Below, in pieces: positions 1 to 64,000 of a stretch of DNA of 64,000 nt. The DNA lies in assembly GCF_008806975.1 (NCBI RefSeq), contig NZ_CP031728.1, forward strand, positions 1,240,001 to 1,304,000, given 5' to 3'. Origin of the DNA: Cellvibrio sp. KY-GH-1. GTDB lineage: Bacteria; Pseudomonadota; Gammaproteobacteria; Pseudomonadales; Cellvibrionaceae. Position 1 is the first letter of the stretch, and each line of letters starts with the position of its first letter. Made by a program: the position numbers and the translations under genes. The notes beneath the pieces were generated by a model that was given only the letters and a program-made list of their open reading frames with translations, did no database searches and was not told where the DNA came from.

Positions 1-200
1 ACGGAAGTCTTAGCTTCCAGCGCAAACTTAATCCCTCGTACCAGGACAACATGGCATACCTCATTTACTTTCAACGAATTTAGTTCCAGCAAACTGTGCT
101 GGCATTAAAAGTCTAGTCGTAAACCAGGAAATTGCCCTTAAATAAGGCACAGCTCAGGTATTTATACTCAGGTAAATACCGGAATTGAGCCGAACAACCA

Positions 201-1685
201 TTAAGAAAAAGTTTCACATAGATATTTAATATCAAGGTAATCATCCAATCCATAGCGAGAACCTTCACGCCCCCAACCAGATTGTTTAATACCACCAAAG
301 GGGGCCGCCGCATTGGAAATCAAACCGGTATTCACACCCACCATTCCGGTTTGTAATTGGTCACAAAGTCGCTTGATACGATTCGTATCGCGCGTATAAA
401 AATACGCGGCCAAGCCATAATCCGAGGCGTTGGCCAATTGAATTGCCTGCACTTCGGTGGCAAAAGGAATCAAACCTATCACTGGCCCAAAAATTTCTTC
501 GCACGCGAGGCGCGCATCTTGTGTAACATCAACCAATACCGTTGGTGCAAAGAAATTATCTTGAGCACCATGCCCTGCTGGATGGGCTTGGAAAGAGTTT
601 TGAATAGGCGTTTGAAAAGCTATCCGCGCTCCACGCCGAACTGCATCATCCACAAACCCCTGCACCTTTTCTTTTGCGCGCAAAGAAATTAATGGCCCGA
701 CAGTTACCTCATCGTCAAAACCATTGCCCAGCTTGAGTGCCTGCATACCCGCCGTGAGTTTTTGGCAGAATAGATCATAGACAGATTGATGAATATAAAA
801 ACGATTAGCGCAGACACAAGTCTGCCCGGCATTACGAAATTTTGCAGCAATTGCTCCGGCCACGGCCGCATCCAGATCCGCATCATCAAAAACAATAAAA
901 GGCGCATTTCCTCCAAGCTCTAGCGTTATGCGTTTTACACCCGGCGCACATTGGGCAATTAGCGTTTTACCTACCGCGGTTGATCCGGTAAAAGACAATT
1001 TACGCACGTGGGTGTTGGTTGTGAATTCCACTCCAATTGCCTGCGCGTGAGCTGAAGGTAATATGTTGATTACACCAGCAGGAATACCAGCCTCGAGTGC
1101 AAGCTGGGCTAATGCTAACGCCGACAAGGGAGTTTCTGCCGCTGGCTTGGCAACTACCGCACAACCCGCCGCTAACGCCGGCGCAAGCTTGCGCGCGAGC
1201 ATCGCGCAGGGAAAATTCCAGGGCGTAATCGCAGCAACCACACCCACCGGCTGTTTGATAACGTGAATGCGCTGGTTATTCGCTAACGGCGGAATTACAT
1301 CGCCATAAATACGTTTGGCCTCCTCCGCAAACCACTCGATGTAACTTGCCCCATAGGCAATTTCGGCTCGCGCTTCCGCAAGCGGCTTGCCTTGCTCCAG
1401 CGTGAGCAACTGCGCCAGAGCCTCTTGATTCTGCATGACTAGATCAAACCAACAACGCAATAGGCGGCTGCGCTCATTTGCCGCTTTTTCTGCCCAAGTA
1501 ATTTGTGCGCGCACTGCTGCATCAATCGCGCGCGTCGCATCTGCGGGTGTTGCATTGGCAACCTGCGCGATTGGTTCACCCGTCGCCGGATTAACCACAG
1601 CGAAGGTTTTTTCATCGGCAGACAAACACCATTCGCCATCAATTAACAGCTGATTTTTAATGAATGATGAGTAAGCAACAATCAT
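201..1685 (-). CDS. gabD: Succinate-semialdehyde dehydrogenase, NADP+ type
   Basis: Aldehyde dehydrogenase superfamily enzyme of 494 aa, the usual GabD length. It oxidises succinate semialdehyde to succinate in the cytoplasm (GABA shunt and related routes). The fold is seen in order: substrate/NADP region with ITPWNFPC near residue 153, SFTGSTAVGK near 231, the general-base glutamate in LELGGN (about E256) and the nucleophile in GQTC (about C290). The stop lies 200 bases from the left window edge and I see nothing recognisable between. The next gene upstream on the same strand is the antiporter, 23 bases away, so they may be cotranscribed. Distinguishing GabD from close paralogues such as glutarate-semialdehyde dehydrogenase rests on overall resemblance only. 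Confidence 0.9.
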   Translation of the reverse strand: MIVAYSSFIKNQLLIDGEWCLSADEKTFAVVNPATGEPIAQVANATPADATRAIDAAVRAQITWAEKAANERSRLLRCWFDLVMQNQEALAQLLTLEQGKPLAEARAEIAYGASYIEWFAEEAKRIYGDVIPPLANNQRIHVIKQPVGVVAAITPWNFPCAMLARKLAPALAAGCAVVAKPAAETPLSALALAQLALEAGIPAGVINILPSAHAQAIGVEFTTNTHVRKLSFTGSTAVGKTLIAQCAPGVKRITLELGGNAPFIVFDDADLDAAVAGAIAAKFRNAGQTCVCANRFYIHQSVYDLFCQKLTAGMQALKLGNGFDDEVTVGPLISLRAKEKVQGFVDDAVRRGARIAFQTPIQNSFQAHPAGHGAQDNFFAPTVLVDVTQDARLACEEIFGPVIGLIPFATEVQAIQLANASDYGLAAYFYTRDTNRIKRLCDQLQTGMVGVNTGLISNAAAPFGGIKQSGWGREGSRYGLDDYLDIKYLCETFS

Positions 1686-1708
1686 CGCAAATAAATTTCC
1701 AAAAAAAT

Positions 1709-3436
1709 TTAGGCAGGTTTTTTCGCAATGGGTTTAACACCCACTTTGCGCACACTATTGCCGTCAACTTCCGCGATAGTCCACAACATACCGCTCCATT
1801 CAGATTTATCGCCCACGACCGGCTTGCCCCCCACCATCTCGGTAATTAGCTCACCCAATGTGACATGGGACTCGTAGCCCTTCATATCGAGACGATAGAG
1901 CATGGCGAGATCACGCAGCTCGGCATCGCCCTGAATAATAAAGTCACCAAAGAAACTGACATCCAAGGTGCGCTTGGGCGCCTCGCTGAACAATTTACCC
2001 AGCGAAGGAAGGTCATAATCGTGACCTATGACGCACAAAATATCGCCCGCCATCAAGGTGGTGCTGCCTGACGGATGGAGAAGTTCTTTATCCCGAAATA
2101 AGGCGGCAATACGGGTATTACCCGGCATTTTTAACTCGCGCAATGCAGCACCAATACACCACTTTTCTGCACCCAGTTTGTAGATAAACATCTCCCATTG
2201 ACTGGTGACATGAATCTCCAAACCAGCGCGCGATATGGGTGAAGGTGTTTCAGGAACAACGACACCTGCTTTCTTGGCAGTCCAACCGAGGGTAGTCCCC
2301 TGCACCACCAGCGATACCAACACAATAAAAAAGGCTACGTTAAAAAACAGCTGGGCATTTTCCAGGCCTGCCATCAGCGGAAAAACCGCCAAAATAACTG
2401 GTACCGCGCCACGCAACCCCACCCAGGAAATAAAAGTGCGCTCTTTAAAATTAAAACTGCGGAACGGCAAAAGACCAATAAAAATGGAGAGGGGGCGCGC
2501 AAACAAAATCATCCACAGCGACAACAACAACGCCGGTATCGCAATCGGTAATAATTGGCTGGGTGTTAACAACAACCCCAACACCAGGAACATCCCTATC
2601 TGACTCAACCAGGCCAAGCCATCAAACATGTGCAAAATACCGTGGCGATTACGAATCGGGCGATTGCCCAACAATAGTCCGCAAACATACACGGTCAAAA
2701 TACCACTCCCTCCGAGAAAGCCCGAAAGAGCGAAGAGCATAATGCCCCCACTGACCGCCAGTAATGGATACAAACCATCCGCAATCGTAAGGCGATTAAT
2801 CAGTTGCAATAACAACCAACCGCCCCCTAACCCCAGCGCAATACCAATTCCAAACTGTTGAACGAAACTACCCAGCACACCCCAAGTGAACCCGGTTTGC
2901 CCCGCGGCAATCATGGCAATCAGCGTAACTGTAAGGAAGACCGCCATAGGGTCGTTACTACCTGATTCAATTTCCAGAGTTGAACCGACCCGCTCGTTCA
3001 GCCCTTTTCCATTCAACAAATTAAACACCACAGCCGCATCGGTTGAGCCTACGATGGCACCAATCAACAACCCTTCGATTAAGGACAAATCAAACAACCA
3101 GGCAGCAGCAATACCGGTCAACCCCGATGTAATCACCACACCTACTGTCGCCAAGGATAATGCGGGCCAGAGCGCCACCCGGAAGGTCGCGGTGCGAGTG
3201 CGCATCCCGCCATCCAATAAGATAATTGCCAGCGCCAGGTTACTGACCAGATAGGCCGTGGAGTAATCGTTAAACACAATTCCGCCGGGGCCGTCAACAC
3301 CAGCGATCATGCCTACCGCGAGAAAAATAACCAGAATGGGAATACCGACGCGAGTTGAAATCGAACTTAGCAAGATACTGGCGGCAACCAAAATTGCCCC
3401 AACCAGTAAGATATTGTTGATCGTAGTAGCGTCCAA
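1709..3436 (-). CDS. cvrA: K+/H+ antiporter, CvrA/NhaP2 type (CPA1 family)
   Basis: Inner-membrane cation/proton antiporter of 575 aa. The first ~385 residues form about a dozen hydrophobic helices, including the conserved acidic stretches ILLDGGMRT and GSTDAAVVF followed by ESGSNDP, typical of CPA1 exchangers. The rest is a soluble C-terminal part with a TrkA_C-like regulatory domain (around residues 400-490) and a CorC/HlyC-like tail. The most plausible start is TTG, 7 bases after an AAAGGA ribosome site. Role by family: potassium efflux and volume or pH homeostasis under low osmolarity. Confidence 0.9.
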
Positions 3437-3584
3437 ACGGCCGTCCTTTTATAAAATATCAATAAAAACAAATACTAATGAGATGGAATTGTGCCCGTAG
3501 CAACCCGTTGCTGTCAAAAAAACCAATCCTCATAACCATCAGTAAAGCTCATTATCGAGAAAAAAATAGTTGCCCTTATTTAGC

Positions 3585-3613
3585 GCAAATCATTGTTGTT
3601 TTCCGGCTATAAT
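3585..3613 (+). promoter_or_regulatory. Possible promoter of the RNase II gene
   Basis: A perfect TATAAT hexamer at 3608-3613 lies 33 bases before the rnb start codon in the divergent gap between cvrA and rnb. No good -35 box is seen at the usual spacing, so the call rests mainly on the -10 and the position. Confidence 0.35.
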
Positions 3614-3645
3614 TCGCCCCATTCTCCTTTTAAAAGTCGTACTCC

Positions 3646-5640
3646 ATGCTCAATAAAGATGCTCTGCAACAACTATCCCAACTCAAAACTTCCATTGCTG
3701 CTGCCAAAGACATAGCCCAAGGCACAGTACGTACCACCACCAAGCGTTTTGGCTTCCTGATTTTGGACGATGGTCGCGAGGCATTTATCGACCCTGACCA
3801 GATGATGCGTGTGCTGCCAGATGACCGGGTAGAAGCGGAAATCAATACCAACAGCAAAGGTCAATATGAAGCCAAATTAATCACATTGATTAAACCTGGC
3901 CTGAAAGAATTTGTTGGGCGCTACGTGAATAAAGGCACCACCGATTTCGTCGAGCCGGATGTCGCCAATTTTAATCGCTGGTTATTTATTCCCCAGCAGG
4001 AACGCAAAGGTTTTGAAGTGGGCGATTTAATCCACTGTGAAATTGCTCGTCACCCATTTACCAGTGAAGGCAAAACCCAGGTTCATATCATCAACAAACT
4101 GGGCAAGCCGGATGACACCGGGGTAGAAAGCCGCTATAGCATTGCTAAATTTCAAATGCCATTTGAATGGCAAGCACCAGCGCAAAACCAGGCGAGCAGC
4201 ATTAATTGGTCGCCACTTACCTTTGATAACGGCGAACAGGATTTAACTCACCTGCCGTTCGTAACTATCGACTCCGAAAACACCCGCGATATGGATGACG
4301 CGATTTACATCGCCACTAACGAGCAAGGCTGGGAATTAATTACCGCCATTGCCGACCCCAGTAAACATATTGATTTCGGCAGCCCACTCGAACTTGCTGC
4401 GCGCGAACGCGCCAGCACACATTACATCCTCGGCCAAACCGTCACCATGTTGCCGGTCGATTTATCGCACGATACTTATTCGTTGGTACCCGAACAAAAA
4501 CGCCCCGCGGTGATTTGCCGCATGCAAATCGCGCGCGATGGCACCATTACTCATTATGAATTTGCTGAAGCGCTCATTCGCTCGCAATGCAAACTCAGTT
4601 ATCAAGGCGTTTACGATGCGCTAATCAGTGAGATCTCCACCCTCGCCGCGCCAAGCCATGTACACGATATGCTGGTAGAACTGCAAACCTTCGCACAAGT
4701 GCGCGCCGCTTATCGCCAAGCCAATGCGTTAGTTATGGAAGAGCGCGCTGATTACGCATTTGTATTAAACGACCAGAAAAAAATTGACCACATTGAAAAG
4801 CGCGAGCGCAATATCGCCCACCGCATGATCGAAGAGGCAATGCTGGTTACCAATATTTGTGCGGGGGAATTATTTTTACAACATCCTGGCTACGGTATTT
4901 TCTCCAGCCATATCGGGTTTCGTGCCGAGCGAGTGGCCGATGCGCAAGCCCTGATACAAGAAGATCGCCCGGATTTAGCCCCCGGCGATATAACGCAACT
5001 TGAAAATTTCACTGCCCTCTTCCGCGAACTGCGCACTAATCCAACCAACAATTCAAACAGTGGCCCATTGCATTCGTTATTGCAACGTATGCTACAAGCA
5101 GGCTCATTAACCTTCGACCCTATCCCGCATTTCGGTTTGGGATTTAAAGCCTATGCGATGGTGACCTCGCCAATTCGTCGCTACAACGATTTATTTAATC
5201 ATCTCGCTATTAAACGTATCTTGCGCGGCGAGCCGCCGATTGACATCGACGATAAAAAGCAATTTTCGGATGCCTTGCAAAACCAATTAAACACCGGCCG
5301 TCAGGCATGCCGCTTTACAGAAAGCTGGCTGGGTTGCCAATACGCCGCACAACACCTTGGCAGTTTGCATCAGGGCAGCGTTGCATTGGTTAACTCGTTT
5401 GGCTTGGGTATCAAACTGGATGATTGGGGTCTGGATGGTTACGCATTACTCGCACCTAAAGAGAGCGAAGTAAAAGCGCAATTTGATTCACGCCGTTTAA
5501 GCCTTACCATCGAAGGAAAAACCTGGTCCCTGGATGATAAGGTTTATGTATTAGTAAAGGATGTTGATATTGAAAAACGCAAAATCGGTTTGGAAATTGT
5601 AAGCGAGGAAACCGCCCAGCGTTTAAGTGCATGGCTTTAA
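3646..5640 (+). CDS. rnb: Exoribonuclease II (RNase II)
   Basis: A 664-aa member of the RNB family that degrades single-stranded RNA 3' to 5' with Mg2+, part of mRNA turnover. E. coli RNase II is 644 aa. Order of domains: N-terminal cold-shock/OB regions (about 20-180), the RNB catalytic domain beginning at FVTIDSENTRDMDD (residues 205-218, the aspartates that hold metal), the TSPIRRYNDL motif near residue 505, and a C-terminal S1 domain from about 560. There is no strong Shine-Dalgarno before the ATG. It stands divergent from cvrA and 39 bases before the EVE gene on the same strand. Confidence 0.93.
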   Translation: MLNKDALQQLSQLKTSIAAAKDIAQGTVRTTTKRFGFLILDDGREAFIDPDQMMRVLPDDRVEAEINTNSKGQYEAKLITLIKPGLKEFVGRYVNKGTTDFVEPDVANFNRWLFIPQQERKGFEVGDLIHCEIARHPFTSEGKTQVHIINKLGKPDDTGVESRYSIAKFQMPFEWQAPAQNQASSINWSPLTFDNGEQDLTHLPFVTIDSENTRDMDDAIYIATNEQGWELITAIADPSKHIDFGSPLELAARERASTHYILGQTVTMLPVDLSHDTYSLVPEQKRPAVICRMQIARDGTITHYEFAEALIRSQCKLSYQGVYDALISEISTLAAPSHVHDMLVELQTFAQVRAAYRQANALVMEERADYAFVLNDQKKIDHIEKRERNIAHRMIEEAMLVTNICAGELFLQHPGYGIFSSHIGFRAERVADAQALIQEDRPDLAPGDITQLENFTALFRELRTNPTNNSNSGPLHSLLQRMLQAGSLTFDPIPHFGLGFKAYAMVTSPIRRYNDLFNHLAIKRILRGEPPIDIDDKKQFSDALQNQLNTGRQACRFTESWLGCQYAAQHLGSLHQGSVALVNSFGLGIKLDDWGLDGYALLAPKESEVKAQFDSRRLSLTIEGKTWSLDDKVYVLVKDVDIEKRKIGLEIVSEETAQRLSAWL

Positions 5641-5679
5641 TCCACTAACGTCTTTCACTATCAGTAAAGGAGATGATCT

Positions 5680-6150
5680 ATGGCAAAACAATATTGGTTG
5701 TTCAAAGCTGAACCCCATATTTATGGCATAGATCATCTTGCTGCTGCGCCCAACAAAACCGGCCGCTGGGATGGCATTCGCAATTATCAGGCAAGAAACT
5801 TTTTGCGCGATCAGGTAAAACTCGGCGATGAAGTTTTTATCTACCACAGCAGCTGCAAAAATGTCGGCATAGTCGGCACCGCCAAAGTCGTAAAAACCGC
5901 CTACCCCGACCCCACCCAATTTAATCCAGAAAGCGATTACTACGATCCGAAATCAACGCCAGAAAATCCGCGCTGGGTGTCGGTGGACATTCAACTCACC
6001 AAAGTGTTTCCGCGCTTAATTCCCCTCACAGAAATCAAAGCGCAACCCGAATTGGAAAATATGGTGTTAGTGAAACAGAGCCGATTGTCTACGCAACCGG
6101 TGACGAGGGATGAGTGGGAGTTTATTAATTTGCTAACTGCGAAGAAATAA
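5680..6150 (+). CDS. EVE domain protein (Thy28/PUA-like fold)
   Basis: A 156-aa single-domain EVE protein. Family hallmarks seen: the start KQYWLFKAEP, GRWDGIRNYQARNFL, LGDEVFIYHS near residue 50 and the C-terminal TRDEWEFI. EVE domains belong to the PUA-like superfamily and are thought to bind modified nucleotides in DNA or RNA. The specific ligand here is unknown. A strong AAAGGAGATG ribosome site precedes the ATG. It follows rnb closely on the same strand, so an RNA-related role is plausible but inferred. Confidence 0.88.
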   Translation: MAKQYWLFKAEPHIYGIDHLAAAPNKTGRWDGIRNYQARNFLRDQVKLGDEVFIYHSSCKNVGIVGTAKVVKTAYPDPTQFNPESDYYDPKSTPENPRWVSVDIQLTKVFPRLIPLTEIKAQPELENMVLVKQSRLSTQPVTRDEWEFINLLTAKK

Positions 6151-6385
6151 TCCCCCAACAAAACGCAGCAAATAAAAAGCCGCAAAATAAAGAAAAACAA
6201 ATGGCGGAAAATGCAAAGGGCGCAATAAATTGCTCCCCTACAGAATACAAAACCGTGGTATACGAACTAAATCTGCATGATCCATCACCAATCGCAGAAG
6301 TTAATTTAGTGAACCCTAAATTTCTATCCCAAATAAAAAAACAGCCACTATTGGTTTTTTATTTTCAAACCAAGATCTATGTAGA

Positions 6386-8029
6386 TCACTCATCCGCCAT
6401 CCGATCCTGCGCCTTACTCATACCAGTTTCTGGCTCATCCATTTCGTCCGCAGGGTCAACACCTGAGTCATCGCCATCTTCTTCATCTTCTTCAGGCTCC
6501 AGGGTTTCGCCATTCATTTGGCTTTGCTCAATTAAGATAGCTTCCGGAGTTTGAATCCCAATGTGGTAGGCAGCGAAGCCCGGGAGCACCACTTGATCCA
6601 GCGCCATGCCGATAACGCGGCCTTGATAAGGGGATTTGATGGTAGTACGGGCGTTGGTGATTGGGTCTGTGACCGTGCCCAATAAATCACCCTCTTTAAC
6701 ACGCTGACCCAGCGTTGCTTTACTAAATAAAATTCCGCTTTGGTTTGCGCGCACCCAAGTGGAGCGGTAATACACAGGTGCAATTCGATTCCAGCGTTTT
6801 TGTTTGCCGTACATACCCGTCTTTGCGAGCAATGTATTAATGGCAGTAACGCCCTCCTCCACCACTTCACTTTGCATGGCCATTGGTTCACCCGCTTCCA
6901 GTGTCACAGCGGGTATTCCAGCGCGCACAGCAGCAGCACGTAGGGAGTTAGGGTTGCCGCGCGAATTTAACACGGCAATCACACCAAAACTTTGTGCGAG
7001 GCGCGCTACATTTTCATCGCCAAGGTCGGCACGTAATTGCGGCAAATTGGTACGATGAAATGAACCTGTGTGCAAATCTACCAATGCGTCACACTGCATA
7101 ATAATTTTAGAAAAAAATGAATGGGCCAAGCGCGAAGCAGAACTGCCGTGTGTATTGCCAGGGAAATAACGGTTCCAATCGCGGCGATCTGGCAAGTACC
7201 GTGAGTTCCGACGAAACCCCATAATATTTGCCACCGGCACACCAATAATCGTACCGTTCAATTTGGCAGGATCGATTTCAAATATCACCCGGCGAATCAT
7301 TTCAATTCCATTTAATTCGTCACCGTGCACGGCGGCAGTCAAACAGAGTGTTTTTCCTGGGTTCGCACCATTCACCACTAACACGGGTGTCGCTTCGCTA
7401 AAGGCGCCGACCGCCGCATCTGAATTCCAGGTAAGACGCACCGATGAATTGGGCTTTACTTCCGTATCCAGAATAAATTTGGACAATGTCAGCGAATCTG
7501 CAGGCGCAACATTACTGGTCGCTTGAGCACTTTCGCTGGAAATTTGCGCACCTTGACTGGATGCTTGTGCACCGGCACTAGCTTCTGAACCACTGGATAC
7601 AGCACCAGTTAAATCACCATTTGATGCAGAGCTGCGAACATCAACCACCGTACTTACAACCGATAACGCAGCAACCGATGACTCCGCACTCGATGACGCA
7701 GCACTCGATGAAGATACAGCCGACCAAACCGAAACAGATTCAATAGAATCAGTCATGATCGAAGAGACTACACTGGAGCTTATCGCTTCAGAGACACTTG
7801 GTTCTGCACTGACATTAGCTTCTTGGCCGGAAACGGATGTACCGGATTTAGTTATTAATCTAGCCTGACTACTAGCAGCAAAATTTGCCGTTAACAGTGA
7901 TGGTGCAGTTTGACTGGACGATGAAAAATTGGTTTGTGCAATAACAACACTGGAAGAAAAAAAACCAATAGCGAGAAAAGAGCAAAAAAATAATTTCACG
8001 GCGGTTGATATGTGGAACTGTCGCTGCAT
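6386..8029 (-). CDS. Secreted succinylglutamate desuccinylase/aspartoacylase-type metal hydrolase with Ser-rich linker
   Basis: 547 aa. An N-terminal signal peptide (hydrophobic residues about 10-31, ending near VIAQ) is followed by a serine/alanine-rich low-complexity stretch (about 35-175), a linker style common in Cellvibrio secreted enzymes. The catalytic domain (about 180-500) is of the AstE/AspA branch of M14 zinc carboxypeptidases: HGDE at 235-238 gives two zinc ligands, DLHTG near 318-322 gives the third, and TLEAGEP near 375 supplies the catalytic glutamate. The C-terminus is acidic (EPEEDEEDGDDS). Likely exported to periplasm or surface. Substrate unknown. The 235-base gap to the EVE gene (6151-6385) shows nothing clear. 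Confidence 0.82.
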   Translation of the reverse strand: MQRQFHISTAVKLFFCSFLAIGFFSSSVVIAQTNFSSSSQTAPSLLTANFAASSQARLITKSGTSVSGQEANVSAEPSVSEAISSSVVSSIMTDSIESVSVWSAVSSSSAASSSAESSVAALSVVSTVVDVRSSASNGDLTGAVSSGSEASAGAQASSQGAQISSESAQATSNVAPADSLTLSKFILDTEVKPNSSVRLTWNSDAAVGAFSEATPVLVVNGANPGKTLCLTAAVHGDELNGIEMIRRVIFEIDPAKLNGTIIGVPVANIMGFRRNSRYLPDRRDWNRYFPGNTHGSSASRLAHSFFSKIIMQCDALVDLHTGSFHRTNLPQLRADLGDENVARLAQSFGVIAVLNSRGNPNSLRAAAVRAGIPAVTLEAGEPMAMQSEVVEEGVTAINTLLAKTGMYGKQKRWNRIAPVYYRSTWVRANQSGILFSKATLGQRVKEGDLLGTVTDPITNARTTIKSPYQGRVIGMALDQVVLPGFAAYHIGIQTPEAILIEQSQMNGETLEPEEDEEDGDDSGVDPADEMDEPETGMSKAQDRMADE

Positions 8030-8113
8030 AAGTTCAGTATCTCATTAATATAGGAATATTACTGTACAGCACACATCCATGTGATTAATCCTTAACAGCA
8101 ATTTATCAGGGAA

Positions 8114-9691
8114 TTATTCCCACTCAATCGTTGCGGGCGGCTTGCTCGATACATCGTAGCAAACGCGAGACACACCAGAGATTTCATTGATAATGCGACC
8201 AGATACTTTTTCCAGCAACTCATAAGGCAAATGTGCCCAACGTGCCGTCATAAAATCTACGGTTTCTACTGCACGCAATGAAATTACCCACTCGTATCGG
8301 CGGCCATCACCTACAACGCCAACAGACCTCACAGGCAGGAAAACCGCAAAGGCTTGCGAGGTTTTGTGATACCAGCCAGATGCGTGCAACTCTTCCAAAA
8401 AGATGGCATCAGCTTCACGCAGAATATCTGCGTACTCCTTTTTAACTTCGCCGAGGATACGCACACCCAAGCCTGGACCAGGAAATGGATGACGGTAAAC
8501 CATGTCGTAGGGCAAACCTAATTCCAAACCAATTGCACGCACTTCGTCTTTAAATAATTCACGCAGTGGTTCAACCAGTTTGAAGGCCATATCTTCTGGC
8601 AAACCACCTACATTGTGGTGCGATTTAATAACGTGTGCCTTACCGGTCTTTGCTGCAGCAGATTCAATTACATCCGGGTAAATAGTCCCTTGCGCCAGCC
8701 ATTTAACATCTTTCAACTTTGTGGCTTCAGCATCAAACACATCAATAAAAGTACCGCCAATAATTTTGCGCTTTTTCTCGGGGTCATTTACGCCAGTAAG
8801 CTTGCCAAGGAATTGCTCTTCCGCATCGGCGCGGATAACACGCACGCCCATATTTTTGGCGAACATATCCATTACCTGGTCGCCTTCGTTTTTACGCAAC
8901 AACCCGTTATCGACAAAAACACAGGTGAGTTGATCACCAATCGCTTTGTGTAACAGCGCCGCCACTACCGATGAGTCAACGCCACCGGAAAGACCAAGCA
9001 ACACCTTATCGCCGCCGACTTGCTCTTTCACTTTTTTGATTGCATCTTCAACAATATTAGCGGGCGTCCACAATGGTTCACAACCGCAGGTTTGCAACAC
9101 AAAGTGTTCAAACATGCGCTTGCCTTGCAGTGTATGGGTAACTTCAGGATGGAATTGCACGCCGTAGAATTTTTTAGCTTCGTCGTACATACCGGCAATC
9201 GGGCAAGATGGTGTTGAGGCCATCAAGCTGAAGCCTTCCGGCATTTTAGTCACTTTGTCGCCGTGGCTCATCCACACATCCAGCAACGCGCTACCATCGG
9301 CATCTACGTGATCTTTGATGTCTTTAAACAGGGATGAGTCGCCGTGCGCTTTAATTTGTGCGTAGCCAAACTCGCGAACATTTGATCCTTCTACCAAGCC
9401 ACCCATTTGCATGGCCATGGTTTGCATACCGTAACAAATACCAAATACCGGAACACCCAGGTTGAATACAGCCTCCGGCGCGCGTGGTGAGCCCGCTTCG
9501 GTTGTGGACTCGGGACTGCCCGCCAAAATAATTCCTTTTGGATTGTATGCGCGAATTTCTTCATCGCTCATATCCCAGGCCCGAATCTCGGAGAAAACGC
9601 CAATCTCGCGTACTCGACGCGCAATCAATTGAGTGTATTGGGAACCGAAATCCAGAATAAGAATTCGCTGTGCATGAATATCGTGAGACAT
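8114..9691 (-). CDS. guaA: GMP synthase (glutamine-hydrolysing)
   Basis: Converts XMP to GMP with glutamine and ATP, the last step of guanine nucleotide synthesis. The start at MSHDIHAQR gives 525 aa, equal to E. coli GuaA; an upstream in-frame ATG at 9721 would add 10 unlikely residues. The N-terminal class I amidotransferase carries the nucleophile in FGICYGMQ and the QFHPEVTHT histidine/glutamate pair. The ATP pyrophosphatase P-loop is [11 protein letters not shown]. The C-terminal dimerisation domain ends in KPPATIEWE. It lies downstream of guaB with a hairpin terminator between. Confidence 0.97.
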
Positions 9692-9758
9692 GTTGTGCCC
9701 TGCTCGAAATGGAAAAATCAAAAAAATAAAACTTAAAAAATGAATTCTGCTGAAACGA

Positions 9759-9783
9759 AAAACTCGGGCTTAACCCGAGTTTT
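9759..9783 (-). terminator. Bidirectional hairpin between guaB and guaA
   Basis: Stem AAAACTCGGG (9759-9768), 5-base loop, and CCCGAGTTTT (9774-9783). It is flanked by A and T runs, so it can act on either strand. Read leftward from guaB it would partly separate guaA expression from guaB. Confidence 0.75.
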
Positions 9784-9816
9784 TCTTATCGTGACCGCAC
9801 TTTTTGCGAACACTGA

Positions 9817-11334
<1,518 letters not shown>

Positions 11335-11464
11335 TTATAGCGGCTCGATCTCCCCCGGTAAACCAAAACAACGAACACCAGCCAACTAAAACCACAATAT
11401 CTTGTGGCTGCTGCCCGATTTCTACCTGCTTTAAGGCTACCCGCATACCGAGGCTTGGCCTAGA

Positions 11465-12862
11465 ATGCCCAGCCAACTGCCTTTGAATCTACCAGCCATG
11501 AATGATTTGTTTAGTAAAACTCCGGAGCGGGAAATCCTCAGTGTCAGCCAGCTTAACCGCCAGGCACGCCAGTTGTTGGAGACCCATTTACCTCTGCTAT
11601 GGGTGGAGGGAGAACTATCCAATGTCTCGATCCCCTCCTCCGGGCACTGGTACTTCACACTGAAGGATGAGCAAGCTCAGGTGCGCTGCTGCATGTTCCG
11701 CAACCGAAACATGACCGTCAGATTCAAACCCCAACAAGGGCAGCATGTGCTGATCCGCGCACGCGTTAGCCTGTATGAAGGCCGGGGCGACTACCAGATC
11801 ATCGCTGAGCACATGGAAGAAGCTGGCAGCGGCGCCCTGCAACGTGCCTTTGACGAACTAAAGCATCGCCTGTCCACAGAAGGCCTGTTCAACGAAGCCC
11901 ACAAAAAGCCTCTACCAAAAATCCCAAAACATATCGCTGTGATTACCTCACCCACCGGTGCTGCTATTCGCGATGTACTCAGCGTGCTCGAACGCCGCTT
12001 TGCCGGCATTCCAGTTACCGTGATTCCAGTCGCGGTACAAGGCAAAGAGTCCGCGCCGCAAATTGTGAAAGCGATTGATCTGGCCAACCGCGCCGGATTG
12101 TTTGATGCGATATTGCTGACCCGCGGCGGCGGCTCCATGGAGGATCTCTGGTCATTTAACGAGGAAATAGTCGCACGTGCAATGTTTAACAGCCAATTGC
12201 CAATTGTGAGCGCTGTGGGTCATGAGGTGGATTTCACGATTGCCGATTTTGTTGCCGACCTACGCGCACCAACCCCTTCTGCCGCCGCTGAAATACTGGT
12301 CCCAGATAGCGAAGAATGGCTGGATAAATTTATCGGCTTTGAAGTGTTACTTGAAGAAGCCATGCTGCGCAAACTTGCGCAACTGCAAAAACATTTACAA
12401 CATCTGCGTCAGCGTTTGCGTCATCCACGCGAGCGTTTGGAGCAGCAATCACAGCGGTTGGATAACCTCGAAATACGTCTGAAAAACCAGATCAAAAATC
12501 TATTAAGTCACCACCAGCACCAAATTTCACAGTTGCGCTTGCGCATGCAAGCCCATCATCCACAGGTGCGATTAGCACAGTTGCGTGAGCGTCTAAATAG
12601 CGCCGAAACACAATTGCACAAAGCGCAATTTATCTACCTTGATCGCCAGAAATTACGCCTCGCCACTGCGGCCCGAATGCTCAATACCTTGAGCCCGCTC
12701 AACACACTGGAGCGCGGGTTTGCACTGGTAACGGATGCTGAATCCGGCCACCTGATCAGCAACCAGCAACAATTGAAGCCCGGCCAGCGCATTCACACCA
12801 GGGTCGCCCAGGGTGGATTTCATAGTACTGTCGAAACGCTGGACACCAACACATCCCCTTAA
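11465..12862 (+). CDS. xseA: Exodeoxyribonuclease VII large subunit
   Basis: 465 aa. N-terminal OB fold (about 25-120, with SGHWYFTLKDEQAQVRCCMF), a catalytic core with the conserved TSPTGAAIRD and LTRGGGSMEDLW segments and AVGHEVDFTIADFVADLRAPTP, then a long coiled coil (about 285-405) that binds the small subunit XseB. It degrades single-stranded DNA to oligonucleotides in repair. The start could instead be the ATG at 11498 (MNDLFSKTPE). No strong ribosome site decides this. Divergent from guaB, the usual neighbour order in many gammaproteobacteria. Confidence 0.95.
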   Translation: MPSQLPLNLPAMNDLFSKTPEREILSVSQLNRQARQLLETHLPLLWVEGELSNVSIPSSGHWYFTLKDEQAQVRCCMFRNRNMTVRFKPQQGQHVLIRARVSLYEGRGDYQIIAEHMEEAGSGALQRAFDELKHRLSTEGLFNEAHKKPLPKIPKHIAVITSPTGAAIRDVLSVLERRFAGIPVTVIPVAVQGKESAPQIVKAIDLANRAGLFDAILLTRGGGSMEDLWSFNEEIVARAMFNSQLPIVSAVGHEVDFTIADFVADLRAPTPSAAAEILVPDSEEWLDKFIGFEVLLEEAMLRKLAQLQKHLQHLRQRLRHPRERLEQQSQRLDNLEIRLKNQIKNLLSHHQHQISQLRLRMQAHHPQVRLAQLRERLNSAETQLHKAQFIYLDRQKLRLATAARMLNTLSPLNTLERGFALVTDAESGHLISNQQQLKPGQRIHTRVAQGGFHSTVETLDTNTSP

Positions 12863-12882
12863 CCGAAAGCCGCCTAAAGGTT

Positions 12883-12912
12883 TTGATTGCGAAGGACAGC
12901 AGCCATTAGTAT
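12883..12912 (+). promoter_or_regulatory. Probable promoter of the thiOSG operon
   Basis: TTGATT at 12883-12888 and TAGTAT at 12907-12912 are spaced 18 bases apart and lie just before the TPP riboswitch, as expected for its transcription start. Confidence 0.5.
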
Positions 12913-12924
12913 ATTGGCCGGACT

Positions 12925-13045
12925 TCTTGTCGGGGCGCCTTGGCTGAATTGCATACACTGCACATTTGGTACGGAGGCTGAGATGGGCTCGGCCCAACCC
13001 GTAGAACCTGAACAGGCTAGAACCTGCGGAGGGAACAAGGCATAT
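12925..13045 (+). promoter_or_regulatory. TPP riboswitch (THI box)
   Basis: The conserved TPP aptamer pieces occur in order: TCGGGGCGCC (12930-12939), GGCTGAGATGGG (12977-12988) and ACCCGTAGAACCTGAACAGG (12997-13016), closed by GGAGGGAACAAGG. The helix P3 region around 12940-12970 is of variable length. It precedes thiO by about 50 bases, so binding of thiamine pyrophosphate should shut down thiOSG. A CCCTGCCCTCCGCC stretch after the aptamer could pair back with the GGAGGG part as the expression platform, probably at translation or by a terminator; I cannot decide which. Confidence 0.93.
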
Positions 13046-13092
13046 AGCGCACGCTATTTCCCCTGCCCTCCGCCTCATTTCCCCGAGGCACT

Positions 13093-14259
13093 GTGAAAAC
13101 TCAAACCAGCCAACAACACATCGCTATTGCCGGTGCCGGCCTGTTAGGTCGCTTGCTCGCTTGGCGTTTGCGTTTATTAGGTCACGAGATCACCTTATTT
13201 GAATCCGGAAAATTACAACCAGAGTCAAACTCTGTACGCGCCGCGGCGTTTACCGCAGCAGGCATGATTGCGCCGTTAAGCGAAGCTGTCGTATCTGATG
13301 CAAATGTCTATCGTATGGGCCAATTTGCTTTACAACGCTGGCCACAATGGCTGAAGGATTTACCACAGCGCGACCTACCAAAAAACAACTTACGGCAAAA
13401 CATTTCACCTAAAAGCAATTTACCCAACAACAATACAGAATTGTTTTTTGCCAAAGGCAGCCTGCTGGTTGCACATCCGCAAGATGAAAGTGAATTGCAA
13501 CAATTTGAAAATGAATTGAATTTTGTAGTGCCTGAATGCCGCAACTACCAATGGTTATCCGGCCATGAAATCCAGACACTGGAACCGGATTTGCACTCGC
13601 ACTTTATGCGCGGATTGCTGCTACAAGAAGAAGGCCACCTGCACAACCGCGAATTTTTACAGCAACTCGGCGATGAATTAATTCGCTTGAATATTAGCAT
13701 TCGCGAAAACACATCGGTAGAAACAGAACCACACACTATTCGCACTCATAGCGGCAGCGAAAAATTCGATCTGGTAATTGATTGTCGCGGACTGGGCGCG
13801 AAAACACAGCTGAAAGAATTGCGCGGCGTGCGCGGTGAAACACTGCATGTAGAAACCAACGAGATTCATTTGCAGCGACCAGTGCGCTTAATGCACCCGC
13901 GCTACCAGCTCTACGTTGTACCCAAGCCGAACAATCGCTTTATTATTGGTGCAACACAAATTGAAAGCGAAGACCGCTCAGCCGTCACCTTACAGTCATC
14001 GCTTGAGTTAGGTAGCGCACTTTATACTTTATCGCCCGCGTTTGCTGAAGCACGTATTATCGAAATGGATACCAATTTACGCCCGGCATTTATGGATAAC
14101 CTGCCCAAGATTTTCTGCAACCCTGGGCTTATCGTGGCCAACGGTTTATTCCGCCATGGGTATTTACTGGCGCCGGCTGTCGTTGAACAAGTACTTACCC
14201 AGGTGAAGCAAGACCAAACCATTTTATTTCCCGACTTACTTCAAACTTCTTTACTTTAG
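13093..14259 (+). CDS. thiO: Glycine oxidase ThiO (FAD-dependent)
   Basis: 388 aa. The FAD-binding Rossmann motif IAIAGAGLLGRLLAW lies at residues 10-24. Typical DAO-family segments follow: TAAGMIAPLSE, DLVIDCRGLGAK and the C-terminal LYVVPKPNNRFIIGATQ with ANGLFRHGYLLAP. It oxidises glycine to iminoglycine, which feeds thiazole synthesis by ThiG. The start is GTG at 13093. An insert around residues 90-115, rich in Asn and Lys, looks like a low-complexity loop. First gene of a riboswitch-controlled thiOSG operon. Confidence 0.9.
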   Translation: MKTQTSQQHIAIAGAGLLGRLLAWRLRLLGHEITLFESGKLQPESNSVRAAAFTAAGMIAPLSEAVVSDANVYRMGQFALQRWPQWLKDLPQRDLPKNNLRQNISPKSNLPNNNTELFFAKGSLLVAHPQDESELQQFENELNFVVPECRNYQWLSGHEIQTLEPDLHSHFMRGLLLQEEGHLHNREFLQQLGDELIRLNISIRENTSVETEPHTIRTHSGSEKFDLVIDCRGLGAKTQLKELRGVRGETLHVETNEIHLQRPVRLMHPRYQLYVVPKPNNRFIIGATQIESEDRSAVTLQSSLELGSALYTLSPAFAEARIIEMDTNLRPAFMDNLPKIFCNPGLIVANGLFRHGYLLAPAVVEQVLTQVKQDQTILFPDLLQTSLL

Positions 14260-14283
14260 ATTTCTGTTTCAGGTTAATAAACG

Positions 14284-14487
14284 ATGATTCAAGTGAGTGT
14301 TAACAATGAAATTAAATCCGTAGCAGTTGCAACCTTGTTGAGCGATGCACTGCAGGATTGGGGCTACGCTGACAGTAAAATTGCGGTAGCCATCAACCAG
14401 GAATTCGTACCGCGCTCTACCTACGCAGAGCGCTCTTTGAGCAACAATGATCAAATCGACATAGTTCGCCCGGTGGGCGGAGGTTAA
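14284..14487 (+). CDS. thiS: Sulfur carrier protein ThiS
   Basis: 67-aa ubiquitin-like protein ending in the essential double glycine (RPVGGG), which is adenylated and loaded with sulfur as thiocarboxylate for thiazole formation. It lies 24 bases after thiO and 4 bases before thiG in the same operon. Confidence 0.93.
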
Positions 14488-14491
14488 TGCA

Positions 14492-15298
14492 ATGAGCAAC
14501 GCAACATCACCTGCACGCGATTTCACGCTTTACGGTGAAACATTTTCCAGTCGCTTCTTATTAGGTACTGCGCTCTATGCATCTCCTCAATTAATGCGCG
14601 ACTCCATTACCCAATCGCGCTGTGAAATTGTGACGCTCGGTTTGCGCCGCCAAAACCCGGCAAATCGCGATGGCGATGCAATTTGGCAATATATTCAGGA
14701 AAGCGGTTGCCGTTTATTGCCGAATACGGCTGGCTGTAAATCCGCGAAGGAGGCGGTAACCCTTGCCGAAATGTCGCGCGAAATTTTTAATACTGACTGG
14801 ATCAAACTGGAAGTGGTTGGCGATGACTACAATCTACAACCAGACCCATTTGGTCTGGTAGAAGCGTCAGAAATTTTAATTAAAAAAGGTTTTAAAGTTT
14901 TACCCTATTGCACTGACGATTTAATTTTGTGCAAGCGTTTGTTGGATGTGGGCTGCGAAGTATTAATGCCTTGGGGCGCCCCCATTGGCACCGGCCAGGG
15001 GCTATTAAATCGTTATAACTTACGCAGTCTGCGCGAACGCATAAAAGATGTACCCATGATTATTGATGCCGGTCTCGGCGCGCCCTCACAAGCCGCAGAA
15101 GCAATGGAGATGGGATTCGATGGGATCTTACTGAACACCGCTGTAGCAAAAGCACACAACCCACCGTTGATGGCAGAAGCCTTTGCCGATGCAATCGATG
15201 CAGGTCGCAAAGCTTTTAAAGCAGGGCTCATGCAAAAACGCCAAACCGCTAGCCCAAGCACGCCCACCGTTGGCCAACCCTTCTGGCACCAGCAGTAA
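14492..15298 (+). CDS. thiG: Thiazole synthase ThiG
   Basis: 268-aa TIM-barrel enzyme joining 1-deoxyxylulose-5-phosphate, iminoglycine and ThiS thiocarboxylate into thiazole phosphate. Seen: [12 protein letters not shown] at the start, the Schiff-base lysine in [19 protein letters not shown], the phosphate-binding [19 protein letters not shown], and [15 protein letters not shown]. Ordinary length. The stop is 23 bases from the oppositely oriented HD-GYP gene. Confidence 0.95.
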
Positions 15299-15320
15299 GC
15301 ATTGACGGAAACATCAAAAC

Positions 15321-16691
15321 CTACGAGATTGGCGGTGCTATAAACCCGCCAATTTTTTTTAGCCCGAAAGCCAACTTCTCGGTGATTTTTGATTGTTTGC
15401 AATCGCCCGAATTCACATAAACCTGCAACATGTGGGTTAAGCGATGTAAATGGAAATTCATTTCCTGCTGACGCAACAGCGCGTCCTCAACTACCTTGTT
15501 AATGCTGATGCCCTGCTGCTTTGCTATCGACTGCAACGATTCTCGCAAATCTTCTTTAAATAACAAACTACCTTTAAACGTAGATGCAATATGCAACACT
15601 ACGTTTTGCAAGCTATGCAACTTACGATCACCATGGGTGTAGCCCAATCCCGTTAACACGGAACTCAACTCGGCGAACCATTGTTGCAAATGGGCATTCT
15701 GTTGCAACATACGCTCAGCAAATTCCGGAACTTCACTCCCCTCCACCACATCATCCAGCGGAATTTCGCTGCGAAAAATCATGGTGCTGACAATTTCACA
15801 GCCGCGATACAAATAGGCGGCACGATTCAATTCCAATACCGCAATCACTTCGCGCCAACGGCGGCCATAGGGCTTAAAACGATTGTAATAAATCCCCACA
15901 ATACTATCGGACAACCCAAGAATTTGCCCATGCAAGGATATTTCACTTTCCACTTTTCCCAATGGATAACCCGTACCATCACAGCGTTCGTGATGCTCAC
16001 CAACAGCTGTAATTAACTCCAACGGAACATCAGGAATTTCGCGCAATACCTGGCAGGAAATAGCCACATGCCCCTGCAATGTTTGCCATTCTTCACCGGT
16101 TAACTCCTCTTCTTTGGCAAGAATATAAGGAGGAATATGCATCATACCGAAGTCATGGGTAATGGCCGCCCAAAATACCAACTGGGTTTCTTCAAGCGGT
16201 AAACGCATTTCCTGTGCGATAAAAATCGACCACAAACCTACGCTCAGGGTGCGCTGAAACAAACTATTCATTTGCGCCTCCATGACCGTGAGACGCTGCT
16301 GTACCAGTGGAAATTGCTCCAGCATTTCACTCACCGGACGCAAAGAATCCAGCGGATACTTGCGCTCTTCCAGCGACTGGAAAAATTCCGTCTCGCGAAT
16401 GGTATTTATCATGTGCTGCAGAAAATCCGCATTGCTCATCAACCGTTGGATCTGAATACAGTGGGTTAAGGGCAGAGCCAGAGATGTTGACTCGAAGGGA
16501 AGAAGTGTTTTGTAGGTTATCAACTCGCCACTGGCGAGAAGCAACTCACCTGCACCTGAGTAAATGTCTTTTATAGCGATGACGGGATTGGTGGAACATA
16601 AGTGTGCCAGATAAAAATCATAAGCATCCAACCGCAAGGGGTCCCACGCGGACGAAGTATTTTTAATCATTGACGGTTGATCGTACGACAT
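15321..16691 (-). CDS. HD-GYP domain protein, probable cyclic-di-GMP phosphodiesterase
   Basis: 456 aa, cytoplasmic. The HD-GYP domain spans roughly residues 150-300, with the metal-binding histidine-aspartate pair in AITHDFGMMHIP, then HVAISCQVL, and the diagnostic GEHHERCDGTGYPLG (HHE and DGTGYP). The N-terminal ~130 residues and the C-terminal ~150 residues carry no domain I recognise; the latter may be helical. Such proteins usually hydrolyse c-di-GMP and affect motility or biofilm. The 3' end overlaps the thi terminator on the opposite strand. Confidence 0.85.
   Translation of the reverse strand: MSYDQPSMIKNTSSAWDPLRLDAYDFYLAHLCSTNPVIAIKDIYSGAGELLLASGELITYKTLLPFESTSLALPLTHCIQIQRLMSNADFLQHMINTIRETEFFQSLEERKYPLDSLRPVSEMLEQFPLVQQRLTVMEAQMNSLFQRTLSVGLWSIFIAQEMRLPLEETQLVFWAAITHDFGMMHIPPYILAKEEELTGEEWQTLQGHVAISCQVLREIPDVPLELITAVGEHHERCDGTGYPLGKVESEISLHGQILGLSDSIVGIYYNRFKPYGRRWREVIAVLELNRAAYLYRGCEIVSTMIFRSEIPLDDVVEGSEVPEFAERMLQQNAHLQQWFAELSSVLTGLGYTHGDRKLHSLQNVVLHIASTFKGSLLFKEDLRESLQSIAKQQGISINKVVEDALLRQQEMNFHLHRLTHMLQVYVNSGDCKQSKITEKLAFGLKKIGGFIAPPIS
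15328..15360 (+). terminator. Intrinsic terminator of thiOSG, lying inside the HD-GYP reading frame
   Basis: Stem ATTGGCGG (15328-15335) and CCGCCAAT (15346-15353) with a 10-base loop, followed by T53-T60. It is correctly placed 30 bases after thiG, and it encodes the last residues of the convergent HD-GYP gene on the other strand. Confidence 0.85.
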
Positions 16692-16783
16692 AAAACCATC
16701 CGTGCAGAACCCATGCGATAACTTAAACGTTAAGCCTTGGATTTACATTATTGTTAGTTAACTGTTCCGTTAGCGGGCGGTGA

Positions 16784-17683
16784 TTAATGCACCAATAGAA
16801 TTCGCCACAACCAGACGCTTACCAAACCCACCAACAAGCTATAACCAACCATGGATGCCGCAAAACGCGGAGCCAAATTATGGCTCACCGCCAACACCCC
16901 GGCAGAAATCATAGCCGGCATTGCCGCTTCCAATACCACCACCTGAGCCGCAAGCCCCCGGATATCAAATAACCACAAACCCAGCCAGGCAAACGCAGGA
17001 GACACAACCAAAATATAAAAACAGCCAAAGAGCAATGGGGGCAGATGGGACGATTCCAGCCTGAAACGCCACTGCAACCCCACTGCGACCATCACTACTG
17101 GCACAAGTGTAGATGAAATTCGCGCAAGCGCCTCGGCCAGCCAATCTGGATAGCTGAAAAAACGCAGCGGGAAGGCAAGAATCAAAGCAATGAATGAGGG
17201 AAACACCAGGATATTGCGCAGGATTTTCGTGGCCGATGTAGCCCCACGAGCATAGTAAGCAGCAAGCGCAATACCAAAGGTATTAAGCGCGATAAATGTC
17301 CCCAGCTGATCGTACAAAATTGCGTAAGGAATCCCTTGAGCCCCAAGATGCGCCTCAATTAACGGAATACCCACAAAACCTGTATTGCCAAGCGGCACTA
17401 ACAACATTAAAGCACCGGTAATTTCGCGCGACCAACGCAACCAGCGCGCGGTAAAAAAAGTAATCGCCGCACTAAAAAACATTACCGCCCACGCAACCAC
17501 CACCGGAATCAGCGCTTCATGGTTTAGGGTGAGCTTGGGAATTTCAGCCAAAATCAACGCGGGTAAAGCGACGTAAATAACATAACCGTTCAGCGAAGCT
17601 GCCGCATTTTCCGGCAAATGTTTACTACGCTGGAATAACAAACCTACCAGCAAACAAATAATTACAACGGCAATATTGGACAT
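16784..17683 (-). CDS. AEC family (auxin efflux carrier-like) permease
   Basis: 299 aa with about ten hydrophobic helices. Family marks: N-terminal LNGYVIYVALPALIL (helix 1-2 region), PLGNTGFVGIPL with the conserved Asn and Gly near residues 97-110, and a C-terminal half with ALGLQWRF-like and LEAAMPAMISAGVLA segments. Members export or import organic acids or similar anions. The substrate here is unknown. It is separated by 98 bases from the siderophore operon and has the same orientation; I see no strong reason to include it in that operon. Confidence 0.85.
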   Translation of the reverse strand: MSNIAVVIICLLVGLLFQRSKHLPENAAASLNGYVIYVALPALILAEIPKLTLNHEALIPVVVAWAVMFFSAAITFFTARWLRWSREITGALMLLVPLGNTGFVGIPLIEAHLGAQGIPYAILYDQLGTFIALNTFGIALAAYYARGATSATKILRNILVFPSFIALILAFPLRFFSYPDWLAEALARISSTLVPVVMVAVGLQWRFRLESSHLPPLLFGCFYILVVSPAFAWLGLWLFDIRGLAAQVVVLEAAMPAMISAGVLAVSHNLAPRFAASMVGYSLLVGLVSVWLWRILLVH

Positions 17684-17781
17684 GGAGGGGAATCAACAAT
17701 CAAGTAAGACGGGGGTCAAATAAGCCCTCTGATTATAGAGCAGGCATCTCGTAATGCCAAAAAGCCAACTTACATTATCAC

Positions 17782-18567
17782 CTATCCCACTTCGCCAATA
17801 ACGTCCTTGGACTTAACGAACTTGAGAACATTCGCTTGCAGCGCCTGCCTGATTACCCCGCGATCGGTCCCCAACACAAACATGGAAATACCTTGCCGCT
17901 GCCAGACTTGATAGTCCTCCACAGTTCGCGGTATCGCGCAAAATTGTGCCTGGCTGGATGCAACATTGAACGCGATGCTTTTTAACTCCGCCTTAACCCT
18001 TGGATGCTGTGTTTGCCAGGGCACGCCAAGAGATGCCGATAAATCAGCTGCCCCTTCGAGTATTACATCTACCCCCTCCACGCCGGCCAGCTTCCTGGCG
18101 TTCTCTGCCCCCTCACTATCCTCAATCATCAACACAACACAAACGCTGTCGTTAATATGCTGATTTCGCTGCGCCAACTCATCGGATTTAAAATTCAAAT
18201 GCCGGTGCACACTAAGCCCACGATCCCCCTCCGGATTATAGCGACACAACTGCACTGCCCTCCTTGCTTGCTCCACTGATTGGACGCGAGGAAAAACAAT
18301 CCCGCTTGCACCTGCGTCCAATATAGGCAACACCAGGTGTGAACGTTCCAATGGAACTCTCACCAATGCCGCCAGGCCCTGGCTACGAGCGGCCAAGATC
18401 ATATGATCCAGCGTCTGCATATCTGTCAAACTATGTTCGAGGTCGATAATGACAAAGTCATAATTGGACACTGCAATAAATTCCACCAGCAGTGGCGACG
18501 GGGTAAAACAAAAAATACCCAGCAACTGTTCACGGTTATGAACGCGCGCCCGTAAGCCACTATGCAT
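17782..18567 (-). CDS. sbnG: SbnG-like citrate synthase (HpcH/HpaI aldolase family)
   Basis: 261-aa TIM-barrel protein of the HpcH/HpaI class II aldolase family, with FVIIDLEHS, LVRVPLERSH and GASGIVFPRVQSVEQA. In staphyloferrin B clusters the homologue SbnG makes citrate dedicated to the siderophore from oxaloacetate and acetyl-CoA. It is the last gene of the operon and its start overlaps the end of the preceding NIS synthetase by 8 bases, indicating coupled translation. The function is assigned by context as much as by sequence. Confidence 0.82.
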   Translation of the reverse strand: MHSGLRARVHNREQLLGIFCFTPSPLLVEFIAVSNYDFVIIDLEHSLTDMQTLDHMILAARSQGLAALVRVPLERSHLVLPILDAGASGIVFPRVQSVEQARRAVQLCRYNPEGDRGLSVHRHLNFKSDELAQRNQHINDSVCVVLMIEDSEGAENARKLAGVEGVDVILEGAADLSASLGVPWQTQHPRVKAELKSIAFNVASSQAQFCAIPRTVEDYQVWQRQGISMFVLGTDRGVIRQALQANVLKFVKSKDVIGEVG

Positions 18568-20359
18568 GTTCTACATACTCCCACACTGGAACCGCTAATG
18601 GGTTAGGTAACAAGACATAACTGGCATTGCTGTCAGCGTGTTGGAAGAAACGGGTAATTAAATTGGCTTTCGCTATTAACGGGTCCCCCTCCAACAACCC
18701 ACCGATGCGCTGCCTCACCAGTTCCGAATTGTGTTTCGCGACAAATCCAGTTAGCGATTCCCGCACCATGCCCCACAATTGTTGCTCGCGCTCTCCAATT
18801 CGACACAGCTGATAAATAGCTTGGGCAATATGATTCACAAAAAGACAATAACTAACGCGCTGCCAGGTTTTGCTTTCGTCGTGAAGCACACTCGCCAATG
18901 CCTTTCCGGCCAATCCTTCAAGCATCGGCACTTGCCACATACCTCTAATTAATTTTGTTCCTTCCAGATCCCGCAAAATAACACCGCAGGGCCACCCATT
19001 CTCAAGCTTCACCACCACATTCTGTAAATGTGGCTCACAGGCAACACCCTGATCAAAATAGGCAGCCAATAACGGGGGAACCAAGTGTTTTATATATAAC
19101 GCGAACCAATCCAGCGCAACACCATGACGTTGCGATTTATTGGTTCTCGCTGACAGGACGCTAATACATTGCACCAACCAAGGCTCGCCTTGATGGCTAT
19201 CTCCAAACAAGGTTGCACTCAGCACCTGTTGAGTTGTACCGGAGCGCTGAAATGGCGTCGCATCACGAAAGATAACGCCGAAATGGCTACGCAAATCGCT
19301 TTGCTGCTCTTCATCCGCATCAGGAATATTGGCCGACAATGCGCAAGGTTCCAGCACAAACTCAAATCCCGGAAACTGTTGCTCCAGCTTCGCGACAACA
19401 GGCAAAAGAATCTTTGTAAGCCTAACTGAAGCATCCAGCTCATAGTAAGCATTCTTTCTGACACTATTGGTAATTCGCATACTTAGCGAACACTTTAAAA
19501 AATACGGAAAGTCAGGATTGTACAACGTGCGTACCGATGCAGTGGGACGAAAAAATATTCCAGATTCCCCCAGATACCTCAATGATTGATTTTCAATAGA
19601 TTTTTGCACCATCGTCTGTTGCAATAAATATTTTGCTTGCCAGGGATGGCAAGGCAAAAGGCTCCAGCCCGAAGGAATATCGCTGCATGCAACCTGACCC
19701 ATTTCTTGAATCAATGACCGCATAGGGAATTCATTACTAGTTGCCATCCATAGCACTACCGGCGATAGCGCAAAATAATGCAATTGAAACGAGCTGCCAA
19801 ACTCCGGCCCATACAGCAAACTTTCTGCATCATTGAAACCCTGCCTGCATTTAGGTGCAGGGTGAAAGCTGTGGCCGTAAATCAATGCTGACTCAGATTC
19901 AATATAGCTACCGCACTGCCCTTGTTCTTGTCCATGACGTCGACCATAAGCAACGCTTTGTTTTATCAAGTTAGTGCTATTTTCAATTTGCATTAGCATT
20001 TCTGCTTTTACGTTATCATTTTGGTAACGCAGACAAAGCTCTTCAACAATAAGCGCGGGCAAACACGTCCAGGCAAGCTGCTCAAATACCGCCCCATCAC
20101 CCAAACCACTCGCCAATACATCCGATGTATAAATATAATTACCGACCAATGACTGATTCGCCACACTGACAGATAACTTTCTTCCTACCGATGGAAACCC
20201 TATAAATAAAATACCTGCTGCACTCCCGCTGGAATTATCGGCCAGAAAATCCAGTAACTTATGAGGGATAGCAATTTCCCGGACATAACAGTTCAGTATC
20301 GCCAACGCTGAATAGCGATAGGCCATCGCATCAATAGATTCAACAACAAGTTTATTCAT
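18560..20359 (-). CDS. IucA/IucC-type (NIS) siderophore synthetase, SbnF-like
   Basis: 599-aa NRPS-independent siderophore synthetase. Signature parts: GHSFHPAPKCRQGF (ATP-binding, about residue 165-178), LLPCHPWQ (about 238), an SVRTLYNP stretch, and the C-terminal FhuF-like region with VACEPHLQNVVV. It forms an amide between a citrate- or ketoglutarate-derived carboxylate and an amine. Last of three consecutive NIS synthetases; the start overlaps the previous gene by 4 bases (ATGA). Which of SbnC/E/F it equals is my reading of motif and order, not proven. Confidence 0.88.
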   Translation of the reverse strand: MNKLVVESIDAMAYRYSALAILNCYVREIAIPHKLLDFLADNSSGSAAGILFIGFPSVGRKLSVSVANQSLVGNYIYTSDVLASGLGDGAVFEQLAWTCLPALIVEELCLRYQNDNVKAEMLMQIENSTNLIKQSVAYGRRHGQEQGQCGSYIESESALIYGHSFHPAPKCRQGFNDAESLLYGPEFGSSFQLHYFALSPVVLWMATSNEFPMRSLIQEMGQVACSDIPSGWSLLPCHPWQAKYLLQQTMVQKSIENQSLRYLGESGIFFRPTASVRTLYNPDFPYFLKCSLSMRITNSVRKNAYYELDASVRLTKILLPVVAKLEQQFPGFEFVLEPCALSANIPDADEEQQSDLRSHFGVIFRDATPFQRSGTTQQVLSATLFGDSHQGEPWLVQCISVLSARTNKSQRHGVALDWFALYIKHLVPPLLAAYFDQGVACEPHLQNVVVKLENGWPCGVILRDLEGTKLIRGMWQVPMLEGLAGKALASVLHDESKTWQRVSYCLFVNHIAQAIYQLCRIGEREQQLWGMVRESLTGFVAKHNSELVRQRIGGLLEGDPLIAKANLITRFFQHADSNASYVLLPNPLAVPVWEYVEHA

Positions 20360-22230
20360 GATGTAGCCTCCTTAACGGCTGATGGAGATTGGGATACCGA
20401 CCGGATAAACAACGGATTTTTTAGCCGATTAATGCGTACTGAGGATTCATTTTGTAGCCGTCGTTTGGTGTGCGCCTCCACAATTACGTGCTCGGATTGA
20501 AGATTAAATAATTCAAATTGCCGCTGCTGCTCAGGAAACTCACGCTGGTAACTTATGATGCAATTAACCAGCAACTCCCAGAACACAGCTTCTGGAAGCT
20601 TGAAATTCAAATCAAAAAAGAGCGCCACCTCCGACAGGTTCATGGAGAAAAATGCACTGTATAAATAGTTTTTTACATCTTCCGGTTCACTCGCACAAAT
20701 ATAGGAACTGCTATTAGTTGCAAGATGTTGCTCAGGCGTTGTCCAAATGGCCGACAAGCGCTCGCGATGAGTTACTTGCTCCGGGATAAAACGCACACCG
20801 TCATGAAAATCTTTCAACGCGACTCGTATCGGCCACCCCTCTTTATGAATCAAAATCATATTTTGGGCATGGGATTCCATCGCAACGCCATGAGCATAAA
20901 GCAATCGAATTAGAGGTAATGTGCAAACTTTCAGGAGTTGCTCCAACCATTCACGAACCCCATAGCGCACAACCCAATCTTCAATAATGGGGCGTCTATC
21001 GCAATCGATTTCGGTTAAACCACTGAAAGGTATAGCCTGCTCACCATCACGCAAATAGGGATGAATGCTCTCACGCCATAAACAGGCAATTTTCCCCGAA
21101 GCAATTGCTTCTGCGTCCGAGGAAAAACTAATCGCCTTAACTTCTCGCAAAACAATAGTTTTAAGGTTTTCCACCAAATAGGCATCCTCTGCCACCAATT
21201 GATATAACCAGTCACTGATAACAGGCGCATTGGCAATTGTATGTTCTGCCAAACCTCGGGCAGTCGAGGTATTTACAATATTCAAAGCCAATTTTACGTA
21301 ATGATTTTTTGGCTGAGTGAGATTGGTGAGCGTACGAATGGATTGCTGTGGACGATAGGCGTTGTTTCCCTCGCCGAGCAAAATGATATTTTTTGCATGG
21401 ATATCCGCACTATAGAGCGGCAGCAATTGATTCAACCATTGCCAGGGATGAATTGGCATCAACAGGTAATCATCGGGATTAGCATGATGCGTTGTGAGTA
21501 CCGCCACAAATTGGGCTAATTGCGCACCCAACTGCTGCTGATAAAATTCGCCGTCAATTAACGACGGCGAAGCGACTGACAGGCAATTTGATTTTCTGAC
21601 AGCCAACCAAATTAACTTGAACTCAGGTAAAAACTCAGGACCAAAGTGAATATTATCAATTACATCAAAACCCATACGAGATTTATAACAAGGGTGATAA
21701 GGGTGTGCCTTGATTAAATTGCTTTCAATATCGTCATAGGCCATATGCCGCATTAATTTTGAAAAACCATGAGCGGTAGACTGCAAATATTGCTGGCTCG
21801 CGTAAAAAGAGGCTAGCGCATCATTAACCAGGGTATGCTCCAGCTCCTGAATAAAACGCTCCAAAAACTCCACAACTATAGTAAAACTCGAACTAATTTC
21901 CGTTAAAAACTCACGAATTGACAGCGCCTCAGTAATGTCGTCGTTACATATGCGCATTACCGGATCAACACTAAGTTCCACACGTCCGAAACTCGCCCTG
22001 CGGTACCCGGTACAACGATAAGTTACCGGCCCACCCGAGATCGATTGCCCCCGAATGGTGAATTCCGTGCGCTTTACCGCCAAAGCATGTTCGCGAAAAT
22101 TAATGGTGTTTTCGTACAACAGCGCCTGAATCAACTGCTTGAACACGCGACGTCGAGCGCGAACATAATCTTCTGAATATAAAAATTCGGTATCGAGCAC
22201 AATGCTGGTTTTTTGCAATAAAGTGTTCAT
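20356..22230 (-). CDS. IucA/IucC-type (NIS) siderophore synthetase, SbnE/AcsD-like (type A)
   Basis: 624 aa. It carries AHPYHPCYKSRMGF near residue 179, LMPIHPWQW near 263, SIRTLTNL, then NIVNTSTARGL and ESHAQNMILIH. The HPYHPxYKSRxGF form and the NTSTARGL segment resemble AcsD and SbnE, which condense citrate with an amino acid. In this operon it is the best candidate for citryl-diaminopropionate formation. Its end abuts the next synthetase gene with a 4-base overlap and its start is one base from the stop of the previous one. Confidence 0.88.
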   Translation of the reverse strand: MNTLLQKTSIVLDTEFLYSEDYVRARRRVFKQLIQALLYENTINFREHALAVKRTEFTIRGQSISGGPVTYRCTGYRRASFGRVELSVDPVMRICNDDITEALSIREFLTEISSSFTIVVEFLERFIQELEHTLVNDALASFYASQQYLQSTAHGFSKLMRHMAYDDIESNLIKAHPYHPCYKSRMGFDVIDNIHFGPEFLPEFKLIWLAVRKSNCLSVASPSLIDGEFYQQQLGAQLAQFVAVLTTHHANPDDYLLMPIHPWQWLNQLLPLYSADIHAKNIILLGEGNNAYRPQQSIRTLTNLTQPKNHYVKLALNIVNTSTARGLAEHTIANAPVISDWLYQLVAEDAYLVENLKTIVLREVKAISFSSDAEAIASGKIACLWRESIHPYLRDGEQAIPFSGLTEIDCDRRPIIEDWVVRYGVREWLEQLLKVCTLPLIRLLYAHGVAMESHAQNMILIHKEGWPIRVALKDFHDGVRFIPEQVTHRERLSAIWTTPEQHLATNSSSYICASEPEDVKNYLYSAFFSMNLSEVALFFDLNFKLPEAVFWELLVNCIISYQREFPEQQRQFELFNLQSEHVIVEAHTKRRLQNESSVRINRLKNPLFIRSVSQSPSAVKEATS

Positions 22231-24111
22231 TTATTTATTCCTCGCATCAAGAGAGTGAAAGGGATTAACCACACTTCCCACTCCACTCGGCATCCCCATC
22301 ATCCTGGTGCGCTTGATCAGACAAGGCTCCAAAATATAACGTGCCGGCCAGATCGGATTCTCGATAATTTCTTTACGCAAAATGGCTTTAGCGACCACCG
22401 GTATATTCATTTGATTCAGGAGACGCTCAATTGTGAACTTTATAGCCCCCCAGCAATGGGCCATAGGAATGGCATAAGCTTGCGACAAGGCATCAGCAAT
22501 AGACCGCAAATTAACTTGAACACCTAGTGTTAAAAAATAACCCAACAGTTGTTGCGGCGATAAACAAATTAGCGAGTTAGGAGTAGCCCAATCCATTTGA
22601 TAATCACACAGCGGAACTTGTTGCTGCTGGAGCCACGGAGGAAAAATACGCAGCGTGTCATGATCCCGCAGCGTCAATTGCACCATGGAAGCGGATTTGA
22701 AATTCACCAGAAGGTTTTGCCCATGAACCTCAGGCATTAACCCGTGAGCAAAACAATGAAACGCAAACTCACACAGTGAACTGGTGATAGTATTAAATAC
22801 TTGCTGCGCGAATTCCGCGACCGATTGCCCTCCTCCGTGCTGCCGGTATAGCCACTCAACAGCAGGCAATTTGCCATCTATGACCACAGAAAGCCCGGCG
22901 ATAGGAATTAGCGTTGCATTTGCTACTTCAGGATATGTCCGTAATAAGCAGGATAAATAGCCAGAGCGATTGGACAGTGACGATTCAGTCTCAGGTAAAA
23001 AAGCCAGCCACAGACTTTCATCGCATAGATTGATTCTTTCAGGCTCTGCCATTCGCGCGATAACTGCAGCCAACATCTGTTGGGCCTGATAACCATTAAA
23101 CAAATAACGGGAAGGCAAAATGCGCAATGCTCCCAGACACATTAATGCCAATGGCACCTTGGCATGCACGGATGATTGATGCACCGGAATCAGCGAACGC
23201 CCGGACGCAGTTGGATAACAGCGCCCAAGCGATCCCACAACAAACACTATCTCTCGCTGGGCAAGTTGCTGCTGAAACTTCTCCTGCAAACAGTTTGCAA
23301 AATGCCAGGGATGTACAGGCATGAATGTGTATTGGTCACTATCCACACCGCAGGTTTTAGCGACGTCGCGGAGAATTTTTTGTTCCGCGTCAGTCAATAA
23401 TCGGTCGGCAATTTGCCATCCTTTTAACTGCTGATTGCCCACCAAAAAATTATTGTTCACTGCAAGCCAGGTCAATCCAAAGCCTTCACTGGTCTCCGCA
23501 GAATAGCGCCTGAAATTTCCTGCACTCCAACCTTTTTTGGATTTTGCCAAGGGATGAAATGGACGATCGCGCAATGCGGATAATTGTTCCCATTGACGTA
23601 ACCCAACATCCCCCGATTCACAGCTGGCAACAATAGTAGCGGTGTATTCAGCGGCCCAGGTCGATTGCGCTTGGGCCAATGCCAGGTTCTGCATAAAATC
23701 ATCCAACCCACCAAGATCGGGCAAGGTATCTTTCTCTGCATATTGCACCAGGCAATTCATCATGCTCAGTGCATCATCAATCGCTAATACCGAGTTATGT
23801 TCTGGCTGGCATAGCAGGAGCGGGCCGCGCTTCAATCGGCAAGATTGAACATCTATCTCAGTGGTGACTCGCCCAACAATGAATGAACTCTTCTGTAGCG
23901 GATAAAAATAATAATGCTCATTGTTATCTAGCAAAAAATTATCAACAACAATTGGAATATTAAGCGTCCGACTTAACTGGGCGCGTTGCTGCAACTCAAA
24001 AAGATTCTCCATTAGTAATCCATCAAAGAGCTCCTTAAGCTGCCTTTCTGCAACGAAATGCTTCTGGCTGGCAAGCGGGCTTTCCTCGTGATTATTCATT
24101 AGTATTCCCAT
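22231..24111 (-). CDS. IucA/IucC-type (NIS) siderophore synthetase, SbnC-like
   Basis: 626 aa. It carries DRPFHPLAKSKKGW near residue 192, FMPVHPWHFANC near 264, GRSLIPVHQSS (a variant of the usual S.R.. segment) and LMPEVHGQNLLV in the FhuF-like C-terminal part. First of three synthetases in transcription order. The start may be ATG 24111 or the ATG four codons later (MNNHEE). The gap to the sbnA-like gene is only 19 bases. Confidence 0.87.
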   Translation of the reverse strand: MGILMNNHEESPLASQKHFVAERQLKELFDGLLMENLFELQQRAQLSRTLNIPIVVDNFLLDNNEHYYFYPLQKSSFIVGRVTTEIDVQSCRLKRGPLLLCQPEHNSVLAIDDALSMMNCLVQYAEKDTLPDLGGLDDFMQNLALAQAQSTWAAEYTATIVASCESGDVGLRQWEQLSALRDRPFHPLAKSKKGWSAGNFRRYSAETSEGFGLTWLAVNNNFLVGNQQLKGWQIADRLLTDAEQKILRDVAKTCGVDSDQYTFMPVHPWHFANCLQEKFQQQLAQREIVFVVGSLGRCYPTASGRSLIPVHQSSVHAKVPLALMCLGALRILPSRYLFNGYQAQQMLAAVIARMAEPERINLCDESLWLAFLPETESSLSNRSGYLSCLLRTYPEVANATLIPIAGLSVVIDGKLPAVEWLYRQHGGGQSVAEFAQQVFNTITSSLCEFAFHCFAHGLMPEVHGQNLLVNFKSASMVQLTLRDHDTLRIFPPWLQQQQVPLCDYQMDWATPNSLICLSPQQLLGYFLTLGVQVNLRSIADALSQAYAIPMAHCWGAIKFTIERLLNQMNIPVVAKAILRKEIIENPIWPARYILEPCLIKRTRMMGMPSGVGSVVNPFHSLDARNK

Positions 24112-24130
24112 TTAATTGATCCCTCTTCAT

Positions 24131-25165
24131 TTAGCCAACCAAGGAAATATCGTATTCAGGAGTGCAAACTACGATGGGATTATTGCGAGAAAACCTCGGT
24201 ATAAATTGCGCATCCGCAGGTTGCAAGCTGGCCCGCCATGCAGAGTTGTATACCAGATCCATATAGCGATCTCCCCGATCTGGAAACAACGTAGCAATAC
24301 AACTGCCCTTGGGAATATGGGGAATTAATTTCTTGATCGCTGCAACTACTGAACCAGAGGATCCACCAGCAAAAATCCCTTCGTCTTTTACAAGATCAAG
24401 ACAACTTTCACAGGATTCCAAATCACTCGCATAAATCACATCATCAATTTCCTCGCGCGCGAGTAACTCCGGTACACGACTGGCACCTATGCCCGGCAAA
24501 AAGCGTTTCCCGGGCTTATTACCAAACAACATAGAACCCAATGCATCCACGCCGATAACTTTGAGATCTGGATAGGCTTCGCGCAACCGCCGCGCAATTC
24601 CCAAGATGGTGCCGGAGGTACTCACACCCATTACTAAATAATCCGGGCGCTCAGGTAATTGCTTTATCAGTTCCTCACCTTCACCGTGATAATGACTTTG
24701 CCAGTTACGCACATTCGCATATTGATTAATCCACACACTGTTTTCTTTTTCCTGCAACAGGGACTTAACCCGTGCGATGCGAGTTTCCAAGTAACCACCG
24801 TTTTTATCTTTCTCTAAAACCATTTCAATATGCGCACCATAGAGCTTCATAATTTCCAAATTGGTTTTTGAGATATTGGGATCGACAACGCACGTCAGCT
24901 GCAAATTGTGCACACGCGACATCATGGCCAAGGCAACACCCAGGTTGCCCGATGTACTTTCAATCATATGTGCGTTTTTCGGAATAGTGCCATCACGCAA
25001 ACCTTGCTCAATAATATATTTCGCAGGTCTGTCTTTTACGCTGCCACCTGGATTCAATAACTCAAGCTTTGCGTAAACACGAATATCCTGCCCACGGAAA
25101 ATGCGATTCAAGCGGACAATGGGGGTATTTCCGATACAACTGGCAATAGAGAATGCATTCATCAT
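24131..25165 (-). CDS. sbnA: SbnA-like 2,3-diaminopropionate biosynthesis enzyme (PLP, cysteine synthase fold)
   Basis: 344-aa fold-type II PLP enzyme. Seen: CIGNTPIVRLN, the PLP lysine in GGSVKDRPA (about K44), the STSGNLGVALA loop binding the substrate carboxylate, and a GTILG phosphate loop in GVSTSGTILGIARR. In S. aureus SbnA joins O-phosphoserine and glutamate to an intermediate that SbnB turns into L-2,3-diaminopropionate and 2-oxoglutarate. Its partner SbnB is two genes upstream. Unlike S. aureus, the exporter gene lies between the two. Confidence 0.92.
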   Translation of the reverse strand: MMNAFSIASCIGNTPIVRLNRIFRGQDIRVYAKLELLNPGGSVKDRPAKYIIEQGLRDGTIPKNAHMIESTSGNLGVALAMMSRVHNLQLTCVVDPNISKTNLEIMKLYGAHIEMVLEKDKNGGYLETRIARVKSLLQEKENSVWINQYANVRNWQSHYHGEGEELIKQLPERPDYLVMGVSTSGTILGIARRLREAYPDLKVIGVDALGSMLFGNKPGKRFLPGIGASRVPELLAREEIDDVIYASDLESCESCLDLVKDEGIFAGGSSGSVVAAIKKLIPHIPKGSCIATLFPDRGDRYMDLVYNSAWRASLQPADAQFIPRFSRNNPIVVCTPEYDISLVG

Positions 25166-25336
25166 CTAATCTCCCTGGTGAAGGGGTTAATGGTTATTTG
25201 CTATGAAGAGCAAACGCTGGGTCCCACCGCGATCATTTGCGGCTTTTTTTTGCGCAAATGCCGAATTTTGAAAAAAGCATCCCTGGAAACCCTGATGGAT
25301 TTCTTTTTATATAATTAAGAAAGTAGTGTTAACTGA

Positions 25337-26590
25337 TCAGGTTTTTTCTTGCAGAGCCAATACAGGCTCCTCAATATCTCGCAGATTCTGCCCGCGCTTT
25401 TCGTTAATACAGAGCACTACTAGCGCAGAGAGTAAAAACAGGCCGGCAATCCAATATAAAATATCTACCGCAGGTACCCAGATAATTAACGCAGCGACCA
25501 ATAGCGGCCCCAGAATTTGCCCGGCTAACAGATATTGTTTTGCAAGCCCAACAGCTGCGCCCGATAGCTCAGCGCTTTTCTCTTGAGTCGAGGCGTAGAA
25601 GATGGTTTGCGCCAACGCTGAAAAACAAGCGCCCTGCAAAAAGCGCAACAAAATAATTAACCAAAGACTATCAACAAGTGTCAGCGATCCCGTTGAAATT
25701 GCGCAACCGCACGCAGCCAGAAAGAAATTGCGCTTTGGTGAATAGCGATCGTTTGCCCTTCCCCACCAGGGACTAAACAGCAAGGTCGCAGCCCAGGCGC
25801 CCGCATGAATCACACCGGCAGTAGTGGCCAACGGCAGCCCTTGTACTCTTCCATCAAGAAACAGCACAAACACATTCACCAGGGCAAATGCGGCAGCCTG
25901 TGATAAACAGGCAGAGATTGCCCAATATTTCATTGCCGGATTTTCCATTTGTGCATGTGATCCGCACGCGTTATCAATTGTTTCCGTTTGATTCGACGTA
26001 GCAACGTCATGTGTTAAATTTAATTTAGCAGGCTCTTCCAGCAACCAATGCGCAGCTATTGCGGCCATGCAAGCAAAAATTGCTGTTGCCATTAGCAATA
26101 CGGGCAGCGACCAAAAATCCATCATAACGCCCCCCAGAGCTGGGCCAGTTAGCGAACCGAATGCAGCAGCACTTTGCAAGATCCCGAGTGATTGCCCTCG
26201 TTGCGCATCCAAACTCGCTGCAACCGAAAATGCGGTTAAGGTAAGATTCAAACTCGCGGCGCCCAACAATAATCGCCCTACCAAAAAACCTGCCATAGAA
26301 TCACTCAGCGCCATCAAACACATACTGACTGAAAAAACGGCCAGAGTAATCATCACCATAAATCGATACCCGTATCTATCGCAGGCAGCTCCCATTCTTT
26401 TTGCGAAAATAATTCCTGATACTGCCGGAGCCGCGAGCGCAACACTGGCCCAATAGGGCGCATAGCCCTTGCCAATTGTTTCCAGATACAAGGGCATAAT
26501 CGGCACCATGGCCATAAGCCCCAGTGTTGCAATGCATTGGCAAGAGCAAATGAAAAGAAAATTGCGATGATAGGCCGACAAAAAACGCAT
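25337..26590 (-). CDS. Major facilitator superfamily exporter, SbnD-like
   Basis: 417 aa with about twelve membrane helices. The first half starts IATLGLMAMVPIMPLYLE and has the loop 2-3 motif FAKRMGAACDRYGYR. The central cytoplasmic loop lies around residues 200-225. By position within the siderophore operon it is the likely efflux pump for the finished siderophore. The 171-base gap to the sbnA-like gene holds an inverted repeat CATTTGCG/CGCAAATG (25234-25260), so the two may be partly uncoupled. Confidence 0.88.
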   Translation of the reverse strand: MRFLSAYHRNFLFICSCQCIATLGLMAMVPIMPLYLETIGKGYAPYWASVALAAPAVSGIIFAKRMGAACDRYGYRFMVMITLAVFSVSMCLMALSDSMAGFLVGRLLLGAASLNLTLTAFSVAASLDAQRGQSLGILQSAAAFGSLTGPALGGVMMDFWSLPVLLMATAIFACMAAIAAHWLLEEPAKLNLTHDVATSNQTETIDNACGSHAQMENPAMKYWAISACLSQAAAFALVNVFVLFLDGRVQGLPLATTAGVIHAGAWAATLLFSPWWGRANDRYSPKRNFFLAACGCAISTGSLTLVDSLWLIILLRFLQGACFSALAQTIFYASTQEKSAELSGAAVGLAKQYLLAGQILGPLLVAALIIWVPAVDILYWIAGLFLLSALVVLCINEKRGQNLRDIEEPVLALQEKT

Positions 26591-26602
26591 GATTTAATTC
26601 CC

Positions 26603-27655
26603 TTAAAATAAGGACAGCGAAGTGCCAACTGATTCACTCTTTGCCAAATCATAGAAATGGCGTGCACAAGCAATATCGTCAACCGCCATACCCATTGCAT
26701 TTAACACAATAATTTCGTCCTGATTTTCTCTGCCTGTTTTTTTGCCGACAACCAATTCACCCAACTCTGCGTGCAACTGATCCCGGGAAAAACGCCCTTC
26801 CAATACCAACTGATTAATAATTTTCTTTTCGCGATTGCACTGATCCCAATCATCAACAACGATTTTATTGGCTTGCTCAAATACTTCCTTGTGAAGGTCC
26901 ATGATAGAAACGTTGCTCACAAAGGCACCCGGTTTAATCCAATCAAATTCAATATAGGGTGAATCGGTCACCGTACAGGTCACCACCAAATCACCTTGCG
27001 CGACTGCCTGCCTTGCACTAGCTGCGGGGAGAAAGTTTATCTGCGGGTAACTCTCGCTAAAGTGACGAGAAAATTGCTCGGATGCATGAGGATTAAGATC
27101 AAATAAATAGATATTTTCGATGGCAGGAAATTGTTCGATAAGAGTGACTATCTGCATTTTGGCAATCGGCCCGCAACCGATACAGGCAACTGATGTAAAA
27201 CCGGGATTAGCTAAATATTTTGCCGCGATGGCAGTTACAGCCGCCGTGCGCATACCACTGATCAAACTACCCTCCAAAACGGCGATAGGAAAATTGGTAT
27301 CAACATCATTGAGAATAATGACTGCGCTCGCGCGAGGTAAACCAAACTTACGGCCGTTGGCTTCACGACTTCCTACCCATTTAATGCCTGCCGCTGGTGT
27401 TTCACCACCCAAATAGCAAGGCATAGCAATAATTCTGTCTGCAATATGATTTGCTTCAGGCCAACGTAAATACGGTTTTATCGGCTGCACTACACTTCCC
27501 GCTGCGTGCTGCGCCAATCCCTGAGTTACTGCGGTGATGTAATGCTGGCTTGAAGCTGCACCAAGCTGCACCAAATCGGATTGGCTCAAATATAAAAGCG
27601 GAACTGACAACGTGGAGGGGTTGAGAAAACGTAACAAGGCGTTTTGCGCAGACAT
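26603..27655 (-). CDS. sbnB: SbnB-like dehydrogenase (ornithine cyclodeaminase/mu-crystallin family)
   Basis: 350-aa NAD-dependent enzyme with the Rossmann core SVACIGCGPIAKMQIVTL near residues 159-176 and the substrate-region LRWPEANHIADR. SbnB oxidises N-(1-amino-1-carboxyl-2-ethyl)-glutamate to 2,3-diaminopropionate and 2-oxoglutarate, both staphyloferrin B building blocks. First gene of the leftward operon, preceded by a Fur-box-like sequence. Confidence 0.92.
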   Translation of the reverse strand: MSAQNALLRFLNPSTLSVPLLYLSQSDLVQLGAASSQHYITAVTQGLAQHAAGSVVQPIKPYLRWPEANHIADRIIAMPCYLGGETPAAGIKWVGSREANGRKFGLPRASAVIILNDVDTNFPIAVLEGSLISGMRTAAVTAIAAKYLANPGFTSVACIGCGPIAKMQIVTLIEQFPAIENIYLFDLNPHASEQFSRHFSESYPQINFLPAASARQAVAQGDLVVTCTVTDSPYIEFDWIKPGAFVSNVSIMDLHKEVFEQANKIVVDDWDQCNREKKIINQLVLEGRFSRDQLHAELGELVVGKKTGRENQDEIIVLNAMGMAVDDIACARHFYDLAKSESVGTSLSLF

Positions 27656-27724
27656 AGTGCTGTGATCCTTTAATTAATCAATTGATTAAAATTTGAAAAA
27701 ACCATTTCATTTGCGAATCTATCG

Positions 27725-27747
27725 CCAATGAGAATTTATATCAATTG
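27725..27747 (-). promoter_or_regulatory. Fur box upstream of the siderophore operon
   Basis: On the minus strand the site reads TTGATATAAATTCTCATT, close to the gammaproteobacterial Fur consensus of TTGATAATnATTCTCATT type. It sits 70-92 bases before the sbnB start, a good place for iron repression. Confidence 0.65.
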
Positions 27748-27931
27748 AATTTTTAGATTTACAGCAAAAATGTCACTCAATGACACGCGGGATTATTTTT
27801 AAATTTTATTTGCAGAGAAAAATAATTATTTTTTAAAACGTTAACTCAAACAGTTAACCAGCTAATAACTAAGTCCGCATTTAAAAACCACTAGAAAAAT
27901 CTTACATAACCACCAAAAAGTAAAGTAAGAA

Positions 27932-27961
27932 AATAACACCACCAACTAAAGCAGTGTTATT
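27932..27961. terminator. Hairpin after the TonB receptor gene
   Basis: Perfect 8-bp arms AATAACAC (27932-27939) and GTGTTATT (27954-27961), with T-rich sequence on both sides. It lies 26 bases after the receptor stop on the minus strand. Confidence 0.55.
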
Positions 27962-27987
27962 TTTTCCAAGATTACTGTTAAAAATAA

Positions 27988-30483
27988 TTACCAGTTATGC
28001 GTAAACCCTATTTTGAGTAGGGTGCCGCTGGCCGGTAAATGGCTGGTATTGGTATCGCTGCGCAACAATTGACTGTAGAGTGGGTAGTAATATTTATTAA
28101 AAAGGTTTTCCACACCAATACTCGCACTACTTTCCTCGCTAATTTTCCATTGCGAGATTAAATCAACCGTTGCATAGCCTTCGGTATCCCTGCGACTAAA
28201 ACTTGCCACACCATTCAGGCGGTAATCCTTACCTTTAAATGCCGTGGTTTGTAACCTGTGACTCCAGCTTTCAGAGGGGCGATATTCTACATAGGCAGTA
28301 AATTTTAGCGGCGGAATACGATTGCCCGGCATATGTTGATATTGAGTGGAATTTTGCGGAAGCTCTTCGCCTTTCATCCAGGTAATGGTAGCGCCGAGAC
28401 TCCAGTGATCATCATCGGTAAAATAATCGACTCCGCCTTCCGCACCGTAGATTCGTTCTTTGGTGCGCGCAAGACGAAGCCCGTTATTAAAACTTTGTAC
28501 AGCACCCAAATCTGATTTGGATTCATACAGGCTAAAATTGGCGAGCGCATTTTCCCAGCGACCACGCCAGCCAAGCTCGACAGTATCTATTTTCAGGGCC
28601 TGGAGATTTGAGTTATTGATGTTAAAGGCAGGAGTCGCATTGCGAACTTGCAAACCTATATCGGGCAATTGAAAACCCTGGCTGTAGGAAGCATAAATTT
28701 CGTGTTTTTTTGTCAGCGCAAAAACGCTGCCGGCATTGTAGGTCCACTCGTCGTAATCAACCGTGCCACCTGTGACTGTACCCGGATTCGCCAGACGCGA
28801 TTGCGACAAAGGAATAAAATCATCAAAACTTCCTTCCGCCCGATCATAGCGAGTACCTGCTTCAACAGACCAGCGCTCGTTAAAGCGATGCTCCAATTGC
28901 GCAAATGCACCTGAAGTTTGTGTAGTTACTTCAGGCATGTAAATTATTTTGCCAATTTTCCTAAAAACCAAACCGCCACTGGCGTCATAAATTTTTGGAT
29001 CAAAAATATCCAGCGGCATATCGGTAGCTTCGTTGTGGAAATCGCCGCCCCACACCAGTTGGGTAGTTTTGTTATCGCCCAGTGGCGATTTAACCGTCAA
29101 GCGACCACCGTAGACTTCAGAGTTTTGCATTGACTGATCAACATTACCGCCACGCACCGTCACTTTGCGCGCATCGAATGGTGCAAAGCGCGTAAAAAAA
29201 TCGCGATAGTAAAGCTGCGCAGCGAGTGTATGACCGGCGAGGTTGCGATGTTCGTAATCCACACCCAGCAGTGTATTTTCAACGCGATTTTGCTCCTCAA
29301 GTTCCAGCCCTTTTATCGAACGAGCGGGCACACTATTGGCAGGCAATGTTGCCACTCTGGGATCTGTTGCGTAGTCAGTGTCCTGGCTGAGGTCGTAATA
29401 ACTCGCGGAGAATTGCAGGCGTTGATTTTCATCAATTTTAAAACCCAACTTCGCGGCAGTGCTGTAGATATTTGAATCAAACATATCACCTTGACTTGGC
29501 TCGGGTGCAATACGATTTCCTTTTGCATCAAATGAACCACCCACATGGCGAGCCCCCATACTGAGGGTGTAATCAATTACTTCTTTTGCGCCAGAGATAT
29601 AATGCTGGACCTCCCCGCCCAATCCCGATGTACCTATTTTTGATAGTGGAACAACACCGGTAATGGTTGTTTGTGCGCGAATTTCCCCTTCTGGTTTACG
29701 TGTGCGAATTGAAATAATCCCACCCGCCGCACTGCTGCCATAAATTGAACTACTGCCGCGCAACACTTCGATTTGCTCGACATCGGCGAGGTTGATATTC
29801 GCGAGATTGCGCGACGAACCACGGTTGGTATTGAGCGGTACACCATCGACCAACACCAGGGTTTCCCGCCCACGAAGAGTTTGACCGTATTCAGTAATCG
29901 TATGGGTGGAGTCAGCTAGCCCGGCAATTGCTTTTCCAAGCAAGGTGGCGAGGCTGTCTGAGCCCTGCCGCAATTTATCCAATTCCTCTTTTTCAATCAG
30001 GGTTACCGAACGCGACGGCTCAATAATTTCACTGTCTGAGCGCGCTGTGATAACCACTTTTTGCAGCGTTTTCACCGATACTGCTGCAGGATTAGCCTCA
30101 ACCGTGTAATTGCCTTCCTCCAATTTCACAACACGCAGATTGGTATTTTCCAATAACCGGGCGAAACCGTCTTCCACCAAAAAATTACCGGTGAGCCCAG
30201 CAGTAATATGCCCCTGCAAGCGATCACTGTTGACCGACAAATTTACCCCGGCCTGACCGGCAAAGGCTATTAAGGCTCGCTCCAATGGCCCCGCTGGAAT
30301 GTGGTAGGTTTTTAATTCAGAAACATTAACCGCACCTATGGCAACTACATCCTGAGCCCAAACACCAGGCACTAGAACATTGGCTGCGAGAGCTGTGCAA
30401 ACAAGAAAAGCGGAACGAGTAGCTGCGCAACGAAGGTTAATTCGACGGGCAGAAAACAGAGAACAAGTGCAGTATTCAAACAT
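27988..30483 (-). CDS. TonB-dependent siderophore receptor with STN signalling domain (FecA-like)
   Basis: About 831 aa from ATG 30483 (a TTG six codons earlier is possible). Signal peptide ending near GVWAQ; STN secretin/TonB N-terminal domain (about 55-115, IPAGPLERALIAFAGQAGVNL) that talks to FecR; plug domain with VVITARSDSE as TonB-box-like region, TLRGRETLVLVDGVPLN and VEVLRGSSSIYGSSA-type segments; then a 22-strand barrel with terminal residue Trp in FTHNW. It imports a ferric siderophore across the outer membrane, probably the one made by the adjacent operon, and signals its presence through fecR-fecI. Confidence 0.92.
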   Translation of the reverse strand: MFEYCTCSLFSARRINLRCAATRSAFLVCTALAANVLVPGVWAQDVVAIGAVNVSELKTYHIPAGPLERALIAFAGQAGVNLSVNSDRLQGHITAGLTGNFLVEDGFARLLENTNLRVVKLEEGNYTVEANPAAVSVKTLQKVVITARSDSEIIEPSRSVTLIEKEELDKLRQGSDSLATLLGKAIAGLADSTHTITEYGQTLRGRETLVLVDGVPLNTNRGSSRNLANINLADVEQIEVLRGSSSIYGSSAAGGIISIRTRKPEGEIRAQTTITGVVPLSKIGTSGLGGEVQHYISGAKEVIDYTLSMGARHVGGSFDAKGNRIAPEPSQGDMFDSNIYSTAAKLGFKIDENQRLQFSASYYDLSQDTDYATDPRVATLPANSVPARSIKGLELEEQNRVENTLLGVDYEHRNLAGHTLAAQLYYRDFFTRFAPFDARKVTVRGGNVDQSMQNSEVYGGRLTVKSPLGDNKTTQLVWGGDFHNEATDMPLDIFDPKIYDASGGLVFRKIGKIIYMPEVTTQTSGAFAQLEHRFNERWSVEAGTRYDRAEGSFDDFIPLSQSRLANPGTVTGGTVDYDEWTYNAGSVFALTKKHEIYASYSQGFQLPDIGLQVRNATPAFNINNSNLQALKIDTVELGWRGRWENALANFSLYESKSDLGAVQSFNNGLRLARTKERIYGAEGGVDYFTDDDHWSLGATITWMKGEELPQNSTQYQHMPGNRIPPLKFTAYVEYRPSESWSHRLQTTAFKGKDYRLNGVASFSRRDTEGYATVDLISQWKISEESSASIGVENLFNKYYYPLYSQLLRSDTNTSHLPASGTLLKIGFTHNW

Positions 30484-30596
30484 CAGTTTTATCCATGTCA
30501 AAAGTCATTGAGTGAGTTTTTCAAAGAACATGACAGGTGAAACTGGAAAACAGGACACACGCATTAGGTTTTTTAAAAAATATATTTTTGCGGATA

Positions 30597-31562
30597 CTAG
30601 CGGGGATTAATGGTCACCCAATAGCGCGTGCGTGTGTCCACCGTAACGGGCAGCGTATCTTCAAGCAAACGCAGGATGGTATCGGTATTCGCCAGGCGAA
30701 AAGCACCAGTGACTTTCAAATCAGCAACCGCAGGATCGCAGCGCAACAAACCGGGGCGATATCGAGCAAGCTCCAGGGCAAAATCGGCAAGTCGCATCGC
30801 CTTTGCATAAAGAACCCCATTGCGCCAGGCATCCACACCTACTTGAATCGGCATAGCAGGTTCAATCGACATCATATTAAATTGCACTCGCTGGCCCGCA
30901 TTGACAATAACACTGGATTGGCCGGAACCAGTGACCACCTCGACAGCACCTTCCAGCACCGACAAGTGCGTCCCCTTATTACTCTCTCGTACAACAAATT
31001 CGGTACCCAATGCGCGCATACGGCCATTTTCAGTTTCAACTAAAAACGGGCGATGGGGAAAGTGAGCATCGGAAGCCGTTTTTATGAAAACCTCGCCGGC
31101 AATATGCTCCAGTAACCGCTGGCTCGCATCAAATATTACGTTTAATGTGGAAGCGGTATTCAGAGCAACTTTGCTGCTGTCAGCCAGGATAATTTCGCGC
31201 CGCTCACCCACCGCGGTGCGATAAAAATTCGGGCGACTGGTCTGGAAAAAATCAACGCCTAACCAGCTCGCCGAGGGCAAAAGCAACAGCGCAGCGATAT
31301 TACGCACCAACTTGCGCCGCGATGCCTGCCCGCGTTCACGCCCCAACACAGACATACCTAATTGCGGACTAATACTGCCGAACTGGCTCACCAATAATTC
31401 AGCGCGCTGCCAAACACGTTGATGCTCTGCATCTTGCTGCAGCCATTGCTCCAACGCATTTTTTTCCAAATCGGATAACGTGTTGCTATGCAAGCGCGCC
31501 AACCACTCGGCTGCCTCGTCAATTACGCGAGTACTAGTCTGTTCATCGCGAGAATTATTCAT
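30597..31562 (-). CDS. fecR: FecR-type anti-sigma/sigma regulator
   Basis: 321-aa inner-membrane regulator. The N-terminal DUF4880-like part (AAEWLARLHS...ALEQWLQQDAEHQRVWQR) binds the sigma factor. One membrane helix follows near residues 88-103 (IAALLLLPSASWLGV), then the periplasmic FecR domain (TAVGERREIILADSSKVALNT). The start overlaps the end of fecI by 4 bases (ATGA). It relays ligand binding by the STN domain of the receptor to FecI. Confidence 0.92.
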   Translation of the reverse strand: MNNSRDEQTSTRVIDEAAEWLARLHSNTLSDLEKNALEQWLQQDAEHQRVWQRAELLVSQFGSISPQLGMSVLGRERGQASRRKLVRNIAALLLLPSASWLGVDFFQTSRPNFYRTAVGERREIILADSSKVALNTASTLNVIFDASQRLLEHIAGEVFIKTASDAHFPHRPFLVETENGRMRALGTEFVVRESNKGTHLSVLEGAVEVVTGSGQSSVIVNAGQRVQFNMMSIEPAMPIQVGVDAWRNGVLYAKAMRLADFALELARYRPGLLRCDPAVADLKVTGAFRLANTDTILRLLEDTLPVTVDTRTRYWVTINPR

Positions 31563-32092
31563 GATACAGGCGAATCAACCGTGAGCATTAAACGCAGGCA
31601 TTGACGAAAACCCTGCGCCATATAGCGCGTAACCGTACGTACATTTACGCACAAACGTCGCGCTATCTGCTCGTAGGTTAAACCTTCCAATTGGGACATT
31701 AGAAATGCACTACGAACTGGTGCGGGCAACTCATATAACAGTACATCTAACTCATGCAGAGTTTCCAAAACAACAGCCTGCTCTTCAACGGAGGGAACCA
31801 GAGGCTCAAGCAAATACGCCAAGGTTTCTGTGAATGCACGCTCAAGTGATTGCCGCTCATAATGATTAATCAACAACCGCCGGGCCACAGTTGTGAGATA
31901 AGCCCTTGGCTCCTGCAATTCAAATGCTTTATCAGCCCGGGACTTTAGCCACACCCGTAAAAAGGTGTCATGAGCCAAATCCGCTGCGGTAAATTTGTCC
32001 TCTAATCGACGTCTGAGCCAACGCTGCAGCCAGTCGTTATGACATGAGTAAATACTATTGAATTGCTGGTCAGGTATAGCATCTGGCGGCAC
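31559..32092 (-). CDS. fecI: FecI-type ECF sigma factor
   Basis: 177 aa with region 2 (TAADLAHDTFLRVWLKSR) and region 4 helix-turn-helix (LEGLTYEQIARRLCVNVRTVTRY). It starts at GTG with GGGAGAG upstream. Iron-starvation sigma factor directing transcription of the receptor gene below it; a Fur-box-like site lies just upstream. Confidence 0.92.
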   Translation of the reverse strand: MPPDAIPDQQFNSIYSCHNDWLQRWLRRRLEDKFTAADLAHDTFLRVWLKSRADKAFELQEPRAYLTTVARRLLINHYERQSLERAFTETLAYLLEPLVPSVEEQAVVLETLHELDVLLYELPAPVRSAFLMSQLEGLTYEQIARRLCVNVRTVTRYMAQGFRQCLRLMLTVDSPVS

Positions 32093-32118
32093 AAGGACTC
32101 TCCCTTACAAACCTGCAA

Positions 32119-32138
32119 TTGAAAATGATTCTTGTTTG
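32119..32138 (-). promoter_or_regulatory. Fur box upstream of fecI
   Basis: TTGAAAATGATTCTTGTTTG resembles a Fur box (tGAtAATGATTcTcaTTt) and lies 27-46 bases before the fecI start, so iron should repress the sigma factor. Confidence 0.65.
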
Positions 32139-32408
32139 TAATCATAATTAATTATCGAATTGACAACAAGCCACCATGGGTTTCCAAATCACATAAGCGA
32201 CCTAAAATTCTCATAATCCAGTCAAAGACGATACACCTGAGTCAGGCAACTGATTTGCGAATGCCATTCACATACACCTCGGCGCTCCAGCGGTCACCAA
32301 TTTTTCGGAAAGTTGCCTCAGAAAAACCTAATCCCCACGTAATAAAGCGTGGGGGCTCAGCAGACACAAACAATTAAGCGCAAGGAAGCCAGTAAGGTCG
32401 AAAGCAAA

Positions 32409-32439
32409 AACGCCCACAAGTCTATAACTTGTAGGCGTT
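32409..32439 (-). terminator. Intrinsic terminator of a former tRNA transcript
   Basis: Arms AACGCCCACAAGT (32409-32421) and ACTTGTAGGCGTT (32427-32439) pair with one mismatch around a 5-base loop. On the minus strand the hairpin ends in TTTTTGCTTT. It lies about 35 bases beyond the CCA end of the tRNA fragment, so it is likely the original tRNA terminator. Confidence 0.75.
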
Positions 32440-32473
32440 GGAGATGAAAACTATTTGTCTATGGTTTAGTACA

Positions 32474-32490
32474 TGGTGCCCGAGGCCGGA
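32474..32490 (-). repeat. tRNA 3' end remnant, probable left attachment site of the prophage
   Basis: On the minus strand the 17 bases read TCCGGCCTCGGGCACCA: the end of a T-arm, acceptor strand CTCGGGC, discriminator and CCA. The GCCCGAG acceptor type points to tRNA-Leu. The T-loop and everything 5' of it are missing, and a terminator follows the CCA. This is the geometry expected when an element has inserted into the 3' end of a minus-strand tRNA gene: remnant left, intact gene at the far right end. Not proven without the other junction. Confidence 0.6.
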
Positions 32491-32622
32491 CACCAATTAC
32501 CGCTATATTGGAGAGTTAAAAACAAAAATACGTAAATTATAAGTATTTCAACCCTAAAAAGAACACCCAAATTAATCATCGATTAAAGTCAGAATTTAGG
32601 ACTTGAACAGGGCCAGAAACTA

Positions 32623-32670
32623 GGATTGTGATTCCAGTGGTCGTGGGTTCGATCCCCATCAGCCACCCCA
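32623..32670 (+). tRNA. tRNA-His 3' half, partial and non-functional
   Basis: 48 bases match a tRNA-His from the anticodon arm (GGATTGTGATTCCAG, anticodon GTG) through the T-arm GTGGGTTCGATCCCC to GCCACCCCA. The D-arm and 5' acceptor strand are absent; the sequence before GGATTG is unrelated. Likely an attachment-site relic or phage-carried tRNA end. Confidence 0.8.
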
Positions 32671-32725
32671 TATTTTCCAAGCCTTCCAAGTAAGTACACA
32701 CTCTCAAGCAAAGATTTTCCGAAGA

Positions 32726-33136
32726 TCATTCCGAAGATAATCTGTCGTACGCCGGGCGCCCGATAGAGAGATCATTTAATCGCAAGGGATCCTTGATATA
32801 CCCCAACATAAGCTGAATTTTCCACCCTAGCAAAACCTGCGGATCGCTCAAGTTTATGCCTGAACGGATCGCCAGCCGATAAGAGACAAATCCACTTCGC
32901 ATAAGCTTACGATACGTCTCGCCAGGAAACCCAGCCGCTGACGCATCATCATCAAGCCCAACTTCACCACCAACAGCGCTGTAAGAAGGGTCATCTATGC
33001 GAGCCTCGCATTCATCCAGATCCATTTGCTCTACAGCCGTATACAATCGCCTAAATTCCGTTTGATCCAGGCCTGAAACCTTGTACAAATTATCAGCACC
33101 GGAAGTGAATGAAGGAACAATATTCGATATGCTCAT
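32726..33136 (-). CDS. Phage protein of unknown function, distal tail region
   Basis: 136 aa, acidic, with no signal peptide or membrane helix. I do not recognise the family. It is the last gene of the late operon and lies 8 bases after the beta-propeller-like tail protein, so a tail-tip accessory or receptor-binding chaperone role is possible but unproven. Confidence 0.6.
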   Translation of the reverse strand: MSISNIVPSFTSGADNLYKVSGLDQTEFRRLYTAVEQMDLDECEARIDDPSYSAVGGEVGLDDDASAAGFPGETYRKLMRSGFVSYRLAIRSGINLSDPQVLLGWKIQLMLGYIKDPLRLNDLSIGRPAYDRLSSE

Positions 33137-33144
33137 AACAATAC

Positions 33145-34362
33145 CTATTCAGCTATTTTTGTGTAACTTACGCCAGAGTCCGACGCCGATTGCGGCGAAG
33201 ACCTAATTGTCAACGGGTAACCTATATACACAGGAGTATTAAAATCAGCACTAATGAGCGTTAGTGAATTATTTGACGCTACCGCAACACTTTTCCCACC
33301 CCCTCCCCGATACACTAAATTTGATGCAGATGAGAAATTAACCGCCGAATACTTAATCTTCCAAGAATTAAAATTTGGGTCAGCTGTATATAAAAAGGCC
33401 GCCCCTGAAGAAGCGCTACCACCCACAGGAACGCAAAGGCGAGCACCATCAAAATCTGCCCCGGATATATTTCCAGCCCAGCCAGCAAGCTGAAAAACGT
33501 TCCCCCTATCAGTCCACGAAGCTGCGGCACCATTTACCGAATGAATCAAGCCTAATGACCCGTTATTAGTTGCATACAAACCAACAAATTTACCAAAACA
33601 AAAACTAATATTTACAACAGAGGATATTGGTAACGATACAGAAGAAAAAGCTGCACCCGTATTAGTAGATCTATTCACAGACCCAGCTCCCGAACTACCC
33701 GCAATTAAAACGGTTGCAACACCATCAAAAGCTATTTTTGCTCTGCCCGAAAAGATTGTTGCAAAATTAGCCGCCAACCAAGAAGTCCCATCTGTAGATC
33801 TGATCGATCCGGCAGTAGTTGAACCCGCACACCCGGCCACAAAAGCAGTGCCGCACCACCTTACTAGAGCAGTTGCGGAACTGGAGCTCACGGCAGGCGC
33901 TGTGCGCGACGTCCATGCGGATGTTATGTTTGCGGTAGTCTGGCTCCAGGCGAACCATTGAGAGGAACTATTACCTACAGCAACCCACACATCCAAGGTA
34001 GGACTATACGAAACGCTATCAACATTGCCAGAAAGTACTACATCAACAAAAGTCAGCCCACCGTTAACGGATACCCTGAGGGTGGAAGAGCCATTGCACA
34101 CAATTACAATGCCACCACCAGACGAAAAATTTGTGGCCACATCAGAAATATTTAATGGGTCGGCTATGAAGCCAGCCGAACCCAAACATTTTAAAAAATC
34201 AAGGCCAGCCGCCTCAGGATACGAGGACGCCAAAGCCAATGAACCAGAGCGCAGCCATTCAGAACCATCAATATCAAAAAAGGAAGTACCCTTGTCGGTA
34301 AATGATCTATCCACACCGATTTTGTCATCGGACGAAACCAAAGCACTTAATGCAATAGCCAT
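33145..34362 (-). CDS. Tail protein with repeated BNR/beta-propeller-like motifs, possible receptor-binding protein
   Basis: 405 aa. The central part (about 75-340) repeats blocks such as VSVNGGLTFVDV, SYSPTLDVWVAVGNSS, RSTDGTSWLAANF, RSTNTGAAFSSVSLP and HSVNGAAASWTD. These look like Asp-box (S.DGG..W) turns of a beta propeller as in exo-alpha-sialidases and phage tail spikes. The start follows a GGAG ribosome site and stands 10 bases after the upstream tail gene. The last full-size gene of the late operon often encodes the host-recognition protein; that role is inferred. Confidence 0.65.
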   Translation of the reverse strand: MAIALSALVSSDDKIGVDRSFTDKGTSFFDIDGSEWLRSGSLALASSYPEAAGLDFLKCLGSAGFIADPLNISDVATNFSSGGGIVIVCNGSSTLRVSVNGGLTFVDVVLSGNVDSVSYSPTLDVWVAVGNSSSQWFAWSQTTANITSAWTSRTAPAVSSSSATALVRWCGTAFVAGCAGSTTAGSIRSTDGTSWLAANFATIFSGRAKIAFDGVATVLIAGSSGAGSVNRSTNTGAAFSSVSLPISSVVNISFCFGKFVGLYATNNGSLGLIHSVNGAAASWTDRGNVFQLAGWAGNISGADFDGARLCVPVGGSASSGAAFLYTADPNFNSWKIKYSAVNFSSASNLVYRGGGGKSVAVASNNSLTLISADFNTPVYIGYPLTIRSSPQSASDSGVSYTKIAE

Positions 34363-34372
34363 TTCAAATCTC

Positions 34373-35056
34373 CTACGCCAGCACGCGATATTTGTTTAGC
34401 GTCGTATCCACAACGATTTCGCAATACGCCTTGTTGCACAACAACTGATCCGTATTGCCCTTTCTGGTAGAAAAACCATTTGCCGCCGCCTGAAGAATTA
34501 ATGACTTTGAAGGCATCTGAAATGCCAGATCAAACGTTTGCCCACCAGGAATACCCGCGATAGATGGCATATTTACTACGCCAGAACCCTTTACGTAGTA
34601 ACGCCCAGGAATCTGAATTGTTGTTGGTGCAGTTATTTCTGTACGCCCCACCGATTGCGATGAAACGGCCCAAGCAGAACTAACCCCCGGCTCATTAGCC
34701 ACAACATTTTCAACACTCACCAAGAGCTGCCAATACTTATCGTTATGATAAACCGTTGCCGGAACAGCGAGAGCACCTGATAATCCTGACCAGGCCCCTT
34801 TAAATGATGCGGCGGTCAAAACAAAACTTTCACTTTCAGCCGCTGCATTAGCGCTTTCCTCAGCCTCACTCGCTTTATTTTCCGTAAAATTTGCAGCCCC
34901 CATAATCCATCCAGCCAACGCATTTTGTTCAATCACATTGTTAAATTGTGAGTTAACAAAATTCTGCTGATTTGTATCGAATTCATCTTCATCCTGCCCA
35001 CGATTAGGACCAGGCTCAATGAATGGCGTCAATAACGGAGGAGACGATACAGGCAT
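34373..35056 (-). CDS. Putative tail fibre/tip protein
   Basis: 227 aa. The N-terminal ~80 residues are polar and helical (NQQNFVNSQFNNVIEQ, then ENKASEAEESANAAAESES, an Ala/Glu coiled-coil-like tract). The middle FKGAWSGLSGALAVPATVYHNDKYWQLL is a module I associate with phage tail fibre proteins. The C-terminus is beta-rich. It starts one base after the preceding stop. Exact function unknown. Confidence 0.6.
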   Translation of the reverse strand: MPVSSPPLLTPFIEPGPNRGQDEDEFDTNQQNFVNSQFNNVIEQNALAGWIMGAANFTENKASEAEESANAAAESESFVLTAASFKGAWSGLSGALAVPATVYHNDKYWQLLVSVENVVANEPGVSSAWAVSSQSVGRTEITAPTTIQIPGRYYVKGSGVVNMPSIAGIPGGQTFDLAFQMPSKSLILQAAANGFSTRKGNTDQLLCNKAYCEIVVDTTLNKYRVLA

Positions 35057-35057
35057 A

Positions 35058-35948
35058 TTACAACCCCAGTATTTTTAAATTGTAATTTGACTTACCAAAC
35101 TCATAAGTCGACGAAAAATCAGAAACCACGCCCAAAATAATGCTGATTTCATGATTGGGCGACCCAACAAAAACAGTTGGATCACCACCAAGGCTAATTA
35201 GCTGCGATTCAACAAACGCTAATCGCGAACTATCAACCACTACAATAAAATCACGCTGTCTCGCTTTGCGCCGCTTATTTAATTTTAAATTCCCAAATGT
35301 GTCGTAACGAATGTCACTAAAATCCTGATACCGAGGCTGCAAACCCCACTTGGTACAACCAAGTTCACGCCCCCAGCCTATTACCAGCTTACCGCATTTA
35401 GCAACACCACCAGGGCGAGAAATAGTAACTCGAACAACCGCCCCAGAATAATACGGCAATGAAAAAGTGACGAATTGCTCTTTACGCTGGATTGGCGCAT
35501 TGAACCATGCAAAAAAATAATTAATTCCCTGCGTACTTTGCAAAGAAATATTTTCACTAGACCAAACCAGTGAACCATCATCAATAATTTCAATCAATAA
35601 AGTTTTCGCGCTTAGTCCAAATAACGCAAGTGACGAATAAAGTTCCCCAGGCTCAATTTCAACAACAATACTTTCTGAATTTTCCGTTTGAATTTCTGAA
35701 CCGCGAGTCATATCAAACATATGCCAACGATTAGTAACCCCAAACACCGGCCAAACAGCACGGTTAGCATCATCAGCAGGGGCTTTATTAGTATTATTAG
35801 ATGCAGCCTTATAAACAACATGACCAACCCTAACCTGGTCACCGGTTACGTAATCCTCGACAGAACTCCATAAAGCAGGGGAAGTTTCAGCAACATTAGA
35901 ACTAACCAGCTGATCATCTCCGATATTAATCGGCTTTATATACCTCAT
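35058..35948 (-). CDS. Phage tail-associated protein with CBM-like N-terminal motif
   Basis: 296 aa. The N-terminus contains WSSVEDYVTGDQVRVGHVVY, similar to the aromatic strand pattern of carbohydrate-binding modules 5/12 and of many tail proteins. The remainder (about 85-296) is beta-rich without recognised motifs. ATGA overlap of 4 bases with the tape measure stop places it directly after the tape measure gene, where distal tail or hub proteins are coded. Confidence 0.6.
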   Translation of the reverse strand: MRYIKPINIGDDQLVSSNVAETSPALWSSVEDYVTGDQVRVGHVVYKAASNNTNKAPADDANRAVWPVFGVTNRWHMFDMTRGSEIQTENSESIVVEIEPGELYSSLALFGLSAKTLLIEIIDDGSLVWSSENISLQSTQGINYFFAWFNAPIQRKEQFVTFSLPYYSGAVVRVTISRPGGVAKCGKLVIGWGRELGCTKWGLQPRYQDFSDIRYDTFGNLKLNKRRKARQRDFIVVVDSSRLAFVESQLISLGGDPTVFVGSPNHEISIILGVVSDFSSTYEFGKSNYNLKILGL

Positions 35949-38900
35949 GCAGCCGCCTCCCCCTGGTATTGAATTTCACGCAATAAGGTCACAGTGTCTT
36001 CGGAGTCTCTACGCCCCTGCGCATTAAACATGTAACTTTCTTGCCGCAACGCCGTGATCTGAGCAAGCAATTCAGCATTGTTTTTAGCAACTTCGCCCGC
36101 CACATCCTGCGCCGCCACACGAGGGTAAAAAACCGACTCTTCTCGCACCAACTCAGTCAATCGGGCGATTGCATCAGCAACCGTTTTCACACTGGTATCA
36201 ATACCGCGCAATGCGTTTATTTGCTGTTCAAATGCAGTATATTGCTTCTCCAGTTCAGCAATTTCGCTGTCACTAATTTTTTGAATTAAATCCATTTCCG
36301 ATTGAGCAGAATTATTAATTGCCTCAATCTGCTCCTGCGCTTCTTCCTGGTACCGGACAATCAGGCGGTCTGTATTTTCACCCGCCGCAATCTGAGAACC
36401 ACGCAACTGCTCTATAATTAACTCTTCCGCCGTTGCCTGCGAATCCGCCAAATCCGCCAACTCAGAAACTCGCGATGCGGTTCGCGCCGCCTCATATGCA
36501 TAATCTTCCAGCGTTGAAAAACTGGATTCACTGACGCCAATCGCACCAATAATCGATTCAATGTCATCCTGCCCCGGCATTTTTCCGCTTCGAGCAGCAT
36601 CAATGACACCCTCCAACTGTAAAAGCGCCAACTCACGCATACGATCAGCAGAAGAGGCATCCACACCAAGAAGATCTTCCACCGTGTTACGCAAACCGCT
36701 AGATAAATCACGCAAACCACTCACCGAATCAGACAGGGAATCAATCTGATTTTTATAGTGATCAATCTGGGTTTTCATCCACGCATTGGCACTTTCAATA
36801 CGACCCTGCAACGCAGAATTAGCCGCCTCAATACTGGCATCTCGCGCAGCTGCAATGGCCTCTATTTTTGAGCCGGCCTCTTCAGATTTTCTTGCGGCCT
36901 CTGCGTCAATTGCCATACGCAAATCGGAGAGCGCTGCATCTGTTTGGCCCTGCATAATATTTTGAATTTCCAATAGCGAAGCCTGGCGAATAGTGGACAA
37001 TTGAGCCTCACTAGCCCCCAACTCCTGAGCGCGAAAAATAGAATCTTCCAGCGCCTTATTTACATCAAAAATAGCCGCTGCGAACTCATCCATACCTGAC
37101 TTAGCAATCTGATCCTCAAACGGCTCCATAAAACTAGCTAGCGCATCAGACAGTTTATTCCCCGCATCAACCGCATCCATAGTCGCCTTAGCTTGTTTAT
37201 CCAAAGCAGAAAGGTAATAGTCTGTTGCATCCACCAATCCCAATAACGATGCAAATAACTCAGGGTCAGACACTCCATTTTCAATCAAGTCTTTGAACTC
37301 ATCACGCGTTTTTGGTATTTGCAAACCAAGCGCGGCAAAACTTTCAGTCACCTTTTCCTGTGCATTTTCAAACTTGTCCGCATCATCCAAAAATTTATTG
37401 GCGTAATTACTCAAACCACTGGATAGCGAATCAAAACCACCAGCCGCATCCGCAAGGCCTTGCACTGCATCCACAGCGGACATGCCAACGGCAACAAAAT
37501 TTAAATCCAGAAGCTTGGCCGCGTCACTAAATGCCGCCGTTTCACCTGCCAAGCGCAGCATGGTTTCAAATGCACCCTCACCTACTTCCTGGTATTTTTT
37601 GAGCACATCAGTACCATCCAATAACACACCCGCCCAGCCATCCAGGGTGCTACTGAAAAAACCTTCAATCTCCGCAACTAAATCCGCACCCTCCAAATTC
37701 TTCAGAGATAACTTTTGTGGATCAACCAACAAGCTATCCACATAATTATCGAACTCAATACCAAATATTGCAGCCGATTGGTCTAGCGCGTCGCCAGCCC
37801 CTTCAAATACGCCAGCAAACTGCCCCAACAGTATTTCATCAAGCGATTCCGATACGGTTTTTACTTTGTTAGAAGTAGTAATGCCTAGCGTCTTTTTCTT
37901 TGTTTGAACATCAGCATACGCAAATGCATCCACCACCCCACCAGCCAAAATATCAGCCAATGACTGCCCGACAAAATTTATACCGGAATCAATAACTTTT
38001 ACTTTTTTGCTGTAGAGATTCTTTCCAACTTTGTCAGTCAACCCATCCATAAACCCAACTATAAAATCATCAATTGGATTATCTATTCCAAACATCACAG
38101 AGCCAGGATCCAGCCCCCTGAATAAGGTCTCACCAATATTTTTTGCGGTACCAATCAACCCAAACGTACCAGACTCCTGCACAGATAAAGAATCACCCAC
38201 CCCATCTATCCCAAACTGCCGCGCAAAACCCGCAGCTACCCCCGCAATCCCACTACGAATATCAAGCAACGCAGAAAGCATTTGGTGATTAACACCCAAT
38301 GAATCCCCTGCAACACCACCCAAGCTTTCTATGGCAGCATTGATGGATTCAGATTTTATATTTCCCTCACCCAAAATCGTGCCCAGCGATTGGCTGGACT
38401 GGCGAAATTCCGCCGTCATTTTTTCAAATTTTTCGTTTTGTGTTTGATTCCATTCACTCACACCCGCGATAACCGCCACAGCAATAGCGGCGTACCAACC
38501 ACCCTGACCAATAGCACCAGCCGCCTGCCCAGCCTGACTGGCGGCCGCTTGACCTTCGCCCGATGACAATTTTTGCTGGAAGTTAAGCAGTATCGGCTTA
38601 CTAATAGCCTCATGCGCCATCTCCGCCAGTGTGCGGGTAAACATGTCTTTAACACCACTGAGCGCATTCTCAGCACCATTGGCGTAGTTAAACCAGATAT
38701 CGGATGCTGTTGCGTTAATTCGCTCAAATGCATCCTCAGTTAAACCGGATGACGCTGCTAATTCTTTTTGGGCCTTATTATAAGAATCTACATGCCCATC
38801 AATAATTTCATTCAATTCACGATTAAGTGAAGCCTCTCGCTCCAACAATCCAAGACCCCATTCACGCAGATCAACTTGTCGTTGCAACGCAACCAATTCT

Positions 38901-40273
38901 CTTTGCCTGGCAGGGTCCAACCCCTCAATCAAGCCACGCTCAAGGTCATACGCCAGTTCAACCGCTTTTGATTTATTACCCCACAAGTCGATTTCTTTTT
39001 GCAGGTCCGCACGCATTCTTTCGAAGTTTTTACTTGCCTCAGCCGCAAGCTTTTCTTGCTCTTCTGCCGCCTCCCTGGCAATACGCCCCGCCTCAATTTG
39101 AGCAGCAGTTAGATTATTCAGATCATTAAAAGCGTCCTCATATCCATTGGCCTCAAGATCAGCAAGCAGTGCCGCCTCCTCGGCAGATTTTCTTGCAGCC
39201 AAGCTAGCCGCCTCTTGCTGCTCATAAAGCAGGCCTATTTGTTTTTTTGTTTTATTAATTGCATCCTCAAGAACATTGTCATCCTGATAGTTGTAGGCCC
39301 TAGTAAAAAAACCTTTCTCTCTTTGAGCCTCCAACGATGAAAGTAATTGCTCCAAACGAACAACATCATCTGAGTTAATTCCATTTACACGAGCTGCAAT
39401 TTCCTCACCAACCCAAGTAGCAAAATTATGCAATTCCGCCAAAACCTTTACCGAAGCAGTACCAATATTAATCAATCCGCCAGCAATTGCAGCAATACCT
39501 TGCTGCACTTCCGGATCAGCAAATACAGCCGTCATCTCCGCCAAGCCGGGCGCTGCCTCCATAGCCGCGGCATTACCAATGCCGCTAATGGATTTTTGCA
39601 GGCGGCTCAAATTATCGTTAAATTCTTCCGCCGCTTTCGCACCTTCAGTACTCATCACCTGGTTAAGCCGGGCCGCCTCCTCAGCGCCATCTCGCAAACC
39701 CTCCGCACCCGCATTTAACAATGGAATTAAATCCTTACCGCTTTTACCCAATAAATCCTGAGCTAACGCGGTTTTTGTTGCACCATCTTCCAGTTGCGAT
39801 AATGCACCCGCCACCTCCTCAAACAGCACAGCAGTGGTTTTTAACTCACCATTGGCATTTTTAAGGCCAATCCCCAAATCAGAGAAAGCCTCAAACGCAG
39901 CCCCCTTTCCCTTAGTTGCCGCATCAATATTTTTATTAAATTTACCCAGAGAGCCCGACAGCAAATCAAATTCAACACCAGCCTCGCCCGCCGTGAACGT
40001 AAGCGCAGACAACTCCTCCACACTCATGCCAACAATTTGCGACTGCTTATAAAGCTCATCTGCCGCATTGAGCGATGACTTAACCATTACAGAAAAACCG
40101 GCCGCCGCCGCAACACCAACCGCACTAGCCGCCGTTGCAATACCTTTTAAACTTTTACTAATATCATCCGAATTCTTTTTGGCATTACGACTAGCCTTAT
40201 CCATTGGCCCGATAAATCCGCCAATCTTTGCAATTAAATCCAGCGTTAATGTGCCAAGCGAGCCAGCTGCCAT
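35945..40273 (-). CDS. Tail length tape measure protein
   Basis: 1442 aa from ATG 40273 (TTG 40285 is possible), by far the longest gene of the prophage. It begins LTLDLIAKIGGFIGPMDKASR followed by a hydrophobic Ala-rich segment (about 45-65). Long helical, Glu/Ala/Lys-rich coiled-coil regions lie around 330-470 and 1090-1350, with a hydrophobic stretch AAIAVAVIAGV near 600. These are the features of tape measures that set tail length and later sit in the tail lumen. It follows the G/GT frameshift pair as in lambda. Confidence 0.9.
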   Translation of the reverse strand: MAAGSLGTLTLDLIAKIGGFIGPMDKASRNAKKNSDDISKSLKGIATAASAVGVAAAAGFSVMVKSSLNAADELYKQSQIVGMSVEELSALTFTAGEAGVEFDLLSGSLGKFNKNIDAATKGKGAAFEAFSDLGIGLKNANGELKTTAVLFEEVAGALSQLEDGATKTALAQDLLGKSGKDLIPLLNAGAEGLRDGAEEAARLNQVMSTEGAKAAEEFNDNLSRLQKSISGIGNAAAMEAAPGLAEMTAVFADPEVQQGIAAIAGGLINIGTASVKVLAELHNFATWVGEEIAARVNGINSDDVVRLEQLLSSLEAQREKGFFTRAYNYQDDNVLEDAINKTKKQIGLLYEQQEAASLAARKSAEEAALLADLEANGYEDAFNDLNNLTAAQIEAGRIAREAAEEQEKLAAEASKNFERMRADLQKEIDLWGNKSKAVELAYDLERGLIEGLDPARQRELVALQRQVDLREWGLGLLEREASLNRELNEIIDGHVDSYNKAQKELAASSGLTEDAFERINATASDIWFNYANGAENALSGVKDMFTRTLAEMAHEAISKPILLNFQQKLSSGEGQAAASQAGQAAGAIGQGGWYAAIAVAVIAGVSEWNQTQNEKFEKMTAEFRQSSQSLGTILGEGNIKSESINAAIESLGGVAGDSLGVNHQMLSALLDIRSGIAGVAAGFARQFGIDGVGDSLSVQESGTFGLIGTAKNIGETLFRGLDPGSVMFGIDNPIDDFIVGFMDGLTDKVGKNLYSKKVKVIDSGINFVGQSLADILAGGVVDAFAYADVQTKKKTLGITTSNKVKTVSESLDEILLGQFAGVFEGAGDALDQSAAIFGIEFDNYVDSLLVDPQKLSLKNLEGADLVAEIEGFFSSTLDGWAGVLLDGTDVLKKYQEVGEGAFETMLRLAGETAAFSDAAKLLDLNFVAVGMSAVDAVQGLADAAGGFDSLSSGLSNYANKFLDDADKFENAQEKVTESFAALGLQIPKTRDEFKDLIENGVSDPELFASLLGLVDATDYYLSALDKQAKATMDAVDAGNKLSDALASFMEPFEDQIAKSGMDEFAAAIFDVNKALEDSIFRAQELGASEAQLSTIRQASLLEIQNIMQGQTDAALSDLRMAIDAEAARKSEEAGSKIEAIAAARDASIEAANSALQGRIESANAWMKTQIDHYKNQIDSLSDSVSGLRDLSSGLRNTVEDLLGVDASSADRMRELALLQLEGVIDAARSGKMPGQDDIESIIGAIGVSESSFSTLEDYAYEAARTASRVSELADLADSQATAEELIIEQLRGSQIAAGENTDRLIVRYQEEAQEQIEAINNSAQSEMDLIQKISDSEIAELEKQYTAFEQQINALRGIDTSVKTVADAIARLTELVREESVFYPRVAAQDVAGEVAKNNAELLAQITALRQESYMFNAQGRRDSEDTVTLLREIQYQGEAAA

Positions 40274-40277
40274 ATCA

Positions 40278-40589
40278 TCACCCAAGCATTTTCATTAAAA
40301 GATCAGTCGTTAACTCTTCATCATCATCAACTTCTACCGCCTGTTTTTCATGCGGGAGAAAATCAACGAGTCGAGCCTTTCCGCCATTACCATTATTTAT
40401 TTGTAACGCCACCACCGCAGCGGATTGCTCCATACGTCGCCCGGGGTTCAGTGAGCCGCGCAACGCACGGTATGCAACCCACTGCGCAAACTCATCCACA
40501 TCCATGTTTTCTTTGGCTTCAGCAATGGTCCGCCCACCAATGCCGCACAGCACTAATTCGTGCCAGACCTCTTCGCCCGGGCTGATTTC
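40278..40589 (-). CDS. T part of the G-T tail assembly chaperone fusion (reached by -1 frameshift)
   Basis: The frame is open from the slippery site to 40278, giving about 103 extra residues beginning EISPGEEVWHELVLCG and continuing IAEAKENMDVDEFAQWVAYR, typical of phage tail assembly T domains (DUF4035-like AQW motif). There is no good ribosome site for independent initiation; the only in-frame start is a weak GTG at 40553 that leaves out the first conserved residues. Expression is therefore expected as a GT fusion with the gene upstream. It ends 4 bases before the tape measure start. Confidence 0.75.
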   Translation of the reverse strand, partial: EISPGEEVWHELVLCGIGGRTIAEAKENMDVDEFAQWVAYRALRGSLNPGRRMEQSAAVVALQINNGNGGKARLVDFLPHEKQAVEVDDDEELTTDLLMKMLG

Positions 40590-40954
40590 TTTTTTGCCGG
40601 AGCATCTTCCGCCGTACGCTTTGGCATGCTGGCAAACACGGCATTAACCAATACATAACCCAGCGTTGGCTTTAAATTTGCCGCCTCCTCAATACTCATT
40701 TGCTCAGTGCCATCACCAAAGCGAACCAGCTCGGAAATAATGCGCGAATTGCGCGAATCTTCATCACCATTAACCGGGCTATTAAAAATACGGTCATTGG
40801 CAGCGAATGGAATTTTTGTACGCACATAAATATCAAACTTTGTTTCTACCTCTTTGCCATCATCATCCGTATCCACCCAGGTAACCGGCACCTTTTTTAA
40901 CGCACCAGCAACAGCAGAACCCTTGGTTAACAACTCACTCAAATTTAAATTCAT
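40553..40954 (-). CDS. Tail assembly chaperone G protein
   Basis: 133 aa from ATG 40954, chosen because GTGAGGTAAAT provides the ribosome site; an upstream ATG at 41014 lies in a terminator repeat. Content: VPVTWVDTDDDGKEVETKF, ISELVRFGDG, ending in a Lys/Ala-rich tail that carries the frameshift site. Together with its -1 extension it should bind the tape measure during tail assembly, as lambda gpG and gpGT do. Confidence 0.8.
   Translation of the reverse strand: MNLNLSELLTKGSAVAGALKKVPVTWVDTDDDGKEVETKFDIYVRTKIPFAANDRIFNSPVNGDEDSRNSRIISELVRFGDGTEQMSIEEAANLKPTLGYVLVNAVFASMPKRTAEDAPAKKKSARAKRSGTN
40589..40595 (-). promoter_or_regulatory. Programmed -1 ribosomal frameshift site A AAA AAG
   Basis: On the minus strand the zero frame reads GCA AAA AAG AAA, the classic X XXY YYZ heptamer. 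Slipping one base back enters the T frame, which is open. It lies 34 bases before the G stop codon. Confidence 0.8.
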
Positions 40955-40981
40955 ATTTACCTCACAAATAGAGCCGCCCAA

Positions 40982-41087
40982 CGGCGCGTTGAATGAGCAT
41001 AAAAAAACCCGCACAACGGCGGGCTTTTTTCAGGCTCAAATTAATGCGCGTTGTCGTGGCGCTTCACAGCGGGACTAAACGCGACTT
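40982..41087 (-). repeat. Terminator-bearing intergenic repeat, copy 1
   Basis: About 105 bases that recur, with changes, at 41832-41940. It includes the hairpin CCCGC/GCGGG (about 41008-41023) followed on the minus strand by T7, and the shared block GCGCTTCACAGC. It lies between the tail tube gene and the G gene. Confidence 0.8.
41008..41023 (-). terminator. Intrinsic terminator after the tail tube gene
   Basis: On the minus strand GCCCGCCGTTGTGCGGG is followed by a run of seven T. Placed 70 bases after the tail tube stop. Confidence 0.75.
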
Positions 41088-41091
41088 GATA

Positions 41092-41799
41092 CTAAACTGC
41101 TTTTGGAACCAGCTTGCGAATTCCGGATAACTTAACCGTGACCGCCGAACCAACCACAGAGTTAGTTGCAAAATCAAATGGCACATCTTGCACATAACCG
41201 GTAAACGACACCCAGGTTCGCGTGTTTGGCAACACCAAACCAGCAGGAGAATAGGTTGCAGTTGCTGCCGCACCCGTTCCGCTACCACCGCTAAATCCAA
41301 CAGTGGGTGCGGATGTATAACCAGTGCCAGGGTTAGTAATATTCACAGCAACGACTGCACCGGAATCAATTACCGCCGTACCAGCAGCACCCGTACCACC
41401 ACCACCCGTGAAAGAAACAGTAGGCGCAGTTACATAACCGGTACCGCCGGCCGTAACCGCAACAGCAGACACAGAACCCGAGGAGGAATATGTTGGTGCA
41501 GCAGTGCCATCACTCCACCCAATCAACCATTGCACGGTTTCATCCGCTTCAAAAATGTCATTGATGCGAACGTGTGACACAACGGCAGGATCAAAATCCA
41601 ATCCAATATTGGCAGTGCCACCTGTCGCCATGCCCGGTACAGATTCCATTCCTTCAGAATCCAAACAGGTTGTATCAATTTCAGATTTAGTGGCGCTAAT
41701 TCCGGTAATGGTTTTCGGGCAATCCACTTTAAAAACTTTGTCCGCACTTGCACTTGCCTGGTAAACAAACAGTTGAGTGCCCTTGGTAAACTTTGCCAT
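41092..41799 (-). CDS. Major tail (tube) protein with glycine-rich repeat insert
   Basis: 235 aa from ATG 41799 ([14 protein letters not shown]). The N-terminal part [23 protein letters not shown] and [11 protein letters not shown] is characteristic of lambda gpV-like tail tube proteins. Between residues about 105 and 185 there are two copies of a repeat of the pattern [26 protein letters not shown], an Ig-like or decoration insert. The C-terminal tube strand part resumes at [14 protein letters not shown]. The gene is flanked on both sides by copies of the same terminator repeat. Confidence 0.82.
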
Positions 41800-41831
41800 A
41801 ACATTTTCCCCTTTAGGACTAAATCGCCTCT

Positions 41832-41940
41832 CGGCGCGTTTGGTTTGCATGGGCATAAAAAAACCCGCACAAGGCGGGCTCGTTCACACTCAAATTAGTG
41901 CGCGTTTTCGCAGCGCTTCACAGCAAGCTAAACGCGGCTT
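41832..41940 (-). repeat. Terminator-bearing intergenic repeat, copy 2
   Basis: Second copy of the 40982-41087 element, upstream of the tail tube gene. The hairpin CCCGC/GCGGG lies near 41864-41877 with seven T on the minus strand. Confidence 0.8.
41864..41877 (-). terminator. Intrinsic terminator upstream of the tail tube gene
   Basis: CCGCCTTGTGCGGG hairpin on the minus strand followed by T7, between the tail terminator gene and the tail tube gene. Confidence 0.7.
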
Positions 41941-41958
41941 TACTACAAAACAGTAAAT

Positions 41959-42321
41959 CTATCGATAACAAAGCCAGGAGACATCAAAACTAAAACGGTA
42001 CACATCCGTTTCTGCATCAAAGGCCTCACCGCGCCAACTTTCCACAAATGCAAATTGCTCAATGCAGTTTCGCAGAACAACAGCAACAGCACGCACGGAC
42101 GATGCGGATTTACCGTAAACATCCACCTGCAAACGAAATTCATCATCCGTAGGTGCATCCGCCAAATTATTGTTTGGTTCGCCGCCGATGGTTTGCCACA
42201 CAGCGTATGGATAGATTTTTTCTTGCGGCGCCTCGCCAAACATATCCAGCCGAATAGGGTCACCCAGCAATGCACGCACAGCTGGATCCGCCTGGCATTT
42301 TTCATAAATAGGCGCAAACAT
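41959..42321 (-). CDS. Tail completion/terminator protein, DUF3168 family
   Basis: 120 aa. The YPYAVWQTIGGEPNN and DDEFRLQVDVYGKSASSVRAVA patterns are those of DUF3168 tail terminator proteins that cap the tail tube. It shares its first base with the stop of the HK97 gp10-like gene, indicating coupling. Confidence 0.85.
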   Translation of the reverse strand: MFAPIYEKCQADPAVRALLGDPIRLDMFGEAPQEKIYPYAVWQTIGGEPNNNLADAPTDDEFRLQVDVYGKSASSVRAVAVVLRNCIEQFAFVESWRGEAFDAETDVYRFSFDVSWLCYR

Positions 42322-42842
42322 TATTTACCCGCCCGCTTAAGCGCACGATCAATTGCTTTGTCAGTTTCAACAGCCACGATGCTTGTTACCCTATCAATAT
42401 TATCTGCTAACGCTGGCCGCATAAAAGGAGCAGCAGGAATATGCTGCGTTCCAAACTCTTTATATCGCCAGTAATAGGTGTCGCCCCCTGGATTTTTCTT
42501 ACTACCACCAGTTTTATACACTTTTCCAGAGCGACCCAATCTCCGATTTTCCCGAGAGTCAGCGTAATTCATCGCGCCCCCCATTACACCGACACGAAAC
42601 ATCAAATCCCCTGTTGTCTTAAATCGACGAGATGACCATCGAACTGCCATATTCAACGGTATGCTTTCTGCTGTGTTAGGATCATTAAAACGCTCTGCAT
42701 TTTGCTTCGCAACATCCCGCACAAAATTGGCCGCTTTTCGCAAGCCCGCTCTGCCACCTTTATAACGAATTTCATCACTAACAGCTTTTAGTTTTTTTTG
42801 CAGAGAATCAACACCCTGCAATTTGAAATCAAAAGAGTCCAT
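42321..42842 (-). CDS. HK97 gp10-family tail completion protein
   Basis: 173 aa. Start FDFKLQGVDSLQKKLKAV, then GLRKAANFVRDVAKQNA, and the end YKEFGTQHIPAAPFMRPA, the hallmark of HK97 gp10 family proteins at the head-tail interface. It overlaps neighbours by single bases on both sides. Confidence 0.88.
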   Translation of the reverse strand: MDSFDFKLQGVDSLQKKLKAVSDEIRYKGGRAGLRKAANFVRDVAKQNAERFNDPNTAESIPLNMAVRWSSRRFKTTGDLMFRVGVMGGAMNYADSRENRRLGRSGKVYKTGGSKKNPGGDTYYWRYKEFGTQHIPAAPFMRPALADNIDRVTSIVAVETDKAIDRALKRAGK

Positions 42843-43192
42843 TACTTTTTATCCACAAATGCTGAACACTTAATGCGGTATTCTTGCCGCGCGGTTATAT
42901 CGGTATCCCAACTGGCAATATTAAAAATCAAACCATCCCAAACAATACGCCAGCTTGGGTCTAACCCTGGGAACCAACGAACATTAATTCGCGCTGCAAT
43001 ATCGGCGGTAAGCGATGCGTTTTTTACCACCTCTTTTCCGGACCCCGTTAATACCTCCGCCGGTACCGACACCAACTGAACGCCGCCAGCAACAGCGGGT
43101 AACCAATTCTTAATGCGCTCGCCCGTGGCGGTATTTCTGGTTTCAGTAAGCGCCTGAAATTGTACGCGGTGACGAAGGCGATGCGACAACAT
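42842..43192 (-). CDS. Head closure protein (head-tail joining family)
   Basis: 116 aa. LSHRLRHRVQFQALTETRN, then NIASWDTDITARQEYRIKC, typical of SPP1 gp16/HK97 gp7-type head-tail adaptors. It starts immediately after the connector stop. Confidence 0.85.
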   Translation of the reverse strand: MLSHRLRHRVQFQALTETRNTATGERIKNWLPAVAGGVQLVSVPAEVLTGSGKEVVKNASLTADIAARINVRWFPGLDPSWRIVWDGLIFNIASWDTDITARQEYRIKCSAFVDKK

Positions 43193-44830
43193 TTAAACCC
43201 CCAACCTACAACGGTGTGGCATTAACTTAACTTCAGCCACTTTGCGCAACTGCTCTTGATCAACAGGAGAAGCCTGATAAGCAGCCTGAACAAGAATTAA
43301 TATTCCCAACTTAACTGAAGGCGGCATGTCACGCGATAACGTAGAAATATCCACTGAATCACAGCACGACCCAGCCCCCCAATATTCCAGATTAGTCCGA
43401 TCCATAAAATTCATGGCTTCATCACTTGCCGCATCCAACAACAACTGAAGCTTTTCATCATCGCCATCATGAATAACATCAAGGTAGTTTTTTACTTGCT
43501 GGAGTGAAACGCCAGACACAGTAGCACTGGCAACAACACCACCAACATCACACACACACATAACACCCAACGGAGCCGAAAACCCAGGAACATATGGAAC
43601 GAAAGTACCAACCTGGCAAAAAGCAGCCACACCGGTCGGCTGCACAATAGCCTGACCAAGACCAATGGCATCGCCAATTGATGCAGCAACACCCAATCCA
43701 ACCGGCCTCGCGACAACGGCACCAGAAGCAGCTACAGCACCCACCGACGCAACAGCACTAACGCCATTGGCGACCGCCGTAGCAACGGTATAAATCGTTG
43801 AAAATGGACCCCAAGTATTATCTGAACCATCGCGAGCACGCGCTTGGAAAGGCCGCACAATGGATTGTGAAATTGCCCCCTGAGCACTCACTACCGTATT
43901 CGGTGAATCTGTGTGCTCAACGTGGGATACATTGCCCACACTGCCAGACGCAAGCTGCTCAAAAATGTAACCGGGATCAGTCAACCCGCCAGAAATCGCT
44001 ACCTGAATATTTCCAGCAATGGGCGAAAGCGTAATACTTTGTGTAAGCGTTGTCGCACCTGACACGTATTTTGCTGTTATTACTCCAAACGCCAAGCCGC
44101 CTTGGACCACGGGAGCAACAACCGTAGTCTTTCCCGTTCCGGAGTCATACGCCCAAGACCCAACCGCTTGTGAAACCTCCAAGCCCCCCGATACCAAACT
44201 GGCCGAGCCGGAAGCCATATTTCCAGAAATAATCGCCGTTAGTGTTTGGGCATTGGTTACAGGGCTCGGCGTTACGCTATCCAAACTCACCGAAGGCGGA
44301 GATACATCATCAAGAATCGCGTAGGCACCCCAGCTTGAGTTAGCCGTGCTCGAGGTAACTGCAAATGTAGCCGGTAAAGACGCCTGGGCCGTACTGTGGT
44401 TGTTGCGGGTTGAACCTGCAAGGGTCCTGATTCCCACAACAAAACCAGAACCAGAACCAGCGGAAGGCGATGCTAGACCAATACCAATACGCTTGCCTGC
44501 GTAGGCTGATAAATCAATACTCAATCCTGAAGATTTAACATGAACATTTGCTCCGCCGGCAACCAGTGTCGCCGTGTTGTAACTTATTGTCGTGGCCGTG
44601 CTGGAAATTAGCGTTTCGGTGTCCAGGTCGTAGATACCCATTTGAAACGATCTTGTTCCCGTCGTCCCATTTGCTGGCGTAGCCATCCATAGCAATCCAA
44701 ACTCTGTAATTTTTTGACCTGCCGGCAGCACAATTTCATGTATACCACCCTCAAGCTGTTTTGGGGTCGTCAAGTTAAATGCAGACCCGGTAAAACCAGA
44801 CGTTGAATTATCCCCTAGCACTATGGTCAC
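43193..44830 (-). CDS. Head-tail connector fused to a large N-terminal decoration/adhesin-like region
   Basis: 545 aa from GTG 44830, chosen for the GGAGGT ribosome site and the overlap with the esterase stop. The last ~100 residues (VSLQQVKNYLDVIHDGDDEK..., with DMPPSVKLGILILVQAAY) form a gp6-like head-tail connector, normally a ~100-aa protein on its own. The first ~440 residues are beta-rich and Ser/Thr/Gly/Ala-rich: a concanavalin-like or carbohydrate-binding-like part (IVLPAGQKITEFGLLW), an Ig-like segment (SLDSVTPSPVTNAQT), and an Ala/Val-rich repeat (about 350-440). A fusion of this kind is unusual. Confidence 0.75.
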   Translation of the reverse strand: MTIVLGDNSTSGFTGSAFNLTTPKQLEGGIHEIVLPAGQKITEFGLLWMATPANGTTGTRSFQMGIYDLDTETLISSTATTISYNTATLVAGGANVHVKSSGLSIDLSAYAGKRIGIGLASPSAGSGSGFVVGIRTLAGSTRNNHSTAQASLPATFAVTSSTANSSWGAYAILDDVSPPSVSLDSVTPSPVTNAQTLTAIISGNMASGSASLVSGGLEVSQAVGSWAYDSGTGKTTVVAPVVQGGLAFGVITAKYVSGATTLTQSITLSPIAGNIQVAISGGLTDPGYIFEQLASGSVGNVSHVEHTDSPNTVVSAQGAISQSIVRPFQARARDGSDNTWGPFSTIYTVATAVANGVSAVASVGAVAASGAVVARPVGLGVAASIGDAIGLGQAIVQPTGVAAFCQVGTFVPYVPGFSAPLGVMCVCDVGGVVASATVSGVSLQQVKNYLDVIHDGDDEKLQLLLDAASDEAMNFMDRTNLEYWGAGSCCDSVDISTLSRDMPPSVKLGILILVQAAYQASPVDQEQLRKVAEVKLMPHRCRLGV

Positions 44831-45630
44831 GGTGCGACCTCCAAGTATTTTTGCGCAAACCTCTGACCAATAGTCGCCAAGCTTGCCGCGTCGTAATGGT
44901 CCGAGTCCAACCAAGCCAAGTCAGTACAGGTTACAAGATGCATTCCAGCGTTTGCCGCATCAAGGTTTGCTAACGCTGCATTAATCGTTGTTGCGTTTGC
45001 TTTATCTGGCTTTATCGTCCCCATGATCCAAGGCGTGGCGGAACTAATACCAGGAACGTTTGCAAGATAATCGTTATATGCCGCTTGATATCTGCCCTCA
45101 AATAAACCTGAAGCAGTTGCGCCTGCATCAGCATCAGATTCACCAAGAAGCGTCAAAACCCCACAAAGCCGATTGGTACCGCCAGGCAAAGCCATTGCGG
45201 CCGCTAATCTAGCTTTTGAACTGTTATCAAGCGAATTGCCGGCATTCCAATGGCCACCGTTAAAAGACGTTCCCCCTTGCGCGCAAGGGACCAGCAATAT
45301 TTTCCTATTTCCGGCAAGCGTTGGAACAATAGCTTTGCAGAATTCCAGCCAAAGCCCCATTTGCCCTGCATTTTCGTTAACCTGGTCAAGCGGATTTGTA
45401 GCTGCGGAAACCGCTTGCGAGTTGTAACCGAATTGAAAAACTTTACCGATTACAGCCGAATAATCATCATCGATACCTGCGCGAATAGGCGCCCTACCGA
45501 TCGTGTTCGACTGAGCTTTTGTCATCCAAAAAATATCGTAGCCGTATCTTGCTGGCGGATTAGAAATATAAACACCACCACTAGAAAAAACCTTCACACT
45601 CAAATCAGACTTGAGCAAAATCATTTGCAA
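44827..45630 (-). CDS. SGNH/sialate O-acetylesterase-like carbohydrate esterase in the head module
   Basis: 267 aa. The segments KILLVPCAQGGTSF, GVLTLLGESDADAG and CTDLAWLDSDHYDAASLATIG fit the GDS-like, GESD and DxxH blocks of the SASA (DUF303) acetylesterases, although the nucleophile Ser region near residue 38-45 (TKAQSNTIGR) needs confirmation. These enzymes remove acetyl groups from surface sugars. It is unusual between capsid and connector genes; most phage esterases sit in the tail module. Coupled to the next gene by a GTGA overlap. Confidence 0.65.
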   Translation of the reverse strand: MQMILLKSDLSVKVFSSGGVYISNPPARYGYDIFWMTKAQSNTIGRAPIRAGIDDDYSAVIGKVFQFGYNSQAVSAATNPLDQVNENAGQMGLWLEFCKAIVPTLAGNRKILLVPCAQGGTSFNGGHWNAGNSLDNSSKARLAAAMALPGGTNRLCGVLTLLGESDADAGATASGLFEGRYQAAYNDYLANVPGISSATPWIMGTIKPDKANATTINAALANLDAANAGMHLVTCTDLAWLDSDHYDAASLATIGQRFAQKYLEVAP

Positions 45631-46047
45631 CTACCCAATACGAATCAGCGCAGTAGCCGCTGCCGGAACTGGAAATTCAACCGTAAAAGGCGCACCAGAT
45701 GCCGAAATGTCAGCACCAAAATCCAGCACAGCAATAGCCTTATTTGAACGTGTTGCGTTGTAAATCAAAGCACCACGCGCAGTAATAGATGCACCGCTCC
45801 AAACCGGATCCGAAAAATCAACCCATCGAACATTAGAAGCACCACCAACTGCACGCCCAGAAAGACTTTTTCCGCCAGCCGTATAACCTGTTCCGACAAC
45901 CTCCCCCGTAGCCGTGTACGCTGCCGTATCAACGTTTAAAGTTGCCGACGATGAGTACAATGCAATTCTGTAATCATCACCGGGCTGGTGAACTCCATCC
46001 TGAATATCAGCTTTATATGCGTTCGTAATTGCCGCAGTAATTGTCAT
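45631..46047 (-). CDS. Phage structural protein of unknown role, head region
   Basis: 138 aa. The pattern DYRIALYSSSATLN, then EVVGTGYTAGGKSLSG and ITARGALIYNATRSNKAIAVLDFG is a family I recall from many tailed-phage genomes, without a settled function; the beta-rich composition suggests a virion decoration protein. It stops one base after the esterase start region. Confidence 0.6.
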   Translation of the reverse strand: MTITAAITNAYKADIQDGVHQPGDDYRIALYSSSATLNVDTAAYTATGEVVGTGYTAGGKSLSGRAVGGASNVRWVDFSDPVWSGASITARGALIYNATRSNKAIAVLDFGADISASGAPFTVEFPVPAAATALIRIG

Positions 46048-46069
46048 GATTCACTCCAAACAATAAATA

Positions 46070-46639
46070 TTAAGCAAGCGCTTCATCCAAACTGACACGC
46101 TTAAAACATGTAAGCGCGCTCACCGATGAAGCATTTATGATTTCAACATCACCAAGATTATTTTTAAGATAATCAAACTGCACAGGCCATTTGTTAACTT
46201 TTCCTGCATTAGCCAACCCCTTAGGGTGATCGCCGTGCCAGTGCGTTTTTCCACCTGTGTGTTGCATGTCATAACCCAACATAATTACCCGTTTAACACC
46301 AAGGTAAGCCGCCAATGCAATTACACCAGCGCCACTATTGTGATAATGATGCACAGGCGCATGAATGGCGGAATAACAACCGCTCATACAAGTGAAAAGC
46401 GCACCTGAAAATTCTTTCTTTAATCGCGTGTGATATTTATCCCACCACACACGATCCATTGCATATAACGCATCCGCCCAAGGGCACAACATAAACGTCG
46501 AATTTACGACGAAGACTGCTCTCCCGCTGTCGGCTTGCGCCCACGCTTTTGCTTTGTTGCAGTCGTCTTTGGTGAGACTGGGGCCGCTCGCGATGCAGAC
46601 TGCACTGTGCCAGCGGCCGGAATAGGGTTTAACGAAGAA
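46070..46639 (-). CDS. Phage protein with MptE/DUF115-like pattern; no canonical start in frame
   Basis: The open frame runs from just after a TGA at 46640-46642 to 46070 (189 codons). It reads WHSAVCIASGPSLTKDDC, then AVFVVNSTFMLCPWADALY, IALAAYLGVKRVIMLGYDM and GGKTHWHGDHPKG, which looks like the complete family protein. Yet the only ATG/GTG/TTG that could start it is ATG 46492, which would remove the conserved GPSLT and VVN parts. The first 136 bases overlap the 94-aa gene upstream in another frame. Either a frameshift (programmed or mutational) or a rare start is needed. Confidence 0.6.
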   Translation of the reverse strand, partial: FFVKPYSGRWHSAVCIASGPSLTKDDCNKAKAWAQADSGRAVFVVNSTFMLCPWADALYAMDRVWWDKYHTRLKKEFSGALFTCMSGCYSAIHAPVHHYHNSGAGVIALAAYLGVKRVIMLGYDMQHTGGKTHWHGDHPKGLANAGKVNKWPVQFDYLKNNLGDVEIINASSVSALTCFKRVSLDEALA

Positions 46640-46788
46640 TCACCAAGCGAAGTACCAGCAACCAAACGAATCAGCCCCGCACGCTCGTAGGGCTTAGCTT
46701 GGGCTTCCGTTAAATCCAACGGCTGATCGCGATTAACTTTTCCCAAGCGATCATCATCAAAACCATGATTTGCTTTGTAGTTCGCCAT
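46504..46788 (-). CDS. Small phage protein after the capsid gene
   Basis: 94 aa. The first ~50 residues (YKANHGFDDDRLGKVNRDQ, LTEAQAKPYERAGLIRLVAG) resemble short head-region proteins with a KPY..AGLI pattern. The last ~45 residues (from SSLNPIPAAG) are low complexity and coincide with the region that also encodes the conserved GPSLT protein in another frame, so this tail may be read only because of a shift. Preceded by the capsid terminator. Confidence 0.6.
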   Translation of the reverse strand: MANYKANHGFDDDRLGKVNRDQPLDLTEAQAKPYERAGLIRLVAGTSLGDSSLNPIPAAGTVQSASRAAPVSPKTTATKQKRGRKPTAGEQSSS

Positions 46789-46815
46789 AATAAAAATCCA
46801 AATTAGCCCAGTAAA

Positions 46816-46837
46816 AAAGGCAGCCGAAGCTGCCTTT
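46816..46837 (-). terminator. Intrinsic terminator after the capsid gene
   Basis: Perfect AAAGGCAGC (46816-46824), CGAA loop and GCTGCCTTT (46829-46837), with six T on the minus strand. It lies 20 bases after the capsid stop and would reduce downstream late transcription unless antiterminated. Confidence 0.85.
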
Positions 46838-46856
46838 ATTTTTAACCAATCGCTTT

Positions 46857-48248
46857 TTATGCGCTGGCTACTTCAAACTCACCTTTAACGAATGCCTCTG
46901 GGCGATACACAGCCAGCGCCAATCGCTCTTCCGCACGAATGGTGATCATATTTTTACTGAAGTTGTCTTTATCTTCAGTAGAGATAACCACGTTCGCATC
47001 CTCACGGTCATAGACCTGAGCACCCAATTTAAAAGCACCGACCAGAAAGTCACCTGCATCCATGGACTGAGTAGCAACAACCGGACGCGACCACAAGGTC
47101 GGCATAGTCAAACCAAACGGATTCGCCAAAATGTATTTATTTTGGGTGTCTTTGGTGAGCTCAATGGAAGCCCAATCAATTGGGCTAAGCACAATGCCAT
47201 CGGCGTAGTACTCAGCCAGCTCTGCTTGCAACAACGCTAAACGCAACTGATCAATCCAAGTTTGGTTTTGAACAGTAACACCAGGGTTTGCATAGGCCAC
47301 CGCTTGAGTGTAAATACCATTCAAGTTATTACCGGTACCAGAACCCTTAAGCAACTGAAGCTCTTCTTTCAGCTGCAAACCGTAACGTAAGCGCGCATCG
47401 ATATAACTGGACAATTGCGCAGCATCATCCAGAATTTGCTTACTGGCACGCACCAGGTGTGCAATGGTTTTTACACCACTTTGCACCAGCTCAAAATCAA
47501 TATCAGATTCCGGCTTATCATTAGTCGGATTCTCACTGACCGGTGCTGCATTGTTTGTAAAGCCAGTCTCTTTCACATACTCAATCATGTTTGAGCCAGT
47601 GCGGCCCGGCGCAATCAAGTCACGAATAGTGAGGCGACGCTGCGGCAAACCTACAATACCTGGCTGACGATCAGGAACAACCAGCGAACCAGCAGAGGTG
47701 TCTAAACTGGTAATTGCTGCATTAATTCCAATTGACAGTTTTGAAGTTACATTCCAGTCAACACCTTCAAATTTTTCAGATTGAACAACATGCTGACCGA
47801 GCGATAAAACGCGACTCGGCTCATTGGAATTACCCTCAACCTGCACCAACTTTTGCTCCGCCGCGGTTAACCGCGCTTGCAGAACACCCTGCTCAGTCAA
47901 TAACTTATCGACATTGGTTTTCGTTTCCGCAGAAAGCTCAGCGTTTTTCTTCAGCTCTTTTTGCGATGCCTCGGCCTGAGCTTTTAAATCATCACCAATT
48001 TGTTTTAATTGAGCACCAACCTGTTTGTATTCAGCTTCAACACGCTTCAGATCCTCACCTACCTCACCCGCCTGGGCGTGCTTGCGGAATAGAGCAACAG
48101 GCGTTTTATCAATCAGGAACGTGGTTGCTGCAACAAATGCGCCAGAGGCAACAAAACTCATCGGCTCTAAACCAGAAACCACCGGGATGATTGCCGCAAT
48201 AAAAATTACCGACAACATAAATACCGGGCTTAATTTCAACTTCTTCAT
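46857..48248 (-). CDS. HK97-fold major capsid protein with hydrophobic N-terminus
   Basis: 463 aa from ATG 48248, chosen for GAGGTGATT just upstream. The coat domain (about 190-463: VPDRQPGIVGLP, LTIRDLIAPGRT, EYVKETGF, AHLVRASKQILDDA, ILANPFGLTMPTLWSRPVV, DREDANVVIS) is the HK97 type. A coiled-coil delta/scaffold domain precedes it (about 55-150). Before that there are two hydrophobic stretches (about residues 9-23 and 31-45), which is unusual for a capsid precursor. The scaffold part is presumably removed by the neighbouring protease. Confidence 0.9.
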   Translation of the reverse strand: MKKLKLSPVFMLSVIFIAAIIPVVSGLEPMSFVASGAFVAATTFLIDKTPVALFRKHAQAGEVGEDLKRVEAEYKQVGAQLKQIGDDLKAQAEASQKELKKNAELSAETKTNVDKLLTEQGVLQARLTAAEQKLVQVEGNSNEPSRVLSLGQHVVQSEKFEGVDWNVTSKLSIGINAAITSLDTSAGSLVVPDRQPGIVGLPQRRLTIRDLIAPGRTGSNMIEYVKETGFTNNAAPVSENPTNDKPESDIDFELVQSGVKTIAHLVRASKQILDDAAQLSSYIDARLRYGLQLKEELQLLKGSGTGNNLNGIYTQAVAYANPGVTVQNQTWIDQLRLALLQAELAEYYADGIVLSPIDWASIELTKDTQNKYILANPFGLTMPTLWSRPVVATQSMDAGDFLVGAFKLGAQVYDREDANVVISTEDKDNFSKNMITIRAEERLALAVYRPEAFVKGEFEVASA

Positions 48249-48255
48249 AATCACC

Positions 48256-49134
48256 TCAACTATTGAGACTTGCAGATAAATTTGCAGCAAGGCTAGTCAA
48301 ACCACCCAACTGCACGTTTAAGCCAGCATTGTTGCCAGCAGTATTCCCGGTAGCGCCCGGCATACCGGAACCAGTAGCGCCCGGCATACTGGTTTTGAAT
48401 TCATTCATGAGCGAGCGACGATCCGAGCGAGAAAGACCGGCACGCGCCAATGCCACCTCCATTTTCTTCAGTGCAGAAGCTTGCGCATCCGCATCACCCT
48501 CACTGGTTTTAATATCGATAATGGAATCAGCCAAACCCAACTCAACAGATTGAGCGCCGGCCAACCAACTCTCTGCATCCATCAGTTTTTGCATGGCCTT
48601 GATATCCTCGCCGCTACGCTCCGCGTACAAATCCGCCATTGCATAATCAAACGGCTCTAACCAATCAGCCACATCACGCAATTCATGGCGGTTACCCGCA
48701 GCGACGACCCAACTGTTATGCACCATGTAAAACGCCGCGCGCGCTATCTGCACATCATCACCAGCCACCGCAATGACTGATGCAGCACTGGCGGCAACAC
48801 CAATAATTTTTACAGTCACTTTTCCCTTGTGATCTTTAAGCAGGTTGTGAATTGCCAACCCCTCAAACAAATCACCACCAGGCGAATTGATATAAACCGT
48901 TACATCTTTTTCAGCACCAATGGAGCGCAGTGCGCCTGCAATGCGCTTTGCAGTTGTACCCTCACCCGTCCACCAGTCATAACCAATTACATCCATGATG
49001 CTGATGGTGGCCTCTTGCTCAGCAACCTCAGCACGCAACCCCGGATTCCATGCATTAAGGGCAATAGGTGATAAATCCATACTCAAGCTTTTTGGCACAG
49101 TGGCGCGCATGGCGAGCAATTGACTAAGCGACAT
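48256..49134 (-). CDS. ClpP-like prohead protease
   Basis: 292 aa from MSLSQLLAM (an alternative start lies 15 bases earlier). The ClpP/S49-like core has INSPGGDLFEGLAIHN, the nucleophile in VAASAASVIAVAG, and the catalytic histidine in AAFYMVHNSW. After the core comes a Gly/Met/Pro-rich tail (about 240-292, with repeated SMPGATGSG units). It cleaves the capsid scaffold domain during maturation. It lies between portal and capsid genes in the standard HK97 order. Confidence 0.9.
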   Translation of the reverse strand: MSLSQLLAMRATVPKSLSMDLSPIALNAWNPGLRAEVAEQEATISIMDVIGYDWWTGEGTTAKRIAGALRSIGAEKDVTVYINSPGGDLFEGLAIHNLLKDHKGKVTVKIIGVAASAASVIAVAGDDVQIARAAFYMVHNSWVVAAGNRHELRDVADWLEPFDYAMADLYAERSGEDIKAMQKLMDAESWLAGAQSVELGLADSIIDIKTSEGDADAQASALKKMEVALARAGLSRSDRRSLMNEFKTSMPGATGSGMPGATGNTAGNNAGLNVQLGGLTSLAANLSASLNS

Positions 49135-50416
49135 TTTTTTCTTCCTCAAATTGTTTTAACCATGCAGCCAGCGCAGCACCAGCACGCTCGCTTTGATTTG
49201 TTTTACCAATATTGTCAATGGTGGTCATGGCAGATTGAACAGTTAGCTCATCTGCATTGCCGCCACGTGGCGAAAGGTTTTCAAGAACACGAACTTCATC
49301 GCGAGTCATAATGCCGTTATTAACAAGCACCGAATAAAACTGTGCGCGCGCCGGACTGTCCGCCCGCAACAAACCTTCAATTGAAAACTCAACGTAATAT
49401 TTGGCGCGATCAACGGGCGACAGTAGCTGCATGTTGATGGACTGCTCAATACGCACCAACCAGGGCCTCAAGGTAAACGTCAAGAAAGCAATTAATTTTT
49501 GCTCCAGCCCGGTACCGAAATTACTCACCGCCTGGCCATGACCAACCATGGACGGATCCACACGAAACCAGCGGCAAACCTCCTCCACAGAAAACGCGCG
49601 CGACTCCAACAACTGAGCATCTTTTGGATTAATGCCAATTGCTTTTGCATCCATCCCGCCTTCAAGCAGTGGCGATTCGCCTGCATTAATCGCCCCCTTA
49701 ACATCCTTAAGGCTTTCGCGAAAATCTTCGCGCTGCTGCTTTTGCAGGACGCGATCTAACGTGAAATAAACTTTCGGTAATAATCCATTTTTAAACGCAC
49801 TGTTAGCTGCAGTACTGGCAGCTAACGCACCGCCAAAGATTGATGCACCGTAGGCAATAACAGAAACACCCCAACGACCATCCAACGAATAACCAGGTAT
49901 GTGGAAAATCTTGCCCCATGGAATGTCACGGCTTGTGCCATCTGGATCACGATACACCCAAACTTTTCCAGCCTTATCTTTTGGCGTTAATCGACTTGGA
50001 ACCAGAAAATCGAGCGCAACCATTCTGCCGCCCAGTTCTTTTTGCTCGGCAAATCCGTTACCACGCAAACCAATCGCGGTAACCATCGACTCCCAAAAAG
50101 TTACCGGTGTCGAATAGGCATTGGGCTGATTATGCAAAATGCTATACAGCGGGTGATTGTTGGCCGGCTTACGACCCGTTGGTGTGCGCTCGTACACTTT
50201 CAACGGCAGGGTCGATGCGGTTTCAGCAATCAAACGCATACAGGCCCATGCCGCGGACAGAGACATAACCGTTTTCTCATTAACCGGCTGTCCAGCAGAC
50301 TCGACCGACGAATTCCACGCAGACCAAAACGCCGAATCAGTTAGCGAAATTGGAATACCCAAGTAATTCAAGATCGCCGACTTTATGCGCCCCGGTTTTT
50401 TTGTTTGTGGTGTCAT
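49124..50416 (-). CDS. Phage portal protein, HK97 family
   Basis: 430 aa. SLSAAWACMRLIAETASTLPLKVY near residues 52-75, HPLYSILHNQPN, ATPVTFWES-like segment, and VDPSMVGHG with EQKLIAFLTFTLRPWL are typical of HK97-type portals, the dodecameric vertex ring through which DNA enters and leaves. The start overlaps the terminase stop by 4 bases. Confidence 0.92.
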   Translation of the reverse strand: MTPQTKKPGRIKSAILNYLGIPISLTDSAFWSAWNSSVESAGQPVNEKTVMSLSAAWACMRLIAETASTLPLKVYERTPTGRKPANNHPLYSILHNQPNAYSTPVTFWESMVTAIGLRGNGFAEQKELGGRMVALDFLVPSRLTPKDKAGKVWVYRDPDGTSRDIPWGKIFHIPGYSLDGRWGVSVIAYGASIFGGALAASTAANSAFKNGLLPKVYFTLDRVLQKQQREDFRESLKDVKGAINAGESPLLEGGMDAKAIGINPKDAQLLESRAFSVEEVCRWFRVDPSMVGHGQAVSNFGTGLEQKLIAFLTFTLRPWLVRIEQSINMQLLSPVDRAKYYVEFSIEGLLRADSPARAQFYSVLVNNGIMTRDEVRVLENLSPRGGNADELTVQSAMTTIDNIGKTNQSERAGAALAAWLKQFEEEKNVA

Positions 50417-52152
50417 ACGATTATCGGATCCAAAATAAAGTCGTCGAGGTCGCCGTCATCATCGTCTGGCGTGTACGCAGCGATGAACGACATTAGCGCA
50501 GCAACTGCGCCGTCAATTTTGTTATCACGGGATTCTTTTACAGGCCGCATCATTTTTCCGTCATCCGTTTCTTTTGCGACCACATTGCCGAACATCCAAG
50601 TCAAGCAGGGATTACCATCATGATGAATGCGACCGGCTTTAAGCAGCCGTTCAAAATCACGCATGGGCGCCGAAAAGTTTGAATAGGTTTGCCCAACCTT
50701 CACCGCTTCCATTTCATGATTTTTTTGCAAGCGCAACGCCAGATCCGCAGCGCCGTGCGGGTCATAAAAAACCTGAGCAATGGAATAAAGTTCAGAGTCC
50801 GCCTTGATGTGATCCTCTACATCTTCGGTGTCGATATGATCGCCATCGCAGGATTCTAGATAACCTTCACGAATCCAGCCGTCATAGTGATCATGCTCAG
50901 CCGCTTTGGCTTCCGTGGTGTAGTAGCGACCGAAAAAATAATAGTGATCAAGGCCATCAATGTTGCGACGAAAACATTTAACAGCCGCGGTTAAATCGTC
51001 AGACTCAGAAAGGTCTATACCGAGCTTTGCCGACTCACCAATGAAATCATCTGCACTTAATGTTTGATCTGCCGCGCGCGACCAATCAAGCATATTAAGC
51101 CAGGCATTTTTTGCCGTAACCCAAATGTTAAAGTGCTTGGTCATTACAATACTGCGCTTGCGCGGACTGCGTATTGCATCCTTCACGCGCGCGCGCAGGA
51201 AATCCCAATCAACTGAAATTCCCACATTGGGATTTGCTTTTAAAATTCCCTCATCAGTCATCCATTCTTTTTCAGGATCATCTACGGTGTAGATCATCCC
51301 GTACAACTCTTCATTAACCTCACCCTCCAGCATCCGCTCAACTTCTTTTTGCAGCGAATAACAAGGGCCGGCAATGTTTGAACCGGCGGTTGTAATACCC
51401 ACTAACAAAGGTTGTTCACGTGCGCCCATGCCCGTCAACATAGTGTCGTAAAGCGTGTCATCCTGATGTTCATGCACCTCATCGAGAATTGCGCAGCTTG
51501 GTGATGCACCGTCACCAGGCTTACCAATCACCGGCTCAAAACGACTACCATCTGCCGTACGCTTACGCCCATCAAGCAACGGCTTAGTGCCGGTGTTATC
51601 ACACTCCAACCGCTTGGCATGACTGGTAACACCATAGGTGCGACGGAAAGACGGCTGCTTTTCTGCCATTTTCTGCGCAGGTCTGAACACTTCCCACGCC
51701 TGCTTTTCGCTGGTGGCACCGCAATAAATTTCCGCACCAAACTCGCCATCCTCAACCAGCATGAACAACCCGATGATTGCGGCTTTAACGGACTTTGCAT
51801 TTTTTCGCGGAACACACAGGTAAATAATTCGGTACTTACGCAGGCCGGTGTACATGTTTACCCAGCCGAAGATCATCGCGAAATTAAACTTTTGCCAAGG
51901 CTCAAGTTTGATGCGATTTTCCTTGCCTACTTTTGCAGCCCACTTACCTTTTACATGCGGAAATAATTGCCCAAAATTGATTGGCCGCTGAGCCTTTTTT
52001 TCATCGAAAATGTAGGGAAAATCCTTCGTCCCCTGGCGCTGTAAATCATTCAGGTGTCGCTGTACCGCCAACCGTTCCCACTTGCACGCCGGGCGAGCCC
52101 CGGACGTTACTGAATCGCAATAAGCCTGAATATCGTGCAGGTGTTGACTCAT
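50413..52152 (-). CDS. Terminase large subunit
   Basis: 579 aa. The N-terminal ATPase has the Walker A region VPRKNAKSVKAA (about 115), the Walker B acids in CAILDEVHEH (about 230) and a coupling TAGSN motif. The C-terminal nuclease shows GIDLSESDDLTAA and a late YDPHGAAD acid. It packages phage DNA into the prohead. Overlaps both neighbours by 4 bases. Confidence 0.93.
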   Translation of the reverse strand: MSQHLHDIQAYCDSVTSGARPACKWERLAVQRHLNDLQRQGTKDFPYIFDEKKAQRPINFGQLFPHVKGKWAAKVGKENRIKLEPWQKFNFAMIFGWVNMYTGLRKYRIIYLCVPRKNAKSVKAAIIGLFMLVEDGEFGAEIYCGATSEKQAWEVFRPAQKMAEKQPSFRRTYGVTSHAKRLECDNTGTKPLLDGRKRTADGSRFEPVIGKPGDGASPSCAILDEVHEHQDDTLYDTMLTGMGAREQPLLVGITTAGSNIAGPCYSLQKEVERMLEGEVNEELYGMIYTVDDPEKEWMTDEGILKANPNVGISVDWDFLRARVKDAIRSPRKRSIVMTKHFNIWVTAKNAWLNMLDWSRAADQTLSADDFIGESAKLGIDLSESDDLTAAVKCFRRNIDGLDHYYFFGRYYTTEAKAAEHDHYDGWIREGYLESCDGDHIDTEDVEDHIKADSELYSIAQVFYDPHGAADLALRLQKNHEMEAVKVGQTYSNFSAPMRDFERLLKAGRIHHDGNPCLTWMFGNVVAKETDDGKMMRPVKESRDNKIDGAVAALMSFIAAYTPDDDDGDLDDFILDPIIV

Positions 52153-52613
52153 ATACTCCCGAATTCGTCATCACCAAATAAAGACCCCTGACGGTCGTTA
52201 AACCGCAACTCAGTTGCCGGTGATAGCCCCAGCTGCGCGACCAGAGAATTCCACTTGCGCCAGTCGTCATTCAATTGCGCAACCTCGGGACGGCTTTTGT
52301 GCTGCACGCCGTGACGACCAGTGGTGATGTAAGTCCAATTGTCTTTATCAAGCTGGCAGCGCGTTGCATCCATCCGAACTTTTACAACGCAGTACTCTTG
52401 CACAAAATCTACGAAATGCTTTTTCAATCGACCAAGGCGACTTAATTCCGGGGCGATGCGATTCCACACACGTTTTTCATCCGCATTCATTCCGCGCGGC
52501 ATCAACTCTTTCGCGCGCTGGATATGCGCCTCTTCATTTTCCGCAGCAGCAGCCGCGCCCTGATCAAACGCCGGATGCTTTGCAACAACGTTTTCAGAGT
52601 ATCTACCGACCAT
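52149..52613 (-). CDS. Terminase small subunit, P27 family
   Basis: 154 aa. PRGMNADEKRVWNRIAPELSRLGRL, then FVQEYCVVKVRMDATRC and NDDWRKWNSLVAQLGLSPATELR fit the P27 family of small terminases that recognise the packaging site. First gene of the packaging module. Confidence 0.9.
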   Translation of the reverse strand: MVGRYSENVVAKHPAFDQGAAAAAENEEAHIQRAKELMPRGMNADEKRVWNRIAPELSRLGRLKKHFVDFVQEYCVVKVRMDATRCQLDKDNWTYITTGRHGVQHKSRPEVAQLNDDWRKWNSLVAQLGLSPATELRFNDRQGSLFGDDEFGSI

Positions 52614-52717
52614 AAAACAATTCCCAATCCACCATCGAGTGGTGAATTTCTTTTCAATTCAACGCGCGTAAAAATCTCATTGAGGGGGCGGTGTTCGCTA
52701 CGAGGGCACGGAGGTTT

Positions 52718-53071
52718 TTAACCACCCCTCCCCCGCACCGACTCAGCATGAGTTTTGATTTTGTCGCAGCTTTTGCAAATCGTTTGCAGATTAGTTTCAT
52801 CATCATTACCACCTTCAGCTTTCGGAATGATGTGATCACAAACACCACCTAACTCGCCATGCAATGTAACGATGGTCTCAATACCTTTCGATAAACATAT
52901 CTGACAAACAAATCCATCACGCTCAAAAACACGCTCCCGCTTGCGCTGCCACGGCCTGCCACCACGACCAGACCGTTTGTGAACCGGCTTAACCCACGGC
53001 TGCGATTGCGGGCATCGATCGCTATGCACAGCCCGACAACAGGCACACCAACGACCAGGCTTAGCAGGCAT
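52718..53071 (-). CDS. HNH endonuclease
   Basis: 117 aa. The HNH core has paired CxxC sites (CQIC and CKSCDK) around VCDHIIPKAEGGNDDETNLQ. An N-terminal CxxC pair lies in WCACC. HNH proteins beside terminase genes often assist DNA packaging in phages with cohesive ends. The 104 bases to the terminase gene show nothing else. Confidence 0.88.
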   Translation of the reverse strand: MPAKPGRWCACCRAVHSDRCPQSQPWVKPVHKRSGRGGRPWQRKRERVFERDGFVCQICLSKGIETIVTLHGELGGVCDHIIPKAEGGNDDETNLQTICKSCDKIKTHAESVRGRGG

Positions 53072-53073
53072 AA

Positions 53074-53268
53074 CTAACTATCCAAATATTTATCATCACC
53101 AATTTGGCCGGATTCCTGCTCATCACCAGAAACCAATTCCGTCAAAAGAATCAGGCAATCACTGCAAATCCTGTTCGACTCGCCTATCTCCAGCGTCAGC
53201 AATTGAATTGCTTCCAATGTCTTCTGTTGCACCATTAGAAGTGCCGTCAACTGATCTTCCAAGGACAT
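53074..53268 (-). CDS. Small phage protein of unknown function
   Basis: 64 aa from ATG 53268 (MSLEDQLTALLMVQQ); an ATG at 53307 in the same frame is possible. It is helical and acidic with a CSDC pair. Its first part overlaps the end of the 65-aa gene upstream by 110 bases in another frame. It ends 2 bases before the HNH start. No family recognised. Confidence 0.45.
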   Translation of the reverse strand: MSLEDQLTALLMVQQKTLEAIQLLTLEIGESNRICSDCLILLTELVSGDEQESGQIGDDKYLDS

Positions 53269-53356
53269 ATGCCGCCCGCTCTTTTGCCACTCTGGCAATG
53301 TAATCAATTGCGCTTTTTAACGCCTCTCGGCGTTTATCGCACCCAACGCATGCCAT
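53159..53356 (-). CDS. Small phage CxxC protein
   Basis: 65 aa from ATG 53356, two bases after the DUF1353 stop (TGATATG). It begins MACVGCDKRREALKSAI, a CxxC plus basic helix pattern seen in short proteins of phage lysis regions. The C-terminal third overlaps the following gene. Function unknown; zinc binding is possible. Confidence 0.5.
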   Translation of the reverse strand: MACVGCDKRREALKSAIDYIARVAKERAAYVLGRSVDGTSNGATEDIGSNSIADAGDRRVEQDLQ

Positions 53357-53357
53357 A

Positions 53358-53741
53358 TCAATGCTCACACTTGCTACATTTGCGCCAATACAACCAGCCA
53401 CCAACACGCACAGCCGAATACATCGCCATACGGCGCCAACGAACTTCACCAAGCACTTCCATTGCCTCAAGGAATATTGAATCAGCCATTGAGCGGTTAC
53501 ACCAATCAGGCTTAGCCACATACAGATAATCATGAACAATGGCCGCATTTCGATGCTTACCATTCACCGGAATCAACGCAGTAAACGAACGAGGAATACT
53601 TGCTAAATCAGTTTCAAACCCGGCAGGAATCTCAATCACACGCCCAGCAACATCAGACTCATAACGAATAACTTTCGTCGTTAACCACTGAGAAGAACGC
53701 TCGCCAATATCAAGCGGTGACTTATCAATAAAACTACTCAC
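53358..53741 (-). CDS. DUF1353 phage protein
   Basis: 127 aa. ETDLASIPRSFTALIP, HRNAAIVHDYLY and ADSIFLEAMEVLGEVRWRRMAMY are the family signature. DUF1353 proteins recur near lysis or tail genes of phages without known function. Start overlaps the lipoprotein stop by 4 bases. Confidence 0.85.
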   Translation of the reverse strand: MSSFIDKSPLDIGERSSQWLTTKVIRYESDVAGRVIEIPAGFETDLASIPRSFTALIPVNGKHRNAAIVHDYLYVAKPDWCNRSMADSIFLEAMEVLGEVRWRRMAMYSAVRVGGWLYWRKCSKCEH

Positions 53742-54181
53742 AACTTGCTCGCCGTATTAATTGCCACATCAATCACGCGCCCGAGATAAATCCTCACCTC
53801 AGCATCACCGATACGCCCCGCTATTTCTTGCCTGACCAAATCAATAACCTGTGACAACAACACCTGATCGGCAACACTCAACGAATCCCAATCCATGAGA
53901 CGAACAAAACCATCAGCCCAGCTCAACGAATCAAAATACTCATCGCTCTGAACGAATTGCCGGGCCACACTCAGCGCCGCAATTAAACTCTCGCGCCGCT
54001 GCGCATCAGCAGCAGGCGTGGATCCAGCCTCAACATAACGAATAACTCCCTGGCTAACACCGATATCAACCAATAAATCATTGCGCCCACTAACACTTTC
54101 ACAAGCAGGCAAAACCAACAGGCAAAGGCCAGCCAGAGAGAAGGCGCATAACACCTTCATCAATTCGATAATATTTTTCAT
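53738..54181 (-). CDS. Prophage lipoprotein
   Basis: 147 aa. The signal sequence ends in a lipobox-like LPAC (residues about 24-27), followed by a helical, mostly acidic domain. As a lipoprotein gene in the lysis region it could act in outer-membrane disruption (spanin-like) or superinfection exclusion; neither is shown by sequence. Confidence 0.65.
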   Translation of the reverse strand: MKNIIELMKVLCAFSLAGLCLLVLPACESVSGRNDLLVDIGVSQGVIRYVEAGSTPAADAQRRESLIAALSVARQFVQSDEYFDSLSWADGFVRLMDWDSLSVADQVLLSQVIDLVRQEIAGRIGDAEVRIYLGRVIDVAINTASKL

Positions 54182-54209
54182 AGGATTTACCCGGATACTG
54201 ATTAATCAG

Positions 54210-54305
54210 CTATTGAATTGGAACCAAAAAAGAACAAAGCACTAACGCACCAACAACCGCATAAAATATAACAACTGAGCTCGCAACAACCTTAACTGCC
54301 CTCAT
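54210..54305 (-). CDS. 31-aa single-helix membrane peptide in the lysis cassette
   Basis: ATG at 54305, three bases after the holin stop with AAGGG upstream. The product is MRAVKVVASS followed by a hydrophobic helix to the end. Size and place suggest a second holin or holin modulator, or merely a leader peptide; there is no homologue I recognise. Confidence 0.45.
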   Translation of the reverse strand: MRAVKVVASSVVIFYAVVGALVLCSFLVPIQ

Positions 54306-54308
54306 GCA

Positions 54309-54623
54309 CTAACCCTTATCCGCCCACGACTCCAGGCGCTTATGAAAAATTCGAGTACACAAAAATAAAGTACGACTCCCGGCATGACCACCAATGCCAG
54401 CCAATGCCATGGCCATCATGATGTTCAAATCCCACGACATAGCAACCAAGCCGACAATAAAACCCGCGAACATAGAAACCGCAATCTCAATCACAAACTC
54501 TGCCCAACTGAATAAAACACCATTGCCGCGAAGGCGACTCAAGTAATTAATTAAACCACCCCACAAGCTAATACCAAGGCACAGCAAATAGCCGAGCCAG
54601 TTGTGATCGCCGTTATTGTCCAT
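54309..54623 (-). CDS. Phage holin, LydA/HP1-like family
   Basis: 104 aa with three hydrophobic segments (WLGYLLCLGISLWGGLINYL, FVIEIAVSMFAGFIVGLVAM, MMAMALAGIGGHAGSRTL). The GGHAGSRTL motif is typical of this holin family. It permeabilises the inner membrane at lysis time. Its start overlaps the endolysin stop by one base. Confidence 0.8.
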   Translation of the reverse strand: MDNNGDHNWLGYLLCLGISLWGGLINYLSRLRGNGVLFSWAEFVIEIAVSMFAGFIVGLVAMSWDLNIMMAMALAGIGGHAGSRTLFLCTRIFHKRLESWADKG

Positions 54624-55102
54624 CAGTAATAATTCCTGTACTTGAGAGAACTATCGACGTAATGCTCAACCGTACCCTTGCCAAGAACACTGTTGTAATG
54701 CTTCTTCCAGTAAGCAGCACGCTGCTTCAAGGTCTGAGGTATTGCCCCAGGGCGTAACTTGTAATGCAATCTCGCAATAATGGTTGCGAGTAACGGGGAA
54801 AAATTCAGATCATCCCATTGGACAGTTTTAATATCGATATCAAACGCCAATTTGATTGCCGCTGCATCCGCAGCACTTGTACGTGACTGAACATCTTTGA
54901 AGGGCAGCTGATCACATTGATAGAGGCCGCGACCAGCGCCATTTGGGGTGGGATCTGCATAGGTTCCAAATTGGGTTTCTGCTGCCGCCGTCTCACACAA
55001 CAAATAAACCGCAGCATTTTGTTCACCAGAGCCAAGAATATTGCACACAGCCTGGGCGTAATGCTTCACATGCGCTAGCGAAACCAAACCATATCCAATC
55101 AT
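54623..55102 (-). CDS. Putative endolysin
   Basis: 159 aa, no signal peptide. CETAAAETQFGTYADPTPNGAGRGLYQCD gives a probable catalytic glutamate followed by a GLYQ segment as in lysozyme/transglycosylase folds, and it ends RAAYWKKHYNSVLGKGTVEHYV. First gene of the late operon after the terminators, with the holin next. The exact glycosidase class is unsure. Confidence 0.65.
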   Translation of the reverse strand: MIGYGLVSLAHVKHYAQAVCNILGSGEQNAAVYLLCETAAAETQFGTYADPTPNGAGRGLYQCDQLPFKDVQSRTSAADAAAIKLAFDIDIKTVQWDDLNFSPLLATIIARLHYKLRPGAIPQTLKQRAAYWKKHYNSVLGKGTVEHYVDSSLKYRNYY

Positions 55103-55123
55103 GCAAACCCCAGAAATAAAAAA

Positions 55124-55148
55124 GCCCTGAAGCCAATCACTCCAGGGC
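55124..55148 (-). terminator. Second tR'-like terminator before the lysis genes
   Basis: GCCCTG (55124-55129) and CAGGGC (55143-55148) pair around a 13-base loop. On the minus strand a TTTTTTATTT run follows, 20 bases before the endolysin start. Confidence 0.7.
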
Positions 55149-55195
55149 AGGACTCATTGTAAATTCAACACACACAGCAAGCACAAGGCAAACAA

Positions 55196-55226
55196 AAAGG
55201 CCGGTGAATTTCTTCAACCGGCCTTT
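55196..55226 (-). terminator. First tR'-like terminator after the Q gene
   Basis: Perfect 10-bp stem AAAGGCCGGT (55196-55205) and ACCGGCCTTT (55217-55226). On the minus strand CCTTTTTGTTT follows. Together with 55124-55148 it forms a barrier that the Q-like protein should overcome. The remaining sequence to 55304 presumably holds the late promoter. Confidence 0.85.
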
Positions 55227-55304
55227 AGTGTGTAGCTCTGCACAAGCATAGCGAGAATTTACACTTGCACTGCCGCACTTTTCAAGCTTTTTTCAAAAAT
55301 ATTT

Positions 55305-55652
55305 TTAAGCGGCATCACTAAACACACTTAAACGACCGGAAATAAACCCACAGCCTTGAGCAATAAACTTATCAACTTTTGACCGAGAGCAATTCAACTT
55401 CAGCCCAATCTCAATAACACCAAGCCGCCGCACATAACTCAGCTCGATAACGTAACGTAGATTTTTATCATGCTCACCCAGCGCGATCACAGCCGCATCA
55501 ACCTGCAACGCAAGATCATCACTAATATTCGGCACCACACCCTTACGCACATCAACAACCCAGCTTGACGCGCTCGCACCCAAGGCCCCAAAGCCACCCC
55601 TACTCCATTTGGCCCACTCACGCAAAATCGAATCAATATCATTACCCGGCAT
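55305..55652 (-). CDS. Late-gene antiterminator, Q-like
   Basis: 115 aa. The start ILREWAKWSRGGFGALG and the C-terminal helix-turn-helix (RRLGVIEIGLKLNCSRSKVDKFI) resemble phage Q/DUF1133-type antitermination proteins. It is followed by two strong terminators and then the whole lysis-head-tail block, the lambda Q arrangement. Overlaps the replication gene end by 11 bases. Confidence 0.78.
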   Translation of the reverse strand: MPGNDIDSILREWAKWSRGGFGALGASASSWVVDVRKGVVPNISDDLALQVDAAVIALGEHDKNLRYVIELSYVRRLGVIEIGLKLNCSRSKVDKFIAQGCGFISGRLSVFSDAA

Positions 55653-56496
55653 GCGGCCTCCTGTTGTTTTTTATTGCTGATAAGAACTCCCCATCAGCCT
55701 CAGATATTTTGTTTTTACACGCACCGTAAAAATAACGATCCCAGTCCAGGGCAATCACATTCTGCTCACGCCACAAAATCCTGAACTCTATTGCTTTGCG
55801 TTTTATAAAAACCGGAGGCAACCCAAAATCAATTACAACCTGTTCAACTACTGCAATACCGGGCAACCAGTCATCCGCAATCAAACAATTATTACCGCGC
55901 GCAGTAGATATATTATTAATTAGACCAAGACTAGACATACCGGAGGTCTGTTGCTCATCCTGTTGTTCATCCGGTTTTTTGCTGTTGCTCATTGCCATTT
56001 TTAGGGATGTTTTTGGCAAGTTATCCACAGCACTTTTTGATTGATAACAACTTGAATTATTTGATAAAAAAAGCGTTTTAATTATCTGCTTAGCTGCACC
56101 GTCAATTGCTGTTGCTCTTACGTGGCCCTGCTGTTGCTCATCCTGTTGTTCATATTTCTCGCGGATTAATCCCGTGCGTGCAAACGGGAGCAAAAAAACA
56201 AGCGGAAGCACCTCACCATCGCTCTCAACACGCTTAATCAAGCCAGCTTTTTCTAACTGCTCCAATGCAGTCCTAATAGCTTGTACAGTAAGCCTAATGA
56301 TTGGCTTAGTACTCTTTGCCGGTGGCCGAACCTCCAACCACTCACCAATAAGCTTGTAACTTAATCTACAGGTGATACCAACAACACCAGTATTAAAATC
56401 CATACGCCGCCGCAGAACGCGCAAATAGAGCACCTGGGCTGCGTGTGGCAAGTAATCCATTGCCGCATCTTCCTCAGCACTCCAACTCCAATTCAT
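55642..56496 (-). CDS. Phage replication protein (winged-helix plus DnaT-like C-terminus)
   Basis: 284 aa. The N-terminal ~110 residues have a winged-helix pattern (LTVQAIRTALEQLEKAGLIKRV). A Gln/Glu/Lys-rich linker follows (about 120-195). The C-terminal DDWLPGIAVVEQVVIDFGLPP...WREQNVIALDWDRYF resembles DnaT-like ssDNA-binding domains of phage primosome proteins. Position between Cro and Q matches lambda O/P. It probably loads host replication proteins on the phage origin. Confidence 0.7.
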   Translation of the reverse strand: MNWSWSAEEDAAMDYLPHAAQVLYLRVLRRRMDFNTGVVGITCRLSYKLIGEWLEVRPPAKSTKPIIRLTVQAIRTALEQLEKAGLIKRVESDGEVLPLVFLLPFARTGLIREKYEQQDEQQQGHVRATAIDGAAKQIIKTLFLSNNSSCYQSKSAVDNLPKTSLKMAMSNSKKPDEQQDEQQTSGMSSLGLINNISTARGNNCLIADDWLPGIAVVEQVVIDFGLPPVFIKRKAIEFRILWREQNVIALDWDRYFYGACKNKISEADGEFLSAIKNNRRPHAG

Positions 56497-56732
56497 ATAA
56501 AACCAACTAATGCCCTGGTATTGCGCTGACTCATATAGCCATTACGCGCGCTATACAATTGCGCAAGTGTAATACCATGCACCCTGCACGATTCAACGCA
56601 AGGCATTGAATGCACATGCGCATAACCATCTACGCAACCCGCAGCACGCCTGGCAGCAGCATCAGAAGCCCACGGATCAAACCGGTTAGCACTTTGCTTT
56701 TTTGGAAACCCAAATAAATCGCGAAAATTCAT
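56493..56732 (-). CDS. Small early phage protein of unknown function
   Basis: 79 aa from MNFRDLFGFPKKQS (ATG 56732); an upstream start at 56747 would add 5 residues. Contains CVDGYAHVHSMPC and a C-terminal SARNGYMSQRNTRALVGF. Overlaps the replication gene start by 4 bases, so they are coupled. Confidence 0.55.
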   Translation of the reverse strand: MNFRDLFGFPKKQSANRFDPWASDAAARRAAGCVDGYAHVHSMPCVESCRVHGITLAQLYSARNGYMSQRNTRALVGFI

Positions 56733-56746
56733 TTTAAGCACCCACA

Positions 56747-57295
56747 CTAACTATTAAATGCATCAACAACAAACTCATAAAGCTGCGCCGGGGACAACTG
56801 AAAACGATCAAAGTCGTAATCAAAATCCACCCCACTCACAATTAAACTATTCGCGTGAACTTGCCCTTCCTCGTGCTTTTGCATCAACGTAATCACAATG
56901 CCATCACAAGGCGTGCAGTGATATTCATACGCAGGCATTACATAACGCTCACCAGCGCAATATTCTTCAGCATCGCGCCGATAAATATTGCATTCAGCAA
57001 CCGGGTAGCTAGCCCGCCCTCCACGCTCGCTGCGCGGGCCATTGTGGCTAATAACCTGGTGCGAACCACCTTTTGCCAATTCAATATCGACACGCATATT
57101 TTTCTGAACACCTTTCAGAACCCGACTAGTGAAGCTAAATCGGTGATTATGAATAGCGCTAAAATCAAAGCACTTACGGCGCGGCAAATCAGGGTGCCAC
57201 ACATGCAGGCGCTGGTTACCGCCAAGCTTGAGCTGGATAAATCCAAGGCCATGCAGACTTATCGTTTCTTTTGTTGGAGTGAAATCTTTCATCAA
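56747..57295 (-). CDS. Phage protein of unknown function, cupin-like pattern
   Basis: 182 aa. FSAIHNHRFSFTSRVLKGVQ and the late YEYHCTPCDGIVITLMQK give spaced histidines as in small cupin or metal-binding folds. No family is certain. First gene of the leftward early block after the 74-aa insert region. Confidence 0.55.
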   Translation of the reverse strand: MMKDFTPTKETISLHGLGFIQLKLGGNQRLHVWHPDLPRRKCFDFSAIHNHRFSFTSRVLKGVQKNMRVDIELAKGGSHQVISHNGPRSERGGRASYPVAECNIYRRDAEEYCAGERYVMPAYEYHCTPCDGIVITLMQKHEEGQVHANSLIVSGVDFDYDFDRFQLSPAQLYEFVVDAFNS

Positions 57296-57429
57296 ATTAC
57301 CTATAAAAGAAAATTTCTATACAAGAACTAAAAAAGCCGACAGTATTGGCAATTCCGCCTAAAAAAAGGTGGAGCTAGGTGTTAGAGCACCCAGCCCCTT
57401 TCTCAAAATTAATCTTCGGAGGATTAATC

Positions 57430-57654
57430 ATGAAAAAACTGCTTGAGCAGATCAAAACATGGTGGATAGGAACCTACATTCCGGAGCCACCAAACAGTCC
57501 TCTTGTTTTCGGTATTCATCAAAAACATTGGACCTCCAAGCTTGCACATAATCTTTGGAATTTTTACCTTGAGCACTGGAAATGGGTTTGGTCAACTGCA
57601 TTGGGATGCGGAACGTTCTATCTAGGAATTCTCAGGCTTAACGGGTGTTATTAA
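57430..57654 (+). CDS. Small Trp-rich membrane-associated protein on the opposite strand (moron-like)
   Basis: 74 aa from ATG 57430 with a strong CGGAGGATTAATC ribosome site. Aromatic content is high (KTWWIGTYIPEPP, WNFYLEHWKWVWS) and one hydrophobic helix lies near the end. It is the only plus-strand gene in the leftward early block and converges with the next gene, overlapping it by 33 bases. Upstream at 57373-57396 a hairpin GCTAGGTG/CACCCAGC may be its leader or terminator. Confidence 0.55.
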   Translation: MKKLLEQIKTWWIGTYIPEPPNSPLVFGIHQKHWTSKLAHNLWNFYLEHWKWVWSTALGCGTFYLGILRLNGCY

Positions 57655-57933
57655 CCAATTGCAATAATCCCTAAAGCTGGAAATTTCCAATGGATTTTTA
57701 CCCGTTTCGTCAGCCCACCTTCGCATTGATTCACTCATCCTAAATAATGAGTAACAATCGATATCAACCGGGCTCACACGCATGGATGCAACCCATTGGC
57801 ACGCCTCAATGTAACGAGTAAGCCGCTGAATATCATCGGCATAAAATTTGTCACGGCTCTTTTTTCCACACCAAAGACTCCAAGAATTAAAAGCAACAAA
57901 AGCCACACAAATCAGAACAGCCGACAAATCCAT
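57622..57933 (-). CDS. Small early phage protein with N-terminal membrane helix
   Basis: 103 aa. The N-terminus MDLSAVLICVAFVAFNSW is one membrane segment; the rest is soluble and helical (DDIQRLTRYIEACQW). Function unknown. It follows cro in the leftward early transcript. Confidence 0.5.
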   Translation of the reverse strand: MDLSAVLICVAFVAFNSWSLWCGKKSRDKFYADDIQRLTRYIEACQWVASMRVSPVDIDCYSLFRMSESMRRWADETGKNPLEISSFRDYCNWLITPVKPENS

Positions 57934-58058
57934 AACAACCCCCTGTATAAAAAAACATATTAATCACCAGACTGAACAACACTGGCGCGAAATAGCACAA
58001 TGCACTCCATCAACCGGAGAACCTTATGCACCAGGCAAAACGCACAGAAACAAAAAAG

Positions 58059-58082
58059 CCGTCGCACCCACAGGGAGGACGG
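58059..58082 (-). terminator. Terminator directly after cro
   Basis: CCGTC (58059-58063) and GACGG (58078-58082) stem with TTTTTTG following on the minus strand, ending at the cro stop. It recalls lambda tR1, which limits early transcription into replication genes. Confidence 0.6.
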
Positions 58083-58274
58083 TTAAGCGGCCTTTTTGGC
58101 TTTCGGCTTTCTGATTTCTTCACAACCAAAAGAGCCATCATCATTTTCAATTATGAACACAGCCCTTTTACTGGCGAGCATCTGAGATACAGCACTCTGC
58201 GAACACCCAATGATTTCCGCCGCTCTCAACTGAGACTGATTACTACAAAACTCACTTAGGGGAATTTTCTTCAT
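58083..58274 (-). CDS. Cro-like repressor
   Basis: 63 aa from MKKIPLSEFCSN (ATG 58274, AGAGAGG upstream). A helix-turn-helix lies at about residues 13-32 (LRAAEIIGCSQSAVSQML) and a basic tail KPKAKKAA ends it. First gene of the leftward early transcript, divergent from the CI-like gene, as expected for Cro. Confidence 0.85.
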   Translation of the reverse strand: MKKIPLSEFCSNQSQLRAAEIIGCSQSAVSQMLASKRAVFIIENDDGSFGCEEIRKPKAKKAA

Positions 58275-58296
58275 ATACACCTCTCTTGAGAGATGA

Positions 58297-58325
58297 AATA
58301 TAAGCAATACTTGTATTTTAGTCAA
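58297..58325 (-). promoter_or_regulatory. Leftward early promoter of cro with overlapping operators
   Basis: On the minus strand TTGACT (58325-58320) and TATATT (58302-58297) are separated by exactly 17 bases. One operator-like site (AAATATAAGCAAT, 58296-58308) covers the -10 and a second core (AGCAATGCT, 58328-58336) lies just upstream of the -35. Confidence 0.82.
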
Positions 58326-58373
58326 CAGCAATGCTTGTTTGTTGTTATTAGCATGACTTATTAAAATTTGAAG

Positions 58374-58784
58374 ATGAAAAAACGACGCGAACTATCACCA
58401 GCAGAATTAGAAATTGCACAGCGTGCGATGGCACATTTTCAACGGTGTAAAAAAGACAACGGGCTTACACAGTCAAAACTGGCAGATGCCGTAGGGATGA
58501 GCCAAAGCGCTATAGGTCAGTACCTCAACGGCGAAATCCCATTTAACCTTCCAGCGCTTATATTGCTCGCCAAAGAATTTGGATGCACTCTCCAGGATTT
58601 AGACCCAGACTGCGAGCACATCCTACCCATAACCCCAGAAGAAAAAGCCCTTATCGCAGCTTACAGGGACATGACTGGCCGTCATGACGAAGCAAGTAAA
58701 AAAGCTCTGCTTCAAGTTGCGGAACTGTCTCCAGCCTATCGCGTAACGCTTGAGCATACCGCAAAAACAACTCCCTCTGATTAG
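58374..58784 (+). CDS. CI-like repressor (XRE helix-turn-helix, no peptidase domain)
   Basis: 136 aa from MKKRRELSP (ATG 58374; ATG 58368 is possible). The XRE domain covers about residues 15-75 (GLTQSKLADAVGMSQSAIGQYLNGE). A short helical tail remains instead of the ~120-residue S24 self-cleavage domain of lambda CI. It presumably binds the operators in the 58296-58336 gap and at 59390-59436. Confidence 0.82.
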   Translation: MKKRRELSPAELEIAQRAMAHFQRCKKDNGLTQSKLADAVGMSQSAIGQYLNGEIPFNLPALILLAKEFGCTLQDLDPDCEHILPITPEEKALIAAYRDMTGRHDEASKKALLQVAELSPAYRVTLEHTAKTTPSD

Positions 58785-58916
58785 GATTCATAGATCTAAA
58801 CGCAATCACCAAAAACTCTTCTTCAGTCACAAAAACATCCCCTTTTTAATAATCCAATCTAAAATTGATATATTGCGATGTTTATTTATAGCCAATAATT
58901 TGACTGGAGAAACCAT

Positions 58917-59375
58917 ATGGCCTTGGTTAAATGCAAAGAATGCGGAACTCAAATAAGTAGCTCAGCAAAATCATGCCCCCACTGCGGCAAAGAGCTTTTG
59001 CGTAACAAGGAATTCGGATGCGGGTCAATGATCGTCCTGATCATCTTTATATCAATCATCTATTCCCAATGCACCGAAAAACCAAAAGCACCAGACAAAC
59101 CAAAAACACCAGAAGAGTTAAGACGCGAAACTGTTGAAAAAGCGTTTAGCCCCTGGGATGGCTCACACCGGCAGCTAGAAGCCTACGTTAAGAAAAATCT
59201 CAAAGACCCAGACTCATACGAACACATAGAAACCAGATATAGCGATAAAGGCGACACAGTTACCATCTCCATGAAATACCGAGCCAAGAACAGCTTTGGC
59301 GGATATGCAGTCGAAAACATTATTGCCACAGCAAAGCTGGACGGAACATTAATCACAGTTAACAGCACAAAGTAA
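58917..59375 (+). CDS. Zinc-ribbon membrane protein of the lysogeny region
   Basis: 152 aa. The N-terminal zinc ribbon has CKEC and CPHC pairs (residues 6-24). One membrane helix follows (about 37-52, SMIVLIIFISIIYS), then a Pro/Lys linker and a C-terminal domain with SPWDGSHRQLEAYVKKNL and SFGGYAVENIIATAK. It follows the CI-like gene on the same strand before the next early promoter, the place of lysogenic-conversion or superinfection-exclusion genes. The exact role is unknown. The 132 bases between CI and this gene show nothing clear. Confidence 0.65.
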   Translation: MALVKCKECGTQISSSAKSCPHCGKELLRNKEFGCGSMIVLIIFISIIYSQCTEKPKAPDKPKTPEELRRETVEKAFSPWDGSHRQLEAYVKKNLKDPDSYEHIETRYSDKGDTVTISMKYRAKNSFGGYAVENIIATAKLDGTLITVNSTK

Positions 59376-59389
59376 CGCCGCCACAAACA

Positions 59390-59436
59390 AAATATAAGCA
59401 ATGCTGTTTACAAATATAAAAGCATTGCTTATATTT
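59390..59436 (+). promoter_or_regulatory. pL-like promoter of the variable-protein operon, flanked by repressor operators
   Basis: TTTACA (59407-59412) and TATATT (59430-59435) with a 17-base spacer. Perfect 16-base inverted arms AAATATAAGCAATGCT (59390-59405) and AGCATTGCTTATATTT (59421-59436) flank and cover it. The same 13-base AAATATAAGCAAT overlaps the cro -10 box, so the phage repressor likely controls both promoters. Confidence 0.8.
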
Positions 59437-59438
59437 AT

Positions 59439-59464
59439 CCCCATCGTATCACCAACCGATGGGG
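59439..59464 (+). other. Leader hairpin before the first variable-protein gene
   Basis: CCCCATCG (59439-59446) and CGATGGGG (59457-59464) could pair around a 10-base loop, with the ribosome-site GGGG in the 3' arm, 7 bases before the ATG. The expected transcript start near 59442 would cut the 5' arm, so an effect on translation is doubtful. Confidence 0.3.
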
Positions 59465-59471
59465 AAACACC

Positions 59472-60068
59472 ATGCAAGACACAACCAAAACCACGCTTTC
59501 CACCCTGCTCAGCGCAGAATCCACCCAGGTAAACCCGCTTATTGCCAATAGCACCGATGAAAACATCGACTTTGGCGACGCCGCGCAAACACTCACCCCA
59601 CCACGCATAGGCACCTACTGGCCCAGCCAAGGCGGCATGTACGCCGGAGTTATCTTCGACCAATTACGCCACTGGCATTTGATCCTTCCCATCACCAGCG
59701 ATGCACTTATTGAAGACGCTGAATGGAGTCAAATGGGCGTGGAAATACCAGGCGAATTCAGCACCCGCGACGGCCTGCACAACACCAAATTAATTTTGGC
59801 TGCCGACCCAACCAACAAAATCGCACTGCACTGCACCTCACTCAATATCGAAGGCCACAACGATTTTTACTGGCCATCGCAATTCGAACAAAACCTCTGC
59901 TGCATCAACCTGCAAGGCCACTTCAAAAAAGATTGGCACTGGAGCAGTACCCAGTACTCAGCGGACAACGCGTGGACTCAGGCCTTTGAGTACGGCTTCC
60001 AGAACGTCGACGGCAAGAATTGCCGCTACGCGGCGCGAGCAGTCCGCAGAATTTTAATCATTGAGTAA
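59472..60068 (+). CDS. Variable lectin-like (DUF1566-type) protein 1, DGR target candidate
   Basis: 198 aa, no signal peptide or membrane helix. It shares with the next two genes PPRIGTYWPSQGGMYAG near residue 41, IPGEFSTRDGLHNTKLILAA and FYWPSQFEQNLCC. It ends in the variable part WHWSSTQYS...AARAVRR (residues 155-193), typical of DUF1566/C-type-lectin-like DGR proteins, in which the surface loop residues vary while the W..SST and RAVRR frame stays fixed. First gene of the repressor-controlled rightward operon. Ligand and location are unknown. Confidence 0.85.
   Translation: MQDTTKTTLSTLLSAESTQVNPLIANSTDENIDFGDAAQTLTPPRIGTYWPSQGGMYAGVIFDQLRHWHLILPITSDALIEDAEWSQMGVEIPGEFSTRDGLHNTKLILAADPTNKIALHCTSLNIEGHNDFYWPSQFEQNLCCINLQGHFKKDWHWSSTQYSADNAWTQAFEYGFQNVDGKNCRYAARAVRRILIIE
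59934..60050 (+). repeat. DGR-type variable region, copy 1
   Basis: 117 bases (39 codons), in register with copies at 60503-60619 and 61240-61356. Variable codons here encode Y, D, N, T, A, Y, F, N, V, G, N. The final 30 bases, from TGCCGCTACG to CCGCAGA, are identical in all three. Confidence 0.9.
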
Positions 60069-60097
60069 TTCAACCATTTAAAAACTGCATTCAAATG

Positions 60098-60110
60098 CGC
60101 GCAGCGCTTT
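60098..60110 (+). repeat. Post-VR repeat with GC hairpin, copy 1
   Basis: GCGCGCAGCGC followed by TTTACG, about 48 bases after the variable region. Copies after the other two variable regions are AGCGC-GCA-GCGCT hairpins (60658-60670 and 61398-61410) within a longer shared block. Confidence 0.6.
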
Positions 60111-60130
60111 ACGTTTTTTCGGAGATAACC

Positions 60131-60634
60131 ATGCAAAACAACCAAGAAAAAGTTAGTGCAGAAAAAAATAATTTAACCCCGCCCCGCATAGGCACCTACT
60201 GGCCCGGCCAAGGCGGTATTTATATTGGCCAAATGCTGGATGGCGAAACACAAATCGCACTAATTATGGCGACCAAACCCTTTGAAGGTGAATGGGGCAA
60301 CTATGGCGAGACCATCCCGGGCGAATTCAGCTTTAGCAATGGTCAACACAACTCCCAATTAATCCTGGCTGCCGAACCAGAAAACCAACTGCTGCTGGAT
60401 ATCACCAAGCACGAAGCAGATGGCCACACCGATTTTTACCTACCTGCAAATTTTGAACAAAACCTCATCTGCGCAAACGCGCAAGCACACGTTGAAAAAG
60501 TTTGGCACTGGAGCAGTACCCAGTACTCAGCGATCACCGCGTGGTTTCAGGACTTTGAGTACGGCGGCCAGCTCATCGACAGCAAGGGTTGCCGCTACGC
60601 GGCGCGAGCAGTCCGCAGATTAATCATTGAGTAA
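60131..60634 (+). CDS. Variable lectin-like (DUF1566-type) protein 2, DGR target candidate
   Basis: 167 aa from ATG 60131 (GGAGATAACC upstream); the in-frame ATG 36 bases earlier lies in the intergenic repeat. PPRIGTYWPGQGGIYIG, IPGEFSFSNGQHNSQLILAA and FYLPANFEQNLICA align with copies 1 and 3, with a shorter N-terminus. Terminal variable part at residues 125-163 carries Y, I, T, F, D, Y, G, L, I, S, G at the variable codons. Confidence 0.85.
   Translation: MQNNQEKVSAEKNNLTPPRIGTYWPGQGGIYIGQMLDGETQIALIMATKPFEGEWGNYGETIPGEFSFSNGQHNSQLILAAEPENQLLLDITKHEADGHTDFYLPANFEQNLICANAQAHVEKVWHWSSTQYSAITAWFQDFEYGGQLIDSKGCRYAARAVRRLIIE
60503..60619 (+). repeat. DGR-type variable region, copy 2
   Basis: 117 bases aligned without gaps to copies 1 and 3. 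After the region the shared frame TTAATCATTGAGTAATTCA continues past the stop codon in all three. Confidence 0.9.
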
Positions 60635-60657
60635 TTCAGCCATTTAACCTAACCAAT

Positions 60658-60670
60658 AGCGCGCAGCGCT
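60658..60670 (+). repeat. Post-VR repeat with GC hairpin, copy 2
   Basis: AGCGC-GCA-GCGCT hairpin inside ACCAATAGCG...TTTACGATT, shared with copy 3, about 39 bases after the variable region. Confidence 0.65.
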
Positions 60671-60696
60671 TTACGATTCCTTTTAAAGGAAAAGCC

Positions 60697-61374
60697 ATGA
60701 ACCATAACGCTCTTATTGATGCAGTTAAATCCGCGCTATCTGCACCTGGTGCAGGTGAATCGCTACGCATTAGCCTAACCAATAGCTCAGGAACACTGGA
60801 TTTGTGCATGGGCAATTACAAATCAGAAAACCCAACGGAAGAAATCTCAAATAAACCACCTCGCATTGGCGATTATTGGAGCGGTCAAGGCGGCTACTAC
60901 GCAGGAATCATGCGCGACGGAAGCCGCCAATGGCATTTGATCCTCGCCGTAGATGCTGTTGATGTAACCGCGCTTGGCGACCAATGCAAAAAAATTATTC
61001 CGTCCGTCGAAATAGAAATTAAAGGCGAATGGGGGAAATCTAATTCGCAAATTCCTGGTGAATTCAGTCGCCGCGATGGGAAAAACAACACCCGATTAAT
61101 TTTGGCCGCCGACCCCGAAAATAAAATTGCGAGCCACATCAGCAGCCTTTTAATTGGCGGACACAAAGATTACTACTGGCCAAGCGAATGCGAAAACAAT
61201 TTGTTATTCGCCAACCTACCAGAACACCTGAAACCGGAATGGCACTGGAGCAGTACCCAGTTCTCAGCGAACCGCGCGTGGAATCAGGGCTTTGAGGACG
61301 GCCACCAGGACGTCGACAGCAAGGGTTGCCGCTACGCGGCGCGAGCAGTCCGCAGAATATTAATCATTGAGTAA
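60697..61374 (+). CDS. Variable lectin-like (DUF1566-type) protein 3, DGR target candidate
   Basis: 225 aa, the longest copy. An extra N-terminal ~50 residues (MNHNALIDAVKSALSAPGAG) precede PPRIGDYWSGQGGYYAG. An insert with CKKIIPSVEIEIKGEWGKS lies before IPGEFSRRDGKNNTRLILAA. Terminal variable part at residues 182-220 carries F, N, R, N, G, D, H, D, V, S, G at the variable codons. The conserved body diverges strongly from copies 1 and 2 while the 3' end is almost identical. Confidence 0.85.
   Translation: MNHNALIDAVKSALSAPGAGESLRISLTNSSGTLDLCMGNYKSENPTEEISNKPPRIGDYWSGQGGYYAGIMRDGSRQWHLILAVDAVDVTALGDQCKKIIPSVEIEIKGEWGKSNSQIPGEFSRRDGKNNTRLILAADPENKIASHISSLLIGGHKDYYWPSECENNLLFANLPEHLKPEWHWSSTQFSANRAWNQGFEDGHQDVDSKGCRYAARAVRRILIIE
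61240..61356 (+). repeat. DGR-type variable region, copy 3
   Basis: 117 bases. Two sites where copies 1 and 2 both lack adenine are also non-adenine here; the remaining variable sites have adenine in one or more copies. Confidence 0.9.
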
Positions 61375-61397
61375 TTCAACCATTTAATTTCACCAAT

Positions 61398-61410
61398 AGC
61401 GCGCAGCGCT
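61398..61410 (+). repeat. Post-VR repeat with GC hairpin, copy 3
   Basis: AGCGC-GCA-GCGCT hairpin, about 42 bases after the third variable region, followed by the ribosome site of the next gene. Confidence 0.65.
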
Positions 61411-61430
61411 TTACGATTTTGGAGGTGTGT

Positions 61431-61637
61431 GTGAGCGTTTTAATTCACCCCACAGCAACGAATCCGAACTGCATTGCAGAACTGCAAGAAAACACCGGAT
61501 TGCGCGCTGTAATTGGAAAAACATTTGGTGTGTTAGTGCAAAAAAATGGCAAAAAGCCACAAATGCGTGACACCAAACCAACTCATTACAAAACATTTGA
61601 TCACCCACCGTTTGATGGCGGAGGCCGCGCAGCATGA
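61431..61637 (+). CDS. Small early phage protein of unknown function
   Basis: 68 aa from GTG 61431, with GGAGGT just upstream. Contains LHPTATNPN-like N-terminus, GLRAVIGKTFGVLVQKNGKK and a Gly-rich end. It overlaps the next gene by 4 bases (ATGA). No family recognised. Its position right behind the variable genes makes it a candidate accessory gene. Confidence 0.55.
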   Translation: MSVLIHPTATNPNCIAELQENTGLRAVIGKTFGVLVQKNGKKPQMRDTKPTHYKTFDHPPFDGGGRAA

Positions 61638-62026
61638 GACCGTTACCGCAACGCACTGAAACCGGCTACACCCTAGGCAATTTAATTGTTGAAGGCCTGC
61701 CGCCACGGCAAAGCCAAATTCTATTAATGCGCGCACTCGGCCTTACCGCAAAAGAAATCGCCAGCACTCTGCAATGCAGCGCTGCAAATGTTGAGCAGGC
61801 CATCAACATATTATTTTTCAAGCTGAAGGCGAATAGCAGCAGCGAATTGGTAACCAAGGCATTTTTAAGCCAGACATTACGCATGCTGTCATTTGCTCTT
61901 TTTTTCGTTGGAATTTTTGGTATTAACCCGCCAGATAGTAACACCAATGTTCGAATTCCACGCACCAGAACAACACAAACCGCTCGCATCCAGCGCGGCG
62001 GAAACAATAAAAAACTATGGGGTTAA
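61634..62026 (+). CDS. LuxR/GerE-type helix-turn-helix protein with membrane helix
   Basis: 130 aa. The GerE-type helix-turn-helix (PPRQSQILLMRALGLTAKEIASTLQCSAANVEQAINILFFKL) covers residues 20-65. A hydrophobic segment (about 82-97, MLSFALFFVGIFGI) and a basic tail follow. Without a receiver domain; a membrane-linked DNA-binding protein is an unusual build. Coupled to both neighbours by overlap. Confidence 0.65.
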   Translation: MRPLPQRTETGYTLGNLIVEGLPPRQSQILLMRALGLTAKEIASTLQCSAANVEQAINILFFKLKANSSSELVTKAFLSQTLRMLSFALFFVGIFGINPPDSNTNVRIPRTRTTQTARIQRGGNNKKLWG

Positions 62027-62028
62027 TT

Positions 62029-62433
62029 ATGCAGCCACACGCACACCGGCCGGAATTTCAAAAACGCTTTGACTGCCAAAGCTCTTCAAATACGAATGAA
62101 AAGCTTACGCACGAAGAACTTGAAAAGCAGATTAATACTTTCCTGCAACGCGGCGGATCCATTAAAGAAATTAACAGCAGCATTGGCGCGGTAGCGCATG
62201 GCGCAGTCATTGTTGGAGAAACCCCAGAATCAATGGGAACGCCACGACCAAGAAAGTCATGCAACAACGATCACGAATTACTTAGCATCACCATGGCAGC
62301 AAAGCTTATTAACAAATCAAGGTCGTGGATAACTCGCCGAGTAGCAGACGGAGCAATAACCGTTGCAGTAACCGATAAAAGCTCTGGCGCAAAACTGCTA
62401 AAGCGCACTGACGTTTTGGCATTACCACTTTAA
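62029..62433 (+). CDS. Phage protein with excisionase/MerR-like C-terminal pattern
   Basis: 134 aa from MQPHAHRPEF (ATG 62029; ATG 62017 overlaps the previous gene by 10 bases). The middle EELEKQINTFLQRGGSIKEI is a short motif I have seen in other small regulators. The end LLSITMAAKLINKSRSWITRRV...KRTDVLAL looks like a winged-helix of excisionase/MerR type. DNA binding is likely; function unproven. Confidence 0.5.
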   Translation: MQPHAHRPEFQKRFDCQSSSNTNEKLTHEELEKQINTFLQRGGSIKEINSSIGAVAHGAVIVGETPESMGTPRPRKSCNNDHELLSITMAAKLINKSRSWITRRVADGAITVAVTDKSSGAKLLKRTDVLALPL

Positions 62434-62448
62434 AAAGGAATCACGACA

Positions 62449-62997
62449 ATGAAAAAAATTCTAATCGGAATTAGCAGCCCTACAAATGCTGTTGCGCGAA
62501 ACGCAGCAAGCACTATCACTGAGCACTACAACATTGAGCACATCAACATGCGCCAACCTGTGCTGGATATGCTAGCAGCACTAACCGGCATTCACTCCAC
62601 CGAATTGGAACATGACACACCCCAAACAATGCTCATTGAAAACCTGGGTACCACCATTGCCGATGCGGAAGCCTCCCTGGCATTTAATCTACGAGCCATG
62701 AATAAAACATTTTTTATCAAGCGAGCAGAATCCGCCATTAAACAATCAGCCTGCACCATGCACGCACAAATCTTTAACGGCCACCTGGTATCCGGAATTA
62801 AAACCGAAATGGAAGCTGAATGGCTGAGAAGCGCTGGCGGCCTGTTAATCCATCTTTGTCACTACGACAACAAAACCCCAATCCATTTTCTAAATAAACA
62901 TCCGGATGACCTGAGCATTCCGCTAGGTATCAACACTACCGGTGCAGACATAAAAGCGATTTTGCCAAACCTCACCAACCAAAAACAGGCCGCGTAA
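62449..62997 (+). CDS. Deoxynucleoside monophosphate kinase-like protein with degenerate P-loop
   Basis: 182 aa. The layout (IGISSPTNAVARNAAS, a helical substrate part, ISGVKTEMEAEWLRSAGGLLIHL-like strand) is that of phage dNMP kinases. In the Walker A place it has SSPTNAVARNA, lacking the Gly-Lys-Ser/Thr that binds ATP phosphates. It may be inactive as a kinase or have another role. Confidence 0.5.
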   Translation: MKKILIGISSPTNAVARNAASTITEHYNIEHINMRQPVLDMLAALTGIHSTELEHDTPQTMLIENLGTTIADAEASLAFNLRAMNKTFFIKRAESAIKQSACTMHAQIFNGHLVSGIKTEMEAEWLRSAGGLLIHLCHYDNKTPIHFLNKHPDDLSIPLGINTTGADIKAILPNLTNQKQAA

Positions 62998-62999
62998 CC

Positions 63000-63320
63000 A
63001 TGATCAACAGAACCTCACCCAATCAAATATTTGCCATGCAGATGCTTGCAATCCGCAAAAGCCTTGCGACCACCGAGCGATTTCTAGCAGAAGACCGCGC
63101 GGATCGCGAGCTTGCAAACTTCTCCCGCCAGGTAATCCGCAGCGAACTGGAAACAGCACGCAAAAAAGGCAAACAAGGATGGTGGAACGAAAAGGAGTGC
63201 AACACAGAGCACCTTCAAAACCTGCTTGATGCCGCCTACAACCGTGGCGACCTAACCGCCGTTATCACCTACGCATCAATGCTCCACGCGCGCAGCGTAG
63301 CTGATAGCACGCACCAGTAA
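63000..63320 (+). CDS. Small early phage protein of unknown function
   Basis: 106 aa, helical, with RTSPNQIFAMQMLAIRKSLATTERFLAEDRADREL and GWWNEKECNTEHLQNLLDAAYNRGDL. Starts 3 bases after the previous stop. No family recognised. Confidence 0.5.
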   Translation: MINRTSPNQIFAMQMLAIRKSLATTERFLAEDRADRELANFSRQVIRSELETARKKGKQGWWNEKECNTEHLQNLLDAAYNRGDLTAVITYASMLHARSVADSTHQ

Positions 63321-63330
63321 GGATATAACC

Positions 63331-63816
63331 ATGAGCCAGAACCACCTACCCGCGGGTTGTCACGATGCAGAAGCCGCTGCCAAGTTACTTGGCATAAGCA
63401 AGCGCGCACTTCTAAAAACCATGCGCGAATTGGGCTGGCTCAATGTAAGCGGCGATGCAATCAACTTGCCGCGTAGAGAATTTGCAAATAACGGATTTTT
63501 ATGCACACAAGAGCGCGGCTACTGCCTCAAAGGGAAAAAAGAAATCAGTAAAAGTTATCGCGTAATGCTGCTGACGCAAATCGGATTTGCCGCACTAAAA
63601 ATTGAAATAGAACGCATGAAATCGGCAGCGGCTGAAATTAAAAAGACGCGCCTGGTTGTTGTGGAAAAGTCACCAGAAGCGAACCCGCAATCAAACCAAA
63701 CCGATGATCATCAAGAACCAGACAGGGAGGCACCGTTTGACCGCGCAGCAAGCGATAAGTCACGCGAGCAAACAATGGCAGAACTGCAACAAACCCTATG
63801 GGGCAAAGCAAGTTAG
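63331..63816 (+). CDS. Phage antirepressor with KilAC-type domain
   Basis: 161 aa. CHDAEAAAKLLGISKRALLKTMRELGWLN and LPRREFANNGFLC with SYRVMLLTQIGFAALKIEI are the features of ANT/KilAC domains, here without an N-terminal Bro or KilA-N part. The C-terminal ~60 residues are charged and low complexity. Such proteins often counter the phage repressor. Confidence 0.75.
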   Translation: MSQNHLPAGCHDAEAAAKLLGISKRALLKTMRELGWLNVSGDAINLPRREFANNGFLCTQERGYCLKGKKEISKSYRVMLLTQIGFAALKIEIERMKSAAAEIKKTRLVVVEKSPEANPQSNQTDDHQEPDREAPFDRAASDKSREQTMAELQQTLWGKAS

Positions 63817-64000
63817 TGGAATGGCAACAGAAAACCAATTGGTTCATGCAAAGCGATGCCGGTTACCGCATCAGTAAAGCAACCAGTAAATGTCCAGGCC
63901 AATACGCCGCCTGGTCACCGGGCAGTAAAACAGAGACTCCAGCACTTTCCTATAAAGGAACGCTGGACGAAGCAAAGCAAGTTTGCGAAGAACACTTTCA
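63798..64000 (+). CDS. Partial gene, unknown early phage protein cut by the window edge
   Basis: The frame is open from ATG 63798, overlapping the previous stop by 19 bases, to the end. Residues visible (67) begin MGQSKLVEWQQKTNWFM and include SKCPGQYAAWSPG and LDEAKQVCEEHF. No family recognised. Completion lies beyond the window. Confidence 0.55.
   Translation, partial: MGQSKLVEWQQKTNWFMQSDAGYRISKATSKCPGQYAAWSPGSKTETPALSYKGTLDEAKQVCEEHF

Follow-up and report, generated by a model that had tools for sequence, protein, structure and literature searches.

A prophage of Cellvibrio sp. KY-GH-1 carries a DGR with one template repeat, four variable regions and an RT-15 leader

The DNA analysed, hereafter the window, is a stretch of 64,000 nucleotides (C1:1240001-1304000) from the 5.76-Mb, single-contig genome of Cellvibrio sp. 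KY-GH-1, and the stretch around the reverse transcriptase (RT) gene was numbered separately as L002, in which each position equals the window position minus 57999. The locus is a 38.8-kb prophage which includes a retroelement of the DGR type, and both of its ends carry the same 21 bp, which match the 3' end of tRNA-Leu (Table 1). Terminase, portal, head and tail genes of the prophage are on the minus strand, and the switch is composed of a Cro homologue (minus strand) and a C1-type repressor (plus strand), next to which three paralogous target genes end in variable regions (VRs). The other parts of the element are to the right of the window: the RT match starts 2.8 kb beyond the window edge, and some 4-6 kb to the right of the paralogues lie target 4, avd, the template repeat (TR) and the RT gene. 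The order in L002 is target 4, avd, RT-15 leader, TR, RT, a cytosine-methyltransferase-like gene, a tyrosine recombinase gene and tRNA-Leu.

Table 1. Positions of the features of the prophage and its DGR, in the window unless L002 or C1 is indicated.
Feature	Position	Strand	Remarks
Left prophage end, 21-bp repeat of tRNA-Leu 3' end	32471..32491	+	
Cro homologue, lytic side	58086..58331	-	Pfam PF09048 1.6e-13
Operator-like 16-mer, exact AAATATAAGCAATNCT	58296..58311	+	overlaps -10 box of cro promoter-like site
C1-type repressor	58368..58784	+	Pfam HTH_3 2.4e-12
PL-like promoter TTTACA-17-TATATT	59390..59436		in 19-nt inverted repeat of two operator-like 16-mers
Target 1, 198 aa, Lcl_C-like	59472..60068	+	PHROG 4245 1.4e-30; Pfam Lcl_C 4.3e-4, below cut-off
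VR1	59945..60050	+	vs TR: 13 A-site mismatches, 0 other
Target 2, 167 aa	60131..60634	+	PHROG 4245 1.7e-25
VR2	60514..60620	+	vs TR: 16 A-site mismatches, 0 other
Target 3, 225 aa, predicted C-type lectin fold	60697..61374	+	AlphaFold2, Foldseek
VR3	61251..61356	+	vs TR: 15 A-site mismatches, 0 other
Target 4	L002 7300-7932		outside window
VR4 (in target 4)	L002 7797-7903		outside window
avd	L002 7973-8362		outside window
RT-15 leader	L002 8316-8492		Rfam match
TR	L002 8486-8592 = C1:1306485-1306591		after avd and RT-15, before RT
RT	L002 8482 (or alternative start) to 9720		
Tyrosine recombinase	L002 12128-13114	-	beside tRNA-Leu
Right prophage end, second 21-bp copy	L002 13268-13288		outside window

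The ends of the three paralogues align without gaps over 117 bases (starts 59934, 60503 and 61240), as had been noted in a preliminary description of the window, and a recount agrees with its 17 differing sites, which are spread over 11 codons and are always a first or second codon position. The single template with A at all 17 sites, and the DGR RT and Avd expected to the right of position 64000, were all found: the TR has A at 17/17 of the sites, the RT gene comes after it and avd before it. Two lengths were corrected. The identical 3' end is invariant and a candidate IMH but comprises 31 bases instead of 30, and the 117-base unit holds as an alignment while only ca. 106 bases of it derive from the template, the first 11 bases representing paralogy outside the TR. 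With the fourth VR copy beyond the window, the TR and the four VRs have 20 variable sites.

One TR serves four VRs with a strict adenine bias. Within TR 8490-8591 (L002), which contains 35 A in 102 bases, the four VRs have 11, 14, 13 and 12 mismatches, and 50/50 of these are on TR adenines, with a hypergeometric P of 4e-8 to 2e-6 per VR copy. In the longer match from 8486 the mismatches are 13, 16, 15 and 14, every one at A; the four VRs agree with one another at the two added sites, which leaves the precise left border of the TR uncertain. By codon position, the 35 TR adenines are distributed 14, 17 and 4 (positions 1, 2 and 3), and the changes in the VRs 31, 19 and none. In a genome-wide search with the TR (20 matches listed), the TR itself and the four VRs were the sole matches at E < 0.02, the remaining 15 being short matches with E 0.026 or worse.

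A GC hairpin after the VR is needed in BPP-1. GC stems of 4, 5, 5 and 6 bp with a GCA loop follow VR1-4, respectively, and for phage-related DGRs the hairpins described are of 7-10 bp with 4-nt loops (PMC3240598). Hairpins of at least 5 bp were not found behind several VRs of the relatives, for which reason the VR hairpin was dropped as a constant feature of these DGRs.

The RT belongs to RVT_1 and PHROG 1423, and its best PDB match is 8ub7, the BPP-1 RT (identity to brt checked), to which it aligns at the IGxLxSQ and YxDD stretches. Its frame is open and carries IGNLSSQ and YVDD; the SQ motif is a mark of DGR RTs. The avd product scored above the cut-off of Pfam bAvd and, with 58 bits, under the 80-bit cut-off of NCBIfam DivGenRetAVD, and no PDB match was obtained for it at 0.01. 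These parts, the adenine-biased TR/VR pairs, VRs at the C termini of the targets, their invariant 3' ends and a lectin fold, predicted for target 3 alone, identify the element as a DGR beyond reasonable doubt.

For target 3, an AlphaFold2 model (pLDDT 85.9) gave as best Foldseek match the C-terminal domain of Legionella Lcl (8q4e, 8.9e-5), which was the sole match below 0.001, with C-type lectins coming next, weakly; a profile search with target 3 also returned 8q4e. Pfam Lcl_C (PF07603) scores of the targets, 19.5-26.9 bits, were under the gathering threshold of 34.9 bits, and for the four targets of this prophage no other Pfam domain and, by PADLOC at 0.001, no defence family was found. Among 58 targets with a readable automatic start from 27 RT-15 loci, lengths were 99-280 aa and a strong N-terminal hydrophobic stretch, as judged from hydropathy only, was missing in nearly all, but one Cruim01 target (N-terminal hydropathy 2.47) was as high as Legionella targets with clear leaders, those of L019 (2.56), L021 (2.06) and L023 (2.31); RT-15 gave no match in L019, the sole one of these three loci that was scanned. 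The automatic frame finder returned mixed frames for L032, L066 and L069, and the automatic start choice left two targets of L066 and one of L069 without a start and placed others of these two loci in wrong frames. The targets are thus read as small proteins of C-type lectin fold that apparently lack a leader and are made early.

The early position is suggested by the sites ahead of target 1. The inverted repeat there consists of two copies of AAATATAAGCAATGCT, and outside it the only exact match to AAATATAAGCAATNCT within the 64 kb is at cro, whose promoter-like site is TTGACT-17-TATATT on the minus strand; the sites before target 1 and at cro also rank highest among the promoter-like sites of the region. 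Promoter-like sites numbered 8 vs 7.2 by chance, and the operator pattern with at most 3 mismatches was no commoner than chance (7 vs 3.5 expected; 9/100 shuffles). With both counts near chance, it is the three exact matches and where they lie that carry the operator argument. Sharing operator-like sites with cro, targets 1-3 would therefore head a PL-like operon; the early operon of the preliminary description finds support in a promoter-like site within two 16-bp copies and in a third copy overlapping the cro promoter, which falls short of proof. Similarly, in Magia and Cruim01 a target is located behind the repressor on the same strand, 0.8 kb and 1.7 kb off, respectively, and a like placement was seen in L059 and L044 as judged by eye.

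Small size, apparent lack of a leader and early synthesis make binding inside the cell more likely than tail adhesion, and we favour, short of proof, a function within the host early in infection. That the targets are virion receptor-binding proteins despite their early coding, as is usual for phage DGR targets, is rather unlikely in our judgement. Annotated tail proteins prevail among the viral targets of DGR clades 1, 4 and 6 in a published survey (PMC8144416), the C-type lectin fold suits such a function, and long phage proteins with similar folds exist, one of them named tail fiber protein. Against this, the target genes adjoin the repressor and are distant from the tail module, which is on the opposite strand, the four targets are without a further Pfam domain, and phages D3, Magia and Cruim01 have a target or its homologue in a comparable place.

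The stretch that reaches from inside avd, near its 3' end, up to where the TR begins matched Rfam RF03018 (RT-15) over its full length, model positions 1-192, with 148.7 bits vs a gathering score of 82; the Rfam line says "RT-15 RNA" alone, whereas the present analysis ties RT-15 to the TR. All 26 scanned loci whose RT is 57% or more identical, the Cellvibrio locus among them, had RT-15, and the seven scanned loci with 36-48% identity had none, the Rfam scan comprising 33 loci and omitting duplicates, near-duplicates and some others, e.g. L016, L021-L023, L032, L062, L064, L068 and L069. Its 3' end was found from -1 to +6 nt of the TR start in 27 loci (L064 by the deposited RT-15 annotation). 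In a class-wide sample of 369 genomes, RT-15 was found in the Cellvibrio genome only. A literature search by the RT-15 name returned no paper on this RNA. The RT-numbered RNAs reportedly stem from a 2017 paper on 224 candidate structured RNAs, and the link of RT-15 to DGRs may already be stated there.

To remove the bias of starting with the RT, viral contigs were also searched with a 17-base RT-15 DNA pattern, which gave at least 80 loci, redundancy kept. Among the matches listed, 62 of 80 loci had TR/VR pairs, with 1593 mismatches at A and 26 elsewhere; 65 had enough flank, and 53 of these had the RT-15 3' motif as well. An adenine-biased TR/VR directly behind RT-15 was found in 51 of these 53 complete loci and a TR/VR in 6/12 loci without the 3' motif, again among the matches listed; in the other two of the 53, L093 and L128, none was found even with complete RT-15 motifs.

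The leader is conserved as a structure. In 25 RT-15 sequences, 26 of the 45 consensus leader pairs survive double-sided changes in at least one sequence, and across 64 clusters at 92% identity the leader fold has -45.2 kcal/mol vs -0.45 (sd 0.77) for column shuffles. The same 64 clusters gave no conserved fold for 180 nt at and beyond the end of the TR (-0.23 vs -0.04, sd 0.27). Folded together with the TR, the Cellvibrio leader was only slightly better than shuffles (z -1.93).

The TR appears also to be part of the RT coding sequence. Relative to the VR frame, RT is read in +1 in 55/58 clusters with a settled frame (5 more were not settled), in 24/24 settled loci out of 27, and, by a second frame finder, in 52/58 pattern loci among the matches listed; the distance from the TR to the RT motif is about 28 to 64 nt. 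Two of the three phase exceptions, L015 and L041, have stops in the TR in the RT frame, and an ATG follows the TR after 16 and 10 nt, respectively. When a heuristic cut-off of 27 nt past the TR was used on 63 clusters, which are related by descent, the RT start had to be in or before the TR in 48 and inside the TR in 3, a start after the TR being possible in 10 and the sole option in 2. No ATG, GTG or TTG was present between the TR and the RT motif in 11/27 loci, including the Cellvibrio locus, where GTG 8353, ATG 8482 and TTG 8527 (L002) are the start options. The long open frame upstream of RT was dropped as a proof of coding, since the BPP-1 brt frame is likewise open upstream, over 702 nt; for this reason the coding argument rests on phase and start codons. 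Overlap of the TR with the annotated RT ORF was listed as "group 3" in 2012 (PMC3521204).

These data also bear on an ordinary multi-target DGR of the BPP-1 kind, in which RT would start after the TR, RT-15 would be an unrelated 5' regulatory RNA of the RT gene and a 3' spacer structure would be hidden in the RT coding region. Both multi-target DGRs and TR/RT overlap are already published, and the open brt frame of BPP-1 and the clusters allowing or demanding a start after the TR agree with such an arrangement, which is nevertheless improbable: no conserved fold was found 3' of the TR, the phase is fixed in nearly all settled clusters, and the loci without a start codon between the TR and the RT motif do not fit. 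Towards the RT 5' end, synonymous codon identity did not clearly increase (first window 0.49, whole RT 0.43, at most 0.54 elsewhere), and with no consensus fold either, a BPP-1-like spacer within the RT coding region was rejected; nor was a structured spacer of the BPP-1 type found between TR and RT.

In BPP-1 (mtd-avd-TR-brt), with which avd, TR, RT and a VR near the target C terminus are in common, mismatches are adenine-biased too (18/22 in the BPP-1 record). However, BPP-1 has one tail-protein target where the prophage has four apparently early ones, and its avd-TR gap is 0 and its TR-brt gap 144 nt, as opposed to 123 nt with RT-15 and no TR-RT gap here. The 144-nt spacer of BPP-1 is reported to fold and recruit the RT-Avd complex (PMC12875486). 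With the structured part 5' of the TR and the RT start mostly in or before the TR, RT-Avd binding is therefore probably set by the 5' leader in the RT-15 class, and the template RNA of this class seems to be built inversely to that of BPP-1, with structure 5' and not 3'.

We consider it very probable, as a whole, that the prophage holds a DGR of the RT-15 class with all its parts, with PL-like transcription, a template RNA with a 5' leader, and early targets of lectin fold. By homology to BPP-1, the DGR mechanism is inferred to act as follows. On induction or infection, the PL-like promoter would be released from the repressor, and a single transcript would run from target 1 through targets 2 and 3 and the intervening genes to target 4, avd, RT-15, TR and RT. 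From the TR part of this RNA, RT and Avd would make a cDNA with errors at adenines, which would replace the VR in any of the four target genes, the identical 31 bases at the 3' end acting as IMH. The TR would have a double use: it would serve as the template and, read in the +1 frame, would encode part of the RT.

Relatives were collected by RT sequence from species genomes (13 loci) and viral contigs (31 loci), and further from 3/143 other genomes of the family and as seven annotated phage stretches out of 115 matching phage records. Within the family, RT relatives at E 1e-40 occurred in 4/144 genomes, own included, two of them having RTs just 37% identical. The Pseudomonas phages Haboob and phPA-G carry the cassette. 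TR/VR pairs were accepted in 52/55 loci (own included), with 103 VRs in which, duplicates included, 1352 mismatches were at A and 51 elsewhere, a ratio which overstates the bias because mismatches at A were cheap in the scan and both scoring and filter favour them. The loci without an accepted pair were L054 (no RT match), L016 (no pair) and L022 (one pair, filtered out for 7 non-A mismatches).

Strain comparisons are free from this scoring flaw. Over 8.9 kb, L031 and L052 share 98.9% identity, and yet in each of their two VRs 18/39 A sites differ, as opposed to 0/69 and 1/69 non-A sites and 0/449 and 1/449 flank sites; in the Legionella pair L018/L023, 17/37 A sites differ vs 0/105 others and 0/449 in the flank. 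More distant strain pairs had some non-A changes, up to 7/67, plus many in the flanks, and pairs identical throughout (e.g. L012/L038, L014/L043 and L024/L025) were uninformative. VR changes almost confined to A sites between near-identical strains indicate that elements of this kind are active, two targets having changed within one lineage.

The Cellvibrio copy is inferred to be active as well. It could instead be a relic, inactive in this prophage, which is known from one strain and has a hairpin of just 4 bp behind VR1; with the RT frame open through both of its motifs and the VRs without non-A changes in 8490-8591, a relic is improbable. Plain paralogy with gene conversion and no retroelement, which might account for the paralogous target bodies and, by homogenisation, for their like ends, is refuted by the TR and has practically no likelihood beside RT, avd and TR all present and every mismatch on a TR adenine.

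The three-target array itself, which had first been taken as unusual, is ruled out as a novelty by the literature and by the relatives. Multiple VRs are reported in 28.6% of non-redundant DGRs (PMC6642488), and up to four were already included in a 2012 list (PMC3521204); the multi-VR DGRs of DiGReF (Ralstonia, Collimonas, Burkholderia, Pseudogulbenkiania and others), likened here by their published counts, have 2-4 VRs (PMC3521204). Among the matches listed, at least two VRs were found in 47/47 pattern loci with TR/VR and at least 1400 nt upstream, and a VR more than 1.8 kb away in 7/29 loci with at least 4500 nt upstream.

What is new may be the class, with its 5' structured leader, an RT start in or before the TR, and several small early targets. 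Tentatively, and at less than even confidence, RT-15 DGRs are proposed as a distinct class with an inverted template RNA, in which a structured 5' leader does the work of the BPP-1 3' spacer, the TR carries the RT start, translation of the RT competes with reverse transcription for the same piece of RNA, and sets of intracellular early phage proteins, e.g. for counter-defence or takeover, are diversified in place of tail adhesins. Should the leader stand in for the 3' spacer, DGR RTs would have a second means of loading and priming, and RT-15 would acquire a role; should the targets work inside the cell, directed hypermutation would be used by phages beyond host attachment. Haboob and phPA-G with the cassette, and D3 with the target gene only, in a like place, could make both claims testable.

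Burkholderia phage Magia has an RT ca. 60% identical, RT-15, avd and small targets of predicted lectin fold in the early region. Its genes 47 and 57 are named as potential targets in the published description (PMC7883833), and three VRs were obtained in our scan, against four in the Cellvibrio prophage, three of these in one array. In Pseudomonas phage D3, the target homologue orf68 is the first annotated gene behind cI, 729 nt off, and no significant RT match was obtained in the D3 stretch 25000-56000. No RT was found within about 8 kb of the target homologues of vB_Pae_U7, which are two adjacent genes with an identical 3' end in common.

The array of targets 1 to 3 is flanked on its upstream side by an inverted repeat, CCCCATCG/CGATGGGG, which lies immediately before the start of target 1 and could mask the ribosome-binding site of this gene. 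A small protein of the sigma-70 region 4 / LuxR type is encoded a short distance downstream of the array.

In two related DGRs (L046 and L047, RT identity 45%), a second VR was located on the other strand, about 9 kb off. The Rfam scan, which of these two covered L046, gave no match to RT-15. In Burkholderia phage Magia, the present TR/VR scan identified three VRs, whereas two potential target genes are named in the Magia paper (PMC7883833).

Coordinates of features near the target array and in related stretches.
Feature	Stretch	Position	Strand	Basis or remark
Inverted repeat CCCCATCG/CGATGGGG	Window	59439-59464		By eye
Small sigma-70 region 4 / LuxR-type protein	Window	61634-62026		Profile matches
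Second VR	L046	11966	Minus	TR/VR scan
Second VR	L047	10448	Minus	TR/VR scan
Third VR, phage Magia	L066	12517-12607		TR/VR scan; VR-bearing gene annotated hypothetical
orf68, target homologue, phage D3	L071	19081-19641		Directly downstream of cI
Two neighbouring target homologues, phage vB_Pae_U7	L193	7267-7863 and 7872-8462		

The vB_Pae_U7 homologues have identical 3′-ends and differ from each other in a VR-like manner, yet no RT was found within about 8 kb of the pair, which is perhaps an array remaining after loss of its DGR. In Pseudomonas phage D3, a classical laboratory phage, the homologue orf68 was accompanied by no recognised DGR cassette (no significant RT match in the D3 stretch 25000-56000), and the 3′ part of its deposited reading frame deviates from that of its relatives. 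Homology searches also matched the target domain in Pseudomonas phages of giant size (about 287 kb), e.g. Callisto and Paride.
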